A stretch of DNA of 64,000 nt from Thermoproteus uzoniensis 768-20 (lineage in GTDB: Archaea > Thermoproteota > Thermoprotei > Thermoproteales > Thermoproteaceae): positions 1,434,622 to 1,498,621 of the forward strand of contig NC_015315.1 of assembly GCF_000193375.1 (NCBI RefSeq), written 5' to 3'. Positions 1 to 64,000 of this stretch are shown here, piece after piece (within the stretch, counting starts at the first letter, position 1; each line of letters begins with the position of its first letter). Below the pieces are notes generated by a model. It searched no databases. It saw nothing but the letters and a program-made list of their open reading frames with translations, and had not been told where the DNA came from. The position numbers and the translations under genes were made by a program.

Positions 1-1
1 G

Positions 2-361
2 GCGGTCGCCTACGGCTTCGCGGCCCTATTCGCGCTCGCGGCGTCGTTGGGGCTGGGCGCCAAGCTCTTCGGGTACTCCCCGGACGTGTACGCGCTCTTC
101 GCGGCGATCGCGGTAGTGCCCATGTTGTTAGGCCACAGTATATTCAACTACTTATTGGGCAGATATAGGGCCATCACGGTCGCAGTAAGCGCCCTCGGGG
201 AGCCGGTCGGCGCCACCCTCCTGGCGATGCCCATATTCGGCCAAATACCGCAGCCCAACGTGGTCCTCGGCATGGCCTTGATACTCGCCGGCGTCGTGGT
301 GGTGTCCCTCGAGGAGGCTCAGCCCAAGAACCCTCTAGCCCGCGCCTCCGCCAGCACGTAG
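2..361 (+). CDS. DMT/EamA-family permease, 3' part only
   Basis: This is the C-terminal part of a drug/metabolite-transporter (EamA) integral membrane protein; its start lies before the window. The reading frame is open from base 2. About 119 residues are visible, with several hydrophobic helices, a conserved-looking segment around SALGEPVGATLLA and a last helix ending in VVVVSLEEAQ, all typical of the second EamA repeat. The substrate cannot be inferred. Its last 43 nt overlap the convergent PEP carboxylase gene, so the two 3' ends are interleaved. An internal TTG could be mistaken for a start, but the frame continues upstream with hydrophobic residues. A second EamA transporter lies at about 13.4-14.2 kb. 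Confidence 0.8.
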   Translation, partial: AVAYGFAALFALAASLGLGAKLFGYSPDVYALFAAIAVVPMLLGHSIFNYLLGRYRAITVAVSALGEPVGATLLAMPIFGQIPQPNVVLGMALILAGVVVVSLEEAQPKNPLARASAST

Positions 362-1695
362 GACTGAGACGGGACAAACGGCGGAAGCCCCTCGGCGCGT
401 TCGGCCCTTATGCCCAACACGTCCAGAGCCTCGTCCACCTCGTCCACTATACGGCGGCCCAAGAGCGACTCGGCCCTCCTCCTGTCGTAGAACTGCGCGT
501 CGTATTCGAGCTCTCTGAGATACGCCGGTAGCGCCCTCAAGAGCTTGTCCAGCTCTCCGCGTCTGTGGAGCGTCGTCACGTAGGGCGCGTCCAGGAGGGT
601 CGGAGGCAGGCCGGCGGCGTACCAAGCCGCAGTATAGACTATCGCGCGGGGCACGTTCACGACGCCGCCGTTGGATATTATAGATCTGCCGTAGACGCGC
701 CACGAAACTCTGTCCCGCGTCGAGGGGATCAAGGAGGCGAGCTCGGCGATCTTGTCGGCGTATTTTGAGACGAGCTGTCTGTAGGACTCGGAGGCCTCCC
801 TGACTACAAGCGAGGCCCAAGTAGCATCTAGCGAGGCGTCGGGGCCGCGGCCGGCCGCCGCGAGCAGAGTCTCTCTGACGGATAGGTACCGCTGATACGG
901 CACGTCGTAGCGCACCGCCGACTGCACCGTGGCCGTCCAGAAGCCCGAGTACTGGTCGGCCTCGACGGAGGCGAGAGCCGGGTTGTTCAGACCTCCTCTA
1001 AACGGCGGGGAGCCCATGCCGAGGATCGGCGCTATCTCGTGGTCCAGCTCTGAGTTCAGCCTGCCTATCTCGGCGAGGGCTACGCGGAGCGCCAGAGCTG
1101 AGGCTATGTGGCCGTTCACGACGGCCGAGTCGCTCTTGCCCAGGAAGACCCTCACCTGCTCTAGGAATACGCCGCGTCTGATATACTCCTGGATGATCAC
1201 CTTGACGAACTCCGCTATTCTGAGATGCTTAGCCGCGTCCTCGACCAGAGGCACCAGCTGTATCTCCGCCTTGCCCGAGTAGGCGGCGGCTTTCCTGGCC
1301 AGCATATCTGTGGCGAGCCTGACGTCCTCGGGGCTCTCCGACATGGGGAGGACTATCCAACGCACCCCGTGCACGCCGGCCTCCTTGAGGGCCCTTAGAT
1401 CCGCCAGCACCGCGGCCTCCATGGCCAACATGCTCCTCTCGAAGTCCTCGAGCGAAGGGTTGGGTATACGGGGCGTTACGAAGAAGCGCTCTCCGAGGGG
1501 TATCCCCGACTTGAGGGCCCTCAACACTATATCTCTAGGCTGTATATACGGCGTCCCCTTCCCCTCGAAATCCGACATAACCTCGTCGCAGCCGTAGATG
1601 GCGTAGGCCGCCACGGCCTCCTCAACCTCCTCCTCGGCGGTTATCTTTATTGTGGAGTCTGGATGTTGCGTGCACATGAGGCGCGGCAGATACAT
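319..1695 (-). CDS. ppcA: archaeal-type phosphoenolpyruvate carboxylase
   Basis: Archaeal-type PEP carboxylase (PpcA) is a cytosolic enzyme that carboxylates phosphoenolpyruvate to oxaloacetate. It is unrelated in length to the roughly 900-residue bacterial enzyme. The 458-residue product starts MYLPRLMCTQHPDS and carries the family's N-terminal TQHPDS and MSDFEGKGTPYIQ segments and an internal GMGSPPFRGGLNNP motif. The length is slightly under the usual 480-540. A TATA-like box (around 1712-1721 on the minus strand) sits about 22 nt before the ATG, suggesting a leaderless mRNA. It is monocistronic and convergent with the upstream permease. It would feed anaplerosis or CO2 fixation, and fits with the 2-oxoacid:ferredoxin oxidoreductase at 57-60 kb. 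Confidence 0.93.
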   Translation of the reverse strand: MYLPRLMCTQHPDSTIKITAEEEVEEAVAAYAIYGCDEVMSDFEGKGTPYIQPRDIVLRALKSGIPLGERFFVTPRIPNPSLEDFERSMLAMEAAVLADLRALKEAGVHGVRWIVLPMSESPEDVRLATDMLARKAAAYSGKAEIQLVPLVEDAAKHLRIAEFVKVIIQEYIRRGVFLEQVRVFLGKSDSAVVNGHIASALALRVALAEIGRLNSELDHEIAPILGMGSPPFRGGLNNPALASVEADQYSGFWTATVQSAVRYDVPYQRYLSVRETLLAAAGRGPDASLDATWASLVVREASESYRQLVSKYADKIAELASLIPSTRDRVSWRVYGRSIISNGGVVNVPRAIVYTAAWYAAGLPPTLLDAPYVTTLHRRGELDKLLRALPAYLRELEYDAQFYDRRRAESLLGRRIVDEVDEALDVLGIRAERAEGLPPFVPSQSYVLAEARARGFLG

Positions 1696-1887
1696 TGGAG
1701 GCTTGAGGCGCCCGCTATATATCGATTAGCGCAGAGAATAACTACGTAGTTAGGGACTGGCTGAAACCTAGTCGCAGAGATTGCGTATTGTTAGGTATAT
1801 AGTACTAGATAGTCGGGTAATCATTTGAAGATGTGGCGTGGGGCCTACGCCGGCTCACTGAGATAGTTGATCGACGGCGGGCCCCCA

Positions 1888-2694
1888 CTAGCCGCTCTGG
1901 GGCTGAGGGGTCAGCTTGGCTTGGGGGAAACGCCTCCATATCTCGTCGACGAGGAACTGCCTCACCTTGGCCACCAAGTTCCTCGCCTCGTCGCAGTTCC
2001 CGGCGCTACCGTATATGTGTATTTCCTCGAGCGGCGCGCCGGTCTCGTGGCCCTTCGGGTGGCTCTTCACATAGATCCTCTCGTCTATCTTCAACGCCTC
2101 CCTCAATATAGGCGATAGGTCGGCCTCCGGCACGCCGGCGAGGTAGAAGGAATCCTCGGCGAAGCAGAGGCCCGGACCTCTGGCCCTCAGCAGAGGCTCC
2201 GCCTGCTCCTCGAATATGGCCTCCATCTCCTTGGGCACGCCGGGGAGTATCAACAGTATCTTTCCCCCCTGCTCTGCCCAAATCCCGGGGGCCACGCCCG
2301 CTGAGTTGTAGAGAGGCTTTGCCCCTCTGGGTATGTAGGCCATCTTCAGACGCTCGGGAGTGGCTTGGTAGCCCCTCTGCCGGTACTTCTCGAGCACCCA
2401 CTCCTTGGCGGTCTCGTCGAGGACTGCGTCAACGCCGAGGGCCTTGGCGGCGGCTAAATTCGTAATGTCGTCCGGCGTCGGGCCGAGCCCGCCCGTGGAC
2501 ACGACCAGATCGGCCTTCGATAGGGCCTCCCGAAAGGCCGCCACGATCTCCGCCTCGTCGTCGGGCACCACCACTATCCTCCTGACTTGGTAGCCCAGAT
2601 ACGTCAGCTTTCTGGCGAGCCACGCCGCGTTCGTGTTGACGACTCTGCCTATTAAGAGCTCGTTCCCTATCGATATTATCCACGCAGACGGCAT
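1888..2694 (-). CDS. CinA-like molybdopterin-binding-domain protein
   Basis: The product has the MoCF-biosynthesis-like (MoaB/MogA-fold) N-terminal domain of the CinA family (COG1058). Near the start it reads SIGNELLIGRVVNTN, followed by VSTGGLGPTPDD and LILPGVPKEM, which are the signature segments. The C-terminal amidase domain of bacterial CinA is not evident, as is usual in archaea. In other organisms the family acts on nicotinamide-nucleotide or ADP-ribose-type substrates; the archaeal substrate is not established. I start the gene at the ATG at 2694 rather than one at 2712, because the only TATA-like box (2710-2720) would overlap the upstream one. It is divergent from the peroxiredoxin gene, and the two seem to share that box. 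Confidence 0.85.
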   Translation of the reverse strand: MPSAWIISIGNELLIGRVVNTNAAWLARKLTYLGYQVRRIVVVPDDEAEIVAAFREALSKADLVVSTGGLGPTPDDITNLAAAKALGVDAVLDETAKEWVLEKYRQRGYQATPERLKMAYIPRGAKPLYNSAGVAPGIWAEQGGKILLILPGVPKEMEAIFEEQAEPLLRARGPGLCFAEDSFYLAGVPEADLSPILREALKIDERIYVKSHPKGHETGAPLEEIHIYGSAGNCDEARNLVAKVRQFLVDEIWRRFPQAKLTPQPQSG

Positions 2695-2709
2695 GGTAGA
2701 ACCTATCCT

Positions 2710-2720
2710 CATTTTTAAGG
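2710..2720. promoter_or_regulatory. shared TATA box for two divergent leaderless genes
   Basis: A single A/T-rich element (CATTTTTAAGG on the plus strand) lies about 20 nt before the CinA-like start at 2694 and about 24 nt before the peroxiredoxin start at 2739. Only 44 bp separate the two start codons and no second A/T block is present. One box therefore probably serves both directions. Confidence 0.6.
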
Positions 2721-2738
2721 TGAATTCGCCATAGAGCC

Positions 2739-3158
2739 ATGGAGTTCCCCGACGTAGAGCTCAAGGCCCACACAGGCGAGGTCGTGAACCCCAAGAAATA
2801 CGAGAAGGCGGTGGTCTATTTCTTCCCCAAGGCGTTCACGTCTGGCTGCACTAGGGAGGCCATAAGGTTCAACGAGCTCTACGAGGAGTTCAAGGCCGCC
2901 GGCTTCGAGGTCTTCGGCGTGTCTGTCGACGGTGTCGATACGTTGAGGAAATTCGCCGAGAAGTACGGGCTGAGGTTCAAGCTCCTCAGCGACGAGGGCG
3001 GGGCGCTCGCGAGGAGGCTGGGCATACTAAGGCCCACCGGCACCGCAGAGAGGGTGACCTACGTGCTCAAGTCTGGGTCGATAGCGGAGGTCTTGCGGGG
3101 GCTCAAAAGCGCCGACCAGCACGCCGATAAAGCTTTAGAGGTGGCAAAGAGGATCTGA
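2739..3158 (+). CDS. peroxiredoxin, BCP/PrxQ-like, single cysteine
   Basis: This thioredoxin-fold peroxidase reduces hydrogen peroxide and organic peroxides. The 139-residue sequence has the YFFPKAFTSGCTREA segment that matches the peroxidatic motif (PxxxTxxC) of BCP/PrxQ, with the cysteine near residue 37. Many BCPs carry a resolving cysteine five residues later; here that position is not cysteine, and this is the only cysteine I see in the protein. It would then act as a 1-Cys enzyme that needs an external thiol partner. The N-terminus is short, beginning almost at the first strand. It is divergent from the CinA-like gene and shares its promoter element. Confidence 0.9.
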   Translation: MEFPDVELKAHTGEVVNPKKYEKAVVYFFPKAFTSGCTREAIRFNELYEEFKAAGFEVFGVSVDGVDTLRKFAEKYGLRFKLLSDEGGALARRLGILRPTGTAERVTYVLKSGSIAEVLRGLKSADQHADKALEVAKRI

Positions 3159-3212
3159 CGGTGATGTCACCACGCAGGCCAGAGATAGATGATCTATGAC
3201 CTGCCGGCTGAT

Positions 3213-4190
3213 TTAGAAGAGCTCGAAGAATCTGTCCCTGACATAGGGTGTATCCAACGCGATAGATCCGCCGATCACCAGATGCTGCTCCCGGGGGACC
3301 ACCTCGCCTATTATCGAGGCCTCTACGCCCGCGCCTCTCAGACGGCGGAGAGCCTCGTCGGCCTTATCTCTGGGGACGGCCGCGAGCAGAGCGCCCGAGC
3401 TCAACGTGAAGAGGGGGTCGAGCCCCACAGCCGAGCACAGCAAGGCGGCCTCCTCGTATACCTTGACCGATCCAGGGTCTACCCTTATCGTGGCGCCGGA
3501 AGCGTAGGCCATCTCCGCAAGGCCTGCCAGGACGCCGCCTTCTGTGGGGTCGTGCATGGCGTCTGCCAAGTCGGCTATGAGGAGGGCCTCCTTCACGACC
3601 GACACACGCCTTATGAACCCCGCCGCCCTCTCGAGGACGTCGTCGGCGATTCCCAGAGCCTTGAGCCTGTCTCTGAAGTCGGTGGCGAGTATCGCGGCGG
3701 CCTCCATGGCAGCGCTCTTGGTCATGATGATCAAGTCGCCCGGCCTGGCCCCGCCCGTGCTCACGTATCTGTCGCCCTCGCCTATGGCGGCCATGACGAC
3801 CAGAGGCCTCTCGACGGCCGTGGTTACCTCAGTGTGGCCGCCCACTATGGCGGCGCCCAGCTCCCGCGCCGCTGCGTCCATCTGTCTCGTTATCTTGTCC
3901 AAGACCTCCTCGCTCGAGCTAGGCGGGAGGAATATGGTGGGCAACAGCCACCTAGGCCTTATCCCTCTAGTCGCTAAGTCGTTGGAGACCACGTGTACGG
4001 CGAGCCACCCCAACAGCTCGACGGAGCCGGATATGGGGTCGGTATGCGTAGCTATGTAGGGCCCTCTGGTCCTGATGATCGCGGCGTCCTCGCCGAGGCT
4101 GGGGCCCAACAACACAGACGGGTCGTAGGAGCCCGTCCTCGACCATATGTAGCGCTCCACGAGCTCCAGAGGCAGTTTCCCAACCCTCAT
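3213..4190 (-). CDS. AIR synthase-related / HypE-like protein
   Basis: The product belongs to the PurM/HypE superfamily of ATP-binding enzymes and resembles the archaeal HypE-like group (AIR synthase-related, COG1973) rather than purine PurM. Seen in the sequence are GPSLGEDAAII near residue 30, the ATHTDPISGS segment that binds phosphate in the family, VGGHTEVT, and DPTEGGVLAGLAEMA in the second half. It lacks the C-terminal cysteine end used by true HypE for carbamoyl transfer, and no hydrogenase genes are nearby, so its reaction is unknown. Its ATG overlaps the stop of the PadR regulator gene (ATGA), so the two are translationally coupled in one operon. Confidence 0.8.
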   Translation of the reverse strand: MRVGKLPLELVERYIWSRTGSYDPSVLLGPSLGEDAAIIRTRGPYIATHTDPISGSVELLGWLAVHVVSNDLATRGIRPRWLLPTIFLPPSSSEEVLDKITRQMDAAARELGAAIVGGHTEVTTAVERPLVVMAAIGEGDRYVSTGGARPGDLIIMTKSAAMEAAAILATDFRDRLKALGIADDVLERAAGFIRRVSVVKEALLIADLADAMHDPTEGGVLAGLAEMAYASGATIRVDPGSVKVYEEAALLCSAVGLDPLFTLSSGALLAAVPRDKADEALRRLRGAGVEASIIGEVVPREQHLVIGGSIALDTPYVRDRFFELF

Positions 4191-4633
4191 CGCCTCCCGA
4201 GGCTTCTGAGGAGCCCCTCGGCTATCTCGCCCAAGGTCCTCTTGCTTTCCTCGTCCAGCTTGTCCCAGTTCTCCAGGAGGAAGTTGTAGAGGTTCTCGAA
4301 GGCCAAGACGGCCTCTTTGATGTAGTCCGAGCCTATGCCTAGATAGCGCCTCCCCTCGTCGGTCAGCTCGTAGTACTTCTTAGGCCCGTCGACTCTGGCG
4401 ACGCGGATAAGCCCTTCGGCCTCCAGCTGGGCCAGCGCCGGGTAGATCGAGCCCGGGGAGGGGCGCCAGAACCCCCACGTCATCCTTTCTATCTCCTCGG
4501 CTATTTGGGCGCCCGTGAGGGGGCTCCGCGAGGCCAATATGCGCAGGATTATGTATCTGAGCCCCCGCCTCTTCACGTATAGAGGCGGCCCCTCGCCCCA
4601 CATCCAAGGTCTGCCCCTATGCCAGTGATCCAC
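4187..4633 (-). CDS. PadR-family transcriptional regulator
   Basis: This winged-helix DNA-binding regulator has the PadR signature: an N-terminal segment LRYIILRILASRSPLTGAQ, then WRPSPGSIYPALAQLEAEG (the recognition helix and following helix), and a wing with KKYYELTDEGRRYL. A C-terminal helix of about 45 residues would mediate dimerisation. The frame is open further upstream, but a TATA-like box (AATTTTAAA, 4651-4660) lies about 22 nt before a GTG at 4633; starting there gives 148 residues, a normal PadR size. An alternative start is the ATG at 4602. It overlaps the downstream HypE-like gene by ATGA, suggesting it may control its own operon. The ligand is unknown. Confidence 0.85.
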   Translation of the reverse strand: MDHWHRGRPWMWGEGPPLYVKRRGLRYIILRILASRSPLTGAQIAEEIERMTWGFWRPSPGSIYPALAQLEAEGLIRVARVDGPKKYYELTDEGRRYLGIGSDYIKEAVLAFENLYNFLLENWDKLDEESKRTLGEIAEGLLRSLGRR

Positions 4634-4655
4634 ATCGGAACCGTTATCGGAAATT

Positions 4656-5159
4656 TTAAACGTTTCGAAAACCATAGGCCGAGAGGACCTCGCGGAGGAC
4701 TCTATCCCTATTTTCCCTCGAGAGCACCACAAGCCGGAATCCCCAGCCCTTGACCATATCCGCGAGCCTCATGTGGACTACGGCGAGGCCGTTGGGCGCC
4801 TGGGCCAACGCGGCTCTGGCAGCCTCCACGAAGGAGGGGCATTTCGCCTCCATGGGACCTATCTCGTCCACTACCAGAAGATCGACGTCGGCCGCAAGCG
4901 ACGACTTCATGAAATCGCACGCGCCCAAGTTCACCGCGTATTTGCCCACCCTAGGCTCGCCGTAGCCCACCCTGGCCAACTGCGACCTGCGCCCGTCGGC
5001 TAGGCTCAAGACGTCGAACCCCACTCTGACGCCCCCCTCCCTTACCTCGAGCGTCACGAAGCCGCCTACCTTCACCCCCGAGGCCCTCGCCGCCTCGGCC
5101 ACTCTGAGCGCAAGCGTCGTCTTGCCCGAGCCCGGCGGACCCGTCACGGCAATCTTCAC
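4656..5159 (-). CDS. THEP1-type nucleoside-triphosphatase
   Basis: This is a small P-loop NTPase of the THEP1 family (COG1618), which hydrolyses ATP, GTP and other NTPs in vitro; its cellular role is uncertain. The sequence has Walker A GPPGSGKTT within the first 15 residues and Walker B LLVVDEIGPMEAKCPSF, the latter diagnostic of THEP1. I place the start at the GTG at 5159, giving 167 residues. A TATA-like box (5172-5182, CTATAAAAAT on the plus strand) lies about 18 nt upstream, and longer versions would begin upstream of that box. It is in the same direction as the PadR gene, but its 3' end reaches into that gene's promoter region, so the two are probably transcribed separately. Confidence 0.88.
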   Translation of the reverse strand: MKIAVTGPPGSGKTTLALRVAEAARASGVKVGGFVTLEVREGGVRVGFDVLSLADGRRSQLARVGYGEPRVGKYAVNLGACDFMKSSLAADVDLLVVDEIGPMEAKCPSFVEAARAALAQAPNGLAVVHMRLADMVKGWGFRLVVLSRENRDRVLREVLSAYGFRNV

Positions 5160-5629
5160 GGTAGTTAAGGGGACTATAAAAATCAGCCCTTTCACGCGTC
5201 CTCACCGATCGGCCTCGTCCAGCCTCCTCATTCGCGTAAGACCACAACTGAGGCTTAAAGACTTCTCACCGGCTTGTACCGGGCCCTTCTCCGCCGGCGA
5301 TCTCCCTCCAGACATTTAGCGGCTAGCCTCGGCGGCAGTGTCCCGATTCAGCATCAGAGCGTTTACGAGAGCAGAGATCGCGAGCTCTTCGGGTCTAGCC
5401 CCCTCCTCACGGCCTCGTAATATAGAGGCTACGTGGCGGCCGCGCCGGGATCCCGGCAAGCCCATTTAGACGCGCTATCGACGCTCTTACGGCCCCTAGA
5501 TCAAGAGCGCCACGGTCTGCGGAGCCGTCCAGGTCGGCCATCCGACAGCTCTTTAATAGTGGAGGGCTCTAAGGATATGATGATGAGCACAACCTAAAAG
5601 CCTTGGGTTGCTGGAGTGGCCAGGGCTGA
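5160..5629. other. 470-bp stretch without a recognisable gene
   Basis: Apart from the THEP1 promoter at its left edge, I see no convincing coding frame or tRNA. A TATA-like CTTTAATAG (about 5551-5559) precedes a C-box-like ATGATGA (5577-5583), and a CTGA lies at 5626-5629. The internal D' and C' boxes of a guide RNA are missing, so I do not call an RNA gene here. Confidence 0.5.
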
Positions 5630-6091
5630 CTATTGTTGCGGCTGTTTTCCGAGCATCTTGAGCAGGGCGAACGCGACGCCTAGGCCTCTCTGCACGTCCG
5701 GGTCGTTCAAGGCGCTGAGCAGGCCCCATATGCCCTTCACCGGCTTGGGGTTCGCTATCAGGTCGGGCGACGCGTTCTTGCCCAGCCTCACTATGAGCTC
5801 CTGCATGGTCGCCTTCACGTTGAGTATGTCGGGAGTCTCCAGCTTCGACATGGCGCCCAAGGTGCCGTCGACGCCGATAGACAACAAGCGGAAGACGGCG
5901 GGGTCCTGGAACAAGTAGTGTATCAATTCCTCGAAGCGGTTGACCACGATCATCATCGCGTCCAAGACGCCGGATCTCTTGAGCTCCAGTAGCTGGTCCA
6001 GCAAGCTCTGTAGCTCGTCTGCGTGCTCGGCCAGAGTCTTCAACAGCTCCGCGAGCTTCTGCTCGGCCTGGGGAGAGGTCTGCGCGCTCAT
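5630..6091 (-). CDS. DUF1641 protein, partner of the SQR-like flavoprotein
   Basis: This is a 153-residue, largely helical protein of the DUF1641 family (COG2427). The family signature is visible as a leucine-rich N-terminal coiled region followed by DILNVKATMQELIVRLGK and a glycine-containing GIWGLLSALNDPDVQRGLGVAFALLKMLG end. DUF1641 genes commonly sit next to sulfide:quinone reductase or NADH dehydrogenase-II-like flavoproteins, and this one follows such a gene with a 4-nt ATGA overlap. A role in docking or activating that enzyme is inference. The start is the ATG at 6091, set by the overlap; the frame stays open further upstream inside the flavoprotein gene. Confidence 0.85.
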   Translation of the reverse strand: MSAQTSPQAEQKLAELLKTLAEHADELQSLLDQLLELKRSGVLDAMMIVVNRFEELIHYLFQDPAVFRLLSIGVDGTLGAMSKLETPDILNVKATMQELIVRLGKNASPDLIANPKPVKGIWGLLSALNDPDVQRGLGVAFALLKMLGKQPQQ

Positions 6092-7257
6092 ATCGTGGTC
6101 GCCAGCCATGTCTTGTAGAACAGGTCCTTTATTAACTTCCCCAGCGGCGACTTCAGTATGCTGTAGCAACTGCCCATCCAGGCGGCCTTGTTGTTGGCGA
6201 GATCCAGCTTTATGTCGCAGTTGAACATCATGCCGAATTCGCCGTAGTCCATGGCGCAAGTCATCGCGTTTATCTGGGCGGGGTCCACCGGCTCTCCCAA
6301 GATCTCGCCGGCCACCATGTTGGCGCTCGCCATGGCGGTGAAGTGGACCGGCACGCCGGCCGTGGGCAAGCCTATCGCGGGCATGCTGTGCTCGCCGGGG
6401 AGGTAGACGTCGTCGTACTTTATGCTTCTGCCCGTCAACACGTTTATGGCGGTCCACGTGCCGTTGGGGAACTGCGCGGTCAGGGGAGTCCCCTCGAACG
6501 GCTTGGGCAACCTGGAGGGCGGGACCACGACAAGCAAGTCGTACTTCACCTTCTCGCTACCGACCGTCACAGTCTTCGTCTTCTCGTCGACGGGGCCGGG
6601 CTGGGTCACTCCCCCTATGTACCTGATGTTCTTGGCCGCGAAGGTCTCCTCGGTTATCTTCACCGCCTCGGGCCCGAGCGGCTGGATCGGGCGCTGGAAC
6701 GGGTGTATGAGAGTTATGTCGACCTTGTCCCTTATGCCTCTCTTCCTGAATATTGCGTCGAGTTGCCCCACTATCTCGAAGGGATATACGCCGCATCTGT
6801 AGACGGGCTCCGGCGTGTAGACAACCACGCTTCCCCCGTGGAAGTTGGCCAGGGCCTCCTTGAACTTGAGGGCCCCGTCCAGGGTGTAGTTGTGGTTCCC
6901 CGCCGCCAGGTTGTAGGACTTGAAGTCGAAATCTGTGCCGAGGCTCGCGATGAGGTAGTCGTACTGGAACTTGCCTTGGTCCGTCTCCACGGTCCTGTTG
7001 TCGGGGTCTATCTTCTTGACAGTTGCCTTGACTGTCTTCACGCCTCTGTAGGCAAACCGCGAGAGGGGCAACATGGCTTGTTGCGGCGATATATCGCCGA
7101 GCGCTATGTTGACGAGGAGCGGCGGGAGCAGGTAGTAGTCGGTGTCGCTTATGAGCGTTATCTCCACGTCGGCGCGGCCGCGCGTCCTCTCCGCAATCCT
7201 CTTGGCCGCGACGACGCCGCCGACCCCTCCGCCGAGTATCAGCACTTTCTTCGGCAT
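6088..7257 (-). CDS. FAD-dependent sulfide:quinone oxidoreductase-like protein
   Basis: This two-dinucleotide-fold flavoprotein most resembles sulfide:quinone oxidoreductase (SQR), a peripheral membrane enzyme passing electrons from sulfide to quinone; type II NADH dehydrogenase is the alternative. Seen are the FAD-binding LILGGGVGGVVAAKRIAE at the N-terminus, YDYLIASLGT in the middle, and PVHFTAMASANMVA late in the chain. A cysteine in VYRCGVYPFE matches the region of a catalytic SQR cysteine; further cysteines follow in MTCAM, FNCDI and GSCYS. The start is the ATG at 7257, about 24 nt from a TATA-like TTATTTAAG (7276-7284); an upstream GTG at 7275 would overlap that box. It forms an operon with the DUF1641 gene. 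Confidence 0.85.
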   Translation of the reverse strand: MPKKVLILGGGVGGVVAAKRIAERTRGRADVEITLISDTDYYLLPPLLVNIALGDISPQQAMLPLSRFAYRGVKTVKATVKKIDPDNRTVETDQGKFQYDYLIASLGTDFDFKSYNLAAGNHNYTLDGALKFKEALANFHGGSVVVYTPEPVYRCGVYPFEIVGQLDAIFRKRGIRDKVDITLIHPFQRPIQPLGPEAVKITEETFAAKNIRYIGGVTQPGPVDEKTKTVTVGSEKVKYDLLVVVPPSRLPKPFEGTPLTAQFPNGTWTAINVLTGRSIKYDDVYLPGEHSMPAIGLPTAGVPVHFTAMASANMVAGEILGEPVDPAQINAMTCAMDYGEFGMMFNCDIKLDLANNKAAWMGSCYSILKSPLGKLIKDLFYKTWLATTI

Positions 7258-7339
7258 GTGAGGCCTTATCGGCACTTATTTAAGTATTAATACCTAGAAC
7301 TTTTCATTTTTCCGATAACGAAACAAAATTCTGTTTCTG

Positions 7340-7954
7340 CTACTGCGCCTCAGCCTTGACTAATTTAGAGAGTTTCTCTATAATTTTGTTTTTAACTTCC
7401 TCGAAATGTTTAGGCAACTCCTCGGGCGCCAGCCCGCGTTGTAGATATCTGGAAAACCTCCTCTTGTACTCCTCCTCGTTCTCCGACTTGAGCCTCTCGG
7501 CGTACTCGGCCACGTGGGCGCCCGAAATTCTGTCGTCCTCGGGCAGTACGTCCTCGCCGTGGGGCACCTCAAGGCCGGCGTCCAACGCCCCCTTCAACAC
7601 GGCGAATACCCTGGACTGCGGCGTCGGCCTGTGGAGCCCTATGTCCAGTATGGCCTTCCTGACGCCTTTGGCCAAGGCCTTGTACCCGATAGCCAGGCCC
7701 AAGAGGTAGGCCGCGGCCGTGTTGTTCTCGTCGCCCTTCCAGCCGAACTTGGCGAGGTACCTGGTGTCGAGGCCCACCAGAGTCTCGTCTCCTTGAGGCC
7801 TCGCGACGACTATCTGCGCTATTATGTGCTTGTTGGTCTTCCTCACGACGAGCCTCGGTAGCCTGCTCACGACGAGCTTCCTGCGCTTCCTGTAGTTCGT
7901 CACGCCCATCCGGCGCCTCTTAAGCGGGACCTTATATCTGCCGGACCGCGCCAT
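7340..7954 (-). CDS. rpl18: ribosomal protein uL18 (L18p/L5e)
   Basis: This 5S rRNA-binding protein of the large subunit has the basic start [20 protein letters not shown] and the conserved [34 protein letters not shown] and [20 protein letters not shown] segments typical of archaeal/eukaryotic uL18. It is 204 residues, the normal archaeal length, with an acidic-basic helical tail. It is the last gene of the eL32-eL19-uL18 run (3-6 nt gaps). In the canonical archaeal spc order uS5, uL30 and uL15 would follow; here the next gene is the unrelated SQR-like operon, so the cluster ends early. Confidence 0.97.
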
Positions 7955-7956
7955 GT

Positions 7957-8400
7957 CTACCTAACCTTCTCCTTAGCCAGATTGTGCTCGTTTATGTAGG
8001 TCTTCAAGTGCCTCAGATCGCGGAAATAGTTGCCCTTGACCATTCTATAGAGCATGCGCCAAGTCGCGGGCGTTATGAGCCCCTTGCGCTTAAGGGTGTT
8101 CAGATATCTCCTGAGAGCTCTGACCTTGTTCTTCCAAGCCTCCTCCTCGTCCAGCCTAGGCCCCTTCTTGCTGCCGTGCCCCCTCCTGCGGCCCAGCTTC
8201 TTCTTGGCGTGCGCCTCCCTCCAACGGCCTCTGCTTACGCCCTTCTCGTGCTCGGCCCATATAAGCCCCTCATCTATCAAGGCCTTCACGTCCTCCCTCG
8301 TGACGATCTCGGAAACTCTGTCGAGGGCCTCGGGCGATATCCTCACTCTGCTCTCGCCGACGCCGAGAATCTCGGCCGCCAGCCTCTTAACGTCGACCAT
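7957..8400 (-). CDS. rpl19e: ribosomal protein eL19
   Basis: This large-subunit protein is shared by archaea and eukaryotes. The 147-residue sequence begins [21 protein letters not shown] and has the conserved [33 protein letters not shown] and long basic helix ([19 protein letters not shown]) of the family. It lies 2 nt from uL18 and 6 nt from eL32, all in one operon. The start is the ATG at 8400; nothing is unusual in the sequence. Confidence 0.97.
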
Positions 8401-8406
8401 GGCCCC

Positions 8407-8907
8407 TCACTGCGTCGTCGATTTATCTTTTTCCTCGGCCTGGGCCGCCCCCTGGGCTTGTTGAGCCGCCTTCTCGGCGCGCTCCAGAGCCTCCAGCGCC
8501 TTCTTGCCGGGGTTCAAGACGTAGAACCCCTTCTCCCTCGCCTTCTTGATTATCTCAATCCTCTTCCTCAAGCCGACGCCGGCGGCTATCCTCACCGCGT
8601 GGGTCTTGGGATCGAGCTGGTCGAGATCCTCCGGCCTATAGACGAGCGCCTCGACGAAGCCGCTGGGGTGTAGCCCTCTGGCGAGGGCCGGCTTCCTGTA
8701 GCCGACCTTAACCTTAGGCGGATATCCCTTCCTCTGTTGTCTTATCTTGTTGTCGAGGCCCCTCGGCTTCCTCCAGCCCGAGTCCTCTATCCTTACATAT
8801 CGCCATTGGTCTATCCTGACGAAGTCCGGCTTCCTCCTCTTGGCCTCGAGCCTCATCCTCAACGCGGCCTCTAGCTCGGCCGACAGCTCCCTCCTAGGAC
8901 GCGACAC
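8407..8907 (-). CDS. rpl32e: ribosomal protein eL32
   Basis: This large-subunit protein is recognisable by KPDFVRIDQWRYVRIEDSGW, WRKPRGLDNKIRQQRKGYPP, GYRKPALARGLHPSG and a C-terminal VGLRKRIEIIKKAREKGFYVLNP. The last 30 residues are an Ala/Gln/Glu/Lys-rich extension beyond the conserved fold. It is the first gene of a broken spc segment. The start is a GTG at 8907, supported by a TATA-like GTATTTAAGC (8925-8934) about 22 nt upstream, which would give a leaderless mRNA. uL6, which normally precedes it, is absent here. Confidence 0.96.
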   Translation of the reverse strand: MSRPRRELSAELEAALRMRLEAKRRKPDFVRIDQWRYVRIEDSGWRKPRGLDNKIRQQRKGYPPKVKVGYRKPALARGLHPSGFVEALVYRPEDLDQLDPKTHAVRIAAGVGLRKRIEIIKKAREKGFYVLNPGKKALEALERAEKAAQQAQGAAQAEEKDKSTTQ

Positions 8908-9027
8908 GCCCCCTCAACATAGGGGTATTTAAGCTATCCTACGCCCGGCGCCTCGGCGGGCGGCCCGGGCTCCGCGCCGGCGGCGTATCCCCGTCTCTAA
9001 GTTAAAAAACCTTGAATTAAACGCCAT

Positions 9028-9570
9028 ATGGACGTAGAAGTAGGCGGAGTGAAGGTCCGCTTCATATCTTGGCCCGAGGCGATAGAGATGTCTGAGGCGT
9101 TGGGCAGGAAGGTGCTGGAGAGCGGCTTCAAGCCCGAGATAGTGCTGGCGGTCTCGCGCGGCGGCTTAGTTCCGGCGAGGATCATAAGCGACGTCCTCGA
9201 CGTCGACAACGTAGTCACCGTTGCGGTGAAGTATTGGGCCGTCGCGGAGCGGAGGGCGGAGAGGCCGGTGCTGTACCACGGGGTGGAGCCCAGCGTCGTG
9301 GGAGGCAAGAAGGTGTTGGTCGTGGACGAGGTGGCTGATACGGGAGCCACCTTGAAGCTCATCGTGGATCTCCTAAACGTCATGGGCGTGGCCGAGGCCA
9401 GGACGGCCGTCCTCCACGTCAAGTCGACCAGCAGCCTCACGCCCGACTACTACGCAGAGAGGGTGGCCGAGTGGGTCTGGATATCCTACCCGTGGAGCCG
9501 TTGGGAGGATCTTAGGGAGTTCAAGAAGAGGGGCTACGACATAACCAAGTATATAGAGAAGATCTGCTAG
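9028..9570 (+). CDS. phosphoribosyltransferase family protein
   Basis: This is a type I PRTase-fold protein of the COG2236 group, cytosolic and probably acting in purine base salvage. Seen are ILAVSRGGLVPARIISDVL near residue 40 (the pyrophosphate loop) and the PRPP-binding motif VLVVDEVADTGATL near residue 95. The second half holds EWVWISYPWSRWEDLREF, which recurs in archaeal xanthine/hypoxanthine-type members. The base specificity cannot be read from the sequence. A TATA-like TTAAAAAAC lies about 22 nt before the ATG. Its 3' end overlaps the convergent recombinase gene by 4 nt. Confidence 0.87.
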   Translation: MDVEVGGVKVRFISWPEAIEMSEALGRKVLESGFKPEIVLAVSRGGLVPARIISDVLDVDNVVTVAVKYWAVAERRAERPVLYHGVEPSVVGGKKVLVVDEVADTGATLKLIVDLLNVMGVAEARTAVLHVKSTSSLTPDYYAERVAEWVWISYPWSRWEDLREFKKRGYDITKYIEKIC

Positions 9571-10328
9571 GCCTTTTCGAGAAGCTCCTCGTAGCCGCAG
9601 TTGGGGCAGTAGAGGCGCTCCACGACCCTATACATCCCGTTCTGTATCTTCGCCGTCCGCTCGACCACCTTAAGCCGCGAGAAACACCTCGGGCAGCTGT
9701 ACTCCGTGGGCCTGTACGCCCCGGCGGCCGCCAGCACTCTGCGCACTTCGTAGGTCGATAGGCCGAAGGCCTTGCCTATATCCCTCAACGAAGCGCCTCC
9801 GGCCCTCATCTCGACTATCTTGGCCACGACCTCCGGCGGAAGCCTCTCGGCGACGTTCGATATCTTCCCGGCCGCCTTGGCCCTCTCGAGAGCCGCCTTG
9901 GTCCTCTGCCTGATAAACTCGCGCTCCATGGCCGCCACGAACGCCAGCACGGCGCGCAGGAACTGCCTGTACATCCCGTCGACGGTCTGCAACGCCTGCT
10001 CCCTCTCGGAGGCCGAGACGACGACAAGCCCCATCTTGTTCTCGACGACGTCCAGTAGCTGGAAGAGCTCCTGGAAGGACCTGACGAGCCTAGAGACCTC
10101 GTAGACCAGCAAGACCTTGGGCCTCGGCTCGAGAGACGAGGCCTCCTCCATCAGCCTCCTGAACGCCGGCCTGGTCCAAGGCTCTGTGGCGCCTGAAACC
10201 CCCACGTCTACATAATGCCGCAGTATCGTCAAGCCGTGCGCCGGAGCCCACTTCTCCAAGTACTCGCGTTGGTTCTCGGGATCCTGGCCCTCGGTGGATA
10301 CGCGTATGTACGTGACGGCCGGGATCAC
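9567..10328 (-). CDS. serine site-specific recombinase with C-terminal zinc ribbon
   Basis: This resolvase/invertase-type serine recombinase cuts and rejoins DNA through a serine nucleophile. The catalytic domain starts with VTYIRVSTEGQ (candidate Ser11) and contains VLLVYEVSRLVRS and FVAAMEREFIRQRTKAALERAKAAGK, all resolvase motifs. A Hin-like helix-turn-helix follows (GGASLRDIGKAFGLSTYEVRR). It ends with a zinc ribbon (CPRC...CPNC). It lacks the N-terminal MerR-type helix-turn-helix of IS607-family enzymes, and no TnpB gene or terminal repeats are visible, so it is not an obvious transposon. The GTG start at 10328 is 20-27 nt from a TATA-like box it shares with the DUF429 gene. Confidence 0.9.
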   Translation of the reverse strand: MIPAVTYIRVSTEGQDPENQREYLEKWAPAHGLTILRHYVDVGVSGATEPWTRPAFRRLMEEASSLEPRPKVLLVYEVSRLVRSFQELFQLLDVVENKMGLVVVSASEREQALQTVDGMYRQFLRAVLAFVAAMEREFIRQRTKAALERAKAAGKISNVAERLPPEVVAKIVEMRAGGASLRDIGKAFGLSTYEVRRVLAAAGAYRPTEYSCPRCFSRLKVVERTAKIQNGMYRVVERLYCPNCGYEELLEKA

Positions 10329-10344
10329 GCAGTGGGCGGAGCCA

Positions 10345-10357
10345 CGTTTTTTATCAA
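10345..10357. promoter_or_regulatory. shared TATA box between recombinase and DUF429 gene
   Basis: The element CGTTTTTTATCAA lies about 23 nt from both the GTG at 10328 (minus strand) and the GTG at 10374 (plus strand). The starts are 46 bp apart with no second A/T-rich block, so both genes seem to use this one element. Confidence 0.6.
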
Positions 10358-10373
10358 ATGCGCGGTATTATCC

Positions 10374-10871
10374 GTGAGGGTTGCCGGGGTGGATCTGGCC
10401 GTGGTGAGGCCCAGCGCAATAGCCGTGCTGGACGACTGCGAGCTCGTGGCCTACCTCTCGGCGATGGAGCTCGAGGAGATAGTCTCGGCCCTCTCCCCCT
10501 ACAGGCCGGCTGTGGTGGCCGTGGACGCCCCGCTGAGCAAGCCCGACGGGTGGCTGAGAGACGTCGAGCGGGAGCTCCGGAAGCTCGGCTATAGGCTTTT
10601 GCCTCCCCTCCTGGGGCCTATGGCGAGGCTCACCGAGAGGGGGATACAGCTCGCCCAGATGTTGGGCAACGCGATAGAGGTGCACCCCAAGACGTCGTTG
10701 AGGGCCATGGGCCTCGACCCCCAGCTCGTATATAGCAGGTACAGACCGCCCACGAAGGACCACTTCGACGCCGTGCTGGCCGCCTTGACCGCCTTGGCGT
10801 ACTTAAAGGGGCTTTACAGATCGATAGGGCCGTTCGTCCTCCCGCTGGGAAACCCCTGTCAGTACACGTAG
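10374..10871 (+). CDS. DUF429 predicted nuclease (RNase H-like fold)
   Basis: The 165-residue protein fits the DUF429/COG2410 family of predicted RNase H-like nucleases. Seen are an N-terminal strand with an acidic residue (VAGVDLAVV), a second acidic strand [13 protein letters not shown], the family's [12 protein letters not shown] segment, and [18 protein letters not shown] near the end. Acidic residues on these strands match the expected catalytic set, but no member has a settled function that I can cite. I use the GTG at 10374; the frame extends upstream into the recombinase gene but a TATA-like box sits 24 nt before this GTG. Its 3' end overlaps the convergent uS8 gene by 13 nt. Confidence 0.78.
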
Positions 10872-11245
10872 GCCAGCAGAACGCCGCCCGTCCTCTTCTC
10901 CTTGGCCTCGACGTGGGACATAACCCCGTGCGGCGTCGATATGACCAGAAGGCCTATCTGCCTCGCGGGGAGGAACTTCTGCTCCCATAGAGGTATGTCG
11001 CGCCACTTGACCGAGTAGCGAGGCTTAATGGGGCCTATGTCGTTTATCTTGCCGAGCAGCTTCACTATGTACTTGCCGCCCCTCCCGTCGTCTATGTACT
11101 CTATCTCGCCCACGTATCCGCCCCTCTGGAGGACCCTCAAGACGTAGTATACCAGCTTGCTGACCGGCCAGATAACCACCTGCCCCTTGCCCACGGCCTC
11201 CGCGTTCTTGATTGTGATGAGCGCGTTGGAGAGCACGTCGAGCAT
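10859..11245 (-). CDS. rps8: ribosomal protein uS8
   Basis: This small-subunit 16S rRNA-binding protein reads [20 protein letters not shown] at its start, then [29 protein letters not shown] and [23 protein letters not shown] at the end, which is the archaeal uS8 pattern. Length is 128 residues. A TATA-like TTTTTAAATTTAA (11266-11278) lies about 25 nt before the ATG and overlaps the end of the upstream uS14 gene, so an internal promoter is possible. In the usual spc order uL6 comes next; here the next gene is on the opposite strand. Confidence 0.96.
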
Positions 11246-11274
11246 GTCGCCCTTTCAATGGCGTGTTTTTAAAT

Positions 11275-11439
11275 TTAATAGTAGCGGCGAAAGCCCAGCT
11301 CCTCGGCGACCTCCCTAAAACAGCGCCTGCACAACATTAGCCCGTACTTTCGTATCACCGCCTCCCTGGTGCCGCACCTCTGACACCTAATGGCCCCCCT
11401 GCCGTACTTCCTCTCCTTAGGCGGCCTGACCTTGCCCAT
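11275..11439 (-). CDS. rps14: ribosomal protein uS14, zinc-binding
   Basis: This is a 54-residue protein translated by eye from the minus strand. It starts [20 protein letters not shown], carries a CxxC pair in CQRCGTR and another in LCRRCFRE, and ends EELGFRRYY. This is the compact zinc-ribbon form of uS14 found in archaea. A TATA-like TTTTAAATTT (11461-11470) lies about 26 nt before the ATG at 11439. It heads the uS14-uS8 pair with a 29-nt gap. Confidence 0.93.
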
Positions 11440-11577
11440 CGCCTCCCACGCAAGAAGCCCCTTTTAAATTTTGTAGCGCCGCCGCGCGGCGCCGGAATTG
11501 AGGGCGATCAGCGCCCGCCATGTGCGCGAGGCCTCGTCACGTCTAGGCGTGGGTTCAAGTCATCACAGCGAGAAATC

Positions 11578-11634
11578 TACGTCAGTACTTAAAGGATTCT
11601 TCACGGATCGAGGGGGTGAAGCATCATCACGTCT
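11578..11634 (-). ncRNA. C/D box sRNA, predicted 16S rRNA 2'-O-methylation guide
   Basis: Reading the minus strand there is a C box GTGATGA (11630-11624), exactly 12 nt, a degenerate D' TCGA (11611-11608), 3 nt, a C' box GTGAAGA (11604-11598), exactly 12 nt, and a D box CTGA (11585-11582). This is the standard archaeal C-12-D'-3-C'-12-D layout. The D guide contains TCCTTTAAGT, complementary over 10 nt to the conserved archaeal 16S segment ACUUAAAGGA. By the D+5 rule the target would be U912 (E. coli numbering). A TATA-like TTTAAG lies about 23 nt upstream. The D' target was not identified. The exact RNA ends are estimated. Confidence 0.72.
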
Positions 11635-11765
11635 GTTCTCGGGCAACGTCTTAAATCCTTGTCTGCGGCCTGTCGCGCCGCCGTGCCCACGCGGGGCTTG
11701 CGCCCCGGGACGCCCAGAGAGCAAAAGGGGCATAATATCGACCGTCGGCGGAAGGACTTATATAG

Positions 11766-14167
<2,402 letters not shown>

Positions 14168-14183
<16 letters not shown>

Positions 14184-14530
14184 TTCCGTATATCCTTGCT
14201 GTGGGCGTAGGCGTACAGAGATGCGAGCACTATCACGGCCACTATCACCAGCAGGTATATAGCCGACGCGGCCGACGTCGGGCTTATGGCGAAGTAGACC
14301 ACGGGCACGGCTATCAGAGGCTCGAGCGTCACTAACATGAGCACGTAGCCGAAGTACTGCATGGCTAGACGAGACTTGGCCTCTCCCTGAGGCGGGTTGC
14401 CGGCCTCGTACCTCCTCCTTTTGGCCTCCGTCGGGGCCTGCGGCGCTATGAGGTAGATGGCGTAGACGGCGAGTAGCGTGAGGCCCAAAATCAAGAGGAA
14501 TACTATGGCCAACGCCAGCCAGTCGCTCAT
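14168..14530 (-). CDS. NADH-quinone oxidoreductase subunit A-like (NuoA)
   Basis: This small membrane subunit of complex I-type oxidoreductases has 120 residues and three hydrophobic helices. The family signature is clear: KRRRYEAGNPPQGEA after helix 1, then RLAMQYFGYVLMLVTLEPL. No other complex I subunit gene is in the window, so it is detached from the rest of the complex. It overlaps the following transporter gene. The electron donor of the archaeal complex cannot be told from this subunit. Confidence 0.86.
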
Positions 14531-14683
14531 GGCCTGTCGAGGCGCCTCGGTTTTTATAGATTCCTTTCGTCGAGCCCGCCTCTAAACGATCGGCCGAGGC
14601 GCTCTCGGTCTTGGGATCGCGGCGCCGCCGAGCGCTTACGGTAGCGGCCCCATAATTTAAATCCCGAGGGAGTATACTGTGGT

Positions 14684-15349
14684 ATGGCAGATGTCGTCCC
14701 GGTCAAGGTCTTCGGCTCGTCGTCTATCGGCGTCTACATAGTTGCCAACAACAAGATGGCGTTGGTCCCTCCGGACGTCCCCGAGAAGATAGACGACGAG
14801 GTCAGGAACACCCTCGGCGACGTGGTGGTGAGGGCGACAGTGGCCAAATCGCCGCTCCTCGGCATATTCGTGGTGATGAACGACAACGGCGTGTTGGTGC
14901 CCGGCATCGCGCTCGAGGAGGAGATAAGCATGTTGAAGGGGCTGGGCCTAAACGTCGGAGTTCTCCACACCAAATACACGGCAATAGCTAACCTAATAGT
15001 GGCGAACAACAAGGCAGCGGTAGTATCCCCCATACTGGAGCCCGAGAATAGGAAGATCGTGGCCGACGTGCTCGGCGTGGAGGTCTTCGTGGATTCCTTG
15101 AGCAACTCGCCTCTGGTGGGCTCGTTGGCGGTGGCCAACTCCCGCGGAGTCCTCGTGGCGCCCGACGCCACGGACAACGACTTGAGGAAGCTGGAGAAGT
15201 ACCTCGGCGTCCACGCCGACGTCGGGACGGTCAACAGAGGGCGCTCCTTCTTGAGGGGCGGAATGGTCGTCAACGACAGAGGGGCCTTGGTCGGCTGGGA
15301 GACGACAGGCGCCGAGATCATGCGGATACTGTCCACCTTGTTCAAATAG
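14684..15349 (+). CDS. translation initiation factor 6 (aIF6)
   Basis: This ribosome anti-association factor binds the large subunit and blocks premature joining. The 221-residue protein shows the five-fold pseudo-repeat of the eIF6 fold; similar stretches recur (GVYIVANNKMALVPP, GIFVVMNDNGVLVPG, NLIVANNKAAVVSP, SLAVANSRGVLVAP, GMVVNDRGALVGW). A TATA-like AATTTAAAT (around 14652-14660) lies about 27 nt before the ATG. The LX-prefoldin-FtsY genes follow in the same direction with a separate promoter. Confidence 0.96.
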   Translation: MADVVPVKVFGSSSIGVYIVANNKMALVPPDVPEKIDDEVRNTLGDVVVRATVAKSPLLGIFVVMNDNGVLVPGIALEEEISMLKGLGLNVGVLHTKYTAIANLIVANNKAAVVSPILEPENRKIVADVLGVEVFVDSLSNSPLVGSLAVANSRGVLVAPDATDNDLRKLEKYLGVHADVGTVNRGRSFLRGGMVVNDRGALVGWETTGAEIMRILSTLFK

Positions 15350-15384
15350 CGAAAAATTTAATATCGCGGCCTCTCGGCCTCAGC

Positions 15385-15627
15385 GTGGCCAAGGTCTACC
15401 TAGTCGAGGGGAGGGCTAAGTTGCAGAGCGGGGTCATGAAGTTCAAGCTGTACATACCGGCCACGAAGCCCAAAGACGCAATGGAGAAGGCCTACGAGCT
15501 CGTCGGGAGCAGACACAAGGCTAAGCGGCACCAGATATACCTCGCCAGAGTCGAGGAGATAGCTCCCGACAAGGCCCCCGACAACGTGAAGATCTTCAGT
15601 TATATAGATAGGGTTGTGGTCTACTGA
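15385..15627 (+). CDS. rplX: ribosomal protein eL20 (LX/L18a)
   Basis: This is the small archaeal LX protein of the large subunit, 80 residues, with KVYLVEGRAKLQSGVMKFKL at the start and the family's EKAYELVGSRHKAKRHQIYL segment. The start is GTG at 15385, 27 nt from a TATA-like AAATTTAATA (15354-15363). Its stop overlaps the start of the prefoldin gene (TGATG), indicating a tight operon with pfdA and ftsY. Confidence 0.93.
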   Translation: MAKVYLVEGRAKLQSGVMKFKLYIPATKPKDAMEKAYELVGSRHKAKRHQIYLARVEEIAPDKAPDNVKIFSYIDRVVVY

Positions 15628-16040
15628 TGTCTGCTAGGACTATAACCCGGGAGGACGTCGCGAGGCTCATCGACGAGTACCAAGTCATCTCCGAGCTTAT
15701 AGCCAGCATGCAGGCCCAGCTGTCCATAGTCAACGACTCCATAGAGGAGATCAAGACGGCGCTCGACGGGTTGAGGTCCTTGTCTCAAGACTCGGAGCGA
15801 TACGTCCACATAGGCGCCGGCGTGTACCTCAAGGCCTCCGTCGACCAGACCGAGGTGTTGACGCCTCTAGGCGCCAGCTATTACGCGTTCTTGGATCGGC
15901 AGAACGCCGAGCGTATACTCAACGAGAGGCTGGAGGAGTTGAACAATGTCAAGTCTAACCTGGAGGCGAACCTCTCCAAGCTGGGGGAGAGGGCGGCCCA
16001 GATCCGGAGCGTCCTAGAGCGGCTGGGAGTGGTCGGCTGA
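15627..16040 (+). CDS. pfdA: prefoldin subunit alpha
   Basis: This is a component of the hexameric prefoldin chaperone, which hands unfolded proteins to the thermosome. The 137-residue sequence has two long coiled-coil helices flanking a beta-hairpin core (YVHIGAGVYLKASVDQTEVLTPLGASYYA), as expected for the alpha subunit. Start and stop both overlap neighbours by TGATG. The order LX-pfdA-ftsY matches the arrangement known in many archaea. Confidence 0.94.
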   Translation: MSARTITREDVARLIDEYQVISELIASMQAQLSIVNDSIEEIKTALDGLRSLSQDSERYVHIGAGVYLKASVDQTEVLTPLGASYYAFLDRQNAERILNERLEELNNVKSNLEANLSKLGERAAQIRSVLERLGVVG

Positions 16041-16975
16041 TGTTCGAAAGGCTTAGGAGGACCTTCTCCAAGTTCGTAGATTCCATAGTATCGACAGTAA
16101 AGGAGGACGCCTTAGGCGAGAGGGAGGTCTCGGAACTCGCCGAGGATCTATACCTCGACCTCGTCGAGAGCGACGTGGCCGTGGACGTGGCCGACGCGTT
16201 GATATCGGCGCTTAAGGCCAAGCTGGTCGGCGCCAAGGTGCCCAGGTTCGGCGACAGGGAGGCCGCAGTCAGACGCGCCGTCTACGACGCCTTGCTCTCC
16301 TTGGTGGGCGATGTGCAGGACGCGGACTTCGAGTCGGCCGTAATCGAGGCGGCGGAGCAGGCGAGGCCGGTCGTGGTCATGTTCCTGGGGCCGAACGGCT
16401 ACGGCAAGACCACCACGTTGGCCAAGATCGCGTATCTCTTCAAGTCGAGGGGGCTCCAGAGCGTTTTGGCCGCCGCCGACACTTTCAGAGCCGGCGCGCG
16501 GGAGCAGCTCGAGGAGCACGGGAAGCGGCTGGGGCTGAGAGTCATAGGGGGCAAATACGGCTCGGACCCCGCGTCGGTGGCCTACGACGCGGTGCAACAC
16601 GCGAGGTCTAAGGGCATTCCGTTGGTGCTCATAGACACGGCGGGCCGCATGCACACGGACAAGAACCTCATGGACGAGCTCGCCAAGATACAGAGGGTCG
16701 TCGAGCCGCACTTCTCGGTGTTTGTGTTCGACGCGCAGTTGGGCAACGAGGCCCTCGAGATAGCCAGATACTACAGCAAACACGTGTCCATAGACGGCAT
16801 GGTGGCCACCAAGGTCGACTCCTACCCGAAGGGCGGCTCCATATTGACGTTCCTCTACACCTTCAAGAAGCCTATCTATTTCCTCGGAGTCGGGCAACGG
16901 TACGAGGACCTGGTCAAGTTCAAGAAGGAGGAATACATAGCGCAACTCATCGGCCTCCAGCCGGGCGGCCGGTAG
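16040..16975 (+). CDS. ftsY: signal recognition particle receptor FtsY
   Basis: This SRP-type GTPase acts as the membrane receptor for SRP-ribosome complexes. The 311-residue protein has an N-domain helical bundle, then GPNGYGKTTTLAKIA (G1), AADTFRAGAREQLE (insertion box), LIDTAGRMHTDKNLMDEL (G3) and TKVDSYPKGGSILT (G4 region). It has no long acidic N-terminal extension, as in most archaeal FtsY. It is the last gene of the LX-pfdA-ftsY operon, and the secE-spt5 pair follows with its own TATA box. Confidence 0.96.
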   Translation: MFERLRRTFSKFVDSIVSTVKEDALGEREVSELAEDLYLDLVESDVAVDVADALISALKAKLVGAKVPRFGDREAAVRRAVYDALLSLVGDVQDADFESAVIEAAEQARPVVVMFLGPNGYGKTTTLAKIAYLFKSRGLQSVLAAADTFRAGAREQLEEHGKRLGLRVIGGKYGSDPASVAYDAVQHARSKGIPLVLIDTAGRMHTDKNLMDELAKIQRVVEPHFSVFVFDAQLGNEALEIARYYSKHVSIDGMVATKVDSYPKGGSILTFLYTFKKPIYFLGVGQRYEDLVKFKKEEYIAQLIGLQPGGR

Positions 16976-17020
16976 GCCCAAGCGCCGAGTAGTTTATTAA
17001 GGGTCTGATCGCGCCGTATC

Positions 17021-17320
17021 GTGGGCCTCTACGACAAGGTGAAGGAGTTCTTGAGGGACGTAAGGTGGGTCGTCTCTATATCGGAGAAGCCCAGCTCCAA
17101 GGAGTTCAACTTAGTCGTCAAGTTCTTGATATTCCTGGCGTTCGCGGCCGGCGTGATCCAATTTATATTTTATGTAGCTAATGTGTATATGACCGAGTAC
17201 CTAAGCGGCTCCAGCATAGCCGCATACGCCTTGAGCCAGACCCAGGAGGCCGTGGCGGTGGTGTCCAGCCTCGTCGTGATCTTCGCTATATTGATATACA
17301 TCGTGATAAAGCTAGGGTGA
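17021..17320 (+). CDS. secE: preprotein translocase SecE / Sec61-gamma
   Basis: This small subunit of the Sec translocon has 99 residues. An amphipathic N-terminal helix (KVKEFLRDVRWVVSISEKPS) is followed by a long hydrophobic helix and, unusually for a minimal SecE, a second hydrophobic helix at the C-terminus (VVSSLVVIFAILIYIVIKLG). Its position just before spt5 and the uL11-uL1-uL10 genes supports the call, as secE-nusG/spt5-rpl11 is a conserved order. The start is GTG at 17021, 26 nt from a TATA-like AGTTTATTAAGG. Confidence 0.85.
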   Translation: MGLYDKVKEFLRDVRWVVSISEKPSSKEFNLVVKFLIFLAFAAGVIQFIFYVANVYMTEYLSGSSIAAYALSQTQEAVAVVSSLVVIFAILIYIVIKLG

Positions 17321-17781
17321 TGGCGTCCCAACAGTGCCCCATATATTCCGTCAGCGTCGTCGGCAGGCAGGAGTACAACGTCACTATGGTGCTCAAGCTA
17401 CGTAGCGAGTCTGGGAAGCAGCCGGTCTACTCCATATTGGTGCCCAAGGAGCCGTTCGGCGTCATCTTCATCGAGGCCGAGTCGCTGGCGGTTGTCTATA
17501 GGGTCGTGTCCGGCGTCAAGCACGTGAAGGGCGTGTTGAAGGGCAAGACGAGCCTGGAGGAGATAGTGAAGTACGTAGAGCCGAAGAAGCCCGTCATCGA
17601 CATCGACGTCAACGACGAGGTGGAGATACTGGCCGACGTCTTGAAGGGCAGCAGAGGCCGCGTGATCTCCGTCGACAAGGAGAAGGGGCTGGTCAGAGTT
17701 GAGCTGTTGGACTCGCCGTTCCCCATGCCGCTGGACCTCAAGGCGAGCGAGGTCAAGGTCACGAAGAAGGCCGGCAGGTGA
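17320..17781 (+). CDS. spt5: transcription elongation factor Spt5
   Basis: This is the archaeal Spt5/NusG homologue, which clamps RNA polymerase on DNA together with Spt4. The NGN domain comes first (IYSVSVVGRQEYNVTMVL, PFGVIFIEAESLAVVYRVVSG) and a KOW domain follows near residue 100 (ILADVLKGSRGRVISVDKEKGLVRVEL). I use the ATG at 17320, which overlaps the secE stop codon; a GTG one codon earlier is possible. It is co-transcribed with secE. A new promoter precedes uL11. Confidence 0.94.
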   Translation: MASQQCPIYSVSVVGRQEYNVTMVLKLRSESGKQPVYSILVPKEPFGVIFIEAESLAVVYRVVSGVKHVKGVLKGKTSLEEIVKYVEPKKPVIDIDVNDEVEILADVLKGSRGRVISVDKEKGLVRVELLDSPFPMPLDLKASEVKVTKKAGR

Positions 17782-17816
17782 CGGCAAAAATTAAATAGTG
17801 GCCTCAAGATCGGCGC

Positions 17817-18323
17817 GTGGCTAAGCGGATAATCAACGTGCCGTTGCAGGGCGGGAGGTTCGCGCCGAATCCTCAGTTCCAAGACGCCTTGAAGAACGCG
17901 GGCTTGGACCCCAACGCAGTCTCGCAGAAGGTGCAGGAAGCCGTGAAGAGATACGCGGGCTTCCCCATATCCAAGATCGAGCTGGAGGTGGACGAGGCCA
18001 CGAAAGACTTCGCCGTGCTGGTCAAACTACCCCCTATCGGCGATCTGTTGCTCAAGCTGCTCGGCAAGGACACTGGCCCGCACGACGCCGGCAAGGAGAC
18101 CATAGGGGACCTCCCGATGGAGAAGATAGTGCAGATAGCCGTGGCCAAATACCCCGAGCTCAAGTCGAGGAGCCTCAAGTCCGCGGTGAAGCAGGTGTTG
18201 AGCACTTGCAAGGCCATGGGGATAACGGTCGGCGGGAAGCCGGCGGCCGAGGTCATGAAGGAGGTTGACGGCGGGGCCTACGACGACATCATTAAAAAGG
18301 CCGAGGAGCAGTTGGCGCCATGA
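17817..18323 (+). CDS. rpl11: ribosomal protein uL11
   Basis: This stalk-base protein of the large subunit has 168 residues with the N-terminal domain ([22 protein letters not shown]) and the rRNA-binding C-terminal domain ([20 protein letters not shown]). The glycine/proline-rich N-terminus is slightly diverged from the usual form. The GTG start at 17817 follows a TATA-like AAATTAAATA by about 25 nt. Its stop overlaps the uL1 ATG (ATGA). Confidence 0.95.
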
Positions 18324-18994
18324 GCGTCTCCGCGCTGGTGAGGCAAGACGTCTTGCTGAACGCCATAAGGGAGGCCGTATCTAAGGGGAGGAAGCACAAG
18401 TTTGTCGAGAGCGTCGACTTAATAGTTGTGTTGCGCGACGTGGATCTGAACAAGCCGGAGAACCGCATAAGCCTCAACGTGCCGTTGCCCCATCCGCCGA
18501 AGCTCAACAAGATAGCTGCATTCGCCTCAGGCGCCTTCGAGGTGGCCGCCAAGAACGCCGGCGTGGACGCCGTAATAGGGAGGGACCAGATAGAGGCGCT
18601 CGCCGGCAAGAAGCGGGAGATCAGGAAGCTCGCGAAGAGGTACGACTACTTCATAGCGACGCCCGACCTCATGCCGCTGGTGGGTCGCGTCCTCGGAGCC
18701 ATATTCGGGCCCAGGGGCAAGATGCCGGAGGTCGTGCCGCCCAACGCCGATCCCAAGGCTGTGGTGGACAGGCTGAGGAGGAGCGTGAGGCTGAAGCTCA
18801 GGAACGAGCCAGTGGTCAAGCTGAGGGTTGGGTCGGAGGCGCAGAAACCCGAGGAAATCGCCGCGAACATACTGGCCGTCCTCGAGGAGCTCAACGCCAA
18901 GTTCCCGCTCAAGCAACACGTGGCGCGCATATACCTAAAGAAGACGATGGGTCCTCCGGTCTCTCTGAAGGAGGAGCTCTTCGTATCGAGATAA
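18320..18994 (+). CDS. rpl1: ribosomal protein uL1
   Basis: This L1-stalk protein in many archaea also represses its own operon by binding the mRNA. The 224-residue sequence has [14 protein letters not shown] near residue 50, [20 protein letters not shown] and [13 protein letters not shown] in the middle, and [16 protein letters not shown] at the end. It is translationally coupled to uL11. A leaderless-type promoter follows before uL10. Confidence 0.96.
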
Positions 18995-19024
18995 TTTTAA
19001 AAAGGCCTCCCGATAGGTCTCGCG

Positions 19025-20056
19025 ATGGCCATCCAGTTGGGCAAACGCGTCTATGTGCGCGAGAGGCCTTATCCCCAGAAGAAGGCCAAGATAGCCTCAG
19101 AGCTGGAGGAGCTCGTCAAGAGCTACAACTACATATTCGTCTTCGACCTACACGGGCTGTCCGCCAGAATACTCCACGAATACCGGTTTAGGCTGAGGGG
19201 GAAGGGCGTCGTCAAGGTGGCGAAACACAACCTGATGAGGATCGCCCTCAAGAGGGTATACGGCGAGGTGCCCCCTGATGTCGACAGGGAGCTCTTCGGC
19301 GAGAGGGCGTACATATTCACCAACGAGAACCCCGCGCTGTTCGCCAAGGAGGTCGAGGCCAAGGCGGTCAGGAGGAAGGCGAGGGCGGGCGACGTGGCTC
19401 CCTACGACATAATGGCCCCGGCAGGCCCCACCAACCTGTCGCCGGGCCCCATATTGAGCAAGTTCGGCAAGTTGAAGATACCCACGAGGGTCCAGGAGGG
19501 CAAGATCTGGATAGCCAAGGACAGCCCCGTCGTCAAGGCCGGCCAACAGATAACCGACGAGATCGCCGACATACTCAGGGTGTTGGGCGTGGAGCCCATC
19601 TACGAGAAGCTGAGGCTCTTAGGCGTGATCTGGCGCGGCCGGAGGTTCGTCCCGATTGACGAAATAGTCGTCGAGCCCAAGAAGTACTTCGAGATGTTGC
19701 AACAAGCCGCAGGCGCCGCGCGCAACCTGGCCCTCAACGTCGTGTACCCGACGCCCGAGGTGCTGGCCGTCGTGTTGCCCAACGCCCACGCCCGCGCGCT
19801 CGCCCTTGCGGTCCGCCTCGGCATCGTGTCCAAGGAGACCCTGCCGGCGTTGCTGGCCCGCGCATCCTCCGAGGCCGCGGCCCTAGCCGCCGCGATAGCG
19901 CCCAAGGCCCCCGAGCTAGGGCTCCAGGTACAGCAACAACAGCCGCAACAAGCCGAGCAGAAGGCCGAGGAGAAGAAGGAGGAGAAGCCGGCCGAGGAGG
20001 GCGAGAAGGGCCCGAGCGAGGAGGACATAGCCAGCGGTTTGGCCTCCCTGTTCTAA
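19025..20056 (+). CDS. rplP0: ribosomal protein uL10 (P0)
   Basis: This is the stalk protein that carries the L12 dimers. The 343-residue sequence has the rRNA-binding domain first (YNYIFVFDLHGLSARILHEYRF, HNLMRIALKRV), the archaeal insertion (PAGPTNLSPGPILSKFG) and a charged Ala/Gln/Glu/Lys tail ending in EEDIASGLASLF, like other P proteins. In many archaea the L12 gene follows uL10 directly; here the next gene is mevalonate kinase. A TATA-like AATTTTAAAAA lies 26 nt before the ATG. Confidence 0.96.
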   Translation: MAIQLGKRVYVRERPYPQKKAKIASELEELVKSYNYIFVFDLHGLSARILHEYRFRLRGKGVVKVAKHNLMRIALKRVYGEVPPDVDRELFGERAYIFTNENPALFAKEVEAKAVRRKARAGDVAPYDIMAPAGPTNLSPGPILSKFGKLKIPTRVQEGKIWIAKDSPVVKAGQQITDEIADILRVLGVEPIYEKLRLLGVIWRGRRFVPIDEIVVEPKKYFEMLQQAAGAARNLALNVVYPTPEVLAVVLPNAHARALALAVRLGIVSKETLPALLARASSEAAALAAAIAPKAPELGLQVQQQQPQQAEQKAEEKKEEKPAEEGEKGPSEEDIASGLASLF

Positions 20057-20058
20057 AA

Positions 20059-21003
20059 GTGATACGCGTTTTCGCCCCTGGAGTCGTCAAGTTATTCGGC
20101 GAACACGCGGTAGTCTACGGAAAGCCCGCCATAGCCGTCGCCGTAGATAAAGGCGTCGAGGTCGCCTGCGAGAAGGGGGACAAGACGGTTGTGAGGACGG
20201 GGAAGGCCTACGTGGATATCGAGTACGAGCACGGCACGGGCGCAGCGCACGCCAAGGGGCACGAGCCGTTCCTCTCCTACGTAGCCGCGGCCTTGAGGAA
20301 GGCCGAGGAGTCCTTCGGGAGGCTCGCCGCCTCCTTCGAGATAAGGGGGGACTTCCCGCCGAGCGTCGGCGCCGCGACCTCGGCCTCCGTGTCCGTCGGG
20401 ATACTCAAGGCGTACTCTGCATGCCTCGGCGTTGACGTCGGCAAGGCCGAGCTCGCCAAGCTGGCCCACGGAGTGGAGCTGGAGGTCCAGGGAGCGGCCT
20501 CGCCCATGGACACCGCCGTGTCGGCGATAGGGGGGATGTTGAGGATAGAGCCCAACCCGTTCAGCTACCGCCGCATAGACTCGGCCGTGGACGGCTTCGT
20601 GCTGGCGGTGCTCCCCCGCAGGGGCACGACCAAGGACATAGTCGCCGGCGTGAGGGCGTTGAAGGCCCGCAGGAGGTCGGTCGACGCGGTTATAGACGCC
20701 ATAGGCCGCCTCGTCGACGAGGCGGAGGGCTGTCTGGCATCCAGCGACCTCGAGTGCGTGGGCGAGCTCATGGAGATAAACAACTGGCTCCTCGGCGCCT
20801 TGGGCGTCGTGGGCCACGACGTCGTGATGATGCTCAAGTACCTCAAGCCCTATATCTACGGGGGGAAGATCAGCGGGGCTGGCCGCGGCGGCATAGTGGT
20901 CTTGTTGCCCAAGAGGAGGCAGGAGCTGAGGGAGGCCCTAGCCGCGATGGAGGTGCCCTCCGTGGAGGTCAAGGTAGACCGCGACGGCGCGAGGGTAGTA
21001 TGA
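20059..21003 (+). CDS. mvk: mevalonate kinase
   Basis: This GHMP kinase phosphorylates mevalonate, on the way to isoprenoid lipids. The 314-residue sequence has APGVVKLFGEHAVVYGKPAI at the N-terminus, PPSVGAATSASVSVGILKA (the ATP-binding GHMP motif, with alanine where many kinases have GLGSSA), and KISGAGRGGIVVLLP near the end. The GTG start at 20059 is 2 nt from the uL10 stop. The next small gene overlaps its stop by ATGA, so the three genes may form one transcript. Confidence 0.94.
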   Translation: MIRVFAPGVVKLFGEHAVVYGKPAIAVAVDKGVEVACEKGDKTVVRTGKAYVDIEYEHGTGAAHAKGHEPFLSYVAAALRKAEESFGRLAASFEIRGDFPPSVGAATSASVSVGILKAYSACLGVDVGKAELAKLAHGVELEVQGAASPMDTAVSAIGGMLRIEPNPFSYRRIDSAVDGFVLAVLPRRGTTKDIVAGVRALKARRRSVDAVIDAIGRLVDEAEGCLASSDLECVGELMEINNWLLGALGVVGHDVVMMLKYLKPYIYGGKISGAGRGGIVVLLPKRRQELREALAAMEVPSVEVKVDRDGARVV

Positions 21004-21239
21004 TCGAGGTGGTTGGCCTCGTGGGGCTGGCCCTAGTGGCGGGGGGCTGGGCCTTGACGATAATCCGCAGATCGCCTCCCCCTCCCCTGGACCTCACCAC
21101 GGTGTACTTCGCGGGGAGCGTCGCGCTCACCATATACGCCGCCTGGGAGAGAGACGTCGTCTTCACCACGCTCAACGCCGCCTCGGCGGTCTTGTCCTTG
21201 ATCAACATATTCAGGGCGGTCCGGCGGGCTAAGGTTTAA
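21000..21239 (+). CDS. small three-helix membrane protein, SemiSWEET/PQ-loop-like
   Basis: The 79-residue protein has three hydrophobic helices (about residues 3-21, 34-50, 54-73). The layout, with a Pro-rich loop after helix 1, a GSVALTIYAAWERD segment and an LNAASAVLSLINI helix, resembles half-size SWEET/PQ-loop transporters and also the N-terminal domain of lipid-A-disaccharide synthase-like proteins. I would not assign a substrate. It starts at an ATG overlapping the mevalonate kinase stop (ATGA), so translation is probably coupled. Confidence 0.6.
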   Translation: MIEVVGLVGLALVAGGWALTIIRRSPPPPLDLTTVYFAGSVALTIYAAWERDVVFTTLNAASAVLSLINIFRAVRRAKV

Positions 21240-21259
21240 GGAGGATCGCATCTAGAGCC

Positions 21260-22036
21260 ATGAGCTCGGCCAAAAGACCTGTCGTCGGCGGCAGGCTATA
21301 CCACATAATGGTCGAGCCGGGCGCGGTGCCGCGCTACGTTCTGTTGCCCGGGGATCCCGGGAGAGTGCCCAAGATAGCGGCTTATTGGGACGAGGGCAGG
21401 GAGGCGGCCCGCAACAGGGAGTTCGTGACTTACGTAGGGAGGTATAGAGGGGTGCCCATAGCGGCTACCTCTACGGGCATAGGCTCCGGCTCCACGGCCA
21501 TAGCGGTCGAGGAGCTCTTGGCGGCCGGCGCGGACACCTTCATCAGGGTGGGCACCACCGGCGCGTTGAGGCGCGATATAAAGATCGGCGACCTCATAAT
21601 AGCGCAGGCCGCGGTCAGGTGGGACGGCGCGAGCAGATGGTACGCGCCTCCCGAATATCCCGCCGTGGCGCATTGGAAAGTCCTCGAGTCGTTGATAGAG
21701 GCCGCGGAGAGCCTCGGCGTCAGGCACCACGTGGGCATAGTGGCCTCCACAGACTCGTTCTACGTAGGCCAGGAAAGGCCGGGCTACGGGGGTTATCTGC
21801 CTCCCTGGGCCAGAGGGCTAGTGGAGACCTTGAGATCCCTCAGAGTAGTCAGCTTCGAGATGGAGACCGCCACGATCTTCACGTTGGCCTCAATATACGG
21901 CGCCAGGGCCGGCGGCGTGTACGCGGCGATAGCCAACAGGGAGACCGACGAGTTCGTGGCGGAGGCCGGCGTGGAGGACGCCATAAAGGTGGCCAACGAG
22001 GCCGTGAGGATTTTGGCCGAGCGGGACTCCAGATGA
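21260..22036 (+). CDS. uridine/purine nucleoside phosphorylase
   Basis: This is a cytosolic member of nucleoside phosphorylase family I (COG2820), cleaving a nucleoside with phosphate to a base and ribose-1-phosphate. Seen are VLLPGDPGRVPKIA near residue 25, STGIGSGSTAIAVEEL, FIRVGTTGALRRDIKIGDL and, late, SFEMETATIFTLASIYG, the segment that contacts ribose. It looks closest to uridine phosphorylase but the base preference is uncertain. The BMP-type nucleoside importer encoded at 25.4-30.0 kb could supply its substrate. Its stop overlaps the next small gene. Confidence 0.9.
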   Translation: MSSAKRPVVGGRLYHIMVEPGAVPRYVLLPGDPGRVPKIAAYWDEGREAARNREFVTYVGRYRGVPIAATSTGIGSGSTAIAVEELLAAGADTFIRVGTTGALRRDIKIGDLIIAQAAVRWDGASRWYAPPEYPAVAHWKVLESLIEAAESLGVRHHVGIVASTDSFYVGQERPGYGGYLPPWARGLVETLRSLRVVSFEMETATIFTLASIYGARAGGVYAAIANRETDEFVAEAGVEDAIKVANEAVRILAERDSR

Positions 22037-22272
22037 TAGTTAGGTTGATATATATCAAGGATACGGCGATAGTCGAGGCCCGAGATCTGTCCACGTGCGG
22101 GGACGCGTTCGCCCTCAAGATCGAGGGGAGGTACGTCAGCGTATGCGGCAACACCTACGAGCTGTCCGAGGAGATACCCAAGTTCAGGAAGGGCGTGCTC
22201 AAGGCGGCCGACGGCGTCTTTTTGGTGGAGTGCGACGAGGACATGAACTGCCTTGCCGCCAGAAGCCGCTAG
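22033..22272 (+). CDS. small conserved-looking protein of unknown function
   Basis: I do not recognise this 79-residue protein. It reads as a compact beta-rich fold (MIVRLIYIKDTAIVEARDLS, FALKIEGRYVSVCGNTYEL, VFLVECDED) with four cysteines: one in STCGD, one in SVCGN and two near the C-terminus (VECDEDMNC). Its ATG overlaps the phosphorylase stop (ATGATGA), and the codon use and GC content match the neighbours, so it is probably a real gene of the same operon. No membrane segment is visible. Confidence 0.7.
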   Translation: MIVRLIYIKDTAIVEARDLSTCGDAFALKIEGRYVSVCGNTYELSEEIPKFRKGVLKAADGVFLVECDEDMNCLAARSR

Positions 22273-22300
22273 CGTTAAATAGGGGCGGTAGGACAGCGAC

Positions 22301-22735
22301 GTGGACGTGACGGTGGCCGTCTACAACATATCGAGCCTCCCCAGGCTCATGGAGTTCGCCAGAGTGACGTACGGCTTCGGCGTCAGGCGCCTGGCGGCGG
22401 TCAGAGTCTTCGGCTCGGCCGCCCAGCAGATAGGCGATTTGTTCAAGCTCGCGTTCAAGGTAGGCGGAGAGGTCCTCGTCTTCAACGACCTCAAGGACCT
22501 CAACGAGGCGCTGAGGCCGGACCTAGTCGTCGGCCTCACTAAGCGGGGCGAGGGCGTCGAGCCTCTGGCCGATCTGCCCGACGGGCGGGTGGTCATAGTG
22601 GTGAGCGGCTCGGATCTGCCCATAACCCAGAGGGAGTTGCCCCCGGGGGCCAAGCTGGCGTACGCGGTGGAGGAGGACGTCGGGTCGGTAGGACAGCTGG
22701 CCATCGCCCTATATAGGCTGAGGAGGAGGGGCTGA
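22301..22735 (+). CDS. SPOUT-like predicted RNA methyltransferase (COG4080 type)
   Basis: The 144-residue protein resembles the small archaeal group annotated as SpoU-family RNA methylases (COG4080). Matching features are the start VAVYNISSLPRLMEFARVTY, GFGVRRLAAVRVFGSAAQQ, VLVFNDLKDLNEAL and the end GQLAIALYRLRRR. The classic TrmH motif 3 is not obvious, so activity is uncertain. The GTG start at 22301 follows the preceding gene by 28 nt. It is convergent with the Hsp20 gene. Confidence 0.65.
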   Translation: MDVTVAVYNISSLPRLMEFARVTYGFGVRRLAAVRVFGSAAQQIGDLFKLAFKVGGEVLVFNDLKDLNEALRPDLVVGLTKRGEGVEPLADLPDGRVVIVVSGSDLPITQRELPPGAKLAYAVEEDVGSVGQLAIALYRLRRRG

Positions 22736-22740
22736 AAAGG

Positions 22741-23133
22741 CTACTCGACCTTTATCGAGATCTCCTGGGGCTTCACCTTCTTCGCCGTGATGGTCAAGAC
22801 CCCGTTCTTGTAGGCGGCCTTGGCCGTCGAGGGGTCTATCTTGAAGGGCAGATAGACCTTCTTGGTGTACTTCCTCTCACCGCGGGCGCCCTCCGCCCTT
22901 ATGTAGTCGCCGTCGCGCGAGATGTAGATAGAGATGTCGCCGGGCTCGAGGCCGGGCATGTCGATCTCCACCAAGGCGTCGTCTCCCTGCTCCTTTATGT
23001 TGACGCCTTGCTCCACCGTGATCTTCCTCACGGTGCTGGTGGTGGTCTTGACGACCTCCTCGGCAGTTTTCTGGATAGCCTTGGCAAGCTCGTCGAAAGT
23101 CCTCCTGATCTCGCTAAGGACGTCCTCGCCCAT
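22741..23133 (-). CDS. hsp20: small heat shock protein, Hsp20/alpha-crystallin
   Basis: This ATP-independent holdase has 130 residues. The helical N-terminal region (about 45 residues) is followed by an alpha-crystallin domain with VEIDMPGLEPGDISIYI, KKVYLPFKIDPSTAKAAYKN and GVLTITAKK, then an IxI-type tail (EISIKVE) used in oligomer assembly. A TATA-like CTTTTATAG (minus strand) lies 22 nt before the ATG; the same A/T box also fits the divergent permease gene. Confidence 0.94.
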   Translation of the reverse strand: MGEDVLSEIRRTFDELAKAIQKTAEEVVKTTTSTVRKITVEQGVNIKEQGDDALVEIDMPGLEPGDISIYISRDGDYIRAEGARGERKYTKKVYLPFKIDPSTAKAAYKNGVLTITAKKVKPQEISIKVE

Positions 23134-23149
23134 GTAGACGACGGGAGGC

Positions 23150-23161
23150 TTCTATAAAAGC
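23150..23161. promoter_or_regulatory. shared TATA box between hsp20 and permease gene
   Basis: TCTATAAAAGCC (plus strand) sits about 22 nt from the Hsp20 ATG at 23133 and about 25 nt from the permease GTG at 23181. The two starts are 48 bp apart and no second A/T-rich box is present. Confidence 0.6.
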
Positions 23162-23180
23162 CTTTTCCGCCTCTCCTGTC

Positions 23181-24128
23181 GTGTCAAGCGCGGGGTATAT
23201 AGCGCGGCGCGCCTTGGAGTACCTCGCCATGTGGCTCGCGGCGACTGTCCTCGACTTCGCCGTGCCGAGGCTGGCGCCCTTGATGCCCGTGCGAGAGCCC
23301 AGCGGCGAGCTGGCCCGCGCCATGGGCCTCGGAAAGCCGGTCTACGAGCAGTACTTTATATTCCTCTGGAACGCGGTGCATCTGGACCTGGGGACCTCCC
23401 TCTGGCTCTACGGGACCCCGGTGGCCTATCTAGTGGCGAGGGCGTTGCAATACGACGTGGTCCTCCTGGCCCCGGCCATACTCATATCCTGGACCCTCGG
23501 CAACAGGCTCGGCGCGTATTTGGCCATAGAGAAGAGGGGCACCGCGCTGGATAAGGTAACGGTGCCGGTCCTCTACGCCATGAGCGGCGCGCCCTACTTC
23601 TGGTGGGCCCTCCTCCTCGTCGAGATCTTCTCCGCCGAGCTCCGCATCCTGCCCCCGACAGGCGTCATCTACTCCCAACTGCCCTCCCTCACGCCGTCGT
23701 ACATTGCGGACTTCCTGAGGCATTTAGCCACGCCACTGGCCGCGCTGGTGTTGGCCATGACGGGCGCCTGGGCGCTGAGCATGCGGGAGATCGCCGTCTC
23801 GGAGCTCGGAAGCGGCTACGTGGCCTACGAGGAGGCCCTGGGCTTCTCCGGCCGGATCATCAGAGGGCACGTGCGCAGGAACTCCAGACCGCCGCAGTTG
23901 GCCAACCTGGCGGTGTCCCTGGGCCTCATAGCGTCGGGCAACATGGTGCTCGAGGCGGTGGTGGGATACCCCGGCGTAGGCTTGTTGCTCTACAACGCGC
24001 TCTCCAACTACGACTATGTGCTGATACAGGGGGTATTCTTCGTGGTCGTGTCGTCGATCTTGGCGCTCAACTTCGCGGTGGACGTCGCCATAGCCTTGAC
24101 CGACCCGAGGGCGGGGCGGCCGGCGTAG
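23181..24128 (+). CDS. ABC transporter permease, DppB/OppB-like, orphan
   Basis: This 315-residue membrane protein resembles the first permease of peptide/nickel-type ABC importers. It has about six hydrophobic helices, a DppB-like internal region LDLGTSLWLYGTPVAYLV, and a cytoplasmic EAA-like loop YEEALGFSGRIIRGHVRRNS with a VVGYPGVGLLLYNAL segment near the end. No DppC, ATPase or binding-protein gene is adjacent, so partners must be elsewhere or it is an orphan. The N-terminal part lacks the usual first-helix consensus. The start is GTG at 23181. Confidence 0.82.
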   Translation: MSSAGYIARRALEYLAMWLAATVLDFAVPRLAPLMPVREPSGELARAMGLGKPVYEQYFIFLWNAVHLDLGTSLWLYGTPVAYLVARALQYDVVLLAPAILISWTLGNRLGAYLAIEKRGTALDKVTVPVLYAMSGAPYFWWALLLVEIFSAELRILPPTGVIYSQLPSLTPSYIADFLRHLATPLAALVLAMTGAWALSMREIAVSELGSGYVAYEEALGFSGRIIRGHVRRNSRPPQLANLAVSLGLIASGNMVLEAVVGYPGVGLLLYNALSNYDYVLIQGVFFVVVSSILALNFAVDVAIALTDPRAGRPA

Positions 24129-24181
24129 CTGGGATCGGCGGGGCCTTAAGACATAATAAACCCCCGGAGAAGTGGGGTACC

Positions 24182-25423
24182 ATGGGGTTCGTCTACCCTG
24201 ACGGCATCATATCCACGGCCGGGCACGTCGACGCGGGCAAGACAAGCGTGGTGTACGCGCTGTCCGGCGTCTGGGTGGCCCGCCACAGCGAGGAGGTGAA
24301 GAAGGCCATGACGATAAAGCTGGGCTACACCCAGATAGGCATATACGACTGCCCGGGCTCCGAATACCCGCTCTCCGACGGCCTTCTGGACAAGGGCAGA
24401 TGCCCCGACGGGTCCGAGCCCAAGCTGTTGCGCAAGATATCCATAGTCGACGTGCCGGGGCACGAGGTCCTCATAGCGACGATGGTGTCGGGCGCCGCCG
24501 CGGTGGACGCCGCGCTCATGGTCATCGACGCCACGATGCCCGTTCCCCAGCCGCAGACCGCGGAGCACTTCGCCGTGCTGGACATAATAGGGGTGAAGAA
24601 CATGGTGGTGGCCCAGAACAAGATAGACCTAGTGCCCAAGGAGAAGGCCGTCGAGAACTACAACCAGATAAGGAAGTTCCTGTCGGGGACCTGGGCCCAG
24701 AACTCGCCCGTCGTGCCCGTCTCGGCGTTGCATAGGGTCAACATAGACGTGCTAGCCTCCTACGTGGCCAAGATAACTCCCAAGAGGGAGCCCGATCTGT
24801 CCAAGCCAGCCCGCATGGCGGTCTTGAGGAGCTTCAACGTGAACCCGCCGGGGACCCCCGCCGACAAGCTAAGGGGAGGCGTGCTGGGCGGCACTCTGTT
24901 GCAGGGGGCCATAAAGCTCGGCGACGAGGTCGAGATAAGGCCGGGGCTGAAGATAGACAGGCCGGGCGCCAAGTCGCCCTACCAGCCTCTCCTAACCAAG
25001 GTGGTGGGGATAGAGTACGGAGGCGAGAAGGCCGAGGAGGCGAGGCCGGGAGGCCTGGTGGGCCTCATGACTACTCTGGACCCCGCTCTGGCCAAGGCCG
25101 ACGCCCTGGCAGGCTCCGTGGTCGGCAAGCCGGGGACGCTCCCGCCCGTCTGGACCTCGCTGGAGCTGGAGGTGAGGGAGTTGCCGAGGATGGGCGAGAA
25201 GGCCGAGCCCATGAAGCCCAACGAGGTGGTGCTCGTTTCCATAGGCGCGGCGACGGTCTTCGGCGTGGTCCAGTCCGTCAAGAAAGACACCGCCGTCATA
25301 GCTCTGAGGAAGGCCGTGTCGGCGGAGCAGGGCGCCAAGGCCGTCATAACCAGACAGATCAGAAATAGATGGATCGTCAGCAACTACGGCGTATTGAAGG
25401 GAGGAAACGTGGCGTTGGAGTAG
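24182..25423 (+). CDS. eif2g: translation initiation factor aIF2 subunit gamma
   Basis: This GTPase subunit of aIF2 delivers initiator tRNA. The 413-residue protein has STAGHVDAGKTSVVYALSG (G1), the switch 1 segment MTIKLGY, a short zinc-knuckle-like region with two cysteines (YDCPGS...DKGRCPDG), VDVPGHE (G3), NKIDLV (G4) and EF-Tu-like domains 2 and 3. G1 reads GHVDAGKT, where most family members have GHVDHGKT. The true start is the ATG at 24182; the frame runs far upstream antisense to nothing useful, and a TATA-like CATAATAAAC lies 26 nt before this ATG. Confidence 0.95.
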   Translation: MGFVYPDGIISTAGHVDAGKTSVVYALSGVWVARHSEEVKKAMTIKLGYTQIGIYDCPGSEYPLSDGLLDKGRCPDGSEPKLLRKISIVDVPGHEVLIATMVSGAAAVDAALMVIDATMPVPQPQTAEHFAVLDIIGVKNMVVAQNKIDLVPKEKAVENYNQIRKFLSGTWAQNSPVVPVSALHRVNIDVLASYVAKITPKREPDLSKPARMAVLRSFNVNPPGTPADKLRGGVLGGTLLQGAIKLGDEVEIRPGLKIDRPGAKSPYQPLLTKVVGIEYGGEKAEEARPGGLVGLMTTLDPALAKADALAGSVVGKPGTLPPVWTSLELEVRELPRMGEKAEPMKPNEVVLVSIGAATVFGVVQSVKKDTAVIALRKAVSAEQGAKAVITRQIRNRWIVSNYGVLKGGNVALE

Positions 25424-25428
25424 GCCGG

Positions 25429-26295
25429 CTACTCCTTCTTGAAGGGCTTGCCCAAAGCCCTCGGCGGCTTCGCGCGCCCTATGACGCCGGCCACCACCAA
25501 GAGAGTCGCTATGTAGGGCAACATCCTTGTCACCTCGTACCTAGCCACGCCGAATATCTGCAACCAGTAGGAGAACGCGTCGAAGAAGCCGAAGATCAAG
25601 GCGCCCGCTATGGCCAGCAACGGGTTCCAGTTGGCGAAGACCACGTCAGCCAGCGCGATGAAGCCTCTGCCGGCCGATATGTCCTTGGTGACCACCGATA
25701 GGTAAGCCAGGCTCAGGTAGGCGCCGCCGAGGCTGGCCAGCGAGGCGCCGACCGCGGTCGAGAACAGCCTGATCTTGTAGACGTCTATCCCCGCGCTGTA
25801 CGCCGCCTCGGGGTCCTCGCCCACAGCCCTTATCGCCACGCCCAGCCTGGTCCTGGTCAGTATATACCACATGGCGCCCGCCACCGCGAAGGCCAGCACA
25901 GTCATGGCGTTGACGTCCACCAAAGCCCACGAAGGCGTCTGTTTATACCCAGCGACGTGCCACACCGCCTGTATGCCGTACGCCACCAAGCCGGCCCCGA
26001 AGAGGTTCATGGCGACGCCGGCGACCAGCTGGTCGCCTCTGATGTAGACCGCTATGGCCCCGTGGAGGAGGCCCAGCAGGAGGCCGACGGCCCACGCCGC
26101 GGCCACGCCGGCCAGGCCGGAGCCCGCGAAGTCGCCCACGAGGACGCCCACAAAAGCCCCTATCAGCATAAGCCCCTCTAGGCCTATGTTGACCACGCCG
26201 CTCCTCTCGGCCAATATCTCGCCGACAGCCGCCAGGAGTATCGGCACCGACGCGTGTATCGTCTGGGTCAGGAGAACTAACGCCGCCTCCTCCAT
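25429..26295 (-). CDS. nucleoside-type ABC transporter permease 2
   Basis: This permease of the BMP/NupQ type (branched-chain-amino-acid-permease superfamily) has 288 residues and about eight hydrophobic helices. It contains the family segment LAERSGVVNIGLEGLMLIGAF near the N-terminus and AIRAVGEDPEAAYSAGIDVY in the middle. It is the last gene of a four-gene importer operon and its start overlaps the end of the first permease gene by 19 nt. Together they would import nucleosides or related purines; specificity is inferred from the family. Confidence 0.9.
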   Translation of the reverse strand: MEEAALVLLTQTIHASVPILLAAVGEILAERSGVVNIGLEGLMLIGAFVGVLVGDFAGSGLAGVAAAWAVGLLLGLLHGAIAVYIRGDQLVAGVAMNLFGAGLVAYGIQAVWHVAGYKQTPSWALVDVNAMTVLAFAVAGAMWYILTRTRLGVAIRAVGEDPEAAYSAGIDVYKIRLFSTAVGASLASLGGAYLSLAYLSVVTKDISAGRGFIALADVVFANWNPLLAIAGALIFGFFDAFSYWLQIFGVARYEVTRMLPYIATLLVVAGVIGRAKPPRALGKPFKKE

Positions 26296-27284
26296 AGCTC
26301 CAACATCCTAATAGCTATCACCATTATCATGATGCCCTGCAACATCTTCACGAACTCGAAGGGCGTCATGGCGATGGCTTGCATGTGGCGCGCCCCCTCC
26401 TCCATGAGCCCCAAGAAGAGCGCCGCCAGGAGGGTCCCCAAGGGGTTCCCCCGCCCCAACATGGCGGCGGTTATCCCGTCGAAGCCGAGGCCGTAGACGT
26501 TGGCTAGGTTCGTCGCCAGGCTGTAGGACGGCGGCATGGCGACCACCTGCAAGACGCCGGCGGTCCCCGACATGACGCCGCCGAGAAGGAAGGAGTACAC
26601 GACGACCTTGGACTGGGGTATCCCCGCTATCCTCGCGGCCGTCGGGTTGAGCCCGGCCGCAGTCAGCTCGTAGCCCACCACAGACCTCTCCAGAAGCCAG
26701 TAGACGAACACGGCGGCCGCCACCGCCACGAAGAAGCCGGCGGTCAGGCTGGTGCCCGGAATAAGCGGGGTGAGCCTCGCGGGGGGCGGCACCTTTATGG
26801 TCTCGGACGGCTGCATGGGGTTGGAGAACGTCGTGGAGGCCTCCATTATGACGAGCCAGTACGCTATCCAGTTCATCATTATGGTGCTGACCACCTCGTT
26901 GACCCCCCTATAGGCCTTGAGGAGGGCCGGCACCATGGCCCAGGCGACGGCCAGCGAGATGCCCACGGCGAAGGAGAGGGGCAGGGCCAGAGCCGAGGCG
27001 GCCAGATAGGAGGCTATGACAGCCCCGAGAGCTCCCATGTACGTCTGCCCCTCGGCCCCTATGTTGAACAGCCCCGCCTTGAGGCCCAAGGCGAAGGTCA
27101 AGCCCGTCAGTATTATGGGCATCGCCGTGGCCAACGCCGAGGTTATGTAGACCGTGTCCGTGAACGGCACCACGAACATGGAGTAATAGACTAGAGCCGG
27201 GCTGTAGCCGGACGCATAGGCGACGACGGCCCCGACCGCGATGGCGACGGCGAGGGACAGAAGGGAGTCCAGAAGGCCCCTCAT
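26277..27284 (-). CDS. nucleoside-type ABC transporter permease 1
   Basis: This is the NupP-like permease, 335 residues, with about nine hydrophobic helices. It has the paired features of the family: LKAGLFNIGAEGQTYMGALG, then YRGVNEVVSTIMMNWIAYWL and ELTAAGLNPTAARIAGIP. Its ATG overlaps the stop of the ATPase gene (ATGA), so synthesis is coupled. It pairs with the downstream permease to form the membrane channel. Confidence 0.9.
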   Translation of the reverse strand: MRGLLDSLLSLAVAIAVGAVVAYASGYSPALVYYSMFVVPFTDTVYITSALATAMPIILTGLTFALGLKAGLFNIGAEGQTYMGALGAVIASYLAASALALPLSFAVGISLAVAWAMVPALLKAYRGVNEVVSTIMMNWIAYWLVIMEASTTFSNPMQPSETIKVPPPARLTPLIPGTSLTAGFFVAVAAAVFVYWLLERSVVGYELTAAGLNPTAARIAGIPQSKVVVYSFLLGGVMSGTAGVLQVVAMPPSYSLATNLANVYGLGFDGITAAMLGRGNPLGTLLAALFLGLMEEGARHMQAIAMTPFEFVKMLQGIMIMVIAIRMLELWRRRR

Positions 27285-28714
27285 AGCCCCGCCATGGCGC
27301 GCCCTATCTCGTCGAGGGAGGCCTCCCGCACGGGCTTGCTCAAGACGATCCTCCCGCGGTAGATCACCGAGACAGAGTCGGCCAGCTTCAAGGCCTCGTC
27401 GAGGTCGCTACTGACGAGCAGGACGCCGGCCCCCGCGTTCCTCGCGTCCATCAACAGCTTGTGCACGTACTCCGTCGTCGCCACGTCGAGGCCCCGCGTG
27501 GGCTGGTGCGCGATGATGAGGCCCGCCCTCTTGCTCAGCTCCCTCCCCACGACCAGCTTCTGCTGGTTCCCGCCCGACAGGGACCTCGCCGGGGCGTCGG
27601 GGCCCGGCGCCACTATGGAGAACTCCTCTATGAGCTTAGCCGCGAAGCGCCTCGCGCCCGCCCAGTCGAAGAGGCCCGCCCGCGAGAACCTCTTGTGCAC
27701 TCCCAACACGGCGTTGTGGACCAGCGGCAGGTCCAGCACTAGGGCCCTGCCGTGCCTGTCGTCCGGTATGTAGGCGACTGGCCCGGCGACCCTCACCGAC
27801 CCCCTCGCCGGCTTGCGCAGGCCGACGAGGACGTCGACAAGGGCCTCCTGCCCGTTGCCCTCGACGCCCACCAGCGCGTGTATCTCCCGCCCCCTCACCG
27901 AAAGGTCGACGCCCTGCAGCAGCGGCCGCCCCCTCTCGTAGACCCAGAGGTCCTCCACCGACAGCACAGCGCCGCCCGGCTCCCCCTCCCGCTCGAGAGG
28001 CCAAGTCTTGAGCCTGCCCACCATCGCCTCCACCAGCACGTCGGGGCTGACAGACGGCGGGAACTCGCCCACTTTCTCCCCCCTCCGCAACACCGCTATT
28101 CTGTCGGCGATGGGCAAGACCTCCGGAATCTTGTGGGTGATGAAGACCACCGTCCTGCCCTCCGCCTTGAGCCGCCTCACCACGTCCAGAAGGCTCTTTA
28201 TCTCGGGAGGCGAGAGAAGCGACGTGGGCTCGTCCAAGATCAACACCCTGGCGCCGAGGTACAAAGCCTTGACTATCTCCACCCTCTGCCTGACCCCCAG
28301 AGGCAGCTCGCCCACAGGCCGGTCCCAATCCACCTCGAACCCCAGAGATCTGGCAATCGCCTCGACTTTGCCCCGGAGAGATCTCGTTATGCCCCCCAAG
28401 GAGGGCCCCTCCAGGAGGGCTATGTTCTCCAGAGGCGTCAGCTCGTCCACGAGGGACAAGTGTTGGTGGACCATGGCTATGCCCGCCTTGAGGGCGTCCC
28501 TGGCGCTCTTGAACCTGACGGGCCTCCCGCCGACCTCCACAACGCCCTTGGTGGGCTCGTATATTCCCGACAAGATCTTCATGAGGGTGGTCTTACCCGC
28601 CCCGTTCTCCCCCAAAAGGCCGAGGACCTCGCCCGGCTTGAGCTCGAGGGAGACGCCCCTAAGGGCGTAGGTGCCGTCGGGAAAAACCTTGTGTATTTCT
28701 TTAAGGGATATCAT
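27281..28714 (-). CDS. nucleoside-type ABC transporter ATPase, duplicated domains
   Basis: This ATP-binding subunit has two ABC domains in one chain of 477 residues, as in NupO, RbsA and XylG. Domain 1 has LLGENGAGKTTLMKIL and VLILDEPTSLLSPPE. Domain 2 has the degenerate Walker A GVEGNGQEALVDVL and the signature SLSGGNQQKLVVGRELS, with LIIAHQPTRGLDV replacing the usual Walker B. The frame opens 43 codons further upstream inside the binding-protein gene, but the ATG at 28714 overlaps that gene's stop codon (ATGA) and starts at the conserved MISLKEIHKVFPDG. Confidence 0.92.
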   Translation of the reverse strand: MISLKEIHKVFPDGTYALRGVSLELKPGEVLGLLGENGAGKTTLMKILSGIYEPTKGVVEVGGRPVRFKSARDALKAGIAMVHQHLSLVDELTPLENIALLEGPSLGGITRSLRGKVEAIARSLGFEVDWDRPVGELPLGVRQRVEIVKALYLGARVLILDEPTSLLSPPEIKSLLDVVRRLKAEGRTVVFITHKIPEVLPIADRIAVLRRGEKVGEFPPSVSPDVLVEAMVGRLKTWPLEREGEPGGAVLSVEDLWVYERGRPLLQGVDLSVRGREIHALVGVEGNGQEALVDVLVGLRKPARGSVRVAGPVAYIPDDRHGRALVLDLPLVHNAVLGVHKRFSRAGLFDWAGARRFAAKLIEEFSIVAPGPDAPARSLSGGNQQKLVVGRELSKRAGLIIAHQPTRGLDVATTEYVHKLLMDARNAGAGVLLVSSDLDEALKLADSVSVIYRGRIVLSKPVREASLDEIGRAMAGL

Positions 28715-29964
28715 CAGCCGGAGCCCACTAGGCCCAGCTGTTGCCTGTACTGGAGCAACTGGTCGCGGGTAGTCGGCAGCGGGACCTGCACCTTGCCCGA
28801 TATTATGTCCTGCTTCAGCTGGTCGACCGCCTGCCATATCCACTGCGGTATCGAGTCGCGCATCTGCTTCACCTTCTGGATTATCTGCTGGGCGTCGGAC
28901 GCCTTGACCGCGCCCGCCTGTATGCCCAGCTGCAGGAACTGGTTCAAGTCGTCCAGAGTGCTGACCGACACGCCGCCCTCCTTGAGGCCCAAGAGCATCA
29001 AGCCGCCGCTGAAGTTGCCGCTCACGGCCATCTGGACAGCCTTATAGACGGCGACGTCCACGCGCTTCATCATAGAGGCCAGGATAAAGCCGGGCTTTAT
29101 GTAGTCCTGATCCGCGTCGACCCCGATCGCGAAGGGCGGCCCCATAGTCCTCCCAGCCGCCTGGCCCGCCTCGGCCACCGCGTCGAAGACGCCGAGCCCC
29201 GTCGCGCCCGCCGCCTGGTATATCACGCAGACTCCCTGCGCCAACATGGCCTGCGCCGCCTGCTTCCCCTTAGCCGGGTCGTTGAAGGAGCCGGTGTAGA
29301 CGTAGTATATAGTGAACGTCACGTTCTTGCCGAAGTGCTCGGCGATGTACCTCTGGGCCCACCTCACGCCGTAGGCGTACCCGATCTCGAACTTCCACAA
29401 GACAGGTATGTCCATCCCCAGCACTATGCCCACCTTCGTGCAGTTGAAGTAGTAGGCCGTGAGAGCCGCCAGGGCCCCCACCAAGGCGCTACCCTCGTTC
29501 TCCTTGAACTGTATAGACAGCACGTTCGTCCTATTGGGCACGTAGCCGTCTATTATGGCGAAGCGCACGTTGGGGTACTCCTTAGACGCCTCGGCCACCG
29601 CGTCCGTCATCAAGAAGCCCACCGCCACGACGAGAGTCGGGTTGCTCCTAGCCGCAAGCCTGAGGTTGGGCAGATAGTCGTCCTGCGTCTTGCTCTGCAG
29701 CTCCACCAGCTGGAGGCCGAAATCGCGGGCGGCCCTAGAGGCGCCCAGATACGCCATGTCGTTAAACGAGAGGTCCCCGCGGCCCCCTATGTCGTAGATC
29801 ACGTAGACGGCGCCCTTGGAGGCCGACTGCGCCGACGACGTCTGTTGGGCCGGCTGCGAGGTACTCGCCCCTCCTCCGCCGCCCCTCTGGGCCATATATA
29901 CCGCGGCCACTGCTATAATCACTACGACTACCGCTATTATTATTCCCAGAAGTTTGGCGTTCAT
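28714..29964 (-). CDS. BMP-family substrate-binding protein
   Basis: This is the extracellular receptor of the importer, in the basic membrane protein (BMP/PnrA-like) family that binds nucleosides. The 416-residue protein has an N-terminal hydrophobic helix (residues 4-24) as signal or anchor but no lipobox cysteine, then a Ser/Thr/Gln linker, then the ligand domain with YVIYDIGGRGDLSFNDMAYL, VRFAIIDGYVPNRTNVLS, GYAYGVRW and VDADQDYIKPGFILASMMKR, which are BMP landmarks. The ATG at 29964 lies about 24 nt from a TATA-like box (TCTTAAAAAT on the plus strand). It heads the operon with the ATPase and two permeases. Confidence 0.92.
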   Translation of the reverse strand: MNAKLLGIIIAVVVVIIAVAAVYMAQRGGGGGASTSQPAQQTSSAQSASKGAVYVIYDIGGRGDLSFNDMAYLGASRAARDFGLQLVELQSKTQDDYLPNLRLAARSNPTLVVAVGFLMTDAVAEASKEYPNVRFAIIDGYVPNRTNVLSIQFKENEGSALVGALAALTAYYFNCTKVGIVLGMDIPVLWKFEIGYAYGVRWAQRYIAEHFGKNVTFTIYYVYTGSFNDPAKGKQAAQAMLAQGVCVIYQAAGATGLGVFDAVAEAGQAAGRTMGPPFAIGVDADQDYIKPGFILASMMKRVDVAVYKAVQMAVSGNFSGGLMLLGLKEGGVSVSTLDDLNQFLQLGIQAGAVKASDAQQIIQKVKQMRDSIPQWIWQAVDQLKQDIISGKVQVPLPTTRDQLLQYRQQLGLVGSG

Positions 29965-30065
29965 ACGTCGGCAGAAGTAGATCTTAAAAATAGTTTTGGT
30001 ATAATATCGCAATAATACAGCCGACGACCGGAGGCGGGAGCCGGCGCTACGCGCGGGGCGGAGGC

Positions 30066-30533
30066 CTAGCGCGGCCGGGCGGCTACAAGCCACCTCTCCA
30101 GCCCCCGCGCCCTCTCGACAGCCCTCTCGGCGCCCTCCCTCAGCCTTTTGTAGAGCCCGCGCCGGTCCTCCCCACACGCCGAGGCGAGCTTCTCGGCGAT
30201 AGACAGGAGGGCGGAGGCCGAGTACTCGGCCCGGTAGAAGCCGAAAGGCGTCTTGAGGACCAGCAAGCCCCCGCGCACCTCCACCTCGACGGGGCACCTC
30301 TCGGCCGGCCCCAAGGCGGCCAGAGCCCTCCCAGTGAGCCTGTAGACCACGCGCCGCCTCCCCCTGACGTCCCTCACCCCCTTGTCGAGCATGCCCAGCT
30401 CCACGGCGATCCCCAGCAGGTACTCGACCCCGCCCCCGTAGATCCCCTCCAGACGCTCCAGAGGCGCCTCCCCGCCCAACGCCGCCACGGCCTTAACCAG
30501 ACGCCACACGGCGCCCAAGTTCACCAGCTCCAC
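30066..30533 (-). CDS. winged-helix-like protein with a repeated C-terminal domain
   Basis: I do not recognise this family. The first 70 residues look like a winged helix (AVWRLVKAVAALGG, YLLGIAVELGMLDKG, RRRVVYRLTGRALAAL), which would suit a regulator. The second half (GLLVLKTPFGFYRAEYSASA, LLSIAEKLASACGEDRRGLY) is clearly similar to the whole small protein encoded at 55567-55782. I start at the GTG at 30533, about 23 nt from a TATA-like CCTATATCG; the frame remains open upstream to 30614. It stands alone on the minus strand upstream of the nucleoside importer. Confidence 0.6.
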   Translation of the reverse strand: MELVNLGAVWRLVKAVAALGGEAPLERLEGIYGGGVEYLLGIAVELGMLDKGVRDVRGRRRVVYRLTGRALAALGPAERCPVEVEVRGGLLVLKTPFGFYRAEYSASALLSIAEKLASACGEDRRGLYKRLREGAERAVERARGLERWLVAARPR

Positions 30534-30674
30534 ACAAGGCCGCCAACACGGGCCTATATCGGCTACGGTGATCGCGGAGACAGTAGAGGGAGAGCTCGCA
30601 AGAAGTATCGGCAAGGCGGCCCCCGTCCGCGTACCCCTTCTACGGCCGCCCCTTCGGCGGGACCCGCCGCCAGT

Positions 30675-32150
30675 CTAGCCGGACAACAGTTGCGCCGTCC
30701 GGCCCTCTCTGCACAGATCGCCTAGCTCGACGGTCGAGCCCCTCACCCTCACCGCAGACCTGCCGTATAACTTCTCGGTCCTCTCCGCAAAGGCGTCGAC
30801 GCAGTCCGCCCTAACGGCTTTGACGCAAGCCTCGTCGACTCCCGCCAAGATCTCCCTGACGATGGCCTTGAAAGCCGCGGATCTTACGAGCTCGCTTCTG
30901 GTAGGCCTCGGCTTCTCTCTGAAGATCTCCCGTAGCTTTTCGCAGAACGCCGGCTGTTTGGGCTCGGGTTTCTTCAGGCCGATCTTCTGGAGGACTTCCG
31001 CCGCGATGGCCTTGGCCATTATGTTCAACGCCTTGCGGTAGACGTCGTCTCCGTGGTTCCTGAGATGCGCGAGACCTTGCACGAGCTGGTGCACGTCGGC
31101 CCTTACGTGTACCTCGTTCTTGACGCCTACGGGCTCCGGGGATATCGTGACATATACTGTATCACAGCCGGCGTGTTGGAGGACGTTGATCCCTCCCGCA
31201 TCGGCCCTCACCTTCACCTCTATACACTTCCCGTCGTCTGTGTACACGTCCGGTCTGCTAAGCCCCTGGTACCTCCCCTCCTTCACGTTGCTCCGAATAG
31301 CGCCCACCACGGCGTCGTGTAGCTCCCGCTCGATTTGTAAGTCGGTCGTCCGCTTCTTCGCCCCTTCGGATGCCCCGAACACAAACGCTATCACTTGCCT
31401 GAAGTTGGAGCCGCCTCTCAGCATCTCGACGCCGGTCTGCGCCACGAAGCGGTCGAGCTGGACTCCGCAAGCCAGCCTCTTGACGAACTCCTCGGCATCT
31501 TTCTCGAAGCCGGGCGCCAGCGCAATTCTGTCAAACCACCTCACGACGTGGTACTTCTCGAGCGCTCCGCGCCCCACGCGGCTCAAGAACGAGTTCCAGT
31601 CTCCCTGGTAATGCGCCGTTATTACTACGTGGGTTACGAACCCCGGCATTTCGGCGAGCCTCTTAAGCATGATCTCAGTATCTTTGGCCAACCTGCTGTT
31701 GTTGCCCAGAGAGTCCAGCGGATACTCGTCCAAGAGGACCAACAAGTGTATCTGCCTCTCCAACGCCACAGCCGCGGCCTGGAGGACGTAGAGGACGCAG
31801 ATGGGGTCCTTACACCCGACGTCTCTCCCCAACACGTCGTGCATCCACTTTTGTACAGCCGAGCCGAGCTTGTACTCGAGCTGTCCGGCGAACTCAGACG
31901 CCTTCTGGGGATCGCCCTGCATCTGTTCCAGTATGGCGGGCCACCGCCTGCCGTACTCCGACGCGAGCTGGTAGAGGAGGTACGTCTTGCCGCTACCCGG
32001 CGGAGCCGCCACCACGACCAAGGAGAGCTGGTCCTCCTCCATATACGCGGAGACCGCGTTGTAGACGTCGGTCACCAGCTTGCCGAACTGGTTCACGAAC
32101 TGCTCGTACTGCAGGAGGCCAGATATGCTGTAGGGCGGCGGGCAACGCAT
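30675..32150 (-). CDS. AAA-type ATPase with a nuclease-like motif
   Basis: This 491-residue protein has a P-loop at residues 49-56 (APPGSGKT) and a Walker B-like LLVLLDEYP near residue 140, in a domain resembling archaeal AAA/STAND ATPases. Around residues 300-313 it reads RPDVYTDDGKCIEVKV, which fits the PD...ExK pattern of the restriction-endonuclease fold and could be a nuclease domain; this is inference from one motif. The C-terminal 150 residues are helical with several cysteines. The ATG at 32150 is 5 nt after the upstream small gene, so the two form an operon. The setting next to a defence region fits an anti-mobile-element role. Confidence 0.65.
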   Translation of the reverse strand: MRCPPPYSISGLLQYEQFVNQFGKLVTDVYNAVSAYMEEDQLSLVVVAAPPGSGKTYLLYQLASEYGRRWPAILEQMQGDPQKASEFAGQLEYKLGSAVQKWMHDVLGRDVGCKDPICVLYVLQAAAVALERQIHLLVLLDEYPLDSLGNNSRLAKDTEIMLKRLAEMPGFVTHVVITAHYQGDWNSFLSRVGRGALEKYHVVRWFDRIALAPGFEKDAEEFVKRLACGVQLDRFVAQTGVEMLRGGSNFRQVIAFVFGASEGAKKRTTDLQIERELHDAVVGAIRSNVKEGRYQGLSRPDVYTDDGKCIEVKVRADAGGINVLQHAGCDTVYVTISPEPVGVKNEVHVRADVHQLVQGLAHLRNHGDDVYRKALNIMAKAIAAEVLQKIGLKKPEPKQPAFCEKLREIFREKPRPTRSELVRSAAFKAIVREILAGVDEACVKAVRADCVDAFAERTEKLYGRSAVRVRGSTVELGDLCREGRTAQLLSG

Positions 32151-32155
32151 GCGCC

Positions 32156-32638
32156 TCAACACCAGGGAGGCGAGTGGACCAAATAGCCTCCGTACGCCCA
32201 CACAACCGCCGCGGGGAACCCGCTCGCCACAGCCTTGGCGTCGGGATCGTCCGGAGGAAGCCTGCCCCCATCGGCCTTCAGCCAGGCCCGTATATAGCTG
32301 TCGACAACCTCCTCAGGCACGCCCTTCCTCAACGCGGCCGCCCTTATCAAGTCCTCGGCCTGCCTATACGCCCTCCTAATCTCCTCGTCGAGCCCGGCCA
32401 CGTCCAGCGCATGGCAACCGAAGAGCTGGACGGCCCTCACCAAGGCGCGGCCCCTCACCCTCGCGCTGACAGCCTCGGCGTCCCCCACCCTCCACCTCTT
32501 TCTGACAGCCGCGCCGGCGATCAAATCCTCGGCCGCCGACCTGGCGACCTTAGCCGCCAGAGGCCGTCCATTAGGAGTCGGCAGATACGCGACAACAGTC
32601 GCACTCCTCTTCTTAAGGTAGATCACCAATGTGTACAC
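32156..32638 (-). CDS. hypothetical protein upstream of the ATPase
   Basis: I do not recognise this 160-residue protein. It begins with a short beta segment (YTLVIYLKKRSATVVAYLP) followed by helices, including ARSAAEDLIAGAAVRKRWR and the similar AYRQAEDLIRAAALRKGVPE, which look like an internal repeat. It ends with an Ala/Trp/Tyr-rich tail. The GTG start at 32638 lies 27 nt from a TATA-like TATTTTTAT (minus strand). It is the first gene of a two-gene operon with the ATPase, so it may be the ATPase's partner. Confidence 0.6.
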   Translation of the reverse strand: MYTLVIYLKKRSATVVAYLPTPNGRPLAAKVARSAAEDLIAGAAVRKRWRVGDAEAVSARVRGRALVRAVQLFGCHALDVAGLDEEIRRAYRQAEDLIRAAALRKGVPEEVVDSYIRAWLKADGGRLPPDDPDAKAVASGFPAAVVWAYGGYLVHSPPWC

Positions 32639-32661
32639 GGTCTGAGATGCGAGGAGAATAA

Positions 32662-32820
32662 AAATACAATGTAGAAGTCAAGAGCCTTCTTTTCACAAAG
32701 CGCCTCTATCAGCTGATCGCCCTGGAACCTCGTCTTAAGCGACTCGCAAGCCACTACGTTGAGGGCGGGCGGGAGGCGGACTACATAAGGACGGCCGCCT
32801 TGCTGAAGGCTTGGGAATAG
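32662..32820 (+). pseudogene. 3' remnant of an unidentified gene
   Basis: A plus-strand frame runs from a stop at 32659 to a stop at 32818 and contains no ATG, GTG or TTG start, yet reads like protein (KSLLFTKRLYQLIALEPRLK, then HYVEGGREADYIRTAALL). It looks like the tail of a gene whose front has been lost. A protein-like stretch follows in another frame up to about 32990. No family was recognised. The rest of this 535-bp gap before the tRNA shows no gene that I can support. Confidence 0.35.
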
Positions 32821-33134
32821 AGAAGTGGAAACTGCTCAGAGAAAGGAAAAAGCCCAAACAGATACGCCTCACCGGCGGCGCTCTGGAGGCCTTGACGAGG
32901 CTTGGGCCCGTCTGCAGAGCGCTGGGGCTGTGTGCAGAGGCCAGCGGCGGAAACGCGCAGGCCGAGACCGGGGACGGCCCACCTTAGGAGATCCTCTGTG
33001 TGGGCGGGCCGCGGAGGCGCCAAGCCGAGGACGGCCGCGAGGCGCCGCGTCGAGAGAGGCCGCGCGGGAGGCGCCGGCTCTCGGTAACCGTCCACATCGC
33101 CGAGGCCGGCCTCCAGACGCCGATATGCCAGAAG

Positions 33135-33146
33135 GCTAAAAAATTA
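33135..33146 (+). promoter_or_regulatory. TATA box of the tRNA-Thr gene
   Basis: CTAAAAAATTAA lies about 30 nt before the first base of the tRNA, in otherwise GC-rich sequence. It is a typical archaeal tRNA promoter position with a short 5' leader. Confidence 0.6.
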
Positions 33147-33173
33147 ATACTCGGCTATCTTATGCCGTTGGGG

Positions 33174-33268
33174 GCCCCGGTAGCTCAGCCTGGTTGGAGC
33201 GCTCGCTTGGTAAGCGAGAGGTCCCGGGTTCGAAAGGGTCGTCCCCGAGCGTCCCGGCCGGGGCTCCA
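33174..33268 (+). tRNA. tRNA-Thr (anticodon GGT) with a 17-nt T-loop intron
   Basis: The acceptor stem GCCCCGG pairs with CCGGGGC (33258-33264), the D-stem is GCTC/GAGC, and the anticodon stem CTCGC/GCGAG holds the loop TTGGTAA with anticodon GGT at 33209-33211. The T-stem CCGGG/CCCGG encloses 24 nt instead of 7. Removing 33235-33251 restores a normal TTCGAAT loop. The junction folds into a perfect bulge-helix-bulge: bulge AAA, 4-bp helix TTCG/CGAG, bulge CGT, with an inner GGG/CCC stem. The discriminator is T and CCA is encoded. Such non-canonical introns are known in Thermoproteales. Confidence 0.93.
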
Positions 33269-33354
33269 TCTTCTAACTAGCTAGCCTATAAACCTGGTAT
33301 TCCTCTACGCACTAACCCATCATTCTCAAGCCAAACCCTATGTCCTCTTGGCAT

Positions 33355-36300
33355 TCACTGCTTTATCTGCCTTAGGATTTCTTCGAGGTCCTTTCCATGT
33401 CTAATTATTAATTGGGGCCTTATGCCTATTGTTGATGGGAGCTCCTCCTTAATGAGTTCATGGGGCTTCTCAATCACGTAGACTTTAACATTGTTCGGTA
33501 TGCCCATTACGACAATAAGCCAATACTTATTACCATATCTCTGGATTGCTTCAAACTCGTTTCTCGTCAACTCAATGCCCGCCTCACCTGACCTACCCTT
33601 AACCTCTATGAAGTACTCATCACTGCCCTTTACAGCCCTAATATCGCATCCCTCGCACGTCCTATAAACCTCGAAACCCGCACTCCTTAACTTATTCTCA
33701 ACGTACCATAACGCAAACGAGGCAATAACCTCGTTGCTTATTACCTCCTCTCTCACGCCAATTCCCTGGAAAAACTTCCTCCAATCCTCCCTTGTACCGC
33801 AAATACTTAAGTATTCATTGCTAATAAAGGGACCAATATTAGTAAAGCCACTAGCCTTCCACCTATACCACTTTTGCGCTGGTTCGTAATCATCATGCAT
33901 ATAGCATGATGTTGCCCTCCCAATTTGGCCATCATCTCTTAACACTAAGATATGATCTCTATACTTCCTCACCACGCTTGGAGATTTCTCATAAATACGT
34001 TTAAGACAACATGTTAATTTAATTAATCGTTCACGAGATATATCACTTCTCTCCATGAGCTTTATCACGTCTTCAACGAGGGATTCATAACCATGATAAC
34101 CTATTAATGTAAATTTTCTAAAGAAATCTTCGCAAAGCTTCATATCTTCATTGCAGTATGGATACCTACTTATGTCTATGAATTTATCTCGTAGCTCATC
34201 AAATAAGCAATCCTGCGTTGGCCAATACACCTTACTCGACTTCCTAACACTACCATCCATTGCTAAAACCCAAATATCGCTCATCAACGGGCCTAGACAC
34301 TTATTGTAATTCTTTATGACTAAGGTCGTCAATGCAACAACCTCATCCGGGTCAGGCACCTTATCCCTAGTGAGCAATACTTTGTTGAAAAGCTCATTCA
34401 GAATATCACAATATTCAATCCTTCTCACGCCTAATTTTTCCAATAACTCATCGCCTAACCCCTTCCTTAAATCCTCATGAATAATCTTTAATTGATCTAA
34501 GTACTTTCTAATGTACTTACCGAGCCTTTGATCATTCAGCAAATTCACCACCTCTAGAGGAAATTCCGAGTAATGGGTTTCCCGAGCCCTTAGGAGCTCG
34601 CCCCTACTACTAACGACAAACCTATTCTCTCCAGGAACCTCGGTTCCGCAATTCTTGTAAATTAATATTATGTACTGTATCAAGGCTTCCAAACTAGTAT
34701 CTTTTATCGCTAATAGGAGGTCTTTATCGAGCGCATTGCCGCATGTGAATTCCTTCACGCCCAGCCGTTTCAATACCTCGACACGTTCATCATCTGAGCT
34801 ACCAAGCTGATTCATGAACTCATCATGAATTAAGTAGCCCTTGATCTTCTCAAATACACTCGGCACTTTATCTCTAAGCGTCTCAACAATACTCCTTAAC
34901 TTATTAGGAACATACCTAACTTCAGACGCCGCCTTGACACTGCCATCTAATGCCTTTACCTTAACAGTTACCCTCTCGAAACCCTCCCACAACTTATACG
35001 CTACCCTATAGAGTTTTGGAAGGTCATCAGTACTTACATAATTTATGTTTACCAGATCCTCGCATTTAATGGATTTAACATAAATACCGTGTTGATGAAG
35101 CCTTCTATCATCCTCACTACTAATTATGTGCTTGCCAATCCTCTTCTCCAGCTCTTCAAAATTTCCGTAAGACTTAACGAACTCCTCGGCGCATCTCGTT
35201 AACGCCACGGCCTCATCCACATGGACGAGCCTGCCACAGGATATGCACTTGGCAATAGGATTGCTTTTCTTTTTACCTAGAACTTCATATATTGGCGTAA
35301 GTAACCTGTCCATTGCAGGTTCTAGGATGCGGCGCTCGTACTCGATCACGTTTAGGTAACTCCCTGCATACTCCTCAGCCAAGTAATCAATAGCCCTATT
35401 AAGTAAATTCGCTATCTCCCTCACCATCCACTCATTCCATTTAGCCTCAGGATTTAGAGTCCTCCTACCCGCTTGAACTATAAAGTCGCCGTGAATGAGG
35501 AATTTAAGGCCAGTCCTAACCTCGGTGAGGGGTAGGAAGCTGTATAGGAATTGAAGACCGGCCTCAACAGGTACCAAAGACGACTTTGCCTCATCCACTT
35601 GGAATGCTATCGCTACTTCTCTCTTTCTGGCGTTGTTTCTTCGAGCTTTCCTCGTAATCTCATCCTCACGAACCTCCTTAGGCACATCAACCTCATGTCT
35701 GAATACCTGGAAAGCGTAATTCATAGGAGGCCTCCCATCTATTTCATCGGAAGCCCAAACCCTCATTACCGTAATGCCATCACGCTCAAACGCCCTTAAG
35801 ATCCTCCACCTTAGTATCCTCGCCCTATCCCTATACTTCACTTTTACCTCCTTAATGTTTGTTAGAAACATGAATATCGTCGGCTTAATCTCCTCCATCA
35901 ACATCCTCTCGATGTCTTTAGCGATCCTCGCATCACGTAAGTGAATTATAAAGCGTGTAGTGCTTTCCCCTTTCATGTCAGCCGCAAGCTCTATGGGTAA
36001 TGGGGTAACCATCCAACCGCCACCCTTAATATCGTCAATGCTCAATCCATATTCACGTAGAACATCGATCTTGTCATCCCAGCAATGCTCGCAGAACGTG
36101 AATGCGAGACTGGGCTTAGTCTCATCCTTTGGCTTGGAGTAGATGTCTACCCTGTTAGCGACTTGGAATACCGACTTAAAACCAATACCTAGGTAACCCT
36201 TATGGCCCAACTCGGGCTTCTTGGATGATAATGCTATGCTTGAGATGCTCTTAATATCATCTTTTGTGAATGGTGTTCCATCATGCTCGATGATAATTTT

Positions 36301-36552
36301 ACCTTCATTATTAATTTCGATCTTAAACGCTTTTGCGCAGGTATCCTCAGCGTTCTGGAGGAGTTCGAGAATAAACTGTGTTGGTTCAATAAATATGTGG
36401 TATCGAAGGAGGTCTAATATGCCATTAATCATGCTACGCACATAGGCGTCGCTCAACATCTGGAGCCTAATTCTCATCACCTCCTCAACATCACCCTGAT
36501 TAGCATACTGACCAGGAACATTAATGCTCTGATTAATGTCCTGACAATACAT
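33355..36552 (-). CDS. sacsin-like GHKL ATPase with C-terminal DUF3883-type domain
   Basis: This 1065-residue protein starts with a sacsin/Hsp90-like ATP-binding domain: ELLQNAEDTCAKAF (N box, Asn67), IIEHDGTPFT (Asp91-Gly92) and GHKGYLGIGFKSVF (about 116-129). A long helical middle region includes a CxxC pair in CISCGRL. The last 110 residues resemble DUF3883: an acidic strand in CDIRAVKGSDEYFIEVKGRS and LTRNEFEAIQRYGNKYWLIV, the family's nuclease-like pattern. It is clearly AT-rich compared with its neighbours and uses different codons, suggesting transfer. Proteins of this build are common in defence islands; the exact role is unknown. It begins immediately downstream of the tRNA-Thr. Confidence 0.82.
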   Translation of the reverse strand: MYCQDINQSINVPGQYANQGDVEEVMRIRLQMLSDAYVRSMINGILDLLRYHIFIEPTQFILELLQNAEDTCAKAFKIEINNEGKIIIEHDGTPFTKDDIKSISSIALSSKKPELGHKGYLGIGFKSVFQVANRVDIYSKPKDETKPSLAFTFCEHCWDDKIDVLREYGLSIDDIKGGGWMVTPLPIELAADMKGESTTRFIIHLRDARIAKDIERMLMEEIKPTIFMFLTNIKEVKVKYRDRARILRWRILRAFERDGITVMRVWASDEIDGRPPMNYAFQVFRHEVDVPKEVREDEITRKARRNNARKREVAIAFQVDEAKSSLVPVEAGLQFLYSFLPLTEVRTGLKFLIHGDFIVQAGRRTLNPEAKWNEWMVREIANLLNRAIDYLAEEYAGSYLNVIEYERRILEPAMDRLLTPIYEVLGKKKSNPIAKCISCGRLVHVDEAVALTRCAEEFVKSYGNFEELEKRIGKHIISSEDDRRLHQHGIYVKSIKCEDLVNINYVSTDDLPKLYRVAYKLWEGFERVTVKVKALDGSVKAASEVRYVPNKLRSIVETLRDKVPSVFEKIKGYLIHDEFMNQLGSSDDERVEVLKRLGVKEFTCGNALDKDLLLAIKDTSLEALIQYIILIYKNCGTEVPGENRFVVSSRGELLRARETHYSEFPLEVVNLLNDQRLGKYIRKYLDQLKIIHEDLRKGLGDELLEKLGVRRIEYCDILNELFNKVLLTRDKVPDPDEVVALTTLVIKNYNKCLGPLMSDIWVLAMDGSVRKSSKVYWPTQDCLFDELRDKFIDISRYPYCNEDMKLCEDFFRKFTLIGYHGYESLVEDVIKLMERSDISRERLIKLTCCLKRIYEKSPSVVRKYRDHILVLRDDGQIGRATSCYMHDDYEPAQKWYRWKASGFTNIGPFISNEYLSICGTREDWRKFFQGIGVREEVISNEVIASFALWYVENKLRSAGFEVYRTCEGCDIRAVKGSDEYFIEVKGRSGEAGIELTRNEFEAIQRYGNKYWLIVVMGIPNNVKVYVIEKPHELIKEELPSTIGIRPQLIIRHGKDLEEILRQIKQ

Positions 36553-37116
36553 TAAATAAATAACTAAAAACTAGAAATATAAAGTTTTCTGTTTCATTCC
36601 AACTCAAAATGCATGACTGAGCTAGGTGGTGAAAACAATTAAATAAAAAATAAGATAACTTTATCATCATTAGATATTATCACTAATAGACTTAGCTGTG
36701 GTAAGAGCCGAAACGATAGGACTACCGCCACGCTTTATTGGAGACTAGAAGCCTTAAGTAACTTAGAATTCCGATGGGGTAGATGGAATGTTCAAAATTA
36801 TTTTTCTAATGATAATTGATAATAAATATAAGGGTTTAAACTATAGGGATATTGTGATATATATCCTACGTTTTGACAGTACTAGTTAATGGGAGGAAGG
36901 CAAACTCTAGCCCTATACGGCCGAGGCTTGCGGAAAGACGGGCGGGAGGTGTACGGCGAGCTAGGAGAGCCGCCGAGAGGGTCGTCAAGCTGGCGGGGGC
37001 TGGAGAGGTGGCCGGCCAGAGTGTAGCTCTGCTCAGCGAGGCGGAAGGCCTATAGGCCGCGATAGCGCAACGTAGTCTCAAGACACCTCCGCCGGCTGTT
37101 CACCCGTCTCGGCCGA
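36553..37116. other. 564-bp gap: AT-rich upstream part, ambiguous GC-rich part
   Basis: From 36553 to about 36865 the sequence is strongly AT-rich and holds no recognisable gene. From 36873 to 37055 a GC-rich stretch is open in more than one plus-strand frame; a 60-residue frame from a TTG ends VKLAGAGEVAGQSVALL. I cannot decide whether it is a real small gene or a relic. The abrupt base-composition step near 36870 looks like an insertion junction. Confidence 0.4.
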
Positions 37117-40100
37117 CTAGATTTGGAGGTAGTAGAGCTTGAGCAACGCTAGCTTTAATTCGCTACAGTTATCCACTTGGCCGCCGCATTTCTCAACCGC
37201 ATCGGCAACCCCGCCGAAAAGTGTTCCGGCTATAATCTCCTTAGTGTCGTATTTGCCTGCCAGCGCGTGTGCCCGCGCCAGCTCGAGGTATTTCTCCCGC
37301 TCTTTGCCTTCAACGCGCCTAGCCTCGTCGAGAGCCTTAAGCAGAAGAATAAGCTGGCTAAGTGAGTTTATAGGCGCCAAAACCTGCACCAGCCCCCCAG
37401 CGTCAAACCGGTCCAGTACAGAGAAGAGCTCTGATTTTTCCTCATACAGCTCTTTTATACCTCCACGTATTCGGTTAAACGCCTCAACGTCGCCCATGAC
37501 GGCTTCGTAGGCGACGAGACAAAACTCGAGATACTGTTGAGATAGCTCCCTTTCTTCAGTCGCGTGCGTGGACGAATTGAGAAGCTCCTCAGCGGCTTTC
37601 TCACACTGCAACGCCGCATCTCCGGGCCCTAGCGGAAGGCCCAGCGAAGCCTCCAGAGCTGGCTTGAGAAGCGGATCGATGTGGCCCTCCAGCGCCTCCA
37701 ACAGCTCGTCGGCGTCTGGCGCCTCCGCCGCAACGCCGAGCAACCTCAACATGTAGACGGTGGCCACGTGCGGGCTTTCGTATCTCGGTAACCAGGCGTA
37801 TTCTCTCAACACTCCAGCCGCCTCTTCTACTCTGCCAGAAGCCGCCAGATAAACAAGATACTCAGCCAATGCGCCAGAGGCAGCGTATATCATGTCTGTC
37901 GTCGGCTCCCAACGCTCCTCCACTCTTCTCCACAGTTTTTCAAAAGCCTCTGCGGCTTTGACAACCCCGCCGAAGTCGCCAGCCTTTAACACGCCGACTC
38001 TAGCGACCAGAGAAGAGGCGGCTAAGTAGTTTGCCCAATGACCCAGCTCTTTGTAGAGCTCAGCTGCCTTGGCGAAGTATTTCTCAGCCTCATCTAGCCT
38101 GCCGGCGTCTAGCTTGGCCTTCGCGAGGCTGTGGTACAGCGCGGGCTCTGCCTCCGACAGCTCTATCTGAAGCGCCTCCGGCGGCCTCGCTAGAGATTTG
38201 ACGGCTAGGTATTTCTCCAGTTCTGGGCTCAGCTCGCCTTTCTCAGCTTTCTTCCGCAACTCCGCCAGTTTTTCTAACAACTCTTCTTTCTTCTTTTCAA
38301 ACGCCTTCTCTAAGGACTCTACGCAACCCTCCCTCGCCTCTCCCGTGCATAGGTCGACGCCGCAAGGCGGGAGGCCCCCCTCGGCGAGGCGCATTAGCGT
38401 GTAGACCTCCGCCAGAGTTCTCACATCAGGGTCTTGAACACCGCCTAGAAGCCGGCATACATCTCCACGTAACTCCTCAACCCCGGCATGCTTAGTAGGC
38501 ACCGTTGCGTAGGCAACGGCGAGCAACGCCTTCGCCCACTCCTCCCCCACCCGCTCCTTGGCCCACTTAACCTCTTCTAAAATACGCTTGGCCAGTTCCG
38601 GTTGCCCAACCACAGCAGGCGTAGCCGCGGCGAAGATCACGGCGGCCCACCAATCAGGCGCATGTTCCCTCAGCGGCGAAAGCACGTCGAGAATAATACC
38701 AACTGCGTCCGGAGACGCCGCCTTTTGCACAGCCCAACGTGCCGCCTCCAGCGCCTTTACAGCCGCCTCTCCACTCGACGCCCCCGACCTCGCCGCCACC
38801 ACTGCCAAGCCGAGACTGTAGACAGCCTCCCACAGTACGACGTAACCTCTCCTCCTCCACGTCTCTACCAGCTTCTCCACCTCCTCCAGCTCTCTGCCGT
38901 GTTGGCTGGCGAAGGGCTTCGGCAACCTGCCCACTACAGCCATTGTCAATAAAAGTGCGCGGGTGAGCGGCGTCAGCTCGCCGTCGGCCAGCAGGTAGTC
39001 GTCTATCACACACCCCCTCCCTATCCTCTCGGCGACGTCTCTCACGTCCTCTCCAGCCCTCTCCGCCGCCTCGGCAACTGGCTTGTATGGATAGCCAGAG
39101 ACGGCGGAGCCGAGCATTAACGCAAATTTCTCTAGGCAGGACGCCCCTTCCCACTCCTTTTCTAAATCGGCGCCGTATTCCTCAAGAAAGTGGAAGGCTG
39201 TGTAGGGGCCCGTCTTCACCTTTCTCCAAACTCCCAACTCCTCCCCTGCGTCCTCAAACACTTTATGGATATCTTCTATACCCACTTTTTCTAACAGATC
39301 TGCATACGCGACAAGGGTCAACGCAACTTCTACTAAGTCGTGCTGTCTGCGGGAGAGCCAGCTGTACGTCTCCTTGGGCGGGAGCTCTCTGGGACACCTC
39401 TCGTTTTTGAACAGCTTGGCGCACCTCCACCTAGCCCACCTCTCCAAGAGAAGCGGCGGCGCAACCGTGTCCCCCGGGCCTAGGCCTCGGCGGTGGAGAG
39501 CTCTCGCCGCTAGAATTTGTGAAAAGATCTCGGCCGCATTCTCGTCTTCATACGTGCCGGAGCGATCCCTCCACCTAACTCTCAGCATGTTGTTGACGTA
39601 GATAAGCATAAACCTAAGGGCCTTTCCCTCGGCCGCTCTCGCCATCTCCTCCACCTTTTCAAGCTGACAACCCCGCCTGCTCAACTCCTCGCCTACTAGC
39701 TTTGCGATTAGGGTGTAGCCCTCGTCGAATTTGGCAATCTCCCCGGCCAGGGCCCTCAGCCTCTCTCCCTCAAGCTGGCAGCCAGAATGCCGACGCACCA
39801 CCTCGGCGAGGAAATCCACGCTCCTTAAATCAAGGGCGACGGGGACTATGTACCTTTTCACCTCTTCACTCAACGCGTTGTAGACGTCCGTCGGCAGTAC
39901 CAAAACCACCGACGGTACGTGCCACCCCCTGCGGTACGTCGAGTTGACGAGTTCAGCCACCACGTTGGCGGCGTCGGGTCTAGGCCTCTCCAGAGGCTCC
40001 CCAAGACCGCCCAGCTCGTAGAATCTAGGCGTCGAGGGGTCGTAGAACAGGACGTAGCTACGGCCTCCCCTCTCCACCACCTCTGGCAAATCTTCGAGCT

Positions 40101-41208
40101 CCAGCCTGCCCACGTCCACGACGCCCCTAACCGCCGCCCTCCTCAACACTTCGCCTAGCACGGCTCTGGCCAGCGTGGACTTGCCGACTCCCCTAGGGCC
40201 GACTATGGCCAGGATGCCCCCTCTTTCCACCACCTCCCACACCTTTCTCCTCACCTCCTCCACGGCTTGAGCTAGGCCGTACTGCGCTGGGTCTACGTAC
40301 GGCGCGCCCATTACGTACAGAACGCCGCCTCTCTCCTCCACGCCCAGCTCCTTCGGCTCGGTGTAGACGACGTTGAGGGGCCCAAGCTTAGCCTCAAGCT
40401 TGGAGACTCTGGCCTCCAGCTCGGCCAGCCTCTCCTCGATTTTCCTCACCGCCTCCTCCAGCTTCGCCACGTCTATTCCGTACAGCGCGTCCAGCGCCGC
40501 CTCCACCTCATCAGCGTCTCTCCTCAGCCTCTCGGCGGCTCTCCACACAAGCACCCTCCGCAGATCTTCGTGCAGGCCTCTCCACCGCTCTCTCTGCTCT
40601 ATCCACCGCCTAATCTCGTCTTTGCCGAAGACCTTTATGACGGCCGCCACCAGATCTAGAAATTTAGAGGCGTCGGCAACGCTCAACATGCCGATCAAAA
40701 ACGACGCTGCCTCCCTCAAGGCGATGCCGCCGACACTCTTCAATACTTCACGCACCCTATCCCAGACATCTGGCGCCAGCAACGATGAGAATTTTTCGTA
40801 GGCCTCTCGTTGCTCTTCTAGGAATTTCACGGCGGCCTCCTCGCCGCCTTCCCTCATCCTCTTCGCAACCTCGGTCACGAGGCCTGGCGGCATGTACTTA
40901 ACGCCGAGGTACTCCACCGGCGCGAAATGCCGCTTGATTAGCTCGACGGCCATCCTCACCTCGTCGTTGCTGGCGTACCTCTCAGCGTCGTCCCATGGGA
41001 TGTAGTAGATCAGCCTATACGGCCCCCTACCCTCCTCCTCAACGAGTTCGCTCTTCTCGACGGCGATCTTCTCCTCGGCCTCCACTCCGTAGTTTTTTAT
41101 GAAGAACGTCTTGCCGCTACGAGGCGGCCCGACTACCACAGCGGGGAAAGGATACCGCTTAGCCCTCTTCTCGTTATACGGCGCAAATAAGTCGCCAGAA
41201 ACAGCCAC
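37117..41208 (-). CDS. giant two-P-loop STAND-like ATPase with TPR-like repeats
   Basis: I do not know a named family for this 1363-residue protein. A first P-loop (GPPRSGKT, residues 27-34) is followed by a helical region, a coiled coil (about 248-275), and a second P-loop (GPRGVGKST, about 337-345) with a downstream hydrophobic strand YVLFYDPS. The remaining 900 residues are helical and contain TPR-like units, best seen in YHSLAKAKLDAGRLDEAEKY and the next helices. The overall plan (NTPase plus repeat sensor) resembles STAND proteins used in immunity. The GTG start at 41208 lies 22 nt from a TATA-like TTATATATAG (minus strand). It appears monocistronic. Confidence 0.75.
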   Translation of the reverse strand: MAVSGDLFAPYNEKRAKRYPFPAVVVGPPRSGKTFFIKNYGVEAEEKIAVEKSELVEEEGRGPYRLIYYIPWDDAERYASNDEVRMAVELIKRHFAPVEYLGVKYMPPGLVTEVAKRMREGGEEAAVKFLEEQREAYEKFSSLLAPDVWDRVREVLKSVGGIALREAASFLIGMLSVADASKFLDLVAAVIKVFGKDEIRRWIEQRERWRGLHEDLRRVLVWRAAERLRRDADEVEAALDALYGIDVAKLEEAVRKIEERLAELEARVSKLEAKLGPLNVVYTEPKELGVEERGGVLYVMGAPYVDPAQYGLAQAVEEVRRKVWEVVERGGILAIVGPRGVGKSTLARAVLGEVLRRAAVRGVVDVGRLELEDLPEVVERGGRSYVLFYDPSTPRFYELGGLGEPLERPRPDAANVVAELVNSTYRRGWHVPSVVLVLPTDVYNALSEEVKRYIVPVALDLRSVDFLAEVVRRHSGCQLEGERLRALAGEIAKFDEGYTLIAKLVGEELSRRGCQLEKVEEMARAAEGKALRFMLIYVNNMLRVRWRDRSGTYEDENAAEIFSQILAARALHRRGLGPGDTVAPPLLLERWARWRCAKLFKNERCPRELPPKETYSWLSRRQHDLVEVALTLVAYADLLEKVGIEDIHKVFEDAGEELGVWRKVKTGPYTAFHFLEEYGADLEKEWEGASCLEKFALMLGSAVSGYPYKPVAEAAERAGEDVRDVAERIGRGCVIDDYLLADGELTPLTRALLLTMAVVGRLPKPFASQHGRELEEVEKLVETWRRRGYVVLWEAVYSLGLAVVAARSGASSGEAAVKALEAARWAVQKAASPDAVGIILDVLSPLREHAPDWWAAVIFAAATPAVVGQPELAKRILEEVKWAKERVGEEWAKALLAVAYATVPTKHAGVEELRGDVCRLLGGVQDPDVRTLAEVYTLMRLAEGGLPPCGVDLCTGEAREGCVESLEKAFEKKKEELLEKLAELRKKAEKGELSPELEKYLAVKSLARPPEALQIELSEAEPALYHSLAKAKLDAGRLDEAEKYFAKAAELYKELGHWANYLAASSLVARVGVLKAGDFGGVVKAAEAFEKLWRRVEERWEPTTDMIYAASGALAEYLVYLAASGRVEEAAGVLREYAWLPRYESPHVATVYMLRLLGVAAEAPDADELLEALEGHIDPLLKPALEASLGLPLGPGDAALQCEKAAEELLNSSTHATEERELSQQYLEFCLVAYEAVMGDVEAFNRIRGGIKELYEEKSELFSVLDRFDAGGLVQVLAPINSLSQLILLLKALDEARRVEGKEREKYLELARAHALAGKYDTKEIIAGTLFGGVADAVEKCGGQVDNCSELKLALLKLYYLQI

Positions 41209-41287
41209 GTGAGGTAGGCGGGTCTATATATAACATCATCCATCTCGACCAAGTTGTTACAACGGCCGCCTCCAGCTCTCTGCATAT

Positions 41288-41634
41288 GTGTTACGTGAGG
41301 GTTTAGAGAGCCGTATCGGAGAGGGGAGAGTTGCTAACATGGACGGAGATCGGCTAGTCTTCGACGTGGCCAGGGCGGTGAGAGCCCAGAAGCTCCTGCT
41401 CCTCAGCGATGTGAAGGGGCTCTACATAGGCGAGGGGGTAGTCCCACACCTCACCCCCAGGAGGCGGAGAAGCTAGTCCAGAGCGAAGAGGTGAGGGGCG
41501 GCATGAAGAGAGAGCTACTAATGGCCGCGGAAGCCGCCAAAGCTGGCATCGAGGTAGCGGGCTCGCCGACAACCCCGTAGACGCGGCCCTAAACGGAGCT
41601 GGCATACACATAATTCATATTATAGCTTCGATTA
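41288..41634 (+). pseudogene. amino-acid kinase relic (lysZ/argB-like)
   Basis: Three plus-strand frames join to give the C-terminal half of an acetylglutamate / [LysW]-aminoadipate kinase-like protein. Frame 1 reads [17 protein letters not shown] and [15 protein letters not shown] up to PHLTP. A frameshift in the C-run near 41455 leads to [19 protein letters not shown] and [12 protein letters not shown] second shift near 41560 gives [17 protein letters not shown]. The N-terminal half is missing. It is certainly non-functional as it stands. An intact copy presumably exists elsewhere; none is in this window. It separates the STAND-like gene from the Argonaute operon. Confidence 0.75.
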
Positions 41635-42201
41635 TCTTGATTCAGTGCATGAGAAATTGGACTTGGAGTAGAGTTGACGTAATTTTAATTCGATATCGTC
41701 CGTAACATAACCTCTAAGGAAATAAAGAGCATAGTCGGACACAGGGTGTTTCCTCGTAGCAATACGCATAAGTTTCCTCTTAATTCTCCACCTCGTGCAC
41801 CAATCTTCACATGCTATATACTTTAGAAAGCAGTCCTGCGGAGATGAACACCTCTGACAGAGCCCACATTTTATTTTATAGTTATTAACAAAGTTTTTCA
41901 GTAAATTTCTAAAATTGATCTCGATATTTTTACTTAAAAATTTAGCTAATAACCTTAGCTCATTTAGAATCACATAGCTAAAATAAACATCTAATACATC
42001 TTGTCGAATATGTCTCTCTAATTCCTTGTAAAGATTATAACACTCATCTTCTAACTTTGGTGTCTTTTTGACACGACGGCCGCGGCGTAGGTACTTCATA
42101 GCATCAACGCAACATTCAACCTCTAAAGATTTTAGGTAATTATTTACTAATTCTAAAATTAACTTTAACCATGTAAAAATATTTACCAAATTTATTTCCA
42201 T
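41632..42201 (-). CDS. cysteine-rich partner protein in the Argonaute operon
   Basis: I do not recognise the family of this 189-residue, lysine-rich, mostly helical protein. A cysteine cluster at residues 112-135 (CGLCQRCSSPQDC, then ACEDWC) could bind zinc. No membrane helix is evident apart from a moderately hydrophobic N-terminus (IFTWLKLILELV). The ATG at 42201 overlaps the end of the Argonaute gene by 10 nt, so the two are translated together. By analogy with short prokaryotic Argonautes, which work with co-encoded effectors (for example Aga1/Aga2 in Sulfolobus), it is the likely partner or effector; this is inference. The gene is AT-rich, like the Argonaute gene. Confidence 0.65.
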   Translation of the reverse strand: MEINLVNIFTWLKLILELVNNYLKSLEVECCVDAMKYLRRGRRVKKTPKLEDECYNLYKELERHIRQDVLDVYFSYVILNELRLLAKFLSKNIEINFRNLLKNFVNNYKIKCGLCQRCSSPQDCFLKYIACEDWCTRWRIKRKLMRIATRKHPVSDYALYFLRGYVTDDIELKLRQLYSKSNFSCTESR

Positions 42202-43682
42202 TTCTTTATTTTATCTTGTAAAGTTAACCATTTTAGATATCTTTTAGCATATGTAACTGGCGCAATTGTTGAACGTCTCTTCATTGTAAGGCTGGTAAAA
42301 TCAAGCCATCTTAAATACAGGTATGCTAATATTGGAAGCCTCTTGTCTAAATTTCCGTTATGGTATGAAATTCTTACAGCATGCCTAAAACTAGGCGGCT
42401 GAACTAACCAAAGATTCGAGTAATTAGAAAGACTTTTCACATGTATTGCTCTGTTGTCTCCAATATTATATTTTGTTTTATAAGGCGACATGAAGACAAT
42501 CTTATCCTTTTTTAACTTCTTCCACACGAAGCGTTCGATTAAATTTAACTTTCTTTCAATTTCCCGTTCAACTCTCTTCTTGATTTCGGTAGCCTCTACA
42601 CTGGCAAATGCTCTACTTCTCACAACGTACAAATTTTCGGGACCTTCTCCAAACTTCTCCTTATATTCCATGACCATTTCCCCTATTTTATTACCGAATT
42701 TTTCTGCCTCATCTATTCCAAATTCCATACTGCTACCTTTTAGAATTTCATCGGTATCGACATAATTCACCACCGAGCCAAGCCCCTCCATCAGGAAAGC
42801 TACCCCTTTGTAATAGCCATTAGGTCCCCTCGCTAATGCAACCCCCACGTACAGGCTCGTTTGCAACACGTTACATAATTCGCATTTCGGCACTACAACC
42901 CCATATGGGACGCATCCAGCCTTAAAATACAAAGCCGCTACAAGATTCGCTGAGAAAAACTGTTTCTGTTCATCAGTTAAGTTTGCAAACTTTGTTGAAT
43001 TGATAATCTGCAACAAAGAACGTCCCCTTACTAGCTTAAAGCTTTTTAACTTAAGCTGGGTAATCTCATCTAAATGACTTTTTAAGTACTTTTCACTTGC
43101 AACTAATAACGTAACGTTCCCAGGTTTAAGCGCATCCTCTAAACTCCCCTTCTTTTTTACATAATTAAGTCTAGTCATCACAGGACGTCCAAATAATTCA
43201 TTAAACGGTTTGACATTGTATAGGAGTTCGCTGATGGATCCAGCTACCCCTTCATCTTCATACAAAATAACCAATCGGGGCACTTCATCTGGGCACTCGT
43301 AAGGCGGGTTTTCGAGAATACCGTATGGAATATCGGTCTCCACTTTATTACCAAATATAAATCTTGGCTTAAATTCAAATCCTAATACTTCATCTAAGGA
43401 TTTTACATCTAGGGCTTGCAGATTATACGAGGTATTACCGCTTGTCGTGGTAAGAATTATCTTCGGATTCTCCTTCAAATAGTATGCCTTACCTCCGGAT
43501 CTCCTCAGCTCTGCGACTACTTTCTTCGCACATTCATGCGGATACTCCAGGCAGTCCAAACCATCTATCGCCTTTTCCAACAATTCATGAGGAACAAGTA
43601 TTTTTCTTGTATCGCGGCGCCGGTTTTTATTATTGTAAGTACCTTTAACTGGAGGAGGAGACTTCCCGGGGAACCTGACCAT
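42192..43682 (-). CDS. short Argonaute-like protein (MID-PIWI), probably inactive
   Basis: The 496-residue protein has an approximately 100-residue N-terminal region, a MID-like domain (FKPRFIFGNKVETDIPYGIL leading to RLVILYEDEG, residues 104-145) and a PIWI-like domain from about 245 (ANLVAALYFKAGCVPYGVV, then TSLYVGVALARGPNGYYKGV, LYVVRSRAF, and a C-terminal KRRSTIAPVTYAKRYLKWL). PAZ is absent, as in short prokaryotic Argonautes. Where active PIWI domains have Asp in the IGID-type strand, this reads VGVA (279-282), and the VVHRDG-type strand reads VVRSRA, so the catalytic residues appear lost. A CxxC (267-270) is unusual. The start at 43682 lies 22 nt from a TATA-like TTTATATTTA. Confidence 0.78.
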   Translation of the reverse strand: MVRFPGKSPPPVKGTYNNKNRRRDTRKILVPHELLEKAIDGLDCLEYPHECAKKVVAELRRSGGKAYYLKENPKIILTTTSGNTSYNLQALDVKSLDEVLGFEFKPRFIFGNKVETDIPYGILENPPYECPDEVPRLVILYEDEGVAGSISELLYNVKPFNELFGRPVMTRLNYVKKKGSLEDALKPGNVTLLVASEKYLKSHLDEITQLKLKSFKLVRGRSLLQIINSTKFANLTDEQKQFFSANLVAALYFKAGCVPYGVVVPKCELCNVLQTSLYVGVALARGPNGYYKGVAFLMEGLGSVVNYVDTDEILKGSSMEFGIDEAEKFGNKIGEMVMEYKEKFGEGPENLYVVRSRAFASVEATEIKKRVEREIERKLNLIERFVWKKLKKDKIVFMSPYKTKYNIGDNRAIHVKSLSNYSNLWLVQPPSFRHAVRISYHNGNLDKRLPILAYLYLRWLDFTSLTMKRRSTIAPVTYAKRYLKWLTLQDKIKKWK

Positions 43683-43780
43683 ATGATGAGAAATATACGT
43701 AAATATAAAAGGTCTAGTTTAATATATCCAGATTACACGCGCATTACGCTACTCTTAAGTAACGTGATTAGTTTAGAGTT
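43683..43780. promoter_or_regulatory. divergent promoter region of the two defence operons
   Basis: This 98-bp AT-rich gap separates the Argonaute operon (minus) from the methylase operon (plus). A minus-strand TATA-like TTTATATTTA (about 43699-43708) precedes the Argonaute ATG by 22 nt. A plus-strand TCTTAAGTAA (about 43753-43762) precedes the methylase ATG by 23 nt. Unlike the shared boxes elsewhere in the window, here each direction has its own element. No clear operator repeat is seen. Confidence 0.55.
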
Positions 43781-46700
43781 ATGACGTCTCTACTTGAGTC
43801 GGGCATTCCGATTGAGGCCGTTAACGAATATAGTGAGGTTGAGAAGGGGCCGGGGAGGCCTCCGCATTGGGAGATGGTGTTTTGGTGGACTAGGAAGCCG
43901 CTGGCTGGGGCTAGGGCGATAATCGCCGCGTCTCTGCTGCCCGCCGACGCCTACAGCAACCCGGAGCAGTTCCTGAACGACCTCTTCCCGTGCCGCCACG
44001 AGAGGAAGACGGTTCACCACTGCAACCCCTCGCCGCGCCTCGTGGAGAGGCTGAGGGGCAAGAAGGTGCTCGATCCCTTCGCGGGGTTCGGCTCCATCCC
44101 GCTGGAGGCGGCCAGGCTCGGCGCCGACGCCGCGGCCGTGGAGCTCCTGCCCACTGCCTACGTCTTCCTCAAGGCGGTGCTGGAGTACCCGAAGAAGTTC
44201 GGCCGCCTCACCGCGGAGGTCGCCGGCAGAGAGGCGAAGGAGCTCGGCCTGGAGGACGCGGTGAAGAAGTTCAACGGCGTGAAGGCGGTGGCGGACTCCG
44301 CCAGGTACAAGGTGCCCATGCTCATATACGACGTCGCGAGGTGGGGCAGGTGGGTCCTGGAGCAACTGCGAAACGACCCGGACGTGGCGGGGCTCTACGA
44401 CGCCGACGTCTATATAGGCACTTGGGAGGTCAAGTGCCCCGTCTGCGGCCGCTACACCCCCTTGGTGGGCAACTGGTGGCTCGCCAGGGTCAAAGACGGC
44501 ACACAGTACAAGCGGCTCGCCTGGATGAAGTGGGAAGGCGGCCGCGCCTCTATAATGGACCTAAACGATGAGTGTAGAAGGCAGGGCGGGATCAACTGCG
44601 GCGAGCTCAACGCCAAGGTGCAGACAAAGGAGGAAGAGGGGGAGGGCGGCTCGGTGGAGTGGCGGGGACAGCGCTACACCGTGCCCGCCAAAAACATAGA
44701 CGCCAGAAATGAGACCGCCCAGTGCCTATACTGCCGGGCCGAGATCAACCACAGGGTGGTCAACGGCAAAATCACAAAAGGCGGGAGGAGGGACGGAGAC
44801 TGGTACGTCAAGTGGGCCCTCCGCCAGTGGAACGAGCTGTACGAAAAGTACCTACGGGGCGAGATCGCTCTAGAGGACCTTAAAAACGCCCCCGCCAGGC
44901 CCACACTCCTTGCCAAGGTATACATCAAAGACGGAGACCTGCAGTTCCAGTCAGCGGCTCAACAAGACATAGACAAGCTGTGGCAAGCCGCCGAGAAACT
45001 CAAACAGATGTGGGGAGATCCAGACACACCTATAGAGGTGTTTGCGCCATACCAAATGGGTTCAGCAGGTGCTTTTAGGATCACGCTATGGGGTTTCGAC
45101 AAATTCTTTAAGCTCTTCAACTCACGCCAGCTTCTTACCTTGGCCAAGCTGGTGAAGCTCATCCGCGAAGCTGGGAAAAAGATAGAGGAGGAGAAACTCA
45201 AAGATGGATGGAGTAAAGGAGAGGCGTTAGACTATTCAGAGGCGACAGTCGTCTATCTATCAATAGCACTGGTAAGATATGCGGACTACAATGCTGTCAT
45301 CACTTTCTGGAATTACGGAGGGCAATTACCGGCACAGGTAGCACATGGATTATCAATGCGTGGGATTGCTATGTCGTGGAACTATGGTGATGTTAGTCCA
45401 TTTGTTGAAATGAGTGGCACAGGTACCTTCCTTTCTAATCTCAATAAGTTGTATAAAAAAATCATTCCGTATCTTATAACAATAAGTAGCGATAATTCTA
45501 AAGCTAAGGTACTTCTTGACGATGCCTCTGAATTATATAGACTAGGAGGCGAAAAATTCGACCTCATAGTCACGGATCCGCCCTATGCAGATGATGTGCC
45601 CTACTCTGAGCTGAGCGACTTCTACTTTGTGTGGCTTAAGAGGGCGCTTAGCGATAGCGACGGCACGACGCTTCGGCCGAGGTTCCTCCCGGAGGCCTTT
45701 TTCGACGAGCTCGGGCTGGAGGTGAGGACCCAGTGGGAGCAATTCGCCGTGAGGGAGGTGTCGGAGAGCGAGGGCCGCCGCGAGTACTTCAAGGTCGACA
45801 CGACTTTCCGCGACATGCTGGCTAAGGCTTTTGCGAACGTGCTTAGGTTTTTGAAGGAGGATGGGCTCCTCGTGACTTACTACGTGGCTAAGAAGCCGGA
45901 GTCGTGGGTTGCCCTGGTGGATGCCCTCTGGCGTGTGAACGGGCTGGAGATGGTGGCGGCCTACCCAGTGGCTACCGAGAGTGAGGAGAACGTCGTGGCT
46001 AGGGGCAAGGCGTCTGTGCTGGGCGGCTACGTCTCTGCGTGGAGGCGCAGGTCTGGGCCGAGGCCTCTGGACCTGTCGGCCGAGAGGGAGAGGATAATAG
46101 AGGAGGTGGCCAGGAGAGTTGACCGCAGGTTGAAGGTCGTGTCCAGCGGCACGTCGAAGAAGAAAAACGGCATGACGACATGGGTTTACGCCTATTTGGC
46201 GGCTTTGGAGTACCTCACGGCCCACAGCCCGGTTACGCTCGGCGGCTTGGAGCTGGACTCCGAGGGGTTGATGAGGCAGGCTGTGGCTATCGCCTTCGAG
46301 GCCCTCCTCAGGAAGGCCGGGGTGAGGCTGTCCGACCCGGCGGCGCATGCGTACCTTGCCCTCCGCATCATGGAGAGCGAGAAGGGGTATGTGGACAGCG
46401 ACACCCTGTCCCACGTGGAGCGGGCCACCGGCCTGCCGCATGTAGATCTCGTCAAGTTGGGGCTGATTAGGGAGGCCGACGTGGGTGGGCCGAGGGTGGC
46501 TAAGCGTAAGGCCTTCGAGGTCCTGGCGCCGCGGAGGGACACGGTGGACGAGATCCGGCGGGTGTACTCGGCCCAGCGGGGGCGGCCGGCGCTGGACTGC
46601 CTCCGCCAGCTACAGCTAAACCTCCTGGCTAAGACCTCTGTGGCCTGTGCGCCGGAGGTTAGGGAGGAGGCCTTGGCGCTGGCCAGGGCGCTTGTGGAGC

Positions 46701-46783
46701 TGGCTAGGGCCGGGGTCCTCGACGAGGATGACGTCGATGTGAAGACAGCGAGGGTTATCCTGGGCGCCGAGTGGTGGGGGTAG
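43781..46783 (+). CDS. DUF1156-type DNA adenine methylase of a defence cassette
   Basis: This 1000-residue AdoMet-dependent DNA methyltransferase is probably an N6-adenine type. An N-terminal DUF1156-like segment (IPIEAVNEYSEVEKGPGRPP, WWTRKPLAGARAIIAAS) leads to motif I DPFAGFGSIPLEAARLGAD (about 98). Two zinc-binding-like CxxC pairs lie near 219 (CPVC) and 312 (CLYC), and motif IV VTDPPYADDVPYSEL is near 597. Such methylases mark host DNA in defence systems. It is the first gene of an operon with a DUF499 ATPase and an SNF2 helicase. Bases about 45190-45545, just before motif IV, are markedly AT-rich, as if replaced by recombination. Confidence 0.88.
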   Translation: MTSLLESGIPIEAVNEYSEVEKGPGRPPHWEMVFWWTRKPLAGARAIIAASLLPADAYSNPEQFLNDLFPCRHERKTVHHCNPSPRLVERLRGKKVLDPFAGFGSIPLEAARLGADAAAVELLPTAYVFLKAVLEYPKKFGRLTAEVAGREAKELGLEDAVKKFNGVKAVADSARYKVPMLIYDVARWGRWVLEQLRNDPDVAGLYDADVYIGTWEVKCPVCGRYTPLVGNWWLARVKDGTQYKRLAWMKWEGGRASIMDLNDECRRQGGINCGELNAKVQTKEEEGEGGSVEWRGQRYTVPAKNIDARNETAQCLYCRAEINHRVVNGKITKGGRRDGDWYVKWALRQWNELYEKYLRGEIALEDLKNAPARPTLLAKVYIKDGDLQFQSAAQQDIDKLWQAAEKLKQMWGDPDTPIEVFAPYQMGSAGAFRITLWGFDKFFKLFNSRQLLTLAKLVKLIREAGKKIEEEKLKDGWSKGEALDYSEATVVYLSIALVRYADYNAVITFWNYGGQLPAQVAHGLSMRGIAMSWNYGDVSPFVEMSGTGTFLSNLNKLYKKIIPYLITISSDNSKAKVLLDDASELYRLGGEKFDLIVTDPPYADDVPYSELSDFYFVWLKRALSDSDGTTLRPRFLPEAFFDELGLEVRTQWEQFAVREVSESEGRREYFKVDTTFRDMLAKAFANVLRFLKEDGLLVTYYVAKKPESWVALVDALWRVNGLEMVAAYPVATESEENVVARGKASVLGGYVSAWRRRSGPRPLDLSAERERIIEEVARRVDRRLKVVSSGTSKKKNGMTTWVYAYLAALEYLTAHSPVTLGGLELDSEGLMRQAVAIAFEALLRKAGVRLSDPAAHAYLALRIMESEKGYVDSDTLSHVERATGLPHVDLVKLGLIREADVGGPRVAKRKAFEVLAPRRDTVDEIRRVYSAQRGRPALDCLRQLQLNLLAKTSVACAPEVREEALALARALVELARAGVLDEDDVDVKTARVILGAEWWG

Positions 46784-46813
46784 GTACTTTTAAGTATCTG
46801 GGGAATCCCACAT

Positions 46814-49800
46814 GTGTCTTTTGTAAAGTTGCTGGCCGAGGGTAAGATAAGTCCGGCCATCGACATATATGAGGTTTACGGGGCGTTATTTCTAGGGAGG
46901 AATCCGGAAGAGGCCCACAAGGTCTACTGCGACCCTGACTCCTTCTTCAAGATTACATACGTCACGCCTGGGTTTAGACAGCACCTTGAGGATTTCTTGA
47001 AGAAGCTGGCGGCGGGGGAGTCGCAGATATATACGCTTCCCGCCTTGCTGGGAGCCGGCAAGTCTCACTTCCTCGCCCTGGTGCTCCACATCATCGCCCT
47101 ATATAGGCGGTGTAAGGGCTCCGGCGAGTGCGTCTCGCGGCATCTGGCGGACTACGGCATCGAGCTCTATACGCCTACTCTGGCGAAGGTGCCCAATGTG
47201 GCTGTCTTTAGGGCCGGACGCGTCTTGGGGGAGTTCGAGAGGAGGCTGAGGTCTCTCGCCACTAAGGAGGAGCTCCGGGCCGCGTTGAGGGACGCGTCGC
47301 CTATCGTGTTGCTCTTCGACGAGACGCAGTACCTGGAGGAGGAGCCCGGCTTTGTCCAGTGGATCCAGACGCTGGCGGAGGTCGCCGGGGAGATCAAGGG
47401 CGTCTATCTCTTCGTGTCCTACTCCCTCTTCCCGGAGGGCGGCCGGGGACCTGCTCTCGAGACTTCCAAGTCGCTGAGCGCCGTGGAGAGGATGAACGTG
47501 GTGAGGGTCAGCTTGGATACGGCTAAGAACATAGCGGCTGTCTTCAGGCGCTGGGCCGACCTCCGGCCCCGGAGAGTCGACATAGCGCCGCTGAAGGACG
47601 TGGTGCGGGAGGAAGTCTTGAGGGATTTCGAGAAGAGGCTGGAGGAGGCCTACCCCTTCAACCCCGTCTTTCTCGACGTCGTGTTGAGGCTCGCCGACGA
47701 GTCGCTGGCCGAGCGGACCAAGGTCCAGATGACTAGGGAGCTTCTCCGCACTCTGGCTAGGGCTTACGTCAAGGCGTCTCCCGAGGAGCTCGTGACCTTT
47801 GCCCACCTGCCGGAGCCCGAGGATATCCTCGTCGTCGGGGGGCCTCTGGCCGGCGAGTGGTCCACCTTGGTGAAGCTGTACAAGGAGGATGTCGACCGGC
47901 TTGGCGGTAAGGCCGCAGTTTCTGTCCTGAGGCACATCCTGCTTGCGACGTTTCTGGCTAGGCTTATGCCGGCCGAGTCCCTCTACCCCACCGAGGACAA
48001 CCTCGTGGCGGGTAGCTACAACGCCCTCGACATCAGGCCGGTGGACGTGAAGGACGTGCTCGCCAAGGCCACCGATGTGGGGCTCCACGTGGCGAGGCTG
48101 GGCGATAGGTACGTCTATTGGTTTATCGGCGACGAGGTCCACGCCATTAGGGAGGCCATGTTTAAATTCTCCTACGAGGACGGCATAGACGTAGTCGCAG
48201 ATCAGCTGGCCGCCCTTCTGAGGGAGAACGCGCGCTTCTTCTCGGCCGTCTACGTCTCGGGCGTGAGCAGCCAGAAGAAGGCCTTTGGCAAGGTGGTGAT
48301 TCTGACCAATAGGGATGAGTGGGCCAGGGCGCTGGACGACGCGGATAAGTCCACGCTGGCGGTTGACTTGATGGAGTTTGGGCTGGGTAGGCGGAGGAAC
48401 AACCTCTTTTTCGTGAGGCGGGACGACTCGGGGCCTGTGCCTGCCGACGCGGGGCGGCTTTTGGAGAGGTTTGCGGATGTTAAGAACGTGAAGGAGGCCG
48501 CCGTGGCGTTGGGCCAGCTCTACAAGGCAGTTGACGAGGTCCTTGTCAACCTGTACCACTACTTCCCAGACCTTCTGTCCATGGAGGACGAGAGAATTAA
48601 GCGGGAGATGGAGCAGTTGCTGAGGAGTAGGGTGGAGCGGTGGAAGGAGCGGGCCTCCGCGGTGTTGAAGACGGCGTCCTACACATGGCTGAGGAGAGTG
48701 GTCGCGGGCTTCACGGAGCCGGAGGCGAGGCGGCTCGACGAGTACCTAAACGAGGTGGCTAGGCAGAGGTCCGACGTTTTGAGGGGGCTTGTGGAGCGGG
48801 TCTTCGCCGAGCTCCAGTGGGACGGCTTTAAGAAGCTGGGAGATCTCTGGAGCCTATACCTGAACAACGAGAAGTTCCCGCCCGCGCCGGTCTCGTTCGA
48901 GGAGTTCCTGGAGGCCGTCAAGAGCTACTGCGCCGGGTGTAGCTGTCTGTTCGAGGTGGACGGAGAGGTTAAGTGGCTTTCCAAGACGGGTTGCGAGATC
49001 CCGCCCCTCGACAAGGACGTGGGGGTCGCCCCGCTGAGGTGGAGGGACCAGCTCGTGGAGTGGGCCGTTGAGGCCTTTCTGAAACAGCTGGCGTCCCTTT
49101 CCACCAGCACCACCCGGTACTATATAGTATATAGGCGGCCCAGCGGCGAGGAGGTGAGGAGGGCCGTGGACGATTTATTGTCGTCTAGGGGTGAGTGGCC
49201 CTTCCTTTCGGAGGGCCGCCTGGAGGTCGAGGTCAGAGAGAGGGCTATTGAGGTCAGGGTCGACGGGGTGGCCACGCCGGTAGTGGAGCGTAACCCCGGC
49301 TCTAGGGTGAGGGTGGAGGTGGTTGGGAGCGACGATCTGTTGACTGTGATTTACCGGATAGGCGACGTGGAGAGGGAGGAAAGCGCCTCCGGAAAGGTCC
49401 ACGTGTTTGAGGTCGACCTGCCATCGGAGCCAGGCATCTATAGTATGCAGATCGAGGCTGTGTTTAGAGACGGCACTAGGGATAGGAGGAACGTCTCGGT
49501 GAATATCAAGGGGCGGTGTAAAAGGCCGCGGACTAAGTACTCTGTCGACGTCGGCGACGCCATCAGAGGAATCTCGGTTACTCACGTAAAGGATGCGCGC
49601 GGGTTGCTTGATTACTTTGTAAAGAGAGGTGTTCCGCTGAGGTTGAGCGTGAAGGCGGCCCAGGCAGGGGGCGACTTAATTATCAACGTCGACGCCACGT
49701 TTAACATAACGTCTCCAGAGATCCGAGAGCGCGCGATTAGGTTGCTGGCCGCGTTGGAGTACCTATCTCCTGCCGCCGACGTCAAATTCGAGTTCACGCC

Positions 49801-49885
49801 TCCAGTACAAGTGGACGGCGACATGGCCCAGAAGTTCAAGGGCGCCAAGTACTCCTTCGACGTGGAGGTGGAGGAGATATGCTGA
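46814..49885 (+). CDS. DUF499 AAA-like ATPase of the defence cassette
   Basis: This 1023-residue protein matches the DUF499 (COG1483) ATPases linked to DUF1156 methylases. Walker A is LPALLGAGKSHFLALVLHI (about 75-93) and Walker B is IVLLFDETQYLEEE (about 157). The N-terminus has the family's ISPAIDIYEVYGALFLGRNP. A conserved-looking C-terminal half follows with beta-rich ends. The GTG at 46814 follows the methylase by 30 nt; its last 7 nt overlap the next small gene. In known cassettes the ATPase cooperates with methylase and helicase; the mechanism is not established. Confidence 0.87.
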   Translation: MSFVKLLAEGKISPAIDIYEVYGALFLGRNPEEAHKVYCDPDSFFKITYVTPGFRQHLEDFLKKLAAGESQIYTLPALLGAGKSHFLALVLHIIALYRRCKGSGECVSRHLADYGIELYTPTLAKVPNVAVFRAGRVLGEFERRLRSLATKEELRAALRDASPIVLLFDETQYLEEEPGFVQWIQTLAEVAGEIKGVYLFVSYSLFPEGGRGPALETSKSLSAVERMNVVRVSLDTAKNIAAVFRRWADLRPRRVDIAPLKDVVREEVLRDFEKRLEEAYPFNPVFLDVVLRLADESLAERTKVQMTRELLRTLARAYVKASPEELVTFAHLPEPEDILVVGGPLAGEWSTLVKLYKEDVDRLGGKAAVSVLRHILLATFLARLMPAESLYPTEDNLVAGSYNALDIRPVDVKDVLAKATDVGLHVARLGDRYVYWFIGDEVHAIREAMFKFSYEDGIDVVADQLAALLRENARFFSAVYVSGVSSQKKAFGKVVILTNRDEWARALDDADKSTLAVDLMEFGLGRRRNNLFFVRRDDSGPVPADAGRLLERFADVKNVKEAAVALGQLYKAVDEVLVNLYHYFPDLLSMEDERIKREMEQLLRSRVERWKERASAVLKTASYTWLRRVVAGFTEPEARRLDEYLNEVARQRSDVLRGLVERVFAELQWDGFKKLGDLWSLYLNNEKFPPAPVSFEEFLEAVKSYCAGCSCLFEVDGEVKWLSKTGCEIPPLDKDVGVAPLRWRDQLVEWAVEAFLKQLASLSTSTTRYYIVYRRPSGEEVRRAVDDLLSSRGEWPFLSEGRLEVEVRERAIEVRVDGVATPVVERNPGSRVRVEVVGSDDLLTVIYRIGDVEREESASGKVHVFEVDLPSEPGIYSMQIEAVFRDGTRDRRNVSVNIKGRCKRPRTKYSVDVGDAIRGISVTHVKDARGLLDYFVKRGVPLRLSVKAAQAGGDLIINVDATFNITSPEIRERAIRLLAALEYLSPAADVKFEFTPPVQVDGDMAQKFKGAKYSFDVEVEEIC

Positions 49886-50274
49886 TTAAGAGAAGGGGTG
49901 GGGGGCGAGTCGTCGTGGTGGCGCAGGAGGGGAGGTTCGAGGTGGGGGTGCCGCTGGAGGAGGTGTCCGACTTCCTCAAGAAGCTGTGGCCTTGGGAGTT
50001 TGGGAAGCACGTGGAGGTTAGCGACGGAGCGCTGGTGTTCCGGGATAGACTGCCCTTCGAGAGGGCTCTGGTGTACCTCCTGGCGCGTAGGGGCCGCTTG
50101 CCGCGGGCTGATGCCGAGATCCTCGCTGCCTCTCTTAGGCTACACGAGGTGTCTCTCCTGGCCGACGCCTTTCTGTACAGACTGTGGCTCTGCAAGTCGG
50201 AGGGCGGGAACTGCCGCCGCATTGTCGACGCCTTCGCGAGAATCGCCAAGACCTATCGGGGAGTTTTGCCGTAA
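49879..50274 (+). CDS. small unknown protein between ATPase and helicase
   Basis: I do not recognise this 131-residue protein. A beta-rich start (RVVVVAQEGRFEVGVPLEEV) is followed by helices (PFERALVYLLARRGRLPRAD, ILAASLRLHEVSLLADAFLY). Two cysteines lie near the end (WLCKSEGGNCRR). Its ATG overlaps the ATPase gene, and its stop overlaps the helicase start (TAATG), so it is translationally coupled on both sides and must belong to the cassette. It might be a specificity or adaptor subunit, which is inference from position alone. Confidence 0.75.
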   Translation: MLIKRRGGGRVVVVAQEGRFEVGVPLEEVSDFLKKLWPWEFGKHVEVSDGALVFRDRLPFERALVYLLARRGRLPRADAEILAASLRLHEVSLLADAFLYRLWLCKSEGGNCRRIVDAFARIAKTYRGVLP

Positions 50275-52694
50275 TGGTCTCGCTGATAGAGATCCTCAGA
50301 CAGGCGGGCAAGGAGCTCTACAAACACCAGCTAGATTTCGTCTCCGACGCCCTCTGGCTCCCTAGGCCGAGGCTTCTTCTAGCAGACGACGTAGGGCTTG
50401 GGAAGACCATACAGTCGCTCTTGCTAATTAAGGCGTTTATGGAGCTGGGGCGGGTTAACCACGTCCTCGTCATCGTCCCGCGGGCCGTATTGGGTCAGTG
50501 GGCCGGCGAGTTGCAGAGATTTGATATCCAGCACTACGTGGTGGAGAACCCTGAGTTTCCTCTGGGCTATCGGGTTTACCTCATCACGATGGATAGGGCG
50601 AAGATGCCCGACTACTTGAACTCCCTCAACCGCATCTCTTGGGATCTGGTGGTGATCGATGAGGCGCATAAAATCAGGCTAGATACCCAGAGGATGAGCT
50701 TGTCGCATCTCTGCAGAACGGCTGGGGGCTGTCTATTGCTCACCGCAACGCCGCATACAGGCGACGAACAGGACTACCGTTTCTTGACGTCTCTGGTAGA
50801 CGGGCTCGTCATAAGGAGAGAGAAGAAGGACGTAGAGGAGTACGAGGGGCGTAGGATATTCCCTCGCCTCAATTATTGGGTTGTACAAGTGAGGGCCTCC
50901 AGGGAGGAGTCGCAAGCTCTGTTGAGCGTGTTGTACAAGCTCAGGAACGCTAGCGTGGAGCCCATCGTCCGCGTGGTGGTGGAGAAGCGCGCTATGTCCA
51001 GCCCTGCGTCGTTCTTCAAGACGCTGGGGAGAGTCGTCGGAGGTCCTTGCGACCTGTCCACCCTTGAGGAGGGAGAGCTGGACGCCTGTATAGGCAACGT
51101 GGCCGGATGGAAGGAGCTAGCGGAGCTGGCCCAGAGGTTCGCCAAGGCCCCCGACAGGAAGCTCGACGCGTTGAGGAAGCTGTTGGGCATGTGGAGGGGG
51201 AGGAAGGTTTTGGTCTTCACGGAATACGCGACCACGGCGGAGTACCTCTTCCAGTCGCTTGCCGGTGGGTGTAAAGTCGTGGATTCCGGCGAGGGATTCG
51301 CCAAGGCTGACTGCGGCAACCTCGGCGTGATGTACGCGACCGCCAAGGCCAGGGAGAAGATAGACGTCGACGTCGAGGCCTCCCTCCTGGCCAGCTCCTT
51401 CGATACGGCGGTCTTTATATCGACCGACATAATGTCGGAAGGGGTCAACCTCCAGATGTACGACGTGGTGGTGAACTACGAGGTGGTGTGGAGCCCCACG
51501 AAGCATGTGCAAAGGGTTGGGAGGATTTGGCGTTTCGGCCAGAAGGCCGACTCCGTGCTGGTGGTCGACATGGTGCTGAGCGCGGGCGGAGAACGAGACG
51601 AGTACGCCATGTATCTAGACCTCTTGGAGAAGCTTTACAACATCTCGTTGAGGGCGCTTCCGCCCCAGAGCTACGGCGAGTTTGAGATTTACGAGCTGTC
51701 CGAAGACCAGCTCCAGAAGATTATCGAGATCGGCTCCTCGGCCTACATCGAGGAGGCCGACGTCCTCGCCGCCTTGTCAGACGGGGAGAGGGTGAGAGAG
51801 CTCAGGCGGAGGATTGAGGCTATACTGAAGGCTAAGGAGGAGGTCAGGTGGAAGTCGAAGGCGCTGGTGGAGAGCGGGCTCAAGGCCAAGCTGGGGTACC
51901 CCTATGAGACGAGGCCCGAGCCTGGGGGCGGGTACTACCTCGCCGAGGTGGAGTACTTCTCCGCAAAGCAGCGTGTGTACACAGAGTCTGTGCTGGTGCG
52001 TCTGGAGACTCCGCTCAGCCGGAGTCGCGAGATTAAGAAGGGAGTTTTTAGGGAGGGCGCTGTGGATTGGGACTTAGTCGAGGTGGAGTCTGGCGATGTG
52101 AGGGAGGACGAGCGGGAGGAGGTTGCTAGGCTTGTCCACATGAATGTCTGGATGGATTTGAAGAAGTACCTAGACAACACGAGGGATTTGCTCCATCTGG
52201 ACGACGTTGAGTACAGGCTAGCGAGAATTAGGAGGGCTAGAGTGGAGGGGGTGGGGACTGTAGCTGTGGAGGAGTTTGAGGAGAGGGTCGAGGCGGAGGT
52301 GAGGCGGAGCAAGAATATCGAGCGGACTGAGAAGGCGGCTGTTAACTGCGTAAGGGAGTGGTTGAGAAATAACGGCTACGTGGTCAGGCATGACTACTAC
52401 AGCGGGCCTAGGCCTTTCGACATGGTTGTGTTAAAGGACGGGACGATGTACGTTGTTGAGATTAAGGGGAAGTGGATAGGCAAGAGGGAAGAGCCCTTTT
52501 CCTTCACTGCAAACGAGATCGATTTTGCCTCAAGGTATCCCGACCGCTACATAATATGCACGGCCTACGTAGAGGGGGATAGGTGTGTGGAGCTTTCGTG
52601 CACGCCCTTTGTGCAGTTCCAGAAGGAGTGGGTACTGGAGACAGTTAGGGGCATTGAATACAAGTACAACGCTAGGAAGAGGCCTTCTTCCTAG
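50274..52694 (+). CDS. SNF2-family helicase with C-terminal DUF3883-type domain
   Basis: This 806-residue superfamily 2 translocase has ADDVGLGKTIQS (Walker A, 37-48), VVIDEAHKI (DEAH at 129-132), LTATPHTGDEQD, VFTEYATTAEYLFQSL, TDIMSEGVNLQMYDVVVNYE and HVQRVGRIWRFGQ (motif VI). After about residue 690 there is a DUF3883-like end: REWLRNNGYVVRHDYYSG, FDMVVLKDGTMYVVEIKGK and FTANEIDFASRYPDRYIICT, with an ExK nuclease-like core. I start at the ATG at 50274, which overlaps the preceding stop; the frame is open upstream inside that gene. It is the last gene of the methylase-ATPase-helicase operon. Confidence 0.9.
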   Translation: MVSLIEILRQAGKELYKHQLDFVSDALWLPRPRLLLADDVGLGKTIQSLLLIKAFMELGRVNHVLVIVPRAVLGQWAGELQRFDIQHYVVENPEFPLGYRVYLITMDRAKMPDYLNSLNRISWDLVVIDEAHKIRLDTQRMSLSHLCRTAGGCLLLTATPHTGDEQDYRFLTSLVDGLVIRREKKDVEEYEGRRIFPRLNYWVVQVRASREESQALLSVLYKLRNASVEPIVRVVVEKRAMSSPASFFKTLGRVVGGPCDLSTLEEGELDACIGNVAGWKELAELAQRFAKAPDRKLDALRKLLGMWRGRKVLVFTEYATTAEYLFQSLAGGCKVVDSGEGFAKADCGNLGVMYATAKAREKIDVDVEASLLASSFDTAVFISTDIMSEGVNLQMYDVVVNYEVVWSPTKHVQRVGRIWRFGQKADSVLVVDMVLSAGGERDEYAMYLDLLEKLYNISLRALPPQSYGEFEIYELSEDQLQKIIEIGSSAYIEEADVLAALSDGERVRELRRRIEAILKAKEEVRWKSKALVESGLKAKLGYPYETRPEPGGGYYLAEVEYFSAKQRVYTESVLVRLETPLSRSREIKKGVFREGAVDWDLVEVESGDVREDEREEVARLVHMNVWMDLKKYLDNTRDLLHLDDVEYRLARIRRARVEGVGTVAVEEFEERVEAEVRRSKNIERTEKAAVNCVREWLRNNGYVVRHDYYSGPRPFDMVVLKDGTMYVVEIKGKWIGKREEPFSFTANEIDFASRYPDRYIICTAYVEGDRCVELSCTPFVQFQKEWVLETVRGIEYKYNARKRPSS

Positions 52695-52854
52695 GGCCTA
52701 CCCTTAGGGTAAACTCCCTTCCCCTGCCTACGTAGTGGTTGAAGAGGCCGCCGCATTCCCTGCACCGGTAGTGCGTGACGCGGTAGCCCATCTTCGGCAT
52801 GTCCCAGCTCTTGACGGCCTCGACGTTTTCGGAGCCGCAGTAGGGGCACTTCAT
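52672..52854 (-). CDS. small zinc-ribbon protein
   Basis: This 60-residue protein has two CxxC knuckles (CPYCGSENVEA and CRECGGLF) and a basic C-terminus (GRGREFTLRVGPRKKASS). It looks like a single zinc ribbon that could bind nucleic acid. A TATA-like TATTTATTTA (minus strand) lies about 21 nt before the ATG at 52854. Its 3' end overlaps the helicase gene by 23 nt in the convergent direction, so expression of one could affect the other. It is not known whether it belongs to the cassette. Confidence 0.7.
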   Translation of the reverse strand: MKCPYCGSENVEAVKSWDMPKMGYRVTHYRCRECGGLFNHYVGRGREFTLRVGPRKKASS

Positions 52855-53019
52855 AGGGCATTTGTCTCACTGTAAATAAATAGATTTTGGCTATTATTGG
52901 TTTTTACCGGCTTCTTTTAGTAGTAGATTTACTAAGGTTGAATAGCCACGCGGTAGTTTCGACTCTCTTCCCAGTGGCGAGCGTTTCTAGGTCTTCGGCA
53001 AGCGCCGTGCCTTCGGCCT

Positions 53020-53295
53020 TCATGGCGTATGAATATTTTCCGCAGTCTCCCTCCTCCAGGAGGCCTCTCTGTGGAGCGCGTCGACGCACCGCAACGGCGT
53101 CTCGACAGACCTCCCGAGAATAGAGCAAGTGTGCAGGAGGTAGTCTATGGCGGCTTGTGCGTGGATTTGCAGGGCGTGGAGGACGCCGTACAGCTCAAAG
53201 ACGTCGTCGAGCGCCGCTCCCCTCTCCACCGCCTCGTCTAGTAGCTTGACGTGGGCCACCACCTCGATGAGCCTATCGTGGAGCATCGCCCGCAA
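53020..53295 (-). CDS. HepT-like (DUF86/HEPN) protein, probably damaged
   Basis: The 91-residue product begins like a HepT/DUF86 toxin (HDRLIEVVAHVKLLDEAVER, YGVLHALQIHAQAAIDYLLH, CSILGRSVETPLRCVDAL) but ends abruptly at NIHTP. The usual length is 110-140 and the catalytic RxxxxH motif near the end is missing. A protein-like continuation (RGLLEEGDCGKYSYAMKAEG) lies in another frame, suggesting a frameshift around 53050-53070. It overlaps the nucleotidyltransferase gene by 23 nt, the normal arrangement of MNT-HepT toxin-antitoxin pairs. The toxin is probably inactive. Confidence 0.6.
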   Translation of the reverse strand: MRAMLHDRLIEVVAHVKLLDEAVERGAALDDVFELYGVLHALQIHAQAAIDYLLHTCSILGRSVETPLRCVDALHREASWRRETAENIHTP

Positions 53296-53674
53296 CCCTG
53301 CCGAGCAGCGTCTCGGTGTAGCCGAGCTTCTCCCGGGATAGGAAGAAGTCGTAGCAAATCCCCACGGCCCTCACCAGCATCTCCCGCCCCACCTCGTCTT
53401 GGTACAGCAAAGCCCCCGTCCTCAAGGCCTCGTACAGCAGGAAGCAGTTCACGTCGCCGGGGTCGTCGACGACGTAGACGTCCGCCTCGGCGCCGGCCGC
53501 CTCCTCCACGGCCTCCATGACCCTCAAGGCGATCTCGTCGCCGTCGGAGCCGGGGTCGGCGAAGACCACTAAATCCACGTCGCGCGGGTTCTCCCTCCTC
53601 AGCGCCGAGCCGAACAACAAGACGAGCCGAGCCCCCAGCTCCCCCCACCTCACCCCCTCTAGACGACGCGCCAC
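53273..53674 (-). CDS. MNT-type nucleotidyltransferase (antitoxin-like)
   Basis: This minimal nucleotidyltransferase has LVLLFGSALRRENPRDVDLV, the GSxxR...DxD core of the pol beta superfamily, followed by ADVYVVDDPGDVNCFLL with further acidic residues. In MNT-HepT modules this protein AMPylates the HEPN toxin and neutralises it. The frame is open to 53755, but a TATA-like AAATATATAT (53692-53702) sits 22 nt before a GTG at 53674; starting there gives 133 residues, a normal size. It overlaps the damaged HepT-like gene downstream. Confidence 0.8.
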   Translation of the reverse strand: MARRLEGVRWGELGARLVLLFGSALRRENPRDVDLVVFADPGSDGDEIALRVMEAVEEAAGAEADVYVVDDPGDVNCFLLYEALRTGALLYQDEVGREMLVRAVGICYDFFLSREKLGYTETLLGRVAGDAPR

Positions 53675-54090
53675 GTACAGACACAACACAGATATATATT
53701 TGAGGACGTCTAGCCTGCAGAGATATAGGCCGCGCCTCACGGGAAGTTGCCGCAATTTTTCAAGAGCTTGAGGCGCTAACAGTGCGGAGTTCGAGTTTCC
53801 TCCTAGCCAGCCACGAAGCGGCCAGACCCCTGTACCTTGTCGACAACGCTAGAGCCGTAGGTGTGTGGAGCGCGTGTCGCCGAGCTGCACAGCACTGGCG
53901 GCGCGGAAGCTTCCCGGATCCTCAAGGCGTAAACTTCGCCGGACTTGAGGAGCGGCAGAGGAGATAGAGCTGGGTTGCCAGCGCAAGGGGTGCATCGCGC
54001 ACCATAGTCGGCAAGCTCTCTAAACGGCGGAGCCTCCACGGAACGGCGGCGCCGCCCTTTAGCCTTTTAAACACTAAGTAATGTTTATAT
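53675..54090. other. gap between MNT gene and PaREP1 gene
   Basis: About 415 bp hold the MNT promoter on the left and the PaREP1 promoter (CTTTTAAACA near 54063-54072) on the right. Between them I see no coding frame with protein-like composition and no RNA gene. Confidence 0.4.
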
Positions 54091-54558
54091 GTGGAGTTGT
54101 CAAAGCCGTGGCTTGATTTAGAGGGGTATAAAAAGACGCGGATGCTGGAGGCTGAATACGAGGCCGAGCTGGCTGAGAGGTTTCTCCGACAGGGCCTTGT
54201 CAGAAACGCGGCTGGCAAGGCGTTCCAGGCGTGGAAGGCCTTGATGGGCGCCATGCTTGCCGACAAGGTTGCCGAGCTGGAGCGGCTCTATCCAGGATCC
54301 GTGGAGATTAAGGAGGGGAGGAGAGTTAAAAAGGCCTATTGGATACTCGCCTTAGTCCCCACCACTTTGATGAAAGAGCTCTCGCAGTTGTTGGGCCGCG
54401 AGGCCGTCCTCGCCACGTCTCTAGCCCTCCAAATACATCAATACAACGGGCCGGATAGAGAGGGAGTTTTAAGCCCCTACCGCAACGAGGAGTCGGCTAG
54501 GGGGGACGTCCAGATATTAATCGATATTGTGAAGGAGTTTCTAAGCCGATATAAGTAG
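54091..54558 (+). CDS. PaREP1-family protein, copy 1
   Basis: This 155-residue helical protein belongs to the PaREP1 family, multi-copy genes of unknown function found in Pyrobaculum, Thermoproteus and relatives. The family pattern is clear: SKPWLDLEGYKKTRMLEAEY, RFLRQGLVRNAAGKAFQAWK and YWILALVPTTLMKEL, ending IHQYNGPDREGVLSPYRNEE. The fold is probably related to HEPN-like bundles. The GTG start at 54091 lies 23 nt from a TATA-like box. A second, diverged copy is at 54945-55406. Confidence 0.88.
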   Translation: MELSKPWLDLEGYKKTRMLEAEYEAELAERFLRQGLVRNAAGKAFQAWKALMGAMLADKVAELERLYPGSVEIKEGRRVKKAYWILALVPTTLMKELSQLLGREAVLATSLALQIHQYNGPDREGVLSPYRNEESARGDVQILIDIVKEFLSRYK

Positions 54559-54629
54559 GCGTAACGCCCCCAGCCTCTACGGCCCCGCGTCGGATGGGAA
54601 GCGGCGAGGCGTATCGGCGAGGCCGCGCC

Positions 54630-54790
54630 GACCGGTCCCATACCTGCCCCGAACTGCGGGTCCCAGCGCGTCGCCACCGGCAACATAGGAGGAACAGCGG
54701 GGGCTGTCGGCCGCATTTAGGCGTACCGTTGCGGAGATTTGGGGCGTAGCCGTGTGAGGGGCGCGCTGGTGCGCCGGCGGGGCCGGCTGG
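54630..54790 (+). pseudogene. possible zinc-ribbon gene relic
   Basis: A plus-strand frame reads PAPNCGSQRVATGNIGGTAG followed by AVGRI, a stop, and AYRCGDLGRSRVRG. It resembles a small zinc-ribbon protein (CxxCG...CG.CG) with an internal stop and a lost cysteine. Short and degraded, so this is a weak call. The rest of the 386-bp gap between the PaREP1 genes shows nothing else. Confidence 0.25.
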
Positions 54791-54944
54791 GTCCCCGTGC
54801 GGGCTCCGGGAGGCGACGGCGCGTCCGGCGGAGACTCCACGGGCTTCCCCTATGGCCGAGACGGCGCGGACGGCCCCTCGCAGTGCGGACGTCGCGTCTC
54901 GAGGACGCGGCGGTGGACATTTAAGCCGGTTTCCAACTACGTAT

Positions 54945-55406
54945 GTGGAGCTCTCGCGCGAGGTGGCGGAGATCGTGAAAAAGGCGGCGGGGGGCCGCGA
55001 CCCCGAGGAGTTCCTCGTCGAGCTGGTGGCGGCTAGGCTTGACCCGCCTCAGCGGGTCGAGGCCTACTTGGCGCTTCACGAGAAGTATCTTAGGGAGGCG
55101 GAGGAGCTTTACAGAAAGGGCGATCTGGCGCAGGCCGGCGAGAAGTACTGGGGCGCCGTCACGGCGTTACTAAACGCCATAGCCGAGAAGCGAGGCTGGG
55201 AACACTACAGCCACCGAGACTACGCCGTCGCGGTAGAGAGGCTGTACGAGGAGACGAAAGACCGAGAGTTGATAGTTGGTTTTAGAATGGCTGAAGGCCT
55301 CCACGCCAACTACTACCACAACTTCATGAGAAGAGAGGGGTTTGAGCTACATAGAGAGGCTGTGCTGAAGCTGGTGGAGAAGCTGATGGGTCTTCTGGCG
55401 CGTTGA
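54945..55406 (+). CDS. PaREP1-family protein, copy 2
   Basis: This 153-residue protein of the PaREP1/HEPN-like group is diverged from copy 1. Characteristic stretches are YLREAEELYRKGDLAQAGEK, YWGAVTALLNAIAEKRGWEH, YSHRDYAVAVERLYEE and FRMAEGLHANYYHNFM. The function is unknown. I start at the GTG at 54945, which lies 24 nt from a TATA-like ACATTTAAGC (54917-54926); the frame is open upstream but that part is compositionally odd. There is no obvious partner gene. Confidence 0.82.
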   Translation: MELSREVAEIVKKAAGGRDPEEFLVELVAARLDPPQRVEAYLALHEKYLREAEELYRKGDLAQAGEKYWGAVTALLNAIAEKRGWEHYSHRDYAVAVERLYEETKDRELIVGFRMAEGLHANYYHNFMRREGFELHREAVLKLVEKLMGLLAR

Positions 55407-55566
55407 GCGGTCGAGTTAGCGTATCCGGGATGGGCTTCGGCCCGTGTGGACAAGGTGTGGAGAGCCGGCTCTTGACCCGCTGGGCGGGAGGGGCGGCTGG
55501 GAGGCCGCGCCGATGTGTGGGCGGCAGTCCGGCGAGAGGTCGGCGCGCGTCTCGGCTACGCCGGCC

Positions 55567-55782
55567 TCAAGCGCGGCGGCCGTTCTGCGGGGCGGGCCGC
55601 CCTCGCCTCAAGGCGGCGTCTCTGAGCTTGTCGTACAGCCGGCGCTGGTCCTCCCCGCACACGGCGGCGAGCTTCTCGGCTAGGGAGAGCAAGTCGGACG
55701 GGGTCGGCTCGACGTCGAAGGTCCCCAGCGGCGTCTTGACCGCTAGCCTTCCGCCGGCCGCCTCCGCGACGCACTTGTCCAC
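55567..55782 (-). CDS. stand-alone copy of the C-terminal domain of the 30.1-kb gene
   Basis: This small protein (71 residues from GTG 55782) reads GGRLAVKTPLGTFDVEPTPS then DLLSLAEKLAAVCGEDQRRL and YDKLRDAALRRG. It aligns through most of its length with the second half of the protein encoded at 30066-30533, including the shared KTP-G, AEKLA and CGED segments. The winged-helix half is missing. A TATA-like TTTTTAAAG (about 55796-55804) lies upstream, so it may be expressed rather than a relic. The function is unknown. The frame can be extended upstream to 55851. Confidence 0.55.
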   Translation of the reverse strand: MDKCVAEAAGGRLAVKTPLGTFDVEPTPSDLLSLAEKLAAVCGEDQRRLYDKLRDAALRRGRPAPQNGRRA

Positions 55783-55858
55783 GATAGTGGCGCGGTTTTT
55801 AAAGCCCCTGTCCTGCGCGGCCCCGCCGGCGTGCGGCCTGCTGGTTGCCACATCCCGG

Positions 55859-56710
55859 CTACGGCGCCTCCAGGTAGCCGTATACTCTGGGCGTTCTGGG
55901 CTTGGCGTTGACGTTTACGAGCACGCCGCGCCGCAGCGTGGCGGGGATTTTCCTGTCGAGGACCGCCTCCTGTCCCTTTACGGCGGCCAGAGCCCTTATC
56001 CCGCCGAGGAACGCGTGGGCCCTGTCCGTCTCGGCGGCCCACTTGAGCTTGACTGCCTTGAGCCGGTCTCGGAGGGGGATCCCCTTCTTGACGAGGGCGT
56101 ACGTCTCCTTGAGCTGGTCGGCCTCTATGCCTCTGAGCGCCAGCCCCACTCTGGCCCCCGGCGCTACCTCTTCTTGGTCTTCGTCGAGCACTTGTATGCT
56201 CCTGATGTCGACTTCCGCCCCGCTGGGGAGCGCGACGAGCTTGTCGTGCACTCTGACGCCTGTGTACGCGAGCCCTATGGCGACGGGCCCGACGCCGCGC
56301 ACGTTGAAGGCCTTCTCGACGTATACGTACCCGAGGTCTTCCGGCTGTCTGTCCGCCTCCTCGAACTCGCCGGGCTCCAGCCCGAGCTCGCCGAAGTATT
56401 TGCGGAACGCGGCGGCGTCGAGGGCCATCGCCCTTCCGGGGACGCCGGAGGCGCTCGCCAGCAGGGCCAGCTCGGCGGCCTCGGCGTTTATCTCCCCCAC
56501 GTAGAGGTAGTAGTACGTCGACAGCGTGAGGCTTTCGGCGGCTTTGAGGAGGTCTCCCCGCCTGGGGACGAGGACTGTCCTCACGGCCCCCTCCAGCCGC
56601 CTGTAGAAGACCCCCTCTTCCTTCCCCTCCCTCTTCCCGAGCCTCTCGGCTATCTCGACGGCCTTCGCCTCGTCGTTGGACAGCACCGCTATTATCGACC
56701 CTCCGACCAC
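55859..56710 (-). CDS. translation-factor-like protein with EF-Tu domain 2, no G motifs
   Basis: This 283-residue protein resembles archaeal SelB/EF-Tu-like factors that have lost GTPase motifs. The N-terminal part (VGGSIIAVLSNDEAKAVEIA, LTLSTYYYLYVGEINAEAAE) has a G-domain-like layout but no P-loop, DxxG or NKxD. From about residue 145 an EF-Tu domain 2 is clear (VYVEKAFNVRGVGPVAIGLA, then VDIRSIQVLDEDQEEVAPGA and GLALRGIEADQL). Binding to ribosome or tRNA is inference. The GTG start at 56710 is about 24 nt from a TATA-like box shared with the divergent gene. Confidence 0.75.
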   Translation of the reverse strand: MVGGSIIAVLSNDEAKAVEIAERLGKREGKEEGVFYRRLEGAVRTVLVPRRGDLLKAAESLTLSTYYYLYVGEINAEAAELALLASASGVPGRAMALDAAAFRKYFGELGLEPGEFEEADRQPEDLGYVYVEKAFNVRGVGPVAIGLAYTGVRVHDKLVALPSGAEVDIRSIQVLDEDQEEVAPGARVGLALRGIEADQLKETYALVKKGIPLRDRLKAVKLKWAAETDRAHAFLGGIRALAAVKGQEAVLDRKIPATLRRGVLVNVNAKPRTPRVYGYLEAP

Positions 56711-56728
56711 GCCGCGCGGCCTCAACAA

Positions 56729-56743
56729 CTATAAAAACATATA
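56729..56743. promoter_or_regulatory. shared TATA region between translation-factor-like gene and unknown gene
   Basis: CTATAAAAACATATA (plus strand) lies about 24 nt from both the GTG at 56710 (minus) and the GTG at 56765 (plus). The starts are 55 bp apart, slightly more than in the other three shared-box pairs, so two overlapping boxes are possible. Confidence 0.5.
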
Positions 56744-56764
56744 GCCCTGGGCCCCCCTCCCAGT

Positions 56765-57271
56765 GTGTCCGAGGATGTGAGGCCTATCTTCGCGAGGGCT
56801 TTCTTCAACATGGACCCGCTGGGCTCTGTGTCTCAGTACATGGTCTTCTACTACAGGGATCCGAAGGCGTACTACGCGGGGCTTTCCCGGGAGGCGCTCA
56901 AGAGGGAGCTGGAGGCCGTCAAGAGGAATATGCAGTCGTTTCTGGACGAGGAGGCCATCTCGATAAACGGGAGGAGGGTCGAGGCCAGGGTGATCCACGT
57001 GGACATTGGGCTGATCGCGATCGACCTGCCCTACATCACTTTCTTGATCAAGTTCAGGGGGGAGCTCCGCAGGGGGCTCAACGTCTACGAGGACGTGTAC
57101 GAGGAGGAGGTGGCGGAGTACCCGTACGAGTTCCTCTGGTCTCTTCCCGGCAGAGTCGTGAGGGCGGCCATGGCGGGCGACGTGAGGATTCACGGCTCTC
57201 TCCTCTCGGTGCGGGTGCCTGCCGGGACTAAGGTGGGGGGTAGAGAATCTATAGAGTTCTATATCGATTAG
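56765..57271 (+). CDS. conserved-looking protein of unknown function
   Basis: I do not recognise this 168-residue protein. It has a helical first half (PKAYYAGLSREALKRELEAV) and a beta-rich second half (RVIHVDIGLIAIDLPYITFL, IKFRGELRRGLNVYEDVYEE, ending VRVPAGTKVGGRESIEFYID). No membrane helix or cysteine is visible. The GTG start at 56765 is 24 nt from the shared TATA region. It is divergent from the EF-Tu-domain-2 protein, which hints at a related role, and convergent with porB (4 nt overlap). Confidence 0.65.
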   Translation: MSEDVRPIFARAFFNMDPLGSVSQYMVFYYRDPKAYYAGLSREALKRELEAVKRNMQSFLDEEAISINGRRVEARVIHVDIGLIAIDLPYITFLIKFRGELRRGLNVYEDVYEEEVAEYPYEFLWSLPGRVVRAAMAGDVRIHGSLLSVRVPAGTKVGGRESIEFYID

Positions 57272-58170
57272 GCCTTTGCGGCTTGGGCGAAGCGCAGGAG
57301 GAACTGCCACTTGCGGTCTATTTCCTCCTCCATCTGCCTTATCTGGTCCTCCGTCAAGTGGGCGTACCTCCCCTGTAGCTTGAGGTACTCGACCAACGGC
57401 TTTCTCCTCTTCTTGTCCACCAGCGCGGAGCTCGGCGGGTTGAGCTTGAGCTCGCCGTTGTCGTACTCCCAGAGTATGAAGACGCCGGTCTCCACGGCCT
57501 TTCTGGCCACCTCGACGGTCAGCGACGGGTCGAAGAGCCAGCCGGGGGGACAGGGGGCGAAGAGGTGGATGAACTTGAAGCCCCTTATCTCCGACGCCCT
57601 CTTTATCTTGCGGTAGAAGTCTTGCGGGTAGGCTATGTTTGCCGTGGCCACGTACGGCACGTTGTGGGCCAGCAGTATCAACGCCACGTCTTTCTTGGCC
57701 TCCTTCTTGCCCGTGGGGGTCGTCGTGGTCCACGCGCCTTTCGGCGTCTCGCTACTCCTCTGTATGCCGGTGTTCATGTAGGCCTCGTTGTCGTACATTA
57801 TGTAGAGGACGTCGCTGTTCCTCTCGGCGGCCGCGCTGACAGCGGCGAAGCCTATGTCGGCGGTCCCCCCGTCTCCGGCCCACACGACTGCCTGTCCCTT
57901 GACGCCCAGCTGCTTGAAAGCCTCCGATATCCCCGTGGCCACGGAGGCGGCCGAGGCGAAGGGCACGTTGAGCACCGGCATCCCTATGCCGGACTTGGGG
58001 CCCAGCCCCTGCACGACCGAGGCGCAGCTGGCCGGTATCGACAGCACGGCCTCCTCGCCGAGGGCCATGCCGAGTATCTTCCAGCCTATCATCATGCCGC
58101 AGCCGGCGCAGGCGGAGTTGCCGGGTAGCACGTACTTCTTCTTCGGCAGTAGGTCTATCCTTACGGTCAT
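57268..58170 (-). CDS. porB: 2-oxoacid:ferredoxin oxidoreductase beta subunit
   Basis: This is the thiamine-pyrophosphate subunit of pyruvate (or 2-ketoisovalerate) ferredoxin oxidoreductase, a cytosolic complex interconverting 2-oxoacids and acyl-CoA. The 300-residue sequence has GNSACAGCGMMIGWKILG with cluster cysteines, VWAGDGGTADIGFAAVSAA (TPP motif), DNEAYMNTGIQRS and the LFAPCPPGW end typical of PorB. It is last in the delta-alpha-beta operon and overlaps alpha by ATGA. Substrate preference is not readable from sequence alone. Confidence 0.94.
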   Translation of the reverse strand: MTVRIDLLPKKKYVLPGNSACAGCGMMIGWKILGMALGEEAVLSIPASCASVVQGLGPKSGIGMPVLNVPFASAASVATGISEAFKQLGVKGQAVVWAGDGGTADIGFAAVSAAAERNSDVLYIMYDNEAYMNTGIQRSSETPKGAWTTTTPTGKKEAKKDVALILLAHNVPYVATANIAYPQDFYRKIKRASEIRGFKFIHLFAPCPPGWLFDPSLTVEVARKAVETGVFILWEYDNGELKLNPPSSALVDKKRRKPLVEYLKLQGRYAHLTEDQIRQMEEEIDRKWQFLLRFAQAAKA

Positions 58171-59318
58171 AGCAACACCACGCGGTCTCCGTACTCGCCC
58201 TCGACGGCGTGTTTGACGGCTTTCTTGAACTCGTCGGCCTTGAAGTCGACGCCCGCCAGGCCGGCCAGGACGTTGACGACCTTGTCGCGGCCCAGCACCG
58301 ACGCCACCTCCCTGCCGAGGATCCCTCCGGCTGGCGTTATGTCGCGGTCGAACACGACGACCTTATCCATGGCGGAGAGCTCGGCGATCTCCTCGTCGGG
58401 GAACGGCCTGACGAAGCGTATCCTCATGAGGCCGACGGGCATGCCCTCGCGGCGCAAGCTCCTGACGGCCTCCTTTGCGTCGCCGCACCAAGCGCCCATG
58501 CAGACCACGGCGTACTTCGCCCCCTCAAGCCAGAGCCTCTCGACAGCCCCTCCGTATTCGCGGCCGACGAGCTTGCCGTACTCGGCGTCTATGGCCTTGA
58601 CGAGCTTCTTGGCCTCTTGGTGGGCCTTGTATATGTTCTTGAGGTGCTCGGCGTGTAGCCTGTCGTCGGCGGGGAGGTTGCCCATGGTCACCGGCTCGCC
58701 GGGCCTCAGCCTCATGGGCAGGTCGGGGTTCCTCGGCGGCAGGAACTCGTCGACTATTTCCTGGGGCGGAAGCTCCACGGTCTCGACGGTGTGGCTCAAC
58801 ACGAAGCCGTCTAGCCCCACGGCCACGGGGACGTAGGCGCTTTCGGCCAGCTTGAAGGCCTGTATCGTCAAGTCGAGCACCTCCTGGACGTTGGAGGCCA
58901 TGGCGATCGCCCACCCGGTGTCCCTTATGGCGAGTATATCGTTGTGCTCGTCGTGGATATTCCAGGGAGGCCCCAAAGTCCTCGTGACCACGGCCATGAC
59001 TATCGGCGCGCGGCTTCCGGCGGCCCACCACAACATCTCGTACATGTAGAAGAGCCCGTGGCTGCTCGTGGCGGTGAAGGAGCGGGCTCCGGCCATGGCG
59101 GCGCCGTAGACCACCGCCAGCGCGGAGAACTCCGACTCGACGTTGACGAAGCTGGCCTTGAGCTCGCCCTTGGCGACGAACTCGGAGAGCTTCTCGACTA
59201 TGGTTGTCTGGGGGGTTATGGGGTACGCCGCTATTATCTGGGGCCTGGCCAGCTTGACCGCGTGGGCGACTGCGTAGTTGCCCGTGAGCGCGGTCTTGGT
59301 TACGGCCAGCGCCTTCAT
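58167..59318 (-). CDS. porA: 2-oxoacid:ferredoxin oxidoreductase alpha subunit
   Basis: The alpha subunit (383 residues) holds the pyrimidine-binding half of the TPP site. Seen are GNYAVAHAVKLARPQIIAAY, then PITPQTTIVEKL, NVESEFSALAVVYGAAMAG and SSHGLFYMYEMLWWAAGSRA at the start, and FDRDITPAGGILGREVASVL near the end, all PorA landmarks. It overlaps both neighbours by ATGA. Genes for delta, alpha and beta are together; gamma is on the other strand. Confidence 0.95.
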   Translation of the reverse strand: MKALAVTKTALTGNYAVAHAVKLARPQIIAAYPITPQTTIVEKLSEFVAKGELKASFVNVESEFSALAVVYGAAMAGARSFTATSSHGLFYMYEMLWWAAGSRAPIVMAVVTRTLGPPWNIHDEHNDILAIRDTGWAIAMASNVQEVLDLTIQAFKLAESAYVPVAVGLDGFVLSHTVETVELPPQEIVDEFLPPRNPDLPMRLRPGEPVTMGNLPADDRLHAEHLKNIYKAHQEAKKLVKAIDAEYGKLVGREYGGAVERLWLEGAKYAVVCMGAWCGDAKEAVRSLRREGMPVGLMRIRFVRPFPDEEIAELSAMDKVVVFDRDITPAGGILGREVASVLGRDKVVNVLAGLAGVDFKADEFKKAVKHAVEGEYGDRVVLL

Positions 59319-59578
59319 AGCCCCGCCTCGGGGACCATCTCTATTGCCTTAGTCGGGCACTCGTGTGCGCATATGCCGCACCCCTTGCAGTAGGTGTAGT
59401 CTATCTTTATCTTCTGGCCCTTCTCCCAGTCTATCACGGACTCGGGGCAGTAGAGCCAGCATATGCCGCAGTCTATGCACTTATTGAGGTCGACTACGGG
59501 CCTCAACGTGCGCCAGGTGCCGGTTATCCCGCCGGAGCCCGGCGCGGGCCTTGATACGGGAACCAACGCGAGCCCCAC
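59315..59578 (-). CDS. porD: 2-oxoacid:ferredoxin oxidoreductase delta subunit (2x4Fe-4S)
   Basis: This ferredoxin-like subunit of 87 residues has two full CxxCxxCxxxC motifs (CIDCGICWLYCPES and CKGCGICAHECPTKAI) that carry electrons to ferredoxin. The GTG start at 59578 lies 23 nt from a TATA-like CATAAATACT on the minus strand. It opens the por operon, with ATGA coupling to the alpha gene. Confidence 0.95.
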   Translation of the reverse strand: MGLALVPVSRPAPGSGGITGTWRTLRPVVDLNKCIDCGICWLYCPESVIDWEKGQKIKIDYTYCKGCGICAHECPTKAIEMVPEAGL

Positions 59579-59809
59579 GAAGGTTAGAACGTGTTGAGTA
59601 TTTATGTTTTATATATAGTAATATAGAGATGCGGCCCGATAAGTCTTCTGGATCTATTACATAGGCGTCCGAAGTCCGTTGTATATTTTTTCTTGATATA
59701 GGGGTTAAATATGTATAGTTAGATATATTTACTTAGTAAAATATGTCCGAACGACGCGCCGTTGCTATATAGGGCTATAAAGGTTATTAAGTTGTGCTTT
59801 CGTACTCTC

Positions 59810-60358
59810 GTGATCGAGGTGGTCTTCTTCGGGAGGGGCGGCATGGGCGCTGTGACGGCTGCCCAGCTCCTCGCCCGCGTGGCGACTATCGAGGGGAAGT
59901 TCGGGCAGGCCATACCAGAGTTCGGGGCGGAGCGGAGAGGCGCCATAGTCCGCGCCTATCTGAGAATCGACGACAAGCCCATTGAGGTGCACTCGGCGGT
60001 TACGGCGGGCGACTACGTCGTGGTTCTCGACGGCCGTATAATCGCCCAGACCAACGTGAAGGCTTTCGGCAAGCCGAACGCGGTATACATAGTGAACTCC
60101 AAGGAGGAGGCCCCCTGGTATATAGCCATAGACGCTACGTCGATAGCGCTCAAGCACGGCTTGGTGGCGGCCGGCTGGCCTCTCGTGAACATGATAATGG
60201 CGAGCGCCTTCGCGGCGGTGAGCAAGGCGGTGACCATAGAGGGCATAGTCAAGACCATCCCCGAGTTCGTGCCGGCTAGGGCCGCCAAGGCGAATATAGA
60301 GGCGGCTAGAGAGGCCTACGAGATCGTGTCGAAAAAACTGCTGGCCTCTAAGGCCTAG
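59810..60358 (+). CDS. porG: 2-oxoacid:ferredoxin oxidoreductase gamma subunit
   Basis: The gamma subunit (about 182 residues) begins VIEVVFFGRGGMGAVTAAQL and has PEFGAERRGAIVRAYLRIDD, the family's CoA/subunit-contact segment, and LVAAGWPLVNMIMASAFAAV. I start at GTG 59810, 23 nt from a TATA-like GGTTATTAAG; the frame is open upstream to 59762 but that part is not protein-like. It is divergent from the delta-alpha-beta operon across a 230-bp AT-rich gap, so the complex is encoded from two promoters. Its stop overlaps the convergent GH57 gene. Confidence 0.93.
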   Translation: MIEVVFFGRGGMGAVTAAQLLARVATIEGKFGQAIPEFGAERRGAIVRAYLRIDDKPIEVHSAVTAGDYVVVLDGRIIAQTNVKAFGKPNAVYIVNSKEEAPWYIAIDATSIALKHGLVAAGWPLVNMIMASAFAAVSKAVTIEGIVKTIPEFVPARAAKANIEAAREAYEIVSKKLLASKA

Positions 60359-63024
60359 CGCCTCCTTCTGGCGAGCGCCGCCGTCAGGGCCGCGACGAGG
60401 GCGGCGAGGACGAGCGCCGTTAGGTACGGCGCGTAGGCGGCTCCGGCCGCCGCGGATGGGGCGGGAGACGTGGCTGTTGTAGTAGGGGCGGACAGCGTCG
60501 TGGCTGGCGGCGGGGTCCACGCGGCTATCTTGAGCCCGCAGGGGGAGGGCGGCACCACGTAGCCCGGCACCTCGTAGACGTCGGCGGGCAGATACACGTC
60601 GAGCTCGGCGGCCTTGACGCCAGCCAGGGGGATCTCGTTGAGGCCCGGCTTTAGGGCGACCTCGTAACATTTTCCGCCTGCGCCCAGCGCCAGCCTTATG
60701 GGCATGCCTAAGCCGTTGTCGACGAGGAGCGCGGAGCCGTTCTGATAGGGCCCTATGGAGATGGGGACGATCTTGGCTATAGACTCGTTTATGGTCTCCA
60801 GTATGGCGTCGGCGTATATGATGGGCTGGAGGCTGAACCAGCCGGGCCCGAAGTTGGGCGGCCCCGTCTGCCAAGTCCAGTCGCTGCCCTCGGCCACGTA
60901 GAGGTAGTTCCAAAGAGTCGGCAGGAGCCCGGTGGAGTTGGGGATGCGGGCTGGGTTGAGCTCCACGACGGGGGATTGGCGGCCGCCGAGCGCTTTGGTG
61001 AAGGCCACGAGGTACTCTCTGGCTAGGGCCACGGCGCGCCATATGGCTATTTTGCCGGGGTAGCCGTTGTTCCAGTTGTTGAGGTTGAGTGCCCACGAGC
61101 TCTCGGGGAGGTTGGTCACGGCGTATTTGGTGTGCGTAGCTATGGCCTGCGACACTGTCTGCGTCACCAGCCACTTGCCCGAGTACTGCGAGAGGGCCTC
61201 GTATATGGCGTAGAGGTCCCTCGGGCCTGTCATGGAGTTGAATATGAGCGGGTTCTCGCCGTCTAGGGCGACCACGACGACGGCGCCGGGCTGTTTCATG
61301 TAGACCTTGGCGAGGTACTGTATCAGTAGCTGCTTGACGAGGTTGGGGTCGCTGAGTGTGAATAGGTAGAACGAGAAGAGGTTGGAGAGGTCGTCGTCTC
61401 TGAAGAGCGCGTATATGTAGTGCCCCTCGCTGTCCTCGACGACGTAGGGCACGTAGGGGTTCTGGGAGCCGTTGATGTAGGTGGCAGATGGCAGGAAGGC
61501 CTGGGCGTCGAGCACCGTGCAGTTCAAGCCGGCCTCTTGGTAGAGGTGGACAAGGCCCATGTTGAACGCCATCTCGGGCGTCCAGACGCAGGAGGCGTTG
61601 ACCCCGAACACCCTATACGTCATCTCCTTCCCCATCAAGAGTTGCGCCAGCAGGTCGTCGGCCCACCCGTTGTCGTACTCTATGGCCTCCAGCGGGTGGT
61701 AGAAGGGCACCGTCAGCACCTCGATACGCCCCTCGGCCGCCAGCTCTCTGTATAGGTCCAAGGTCCTCTTCACCGCCTCTATGTCGTAGGTTATGTTGCC
61801 GGGGTAGTAGCCCAGGTACTTAAACCCGCCGGGCCCCTCGGCCAGAAGGGCCTCCCACTGGTAGAGGAGCACCGGGGTGAAGTCTATGGATACGTTGACG
61901 TTGAATTGGCTGAGCAACAGAGCCTGTAGCTCGTAGGACCCGACGTATCTGCCTCCCCACTTGAAGTCCTCGCCCGTGTGTAGCGGGACCCAAGGCATTG
62001 CCCAAGTCCCGTTGGGCTCTACGTAGAGCGGCTGGTGCATGTTCCACACTATGACGAGGCTGACCGGCGGCTTCCCCGTCGTGTTCAGAACATAGAACTG
62101 CGGAAGCGTTGTGTTGAGCAACGTGGCGTTGCCGACGGCGACGGCCAACGACGGGGTGTATATCCCCTGCGGAATGTCCACTGTTAGGGTGAAGTTGACG
62201 TAGTTGAGGCCGCGCTTGAGCGCCGCCCTCTCCGCCATCTTGAGAGGCCCTATGGCCAAAGTCACAGTGGCGTTGACGGGGCCGGATGGGTTCTGGAGGC
62301 CTATAGATATGTGTGCGGTCTCGCCCACGACGTAGACGTACCTATCGTAGGGGTATGCGGCGCTCAGCGACAACGGGGCGCACGCCACCTGGGCCGCGAA
62401 GTTGGAGCCGTTTTTCGAGATCCAGAGCCCCGTGGAGAGGTCGTGGTAGACCCACTGGACCCACTGGCCGGGCTGGAAGGGCCCCACCACGGCGGTGTAG
62501 TTGCCCCACAACGGATTGTACTCCATTACCACGTCGGCCACGTTGGCCCAAGGAAGCCCCGTCTGGGGCCCCGAGGTCAAGCCGTAGTGTATCGCCATGA
62601 CGTCGGGGGCCCGCCCGACGGCGGTTATGAGGAGGCTACAGTTGGGCAACACCTGCACCGAGGTCGCCCCCAAGTTCGGCGGATTCACCTCGACGTTCCA
62701 GTTCCAGAAGGGCGTCCCCTCGTAGTTTATCCAGACGCCGCTGGTGGCGTCGTAGAAGACGAAGGCGACCCAAGTCCCGTTCTTGAAGGGCCCGATAGTC
62801 GCGGTGTAGTTCGCGCCGTTCCACACCATCGGAGTATCGTTGACGACGGTCCAGGGGCCTTGGGGATACGGCTCTACGCCCCAGTGGAGGAGCACCTTGT
62901 GGCCCTGCGGTATCCCGGCTATGTAGACCGTGATGTAGCCGCTGGGCGATACGTAAAAGGCCACCGAGTATTGGGCCCAGGCCAGGGCCGAGATCGCCAG
63001 CAGGAGGAGGAGCCACGCTTTCAT
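60355..63024 (-). CDS. exported GH57 glycoside hydrolase (amylopullulanase-like)
   Basis: This 889-residue starch-degrading-type enzyme has a signal peptide (KAWLLLLLAISALAWAQ). Two repeated starch-binding-like modules follow (about 20-110 and 120-210, with the paired phrases TATIGPFKNGTWVAFVFYDA and TAVVGPFQPGQWVQWVYHDL). The GH57 catalytic domain starts at VIVWNMHQPLY (about 327), has CVWTPEMAF with the likely nucleophile Glu near 484, and ALDGENP with the likely acid/base Asp near 588. A Thr/Ala/Pro linker, a membrane helix and RRRR end anchor it at the cell surface. The ATG at 63024 is 26 nt from a TATA-like box. Confidence 0.92.
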   Translation of the reverse strand: MKAWLLLLLAISALAWAQYSVAFYVSPSGYITVYIAGIPQGHKVLLHWGVEPYPQGPWTVVNDTPMVWNGANYTATIGPFKNGTWVAFVFYDATSGVWINYEGTPFWNWNVEVNPPNLGATSVQVLPNCSLLITAVGRAPDVMAIHYGLTSGPQTGLPWANVADVVMEYNPLWGNYTAVVGPFQPGQWVQWVYHDLSTGLWISKNGSNFAAQVACAPLSLSAAYPYDRYVYVVGETAHISIGLQNPSGPVNATVTLAIGPLKMAERAALKRGLNYVNFTLTVDIPQGIYTPSLAVAVGNATLLNTTLPQFYVLNTTGKPPVSLVIVWNMHQPLYVEPNGTWAMPWVPLHTGEDFKWGGRYVGSYELQALLLSQFNVNVSIDFTPVLLYQWEALLAEGPGGFKYLGYYPGNITYDIEAVKRTLDLYRELAAEGRIEVLTVPFYHPLEAIEYDNGWADDLLAQLLMGKEMTYRVFGVNASCVWTPEMAFNMGLVHLYQEAGLNCTVLDAQAFLPSATYINGSQNPYVPYVVEDSEGHYIYALFRDDDLSNLFSFYLFTLSDPNLVKQLLIQYLAKVYMKQPGAVVVVALDGENPLIFNSMTGPRDLYAIYEALSQYSGKWLVTQTVSQAIATHTKYAVTNLPESSWALNLNNWNNGYPGKIAIWRAVALAREYLVAFTKALGGRQSPVVELNPARIPNSTGLLPTLWNYLYVAEGSDWTWQTGPPNFGPGWFSLQPIIYADAILETINESIAKIVPISIGPYQNGSALLVDNGLGMPIRLALGAGGKCYEVALKPGLNEIPLAGVKAAELDVYLPADVYEVPGYVVPPSPCGLKIAAWTPPPATTLSAPTTTATSPAPSAAAGAAYAPYLTALVLAALVAALTAALARRRR

Positions 63025-63133
63025 GGACCTCAACGAACGTTCACGTAAAAAATTTTCAACTGGCTATATGCCATGCGTAGAGCGACGAGCGGTCAGGGGG
63101 AATTGTTAAATATAAGTTGTATGTAGTACTTAC

Positions 63134-64000
63134 ATGAAGGGCTTAAGTAGAACAGTCTCCATAGCTATCGCGGTTGTTGTGGTGATAATCATCGCCGCCA
63201 TCGCCCTCTATTACGCCACAAAGCCGGCGCCGCCCCAGACATCTGCGCCCACCACGTCGGTGGTGACCGTCACGACGACAAGCACGCCGCCCACCACGCC
63301 TCCGTTCAGCCTGAGCTCCCTCCTCAACCCCGACTTCGTCTGTAACCAGTTGCTCGGCGGCAAGACCGTGACCATATCTGTCTGGGACACATACGGTTCT
63401 ACCGAGGACCAAGCCTTTAACGTCACCCTCGCCTCCTTCACGCAGGCATATCCATGTATAAAGGTGCAGGTCACCCGCGGGGTCGGGATAGCCACCGCGA
63501 ACTTCGTCTCGGCCGCCAAGGCCGGCCAGGCGCCCAACGTCTATAGGGATACCAGCGACGACGCGGGCAAGCTGTTCGCCGGAGGCCTTCTGCTCAACGT
63601 GAGCCAGTACATCAACCCGGCCGACATAGAGGCGGCGTATATCCCCGTCGCCGTCGAGAACTTCATGTTGGGCAACTCCATCTACGGCCTTCCCGACAAC
63701 GTCAACTACATCGTGATGTACTACAACAAGAAGTTCCTGAACGACTCCCTGACGCAGAAGATGTTCGGAGTGAACGTAGATCAGCTCAACACCAACCAGC
63801 TACTCCAGCTGTGCCAGTACATAAACTCCACTTATAAGGTCTGGTGCATCGCCTACGGCGCCGGCCAGGAGTGGGGCTATAGGTTCGCCGCCTGGTTCAC
63901 CGGCTTCGGCGGGCAGATATTCGACGCTAAGGGCATGCCGCACCTCAACTCCACGGCCATGGTGAAGGCCGAGGAGTTCTGGTACAACATGACCTACGTC
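63134..64000 (+). CDS. sugar ABC transporter substrate-binding protein, 5' part
   Basis: The gene runs off the window end; 289 residues are visible. An N-terminal hydrophobic helix (VSIAIAVVVVIIIAAIALYY) and a Thr/Pro-rich linker are followed by a type I (maltose-binding-like) solute-binding domain: VTISVWDTYGSTEDQAFNVT, ANFVSAAKAGQAPNVYRDTS, then YGLPDNVNYIVMYYNKKFL and AAWFTGFGGQIFDAKG. No lipobox cysteine. The ATG at 63134 lies 23 nt from a TATA-like TTAAATATAAG. It is divergent from the GH57 gene, so it probably takes up the maltodextrins that enzyme releases. Confidence 0.9.
   Translation, partial: MKGLSRTVSIAIAVVVVIIIAAIALYYATKPAPPQTSAPTTSVVTVTTTSTPPTTPPFSLSSLLNPDFVCNQLLGGKTVTISVWDTYGSTEDQAFNVTLASFTQAYPCIKVQVTRGVGIATANFVSAAKAGQAPNVYRDTSDDAGKLFAGGLLLNVSQYINPADIEAAYIPVAVENFMLGNSIYGLPDNVNYIVMYYNKKFLNDSLTQKMFGVNVDQLNTNQLLQLCQYINSTYKVWCIAYGAGQEWGYRFAAWFTGFGGQIFDAKGMPHLNSTAMVKAEEFWYNMTYV

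Follow-up and report, generated by a model that had tools for sequence, protein, structure and literature searches.

What does the short segment on the minus strand at positions 11630 to 11582 of this stretch of Thermoproteus uzoniensis DNA encode? The stretch analyzed, hereafter the window, is 64 kb long and lies within the complete 1,936,063-bp genome. Sequence comparison points, with a probability that we put at about 0.95, to an archaeal gene whose product, a box C/D sRNA, would direct methylation of U912 and G942 (E. coli numbering) and be an orthologue of Pyrobaculum calidifontis sR56 and, very probably, of Thermoproteus tenax sR46.

Box architecture of the RNA

On the minus strand, the sRNA body runs from box C to box D (11582 to 11630) as GTGATGA-12 nt-TCGA-3 nt-GTGAAGA-12 nt-CTGA; we delimited it by box matching, alignment, and a grammar scan. 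Written out, it reads GTGATGA TGCTTCACCCCC TCGA TCC GTGAAGA ATCCTTTAAGTA CTGA, in which TGCTTCACCCCC is the D′ guide and ATCCTTTAAGTA the D guide. Box C, GUGAUGA (11624 to 11630), conforms to RUGAUGA and is kept in 32 homologues. It is followed by the D′ guide, UGCUUCACCCCC in the RNA (11612 to 11623), then by box D′, UCGA (11608 to 11611), a variant that keeps the GA of the kink, and by a TCC spacer (11605 to 11607) between D′ and C′. Box C′, GUGAAGA (11598 to 11604), the D guide, AUCCUUUAAGUA (11586 to 11597), and box D, CUGA (11582 to 11585), complete the RNA, and both boxes are identified by sequence and by the homologue alignment. The first-pass annotation had described these four boxes with 12-3-12 spacing, and on inspection the spacing is exact. 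Its coordinates were right as well; the span takes in short flanks (ACG...CGT) that might pair as a terminal stem of 3 bp. Boxes C, D′, C′, and D in this order, two guide intervals of about 12 nt in a conserved register, and a target base paired at D+5 (U875 of the organism's own 16S rRNA for the D guide and G906 for the D′ guide) are the features of an archaeal box C/D sRNA.

A strict grammar for such RNAs (RTGATGA, 10-13 nt, NNGA, 2-6 nt, RTGANGA, 10-13 nt, CTGA) matches once in the 64-kb window and not at all in 60 simulated first-order Markov windows. With a looser pattern there are 13 matches genome-wide, versus 0 with a reversed control pattern. Minimum free energy folding of the RNA was no better than that of shuffles (z of -0.53), which is expected, since such programs do not model the kink-turns of C/D RNAs.

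Both guides are antisense to 16S rRNA

The D guide had been said to match ten bases of a highly conserved 16S stretch, and this match is indeed found in the organism's own 16S rRNA. The target ACUUAAAGGA is present, and the D guide forms ten contiguous Watson-Crick pairs within AACTTAAAGGAA; its first position (D+1) is mismatched. When rRNA sequence, flanking 16S included, was scanned, a 10-bp run was reached by 1 of 300 shuffled D guides. The D+5 nucleotide is U875 of the organism's own 16S rRNA. This corresponds to E. coli U912 in a numbering that we take to be fixed by an anchor at 907-926. The methylation site proposed from the D+5 rule thus holds as a prediction, with strong comparative evidence and published orthologues assigned the same predicted site. 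E. coli position 912 lies in a 16S region tied to decoding and the streptomycin response, so a conserved methyl group there would be functionally plausible. The modification lists for H. volcanii hold nothing at 912.

The D′ guide was given no target in the first-pass annotation, whose reading of a C/D guide RNA directed to U912 is supported but was incomplete on this point. This guide is antisense to GGGGUGAAGC of the organism's own 16S rRNA, with ten contiguous Watson-Crick pairs, and its D′+5 nucleotide is G906, or E. coli G942. The region around both targets reads GCTGAAACTTAAAGGAATTGGCGGGGGGGCACCACAAGGGGTGAAGCTTG. Because the D′ guide is also antisense to 16S rRNA, only 31 nt from U912, the RNA is a double guide. 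The D′ guide is of low complexity, and in the same scan of rRNA sequence, flanking 16S included, 24 of 300 shuffled D′ guides also attained 10 bp; taken by itself this match is thus weak, and it is conservation that supports it. In T. uzoniensis the D′ guide also has a second pairing of equal quality, at G1455 of its 16S rRNA (about E. coli G1489, in h44). A scan of the organism's own 23S rRNA found no match as good as the 16S ones for either guide.

Conservation and exchange of the partner guide

We searched 61 genomes for the C′-guide-D unit and found it in nearly all Thermoproteaceae genomes and in many of a sister family, f2, usually as a single copy. The entire unit, with GCTTCACC upstream of C′-guide-D, occurs at 32 loci in these two families. 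In their alignment, box C is followed by GCTTCACC, a D′ with GA in it, box C′, and T(C)CTTTAAG, and two variable positions separate the last of these from box D. These loci were chosen by the presence of the D′ core GCUUCACC, which is hence in all 32; along with it they keep C, D′, C′, UCCUUUAAG, and D, and their flanks are divergent or unrelated. The core of the D guide is near-invariant. The gap between AAG and box D is exactly two nucleotides at all 32 loci, although the letters vary, and this fixed gap means that D+5 stays on U912. The D′ register is mostly kept. On the side of the rRNA, both targets are intact, with zero mismatches, in 23 of 45 genomes, many of the misses falling in incomplete genomes; other misses may reflect single changes. 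Of the 12 other Thermoproteaceae genomes with a completeness of 96% or more, 11 have both targets intact.

The U912 guide also occurs with other partners. At loci L029, L068-L070, and L084-L090, in other Thermoproteota, a D guide is aimed at U912 in the same register as in the window RNA, whereas the D′ guide that accompanies it is complementary to the h27 5′ strand, at position 849 or 854 of the T. uzoniensis 16S rRNA, rather than to h29. Families f5, f12, and f25 carry a D′ guide near GGCCGUACUC that is directed to 854, and f28, probably the Sulfolobaceae, one near CUACUUCCCAG directed to 849. As judged from these sequences, the U912 guide is conserved and its partner depends on lineage. Modular evolution of guides is a pattern already in the literature, with which this exchange is consistent; the swap across families is a neat and testable case of a published principle. 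A bolder view, which we put forward tentatively and regard as less likely than not, takes the U912 guide for an ancient module, fixed throughout the Thermoproteota, whose second guide is swapped by lineage between h29 and the h27 5′ strand. The conserved feature would then be a clamp that grips 16S rRNA at two points around h27 and the central pseudoknot while the rRNA folds, with Um912 as the fixed point.

Proposed function

The course of events predicted for T. uzoniensis, from expression through RNP assembly to methylation and any role in folding, is as follows. An RNA of about 50 to 60 nt would arise either by transcription from an upstream TATA promoter of its own or by trimming of a transcript that it shares with a second RNA. 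Its C/D motif would fold as a kink-turn and C′/D′ as a kink-loop, to be bound by L7Ae, Nop5, and fibrillarin. The D guide would pair with 16S 910-919 and direct 2′-O-methylation of U912, which lies next to the central pseudoknot at the base of h27, and the D′ guide would pair with its own 16S target and direct methylation of G942 in h29. The two sites fit within about 40 nt, so that a single particle can bind them at once, and this may aid folding of the 16S core region.

It could be argued that the two contacts serve chiefly as an rRNA-folding chaperone for h27, h28, and h29, with methylation weak or secondary at one site. The guide cores are conserved past the modified base, and the D′ partner guides of other lineages also land close by, on the h27 5′ strand. 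Moreover, chaperoning has been proposed in the literature for such RNAs, among which P. calidifontis sR56 and T. tenax sR46 are listed. However, the D+5 register is strictly kept, which methylation needs and bare pairing does not. We consider a chiefly chaperoning role unlikely, if worth keeping in mind, and favor dual methylation.

More improbable still is that the D′ guide in T. uzoniensis acts chiefly on h44 (about G1489), near the decoding site, and not on G942. The organism's own D′ guide forms 10 Watson-Crick pairs and one wobble with GGGGGUGAAGUC in h44, with no mismatch near box D′. But the D′ guides of relatives keep GCUUCACC, a full match to GGUGAAGC at 942 that needs a wobble at h44, and the D′ targets published for the P. 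calidifontis orthologue are not in h44. That the locus resembles a C/D box RNA by chance can be dismissed: the motifs are short and the Rfam search gave nothing at cut-off, but conservation in two families, dual 16S complementarity, and zero simulated matches rule this out.

Promoter and genomic context

The TATA-like element GATTTAAG (11650 to 11657, minus strand) is centered 23.5 nt upstream of box C. Over the 32 homologues, A/T content peaks 24 to 30 nt upstream of box C, counted from its UGA, which indicates, at the level of sequence, that the gene has its own promoter. A TATA-like box at the right distance had been noted before; the promoter-like signal is conserved, but the element here is a few nucleotides closer than the textbook -26. 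A sigma-70 and terminator scan, which is unsuited to archaea, returned nothing. Farther upstream, at about 11680-11712 of the window, there is a GC-rich palindromic stretch, GCCCACGCGGGGCTTGCGCCCCG, which recurs elsewhere in the genome and in several relatives.

A second, tandem C/D-like RNA (11508 to 11566, minus strand) lies 15 nt downstream of the first; it is conserved across the Thermoproteaceae, near pyrG. Through its D′ guide, (C/G)TTGAACCCACG, it is complementary to a T-arm sequence, CGUGGGUUCAA, that Leu tRNAs share with one Ser tRNA. The T-arm sequence occurs exactly at eight other places in the genome, six of them within Leu tRNAs and one within a Ser tRNA as called by ARAGORN. The C′-D interval of the second RNA is atypical, since at 20-24 nt it exceeds the length of an ordinary guide, and gave no good match to rRNA. 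We rejected a hairpin in this interval, since its folding was no better than that of shuffles.

In the genus, the gene is flanked by the S14-S8 ribosomal protein genes on one side and pyrG on the other. The two-RNA cassette faces S14 in the window species and at L061, and faces pyrG at L063 and L064. Its orientation thus differs between species while its place is kept, meaning that it was inverted in place. The same picture, a cassette that stays between S14 and pyrG and flips, is seen over L061, L063, L064, and L065.

Comparison with known C/D sRNAs

Rfam 15 gave no hit that reached its cut-off, either for the C/D RNA in the window or for six orthologue loci. The best weak covariance match, over 11580-11636, is to sR41 (RF01126), at 16.1 bits (E of 0.12), far below the cut-off of 54 bits, and does not establish a shared family. 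Much closer likenesses come from Dennis et al. 2015 (PMC4644070), whose RNA-Seq catalogue of C/D sRNAs covers seven archaea, P. calidifontis and T. tenax among them; the apparent orthologues from both species are in published RNA-Seq catalogues. Table 3 of that paper gives P. calidifontis sR56 a D target at 16S U894 and D′ targets at G1358 and G925. These correspond to 875, 1336, and 906 in the T. uzoniensis 16S rRNA, so that the D target and one D′ target are those of the window RNA, and the spacing of 31 between 894 and 925 is the same. Locus L052 carries an orthologue of the window RNA in a genome that we infer to be P. calidifontis. At 1336 of the T. uzoniensis 16S rRNA, where this third site would be expected, the P. 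calidifontis D′ guide forms six contiguous pairs. This distant extra D′ target differs from the alternative D′ site of the window species, which is in h44.

For T. tenax sR46, the same table (PMC4644070) gives U547 and "984," with a D′ target at G924; U547 and G924 correspond to 530 and 905 in T. uzoniensis. Locus L064 appears to be the T. tenax orthologue of the window RNA. Its D′ guide, one nucleotide longer, fits G924, a register one nucleotide off that of the window RNA, and its second-best D site fits U547. No plausible pairing of an L064 guide was found near 16S 984, and "984" is therefore probably a misprint of 894. Membership of T. tenax sR46 in the family, which is very probable, requires that these digits were transposed. 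With this locus, a genome with poor small-RNA annotation gains a well-supported guide RNA gene for which both targets have been assigned. The RNA joins a published family of double-guide C/D box sRNAs as a new orthologue, of a kind already known in sister species.
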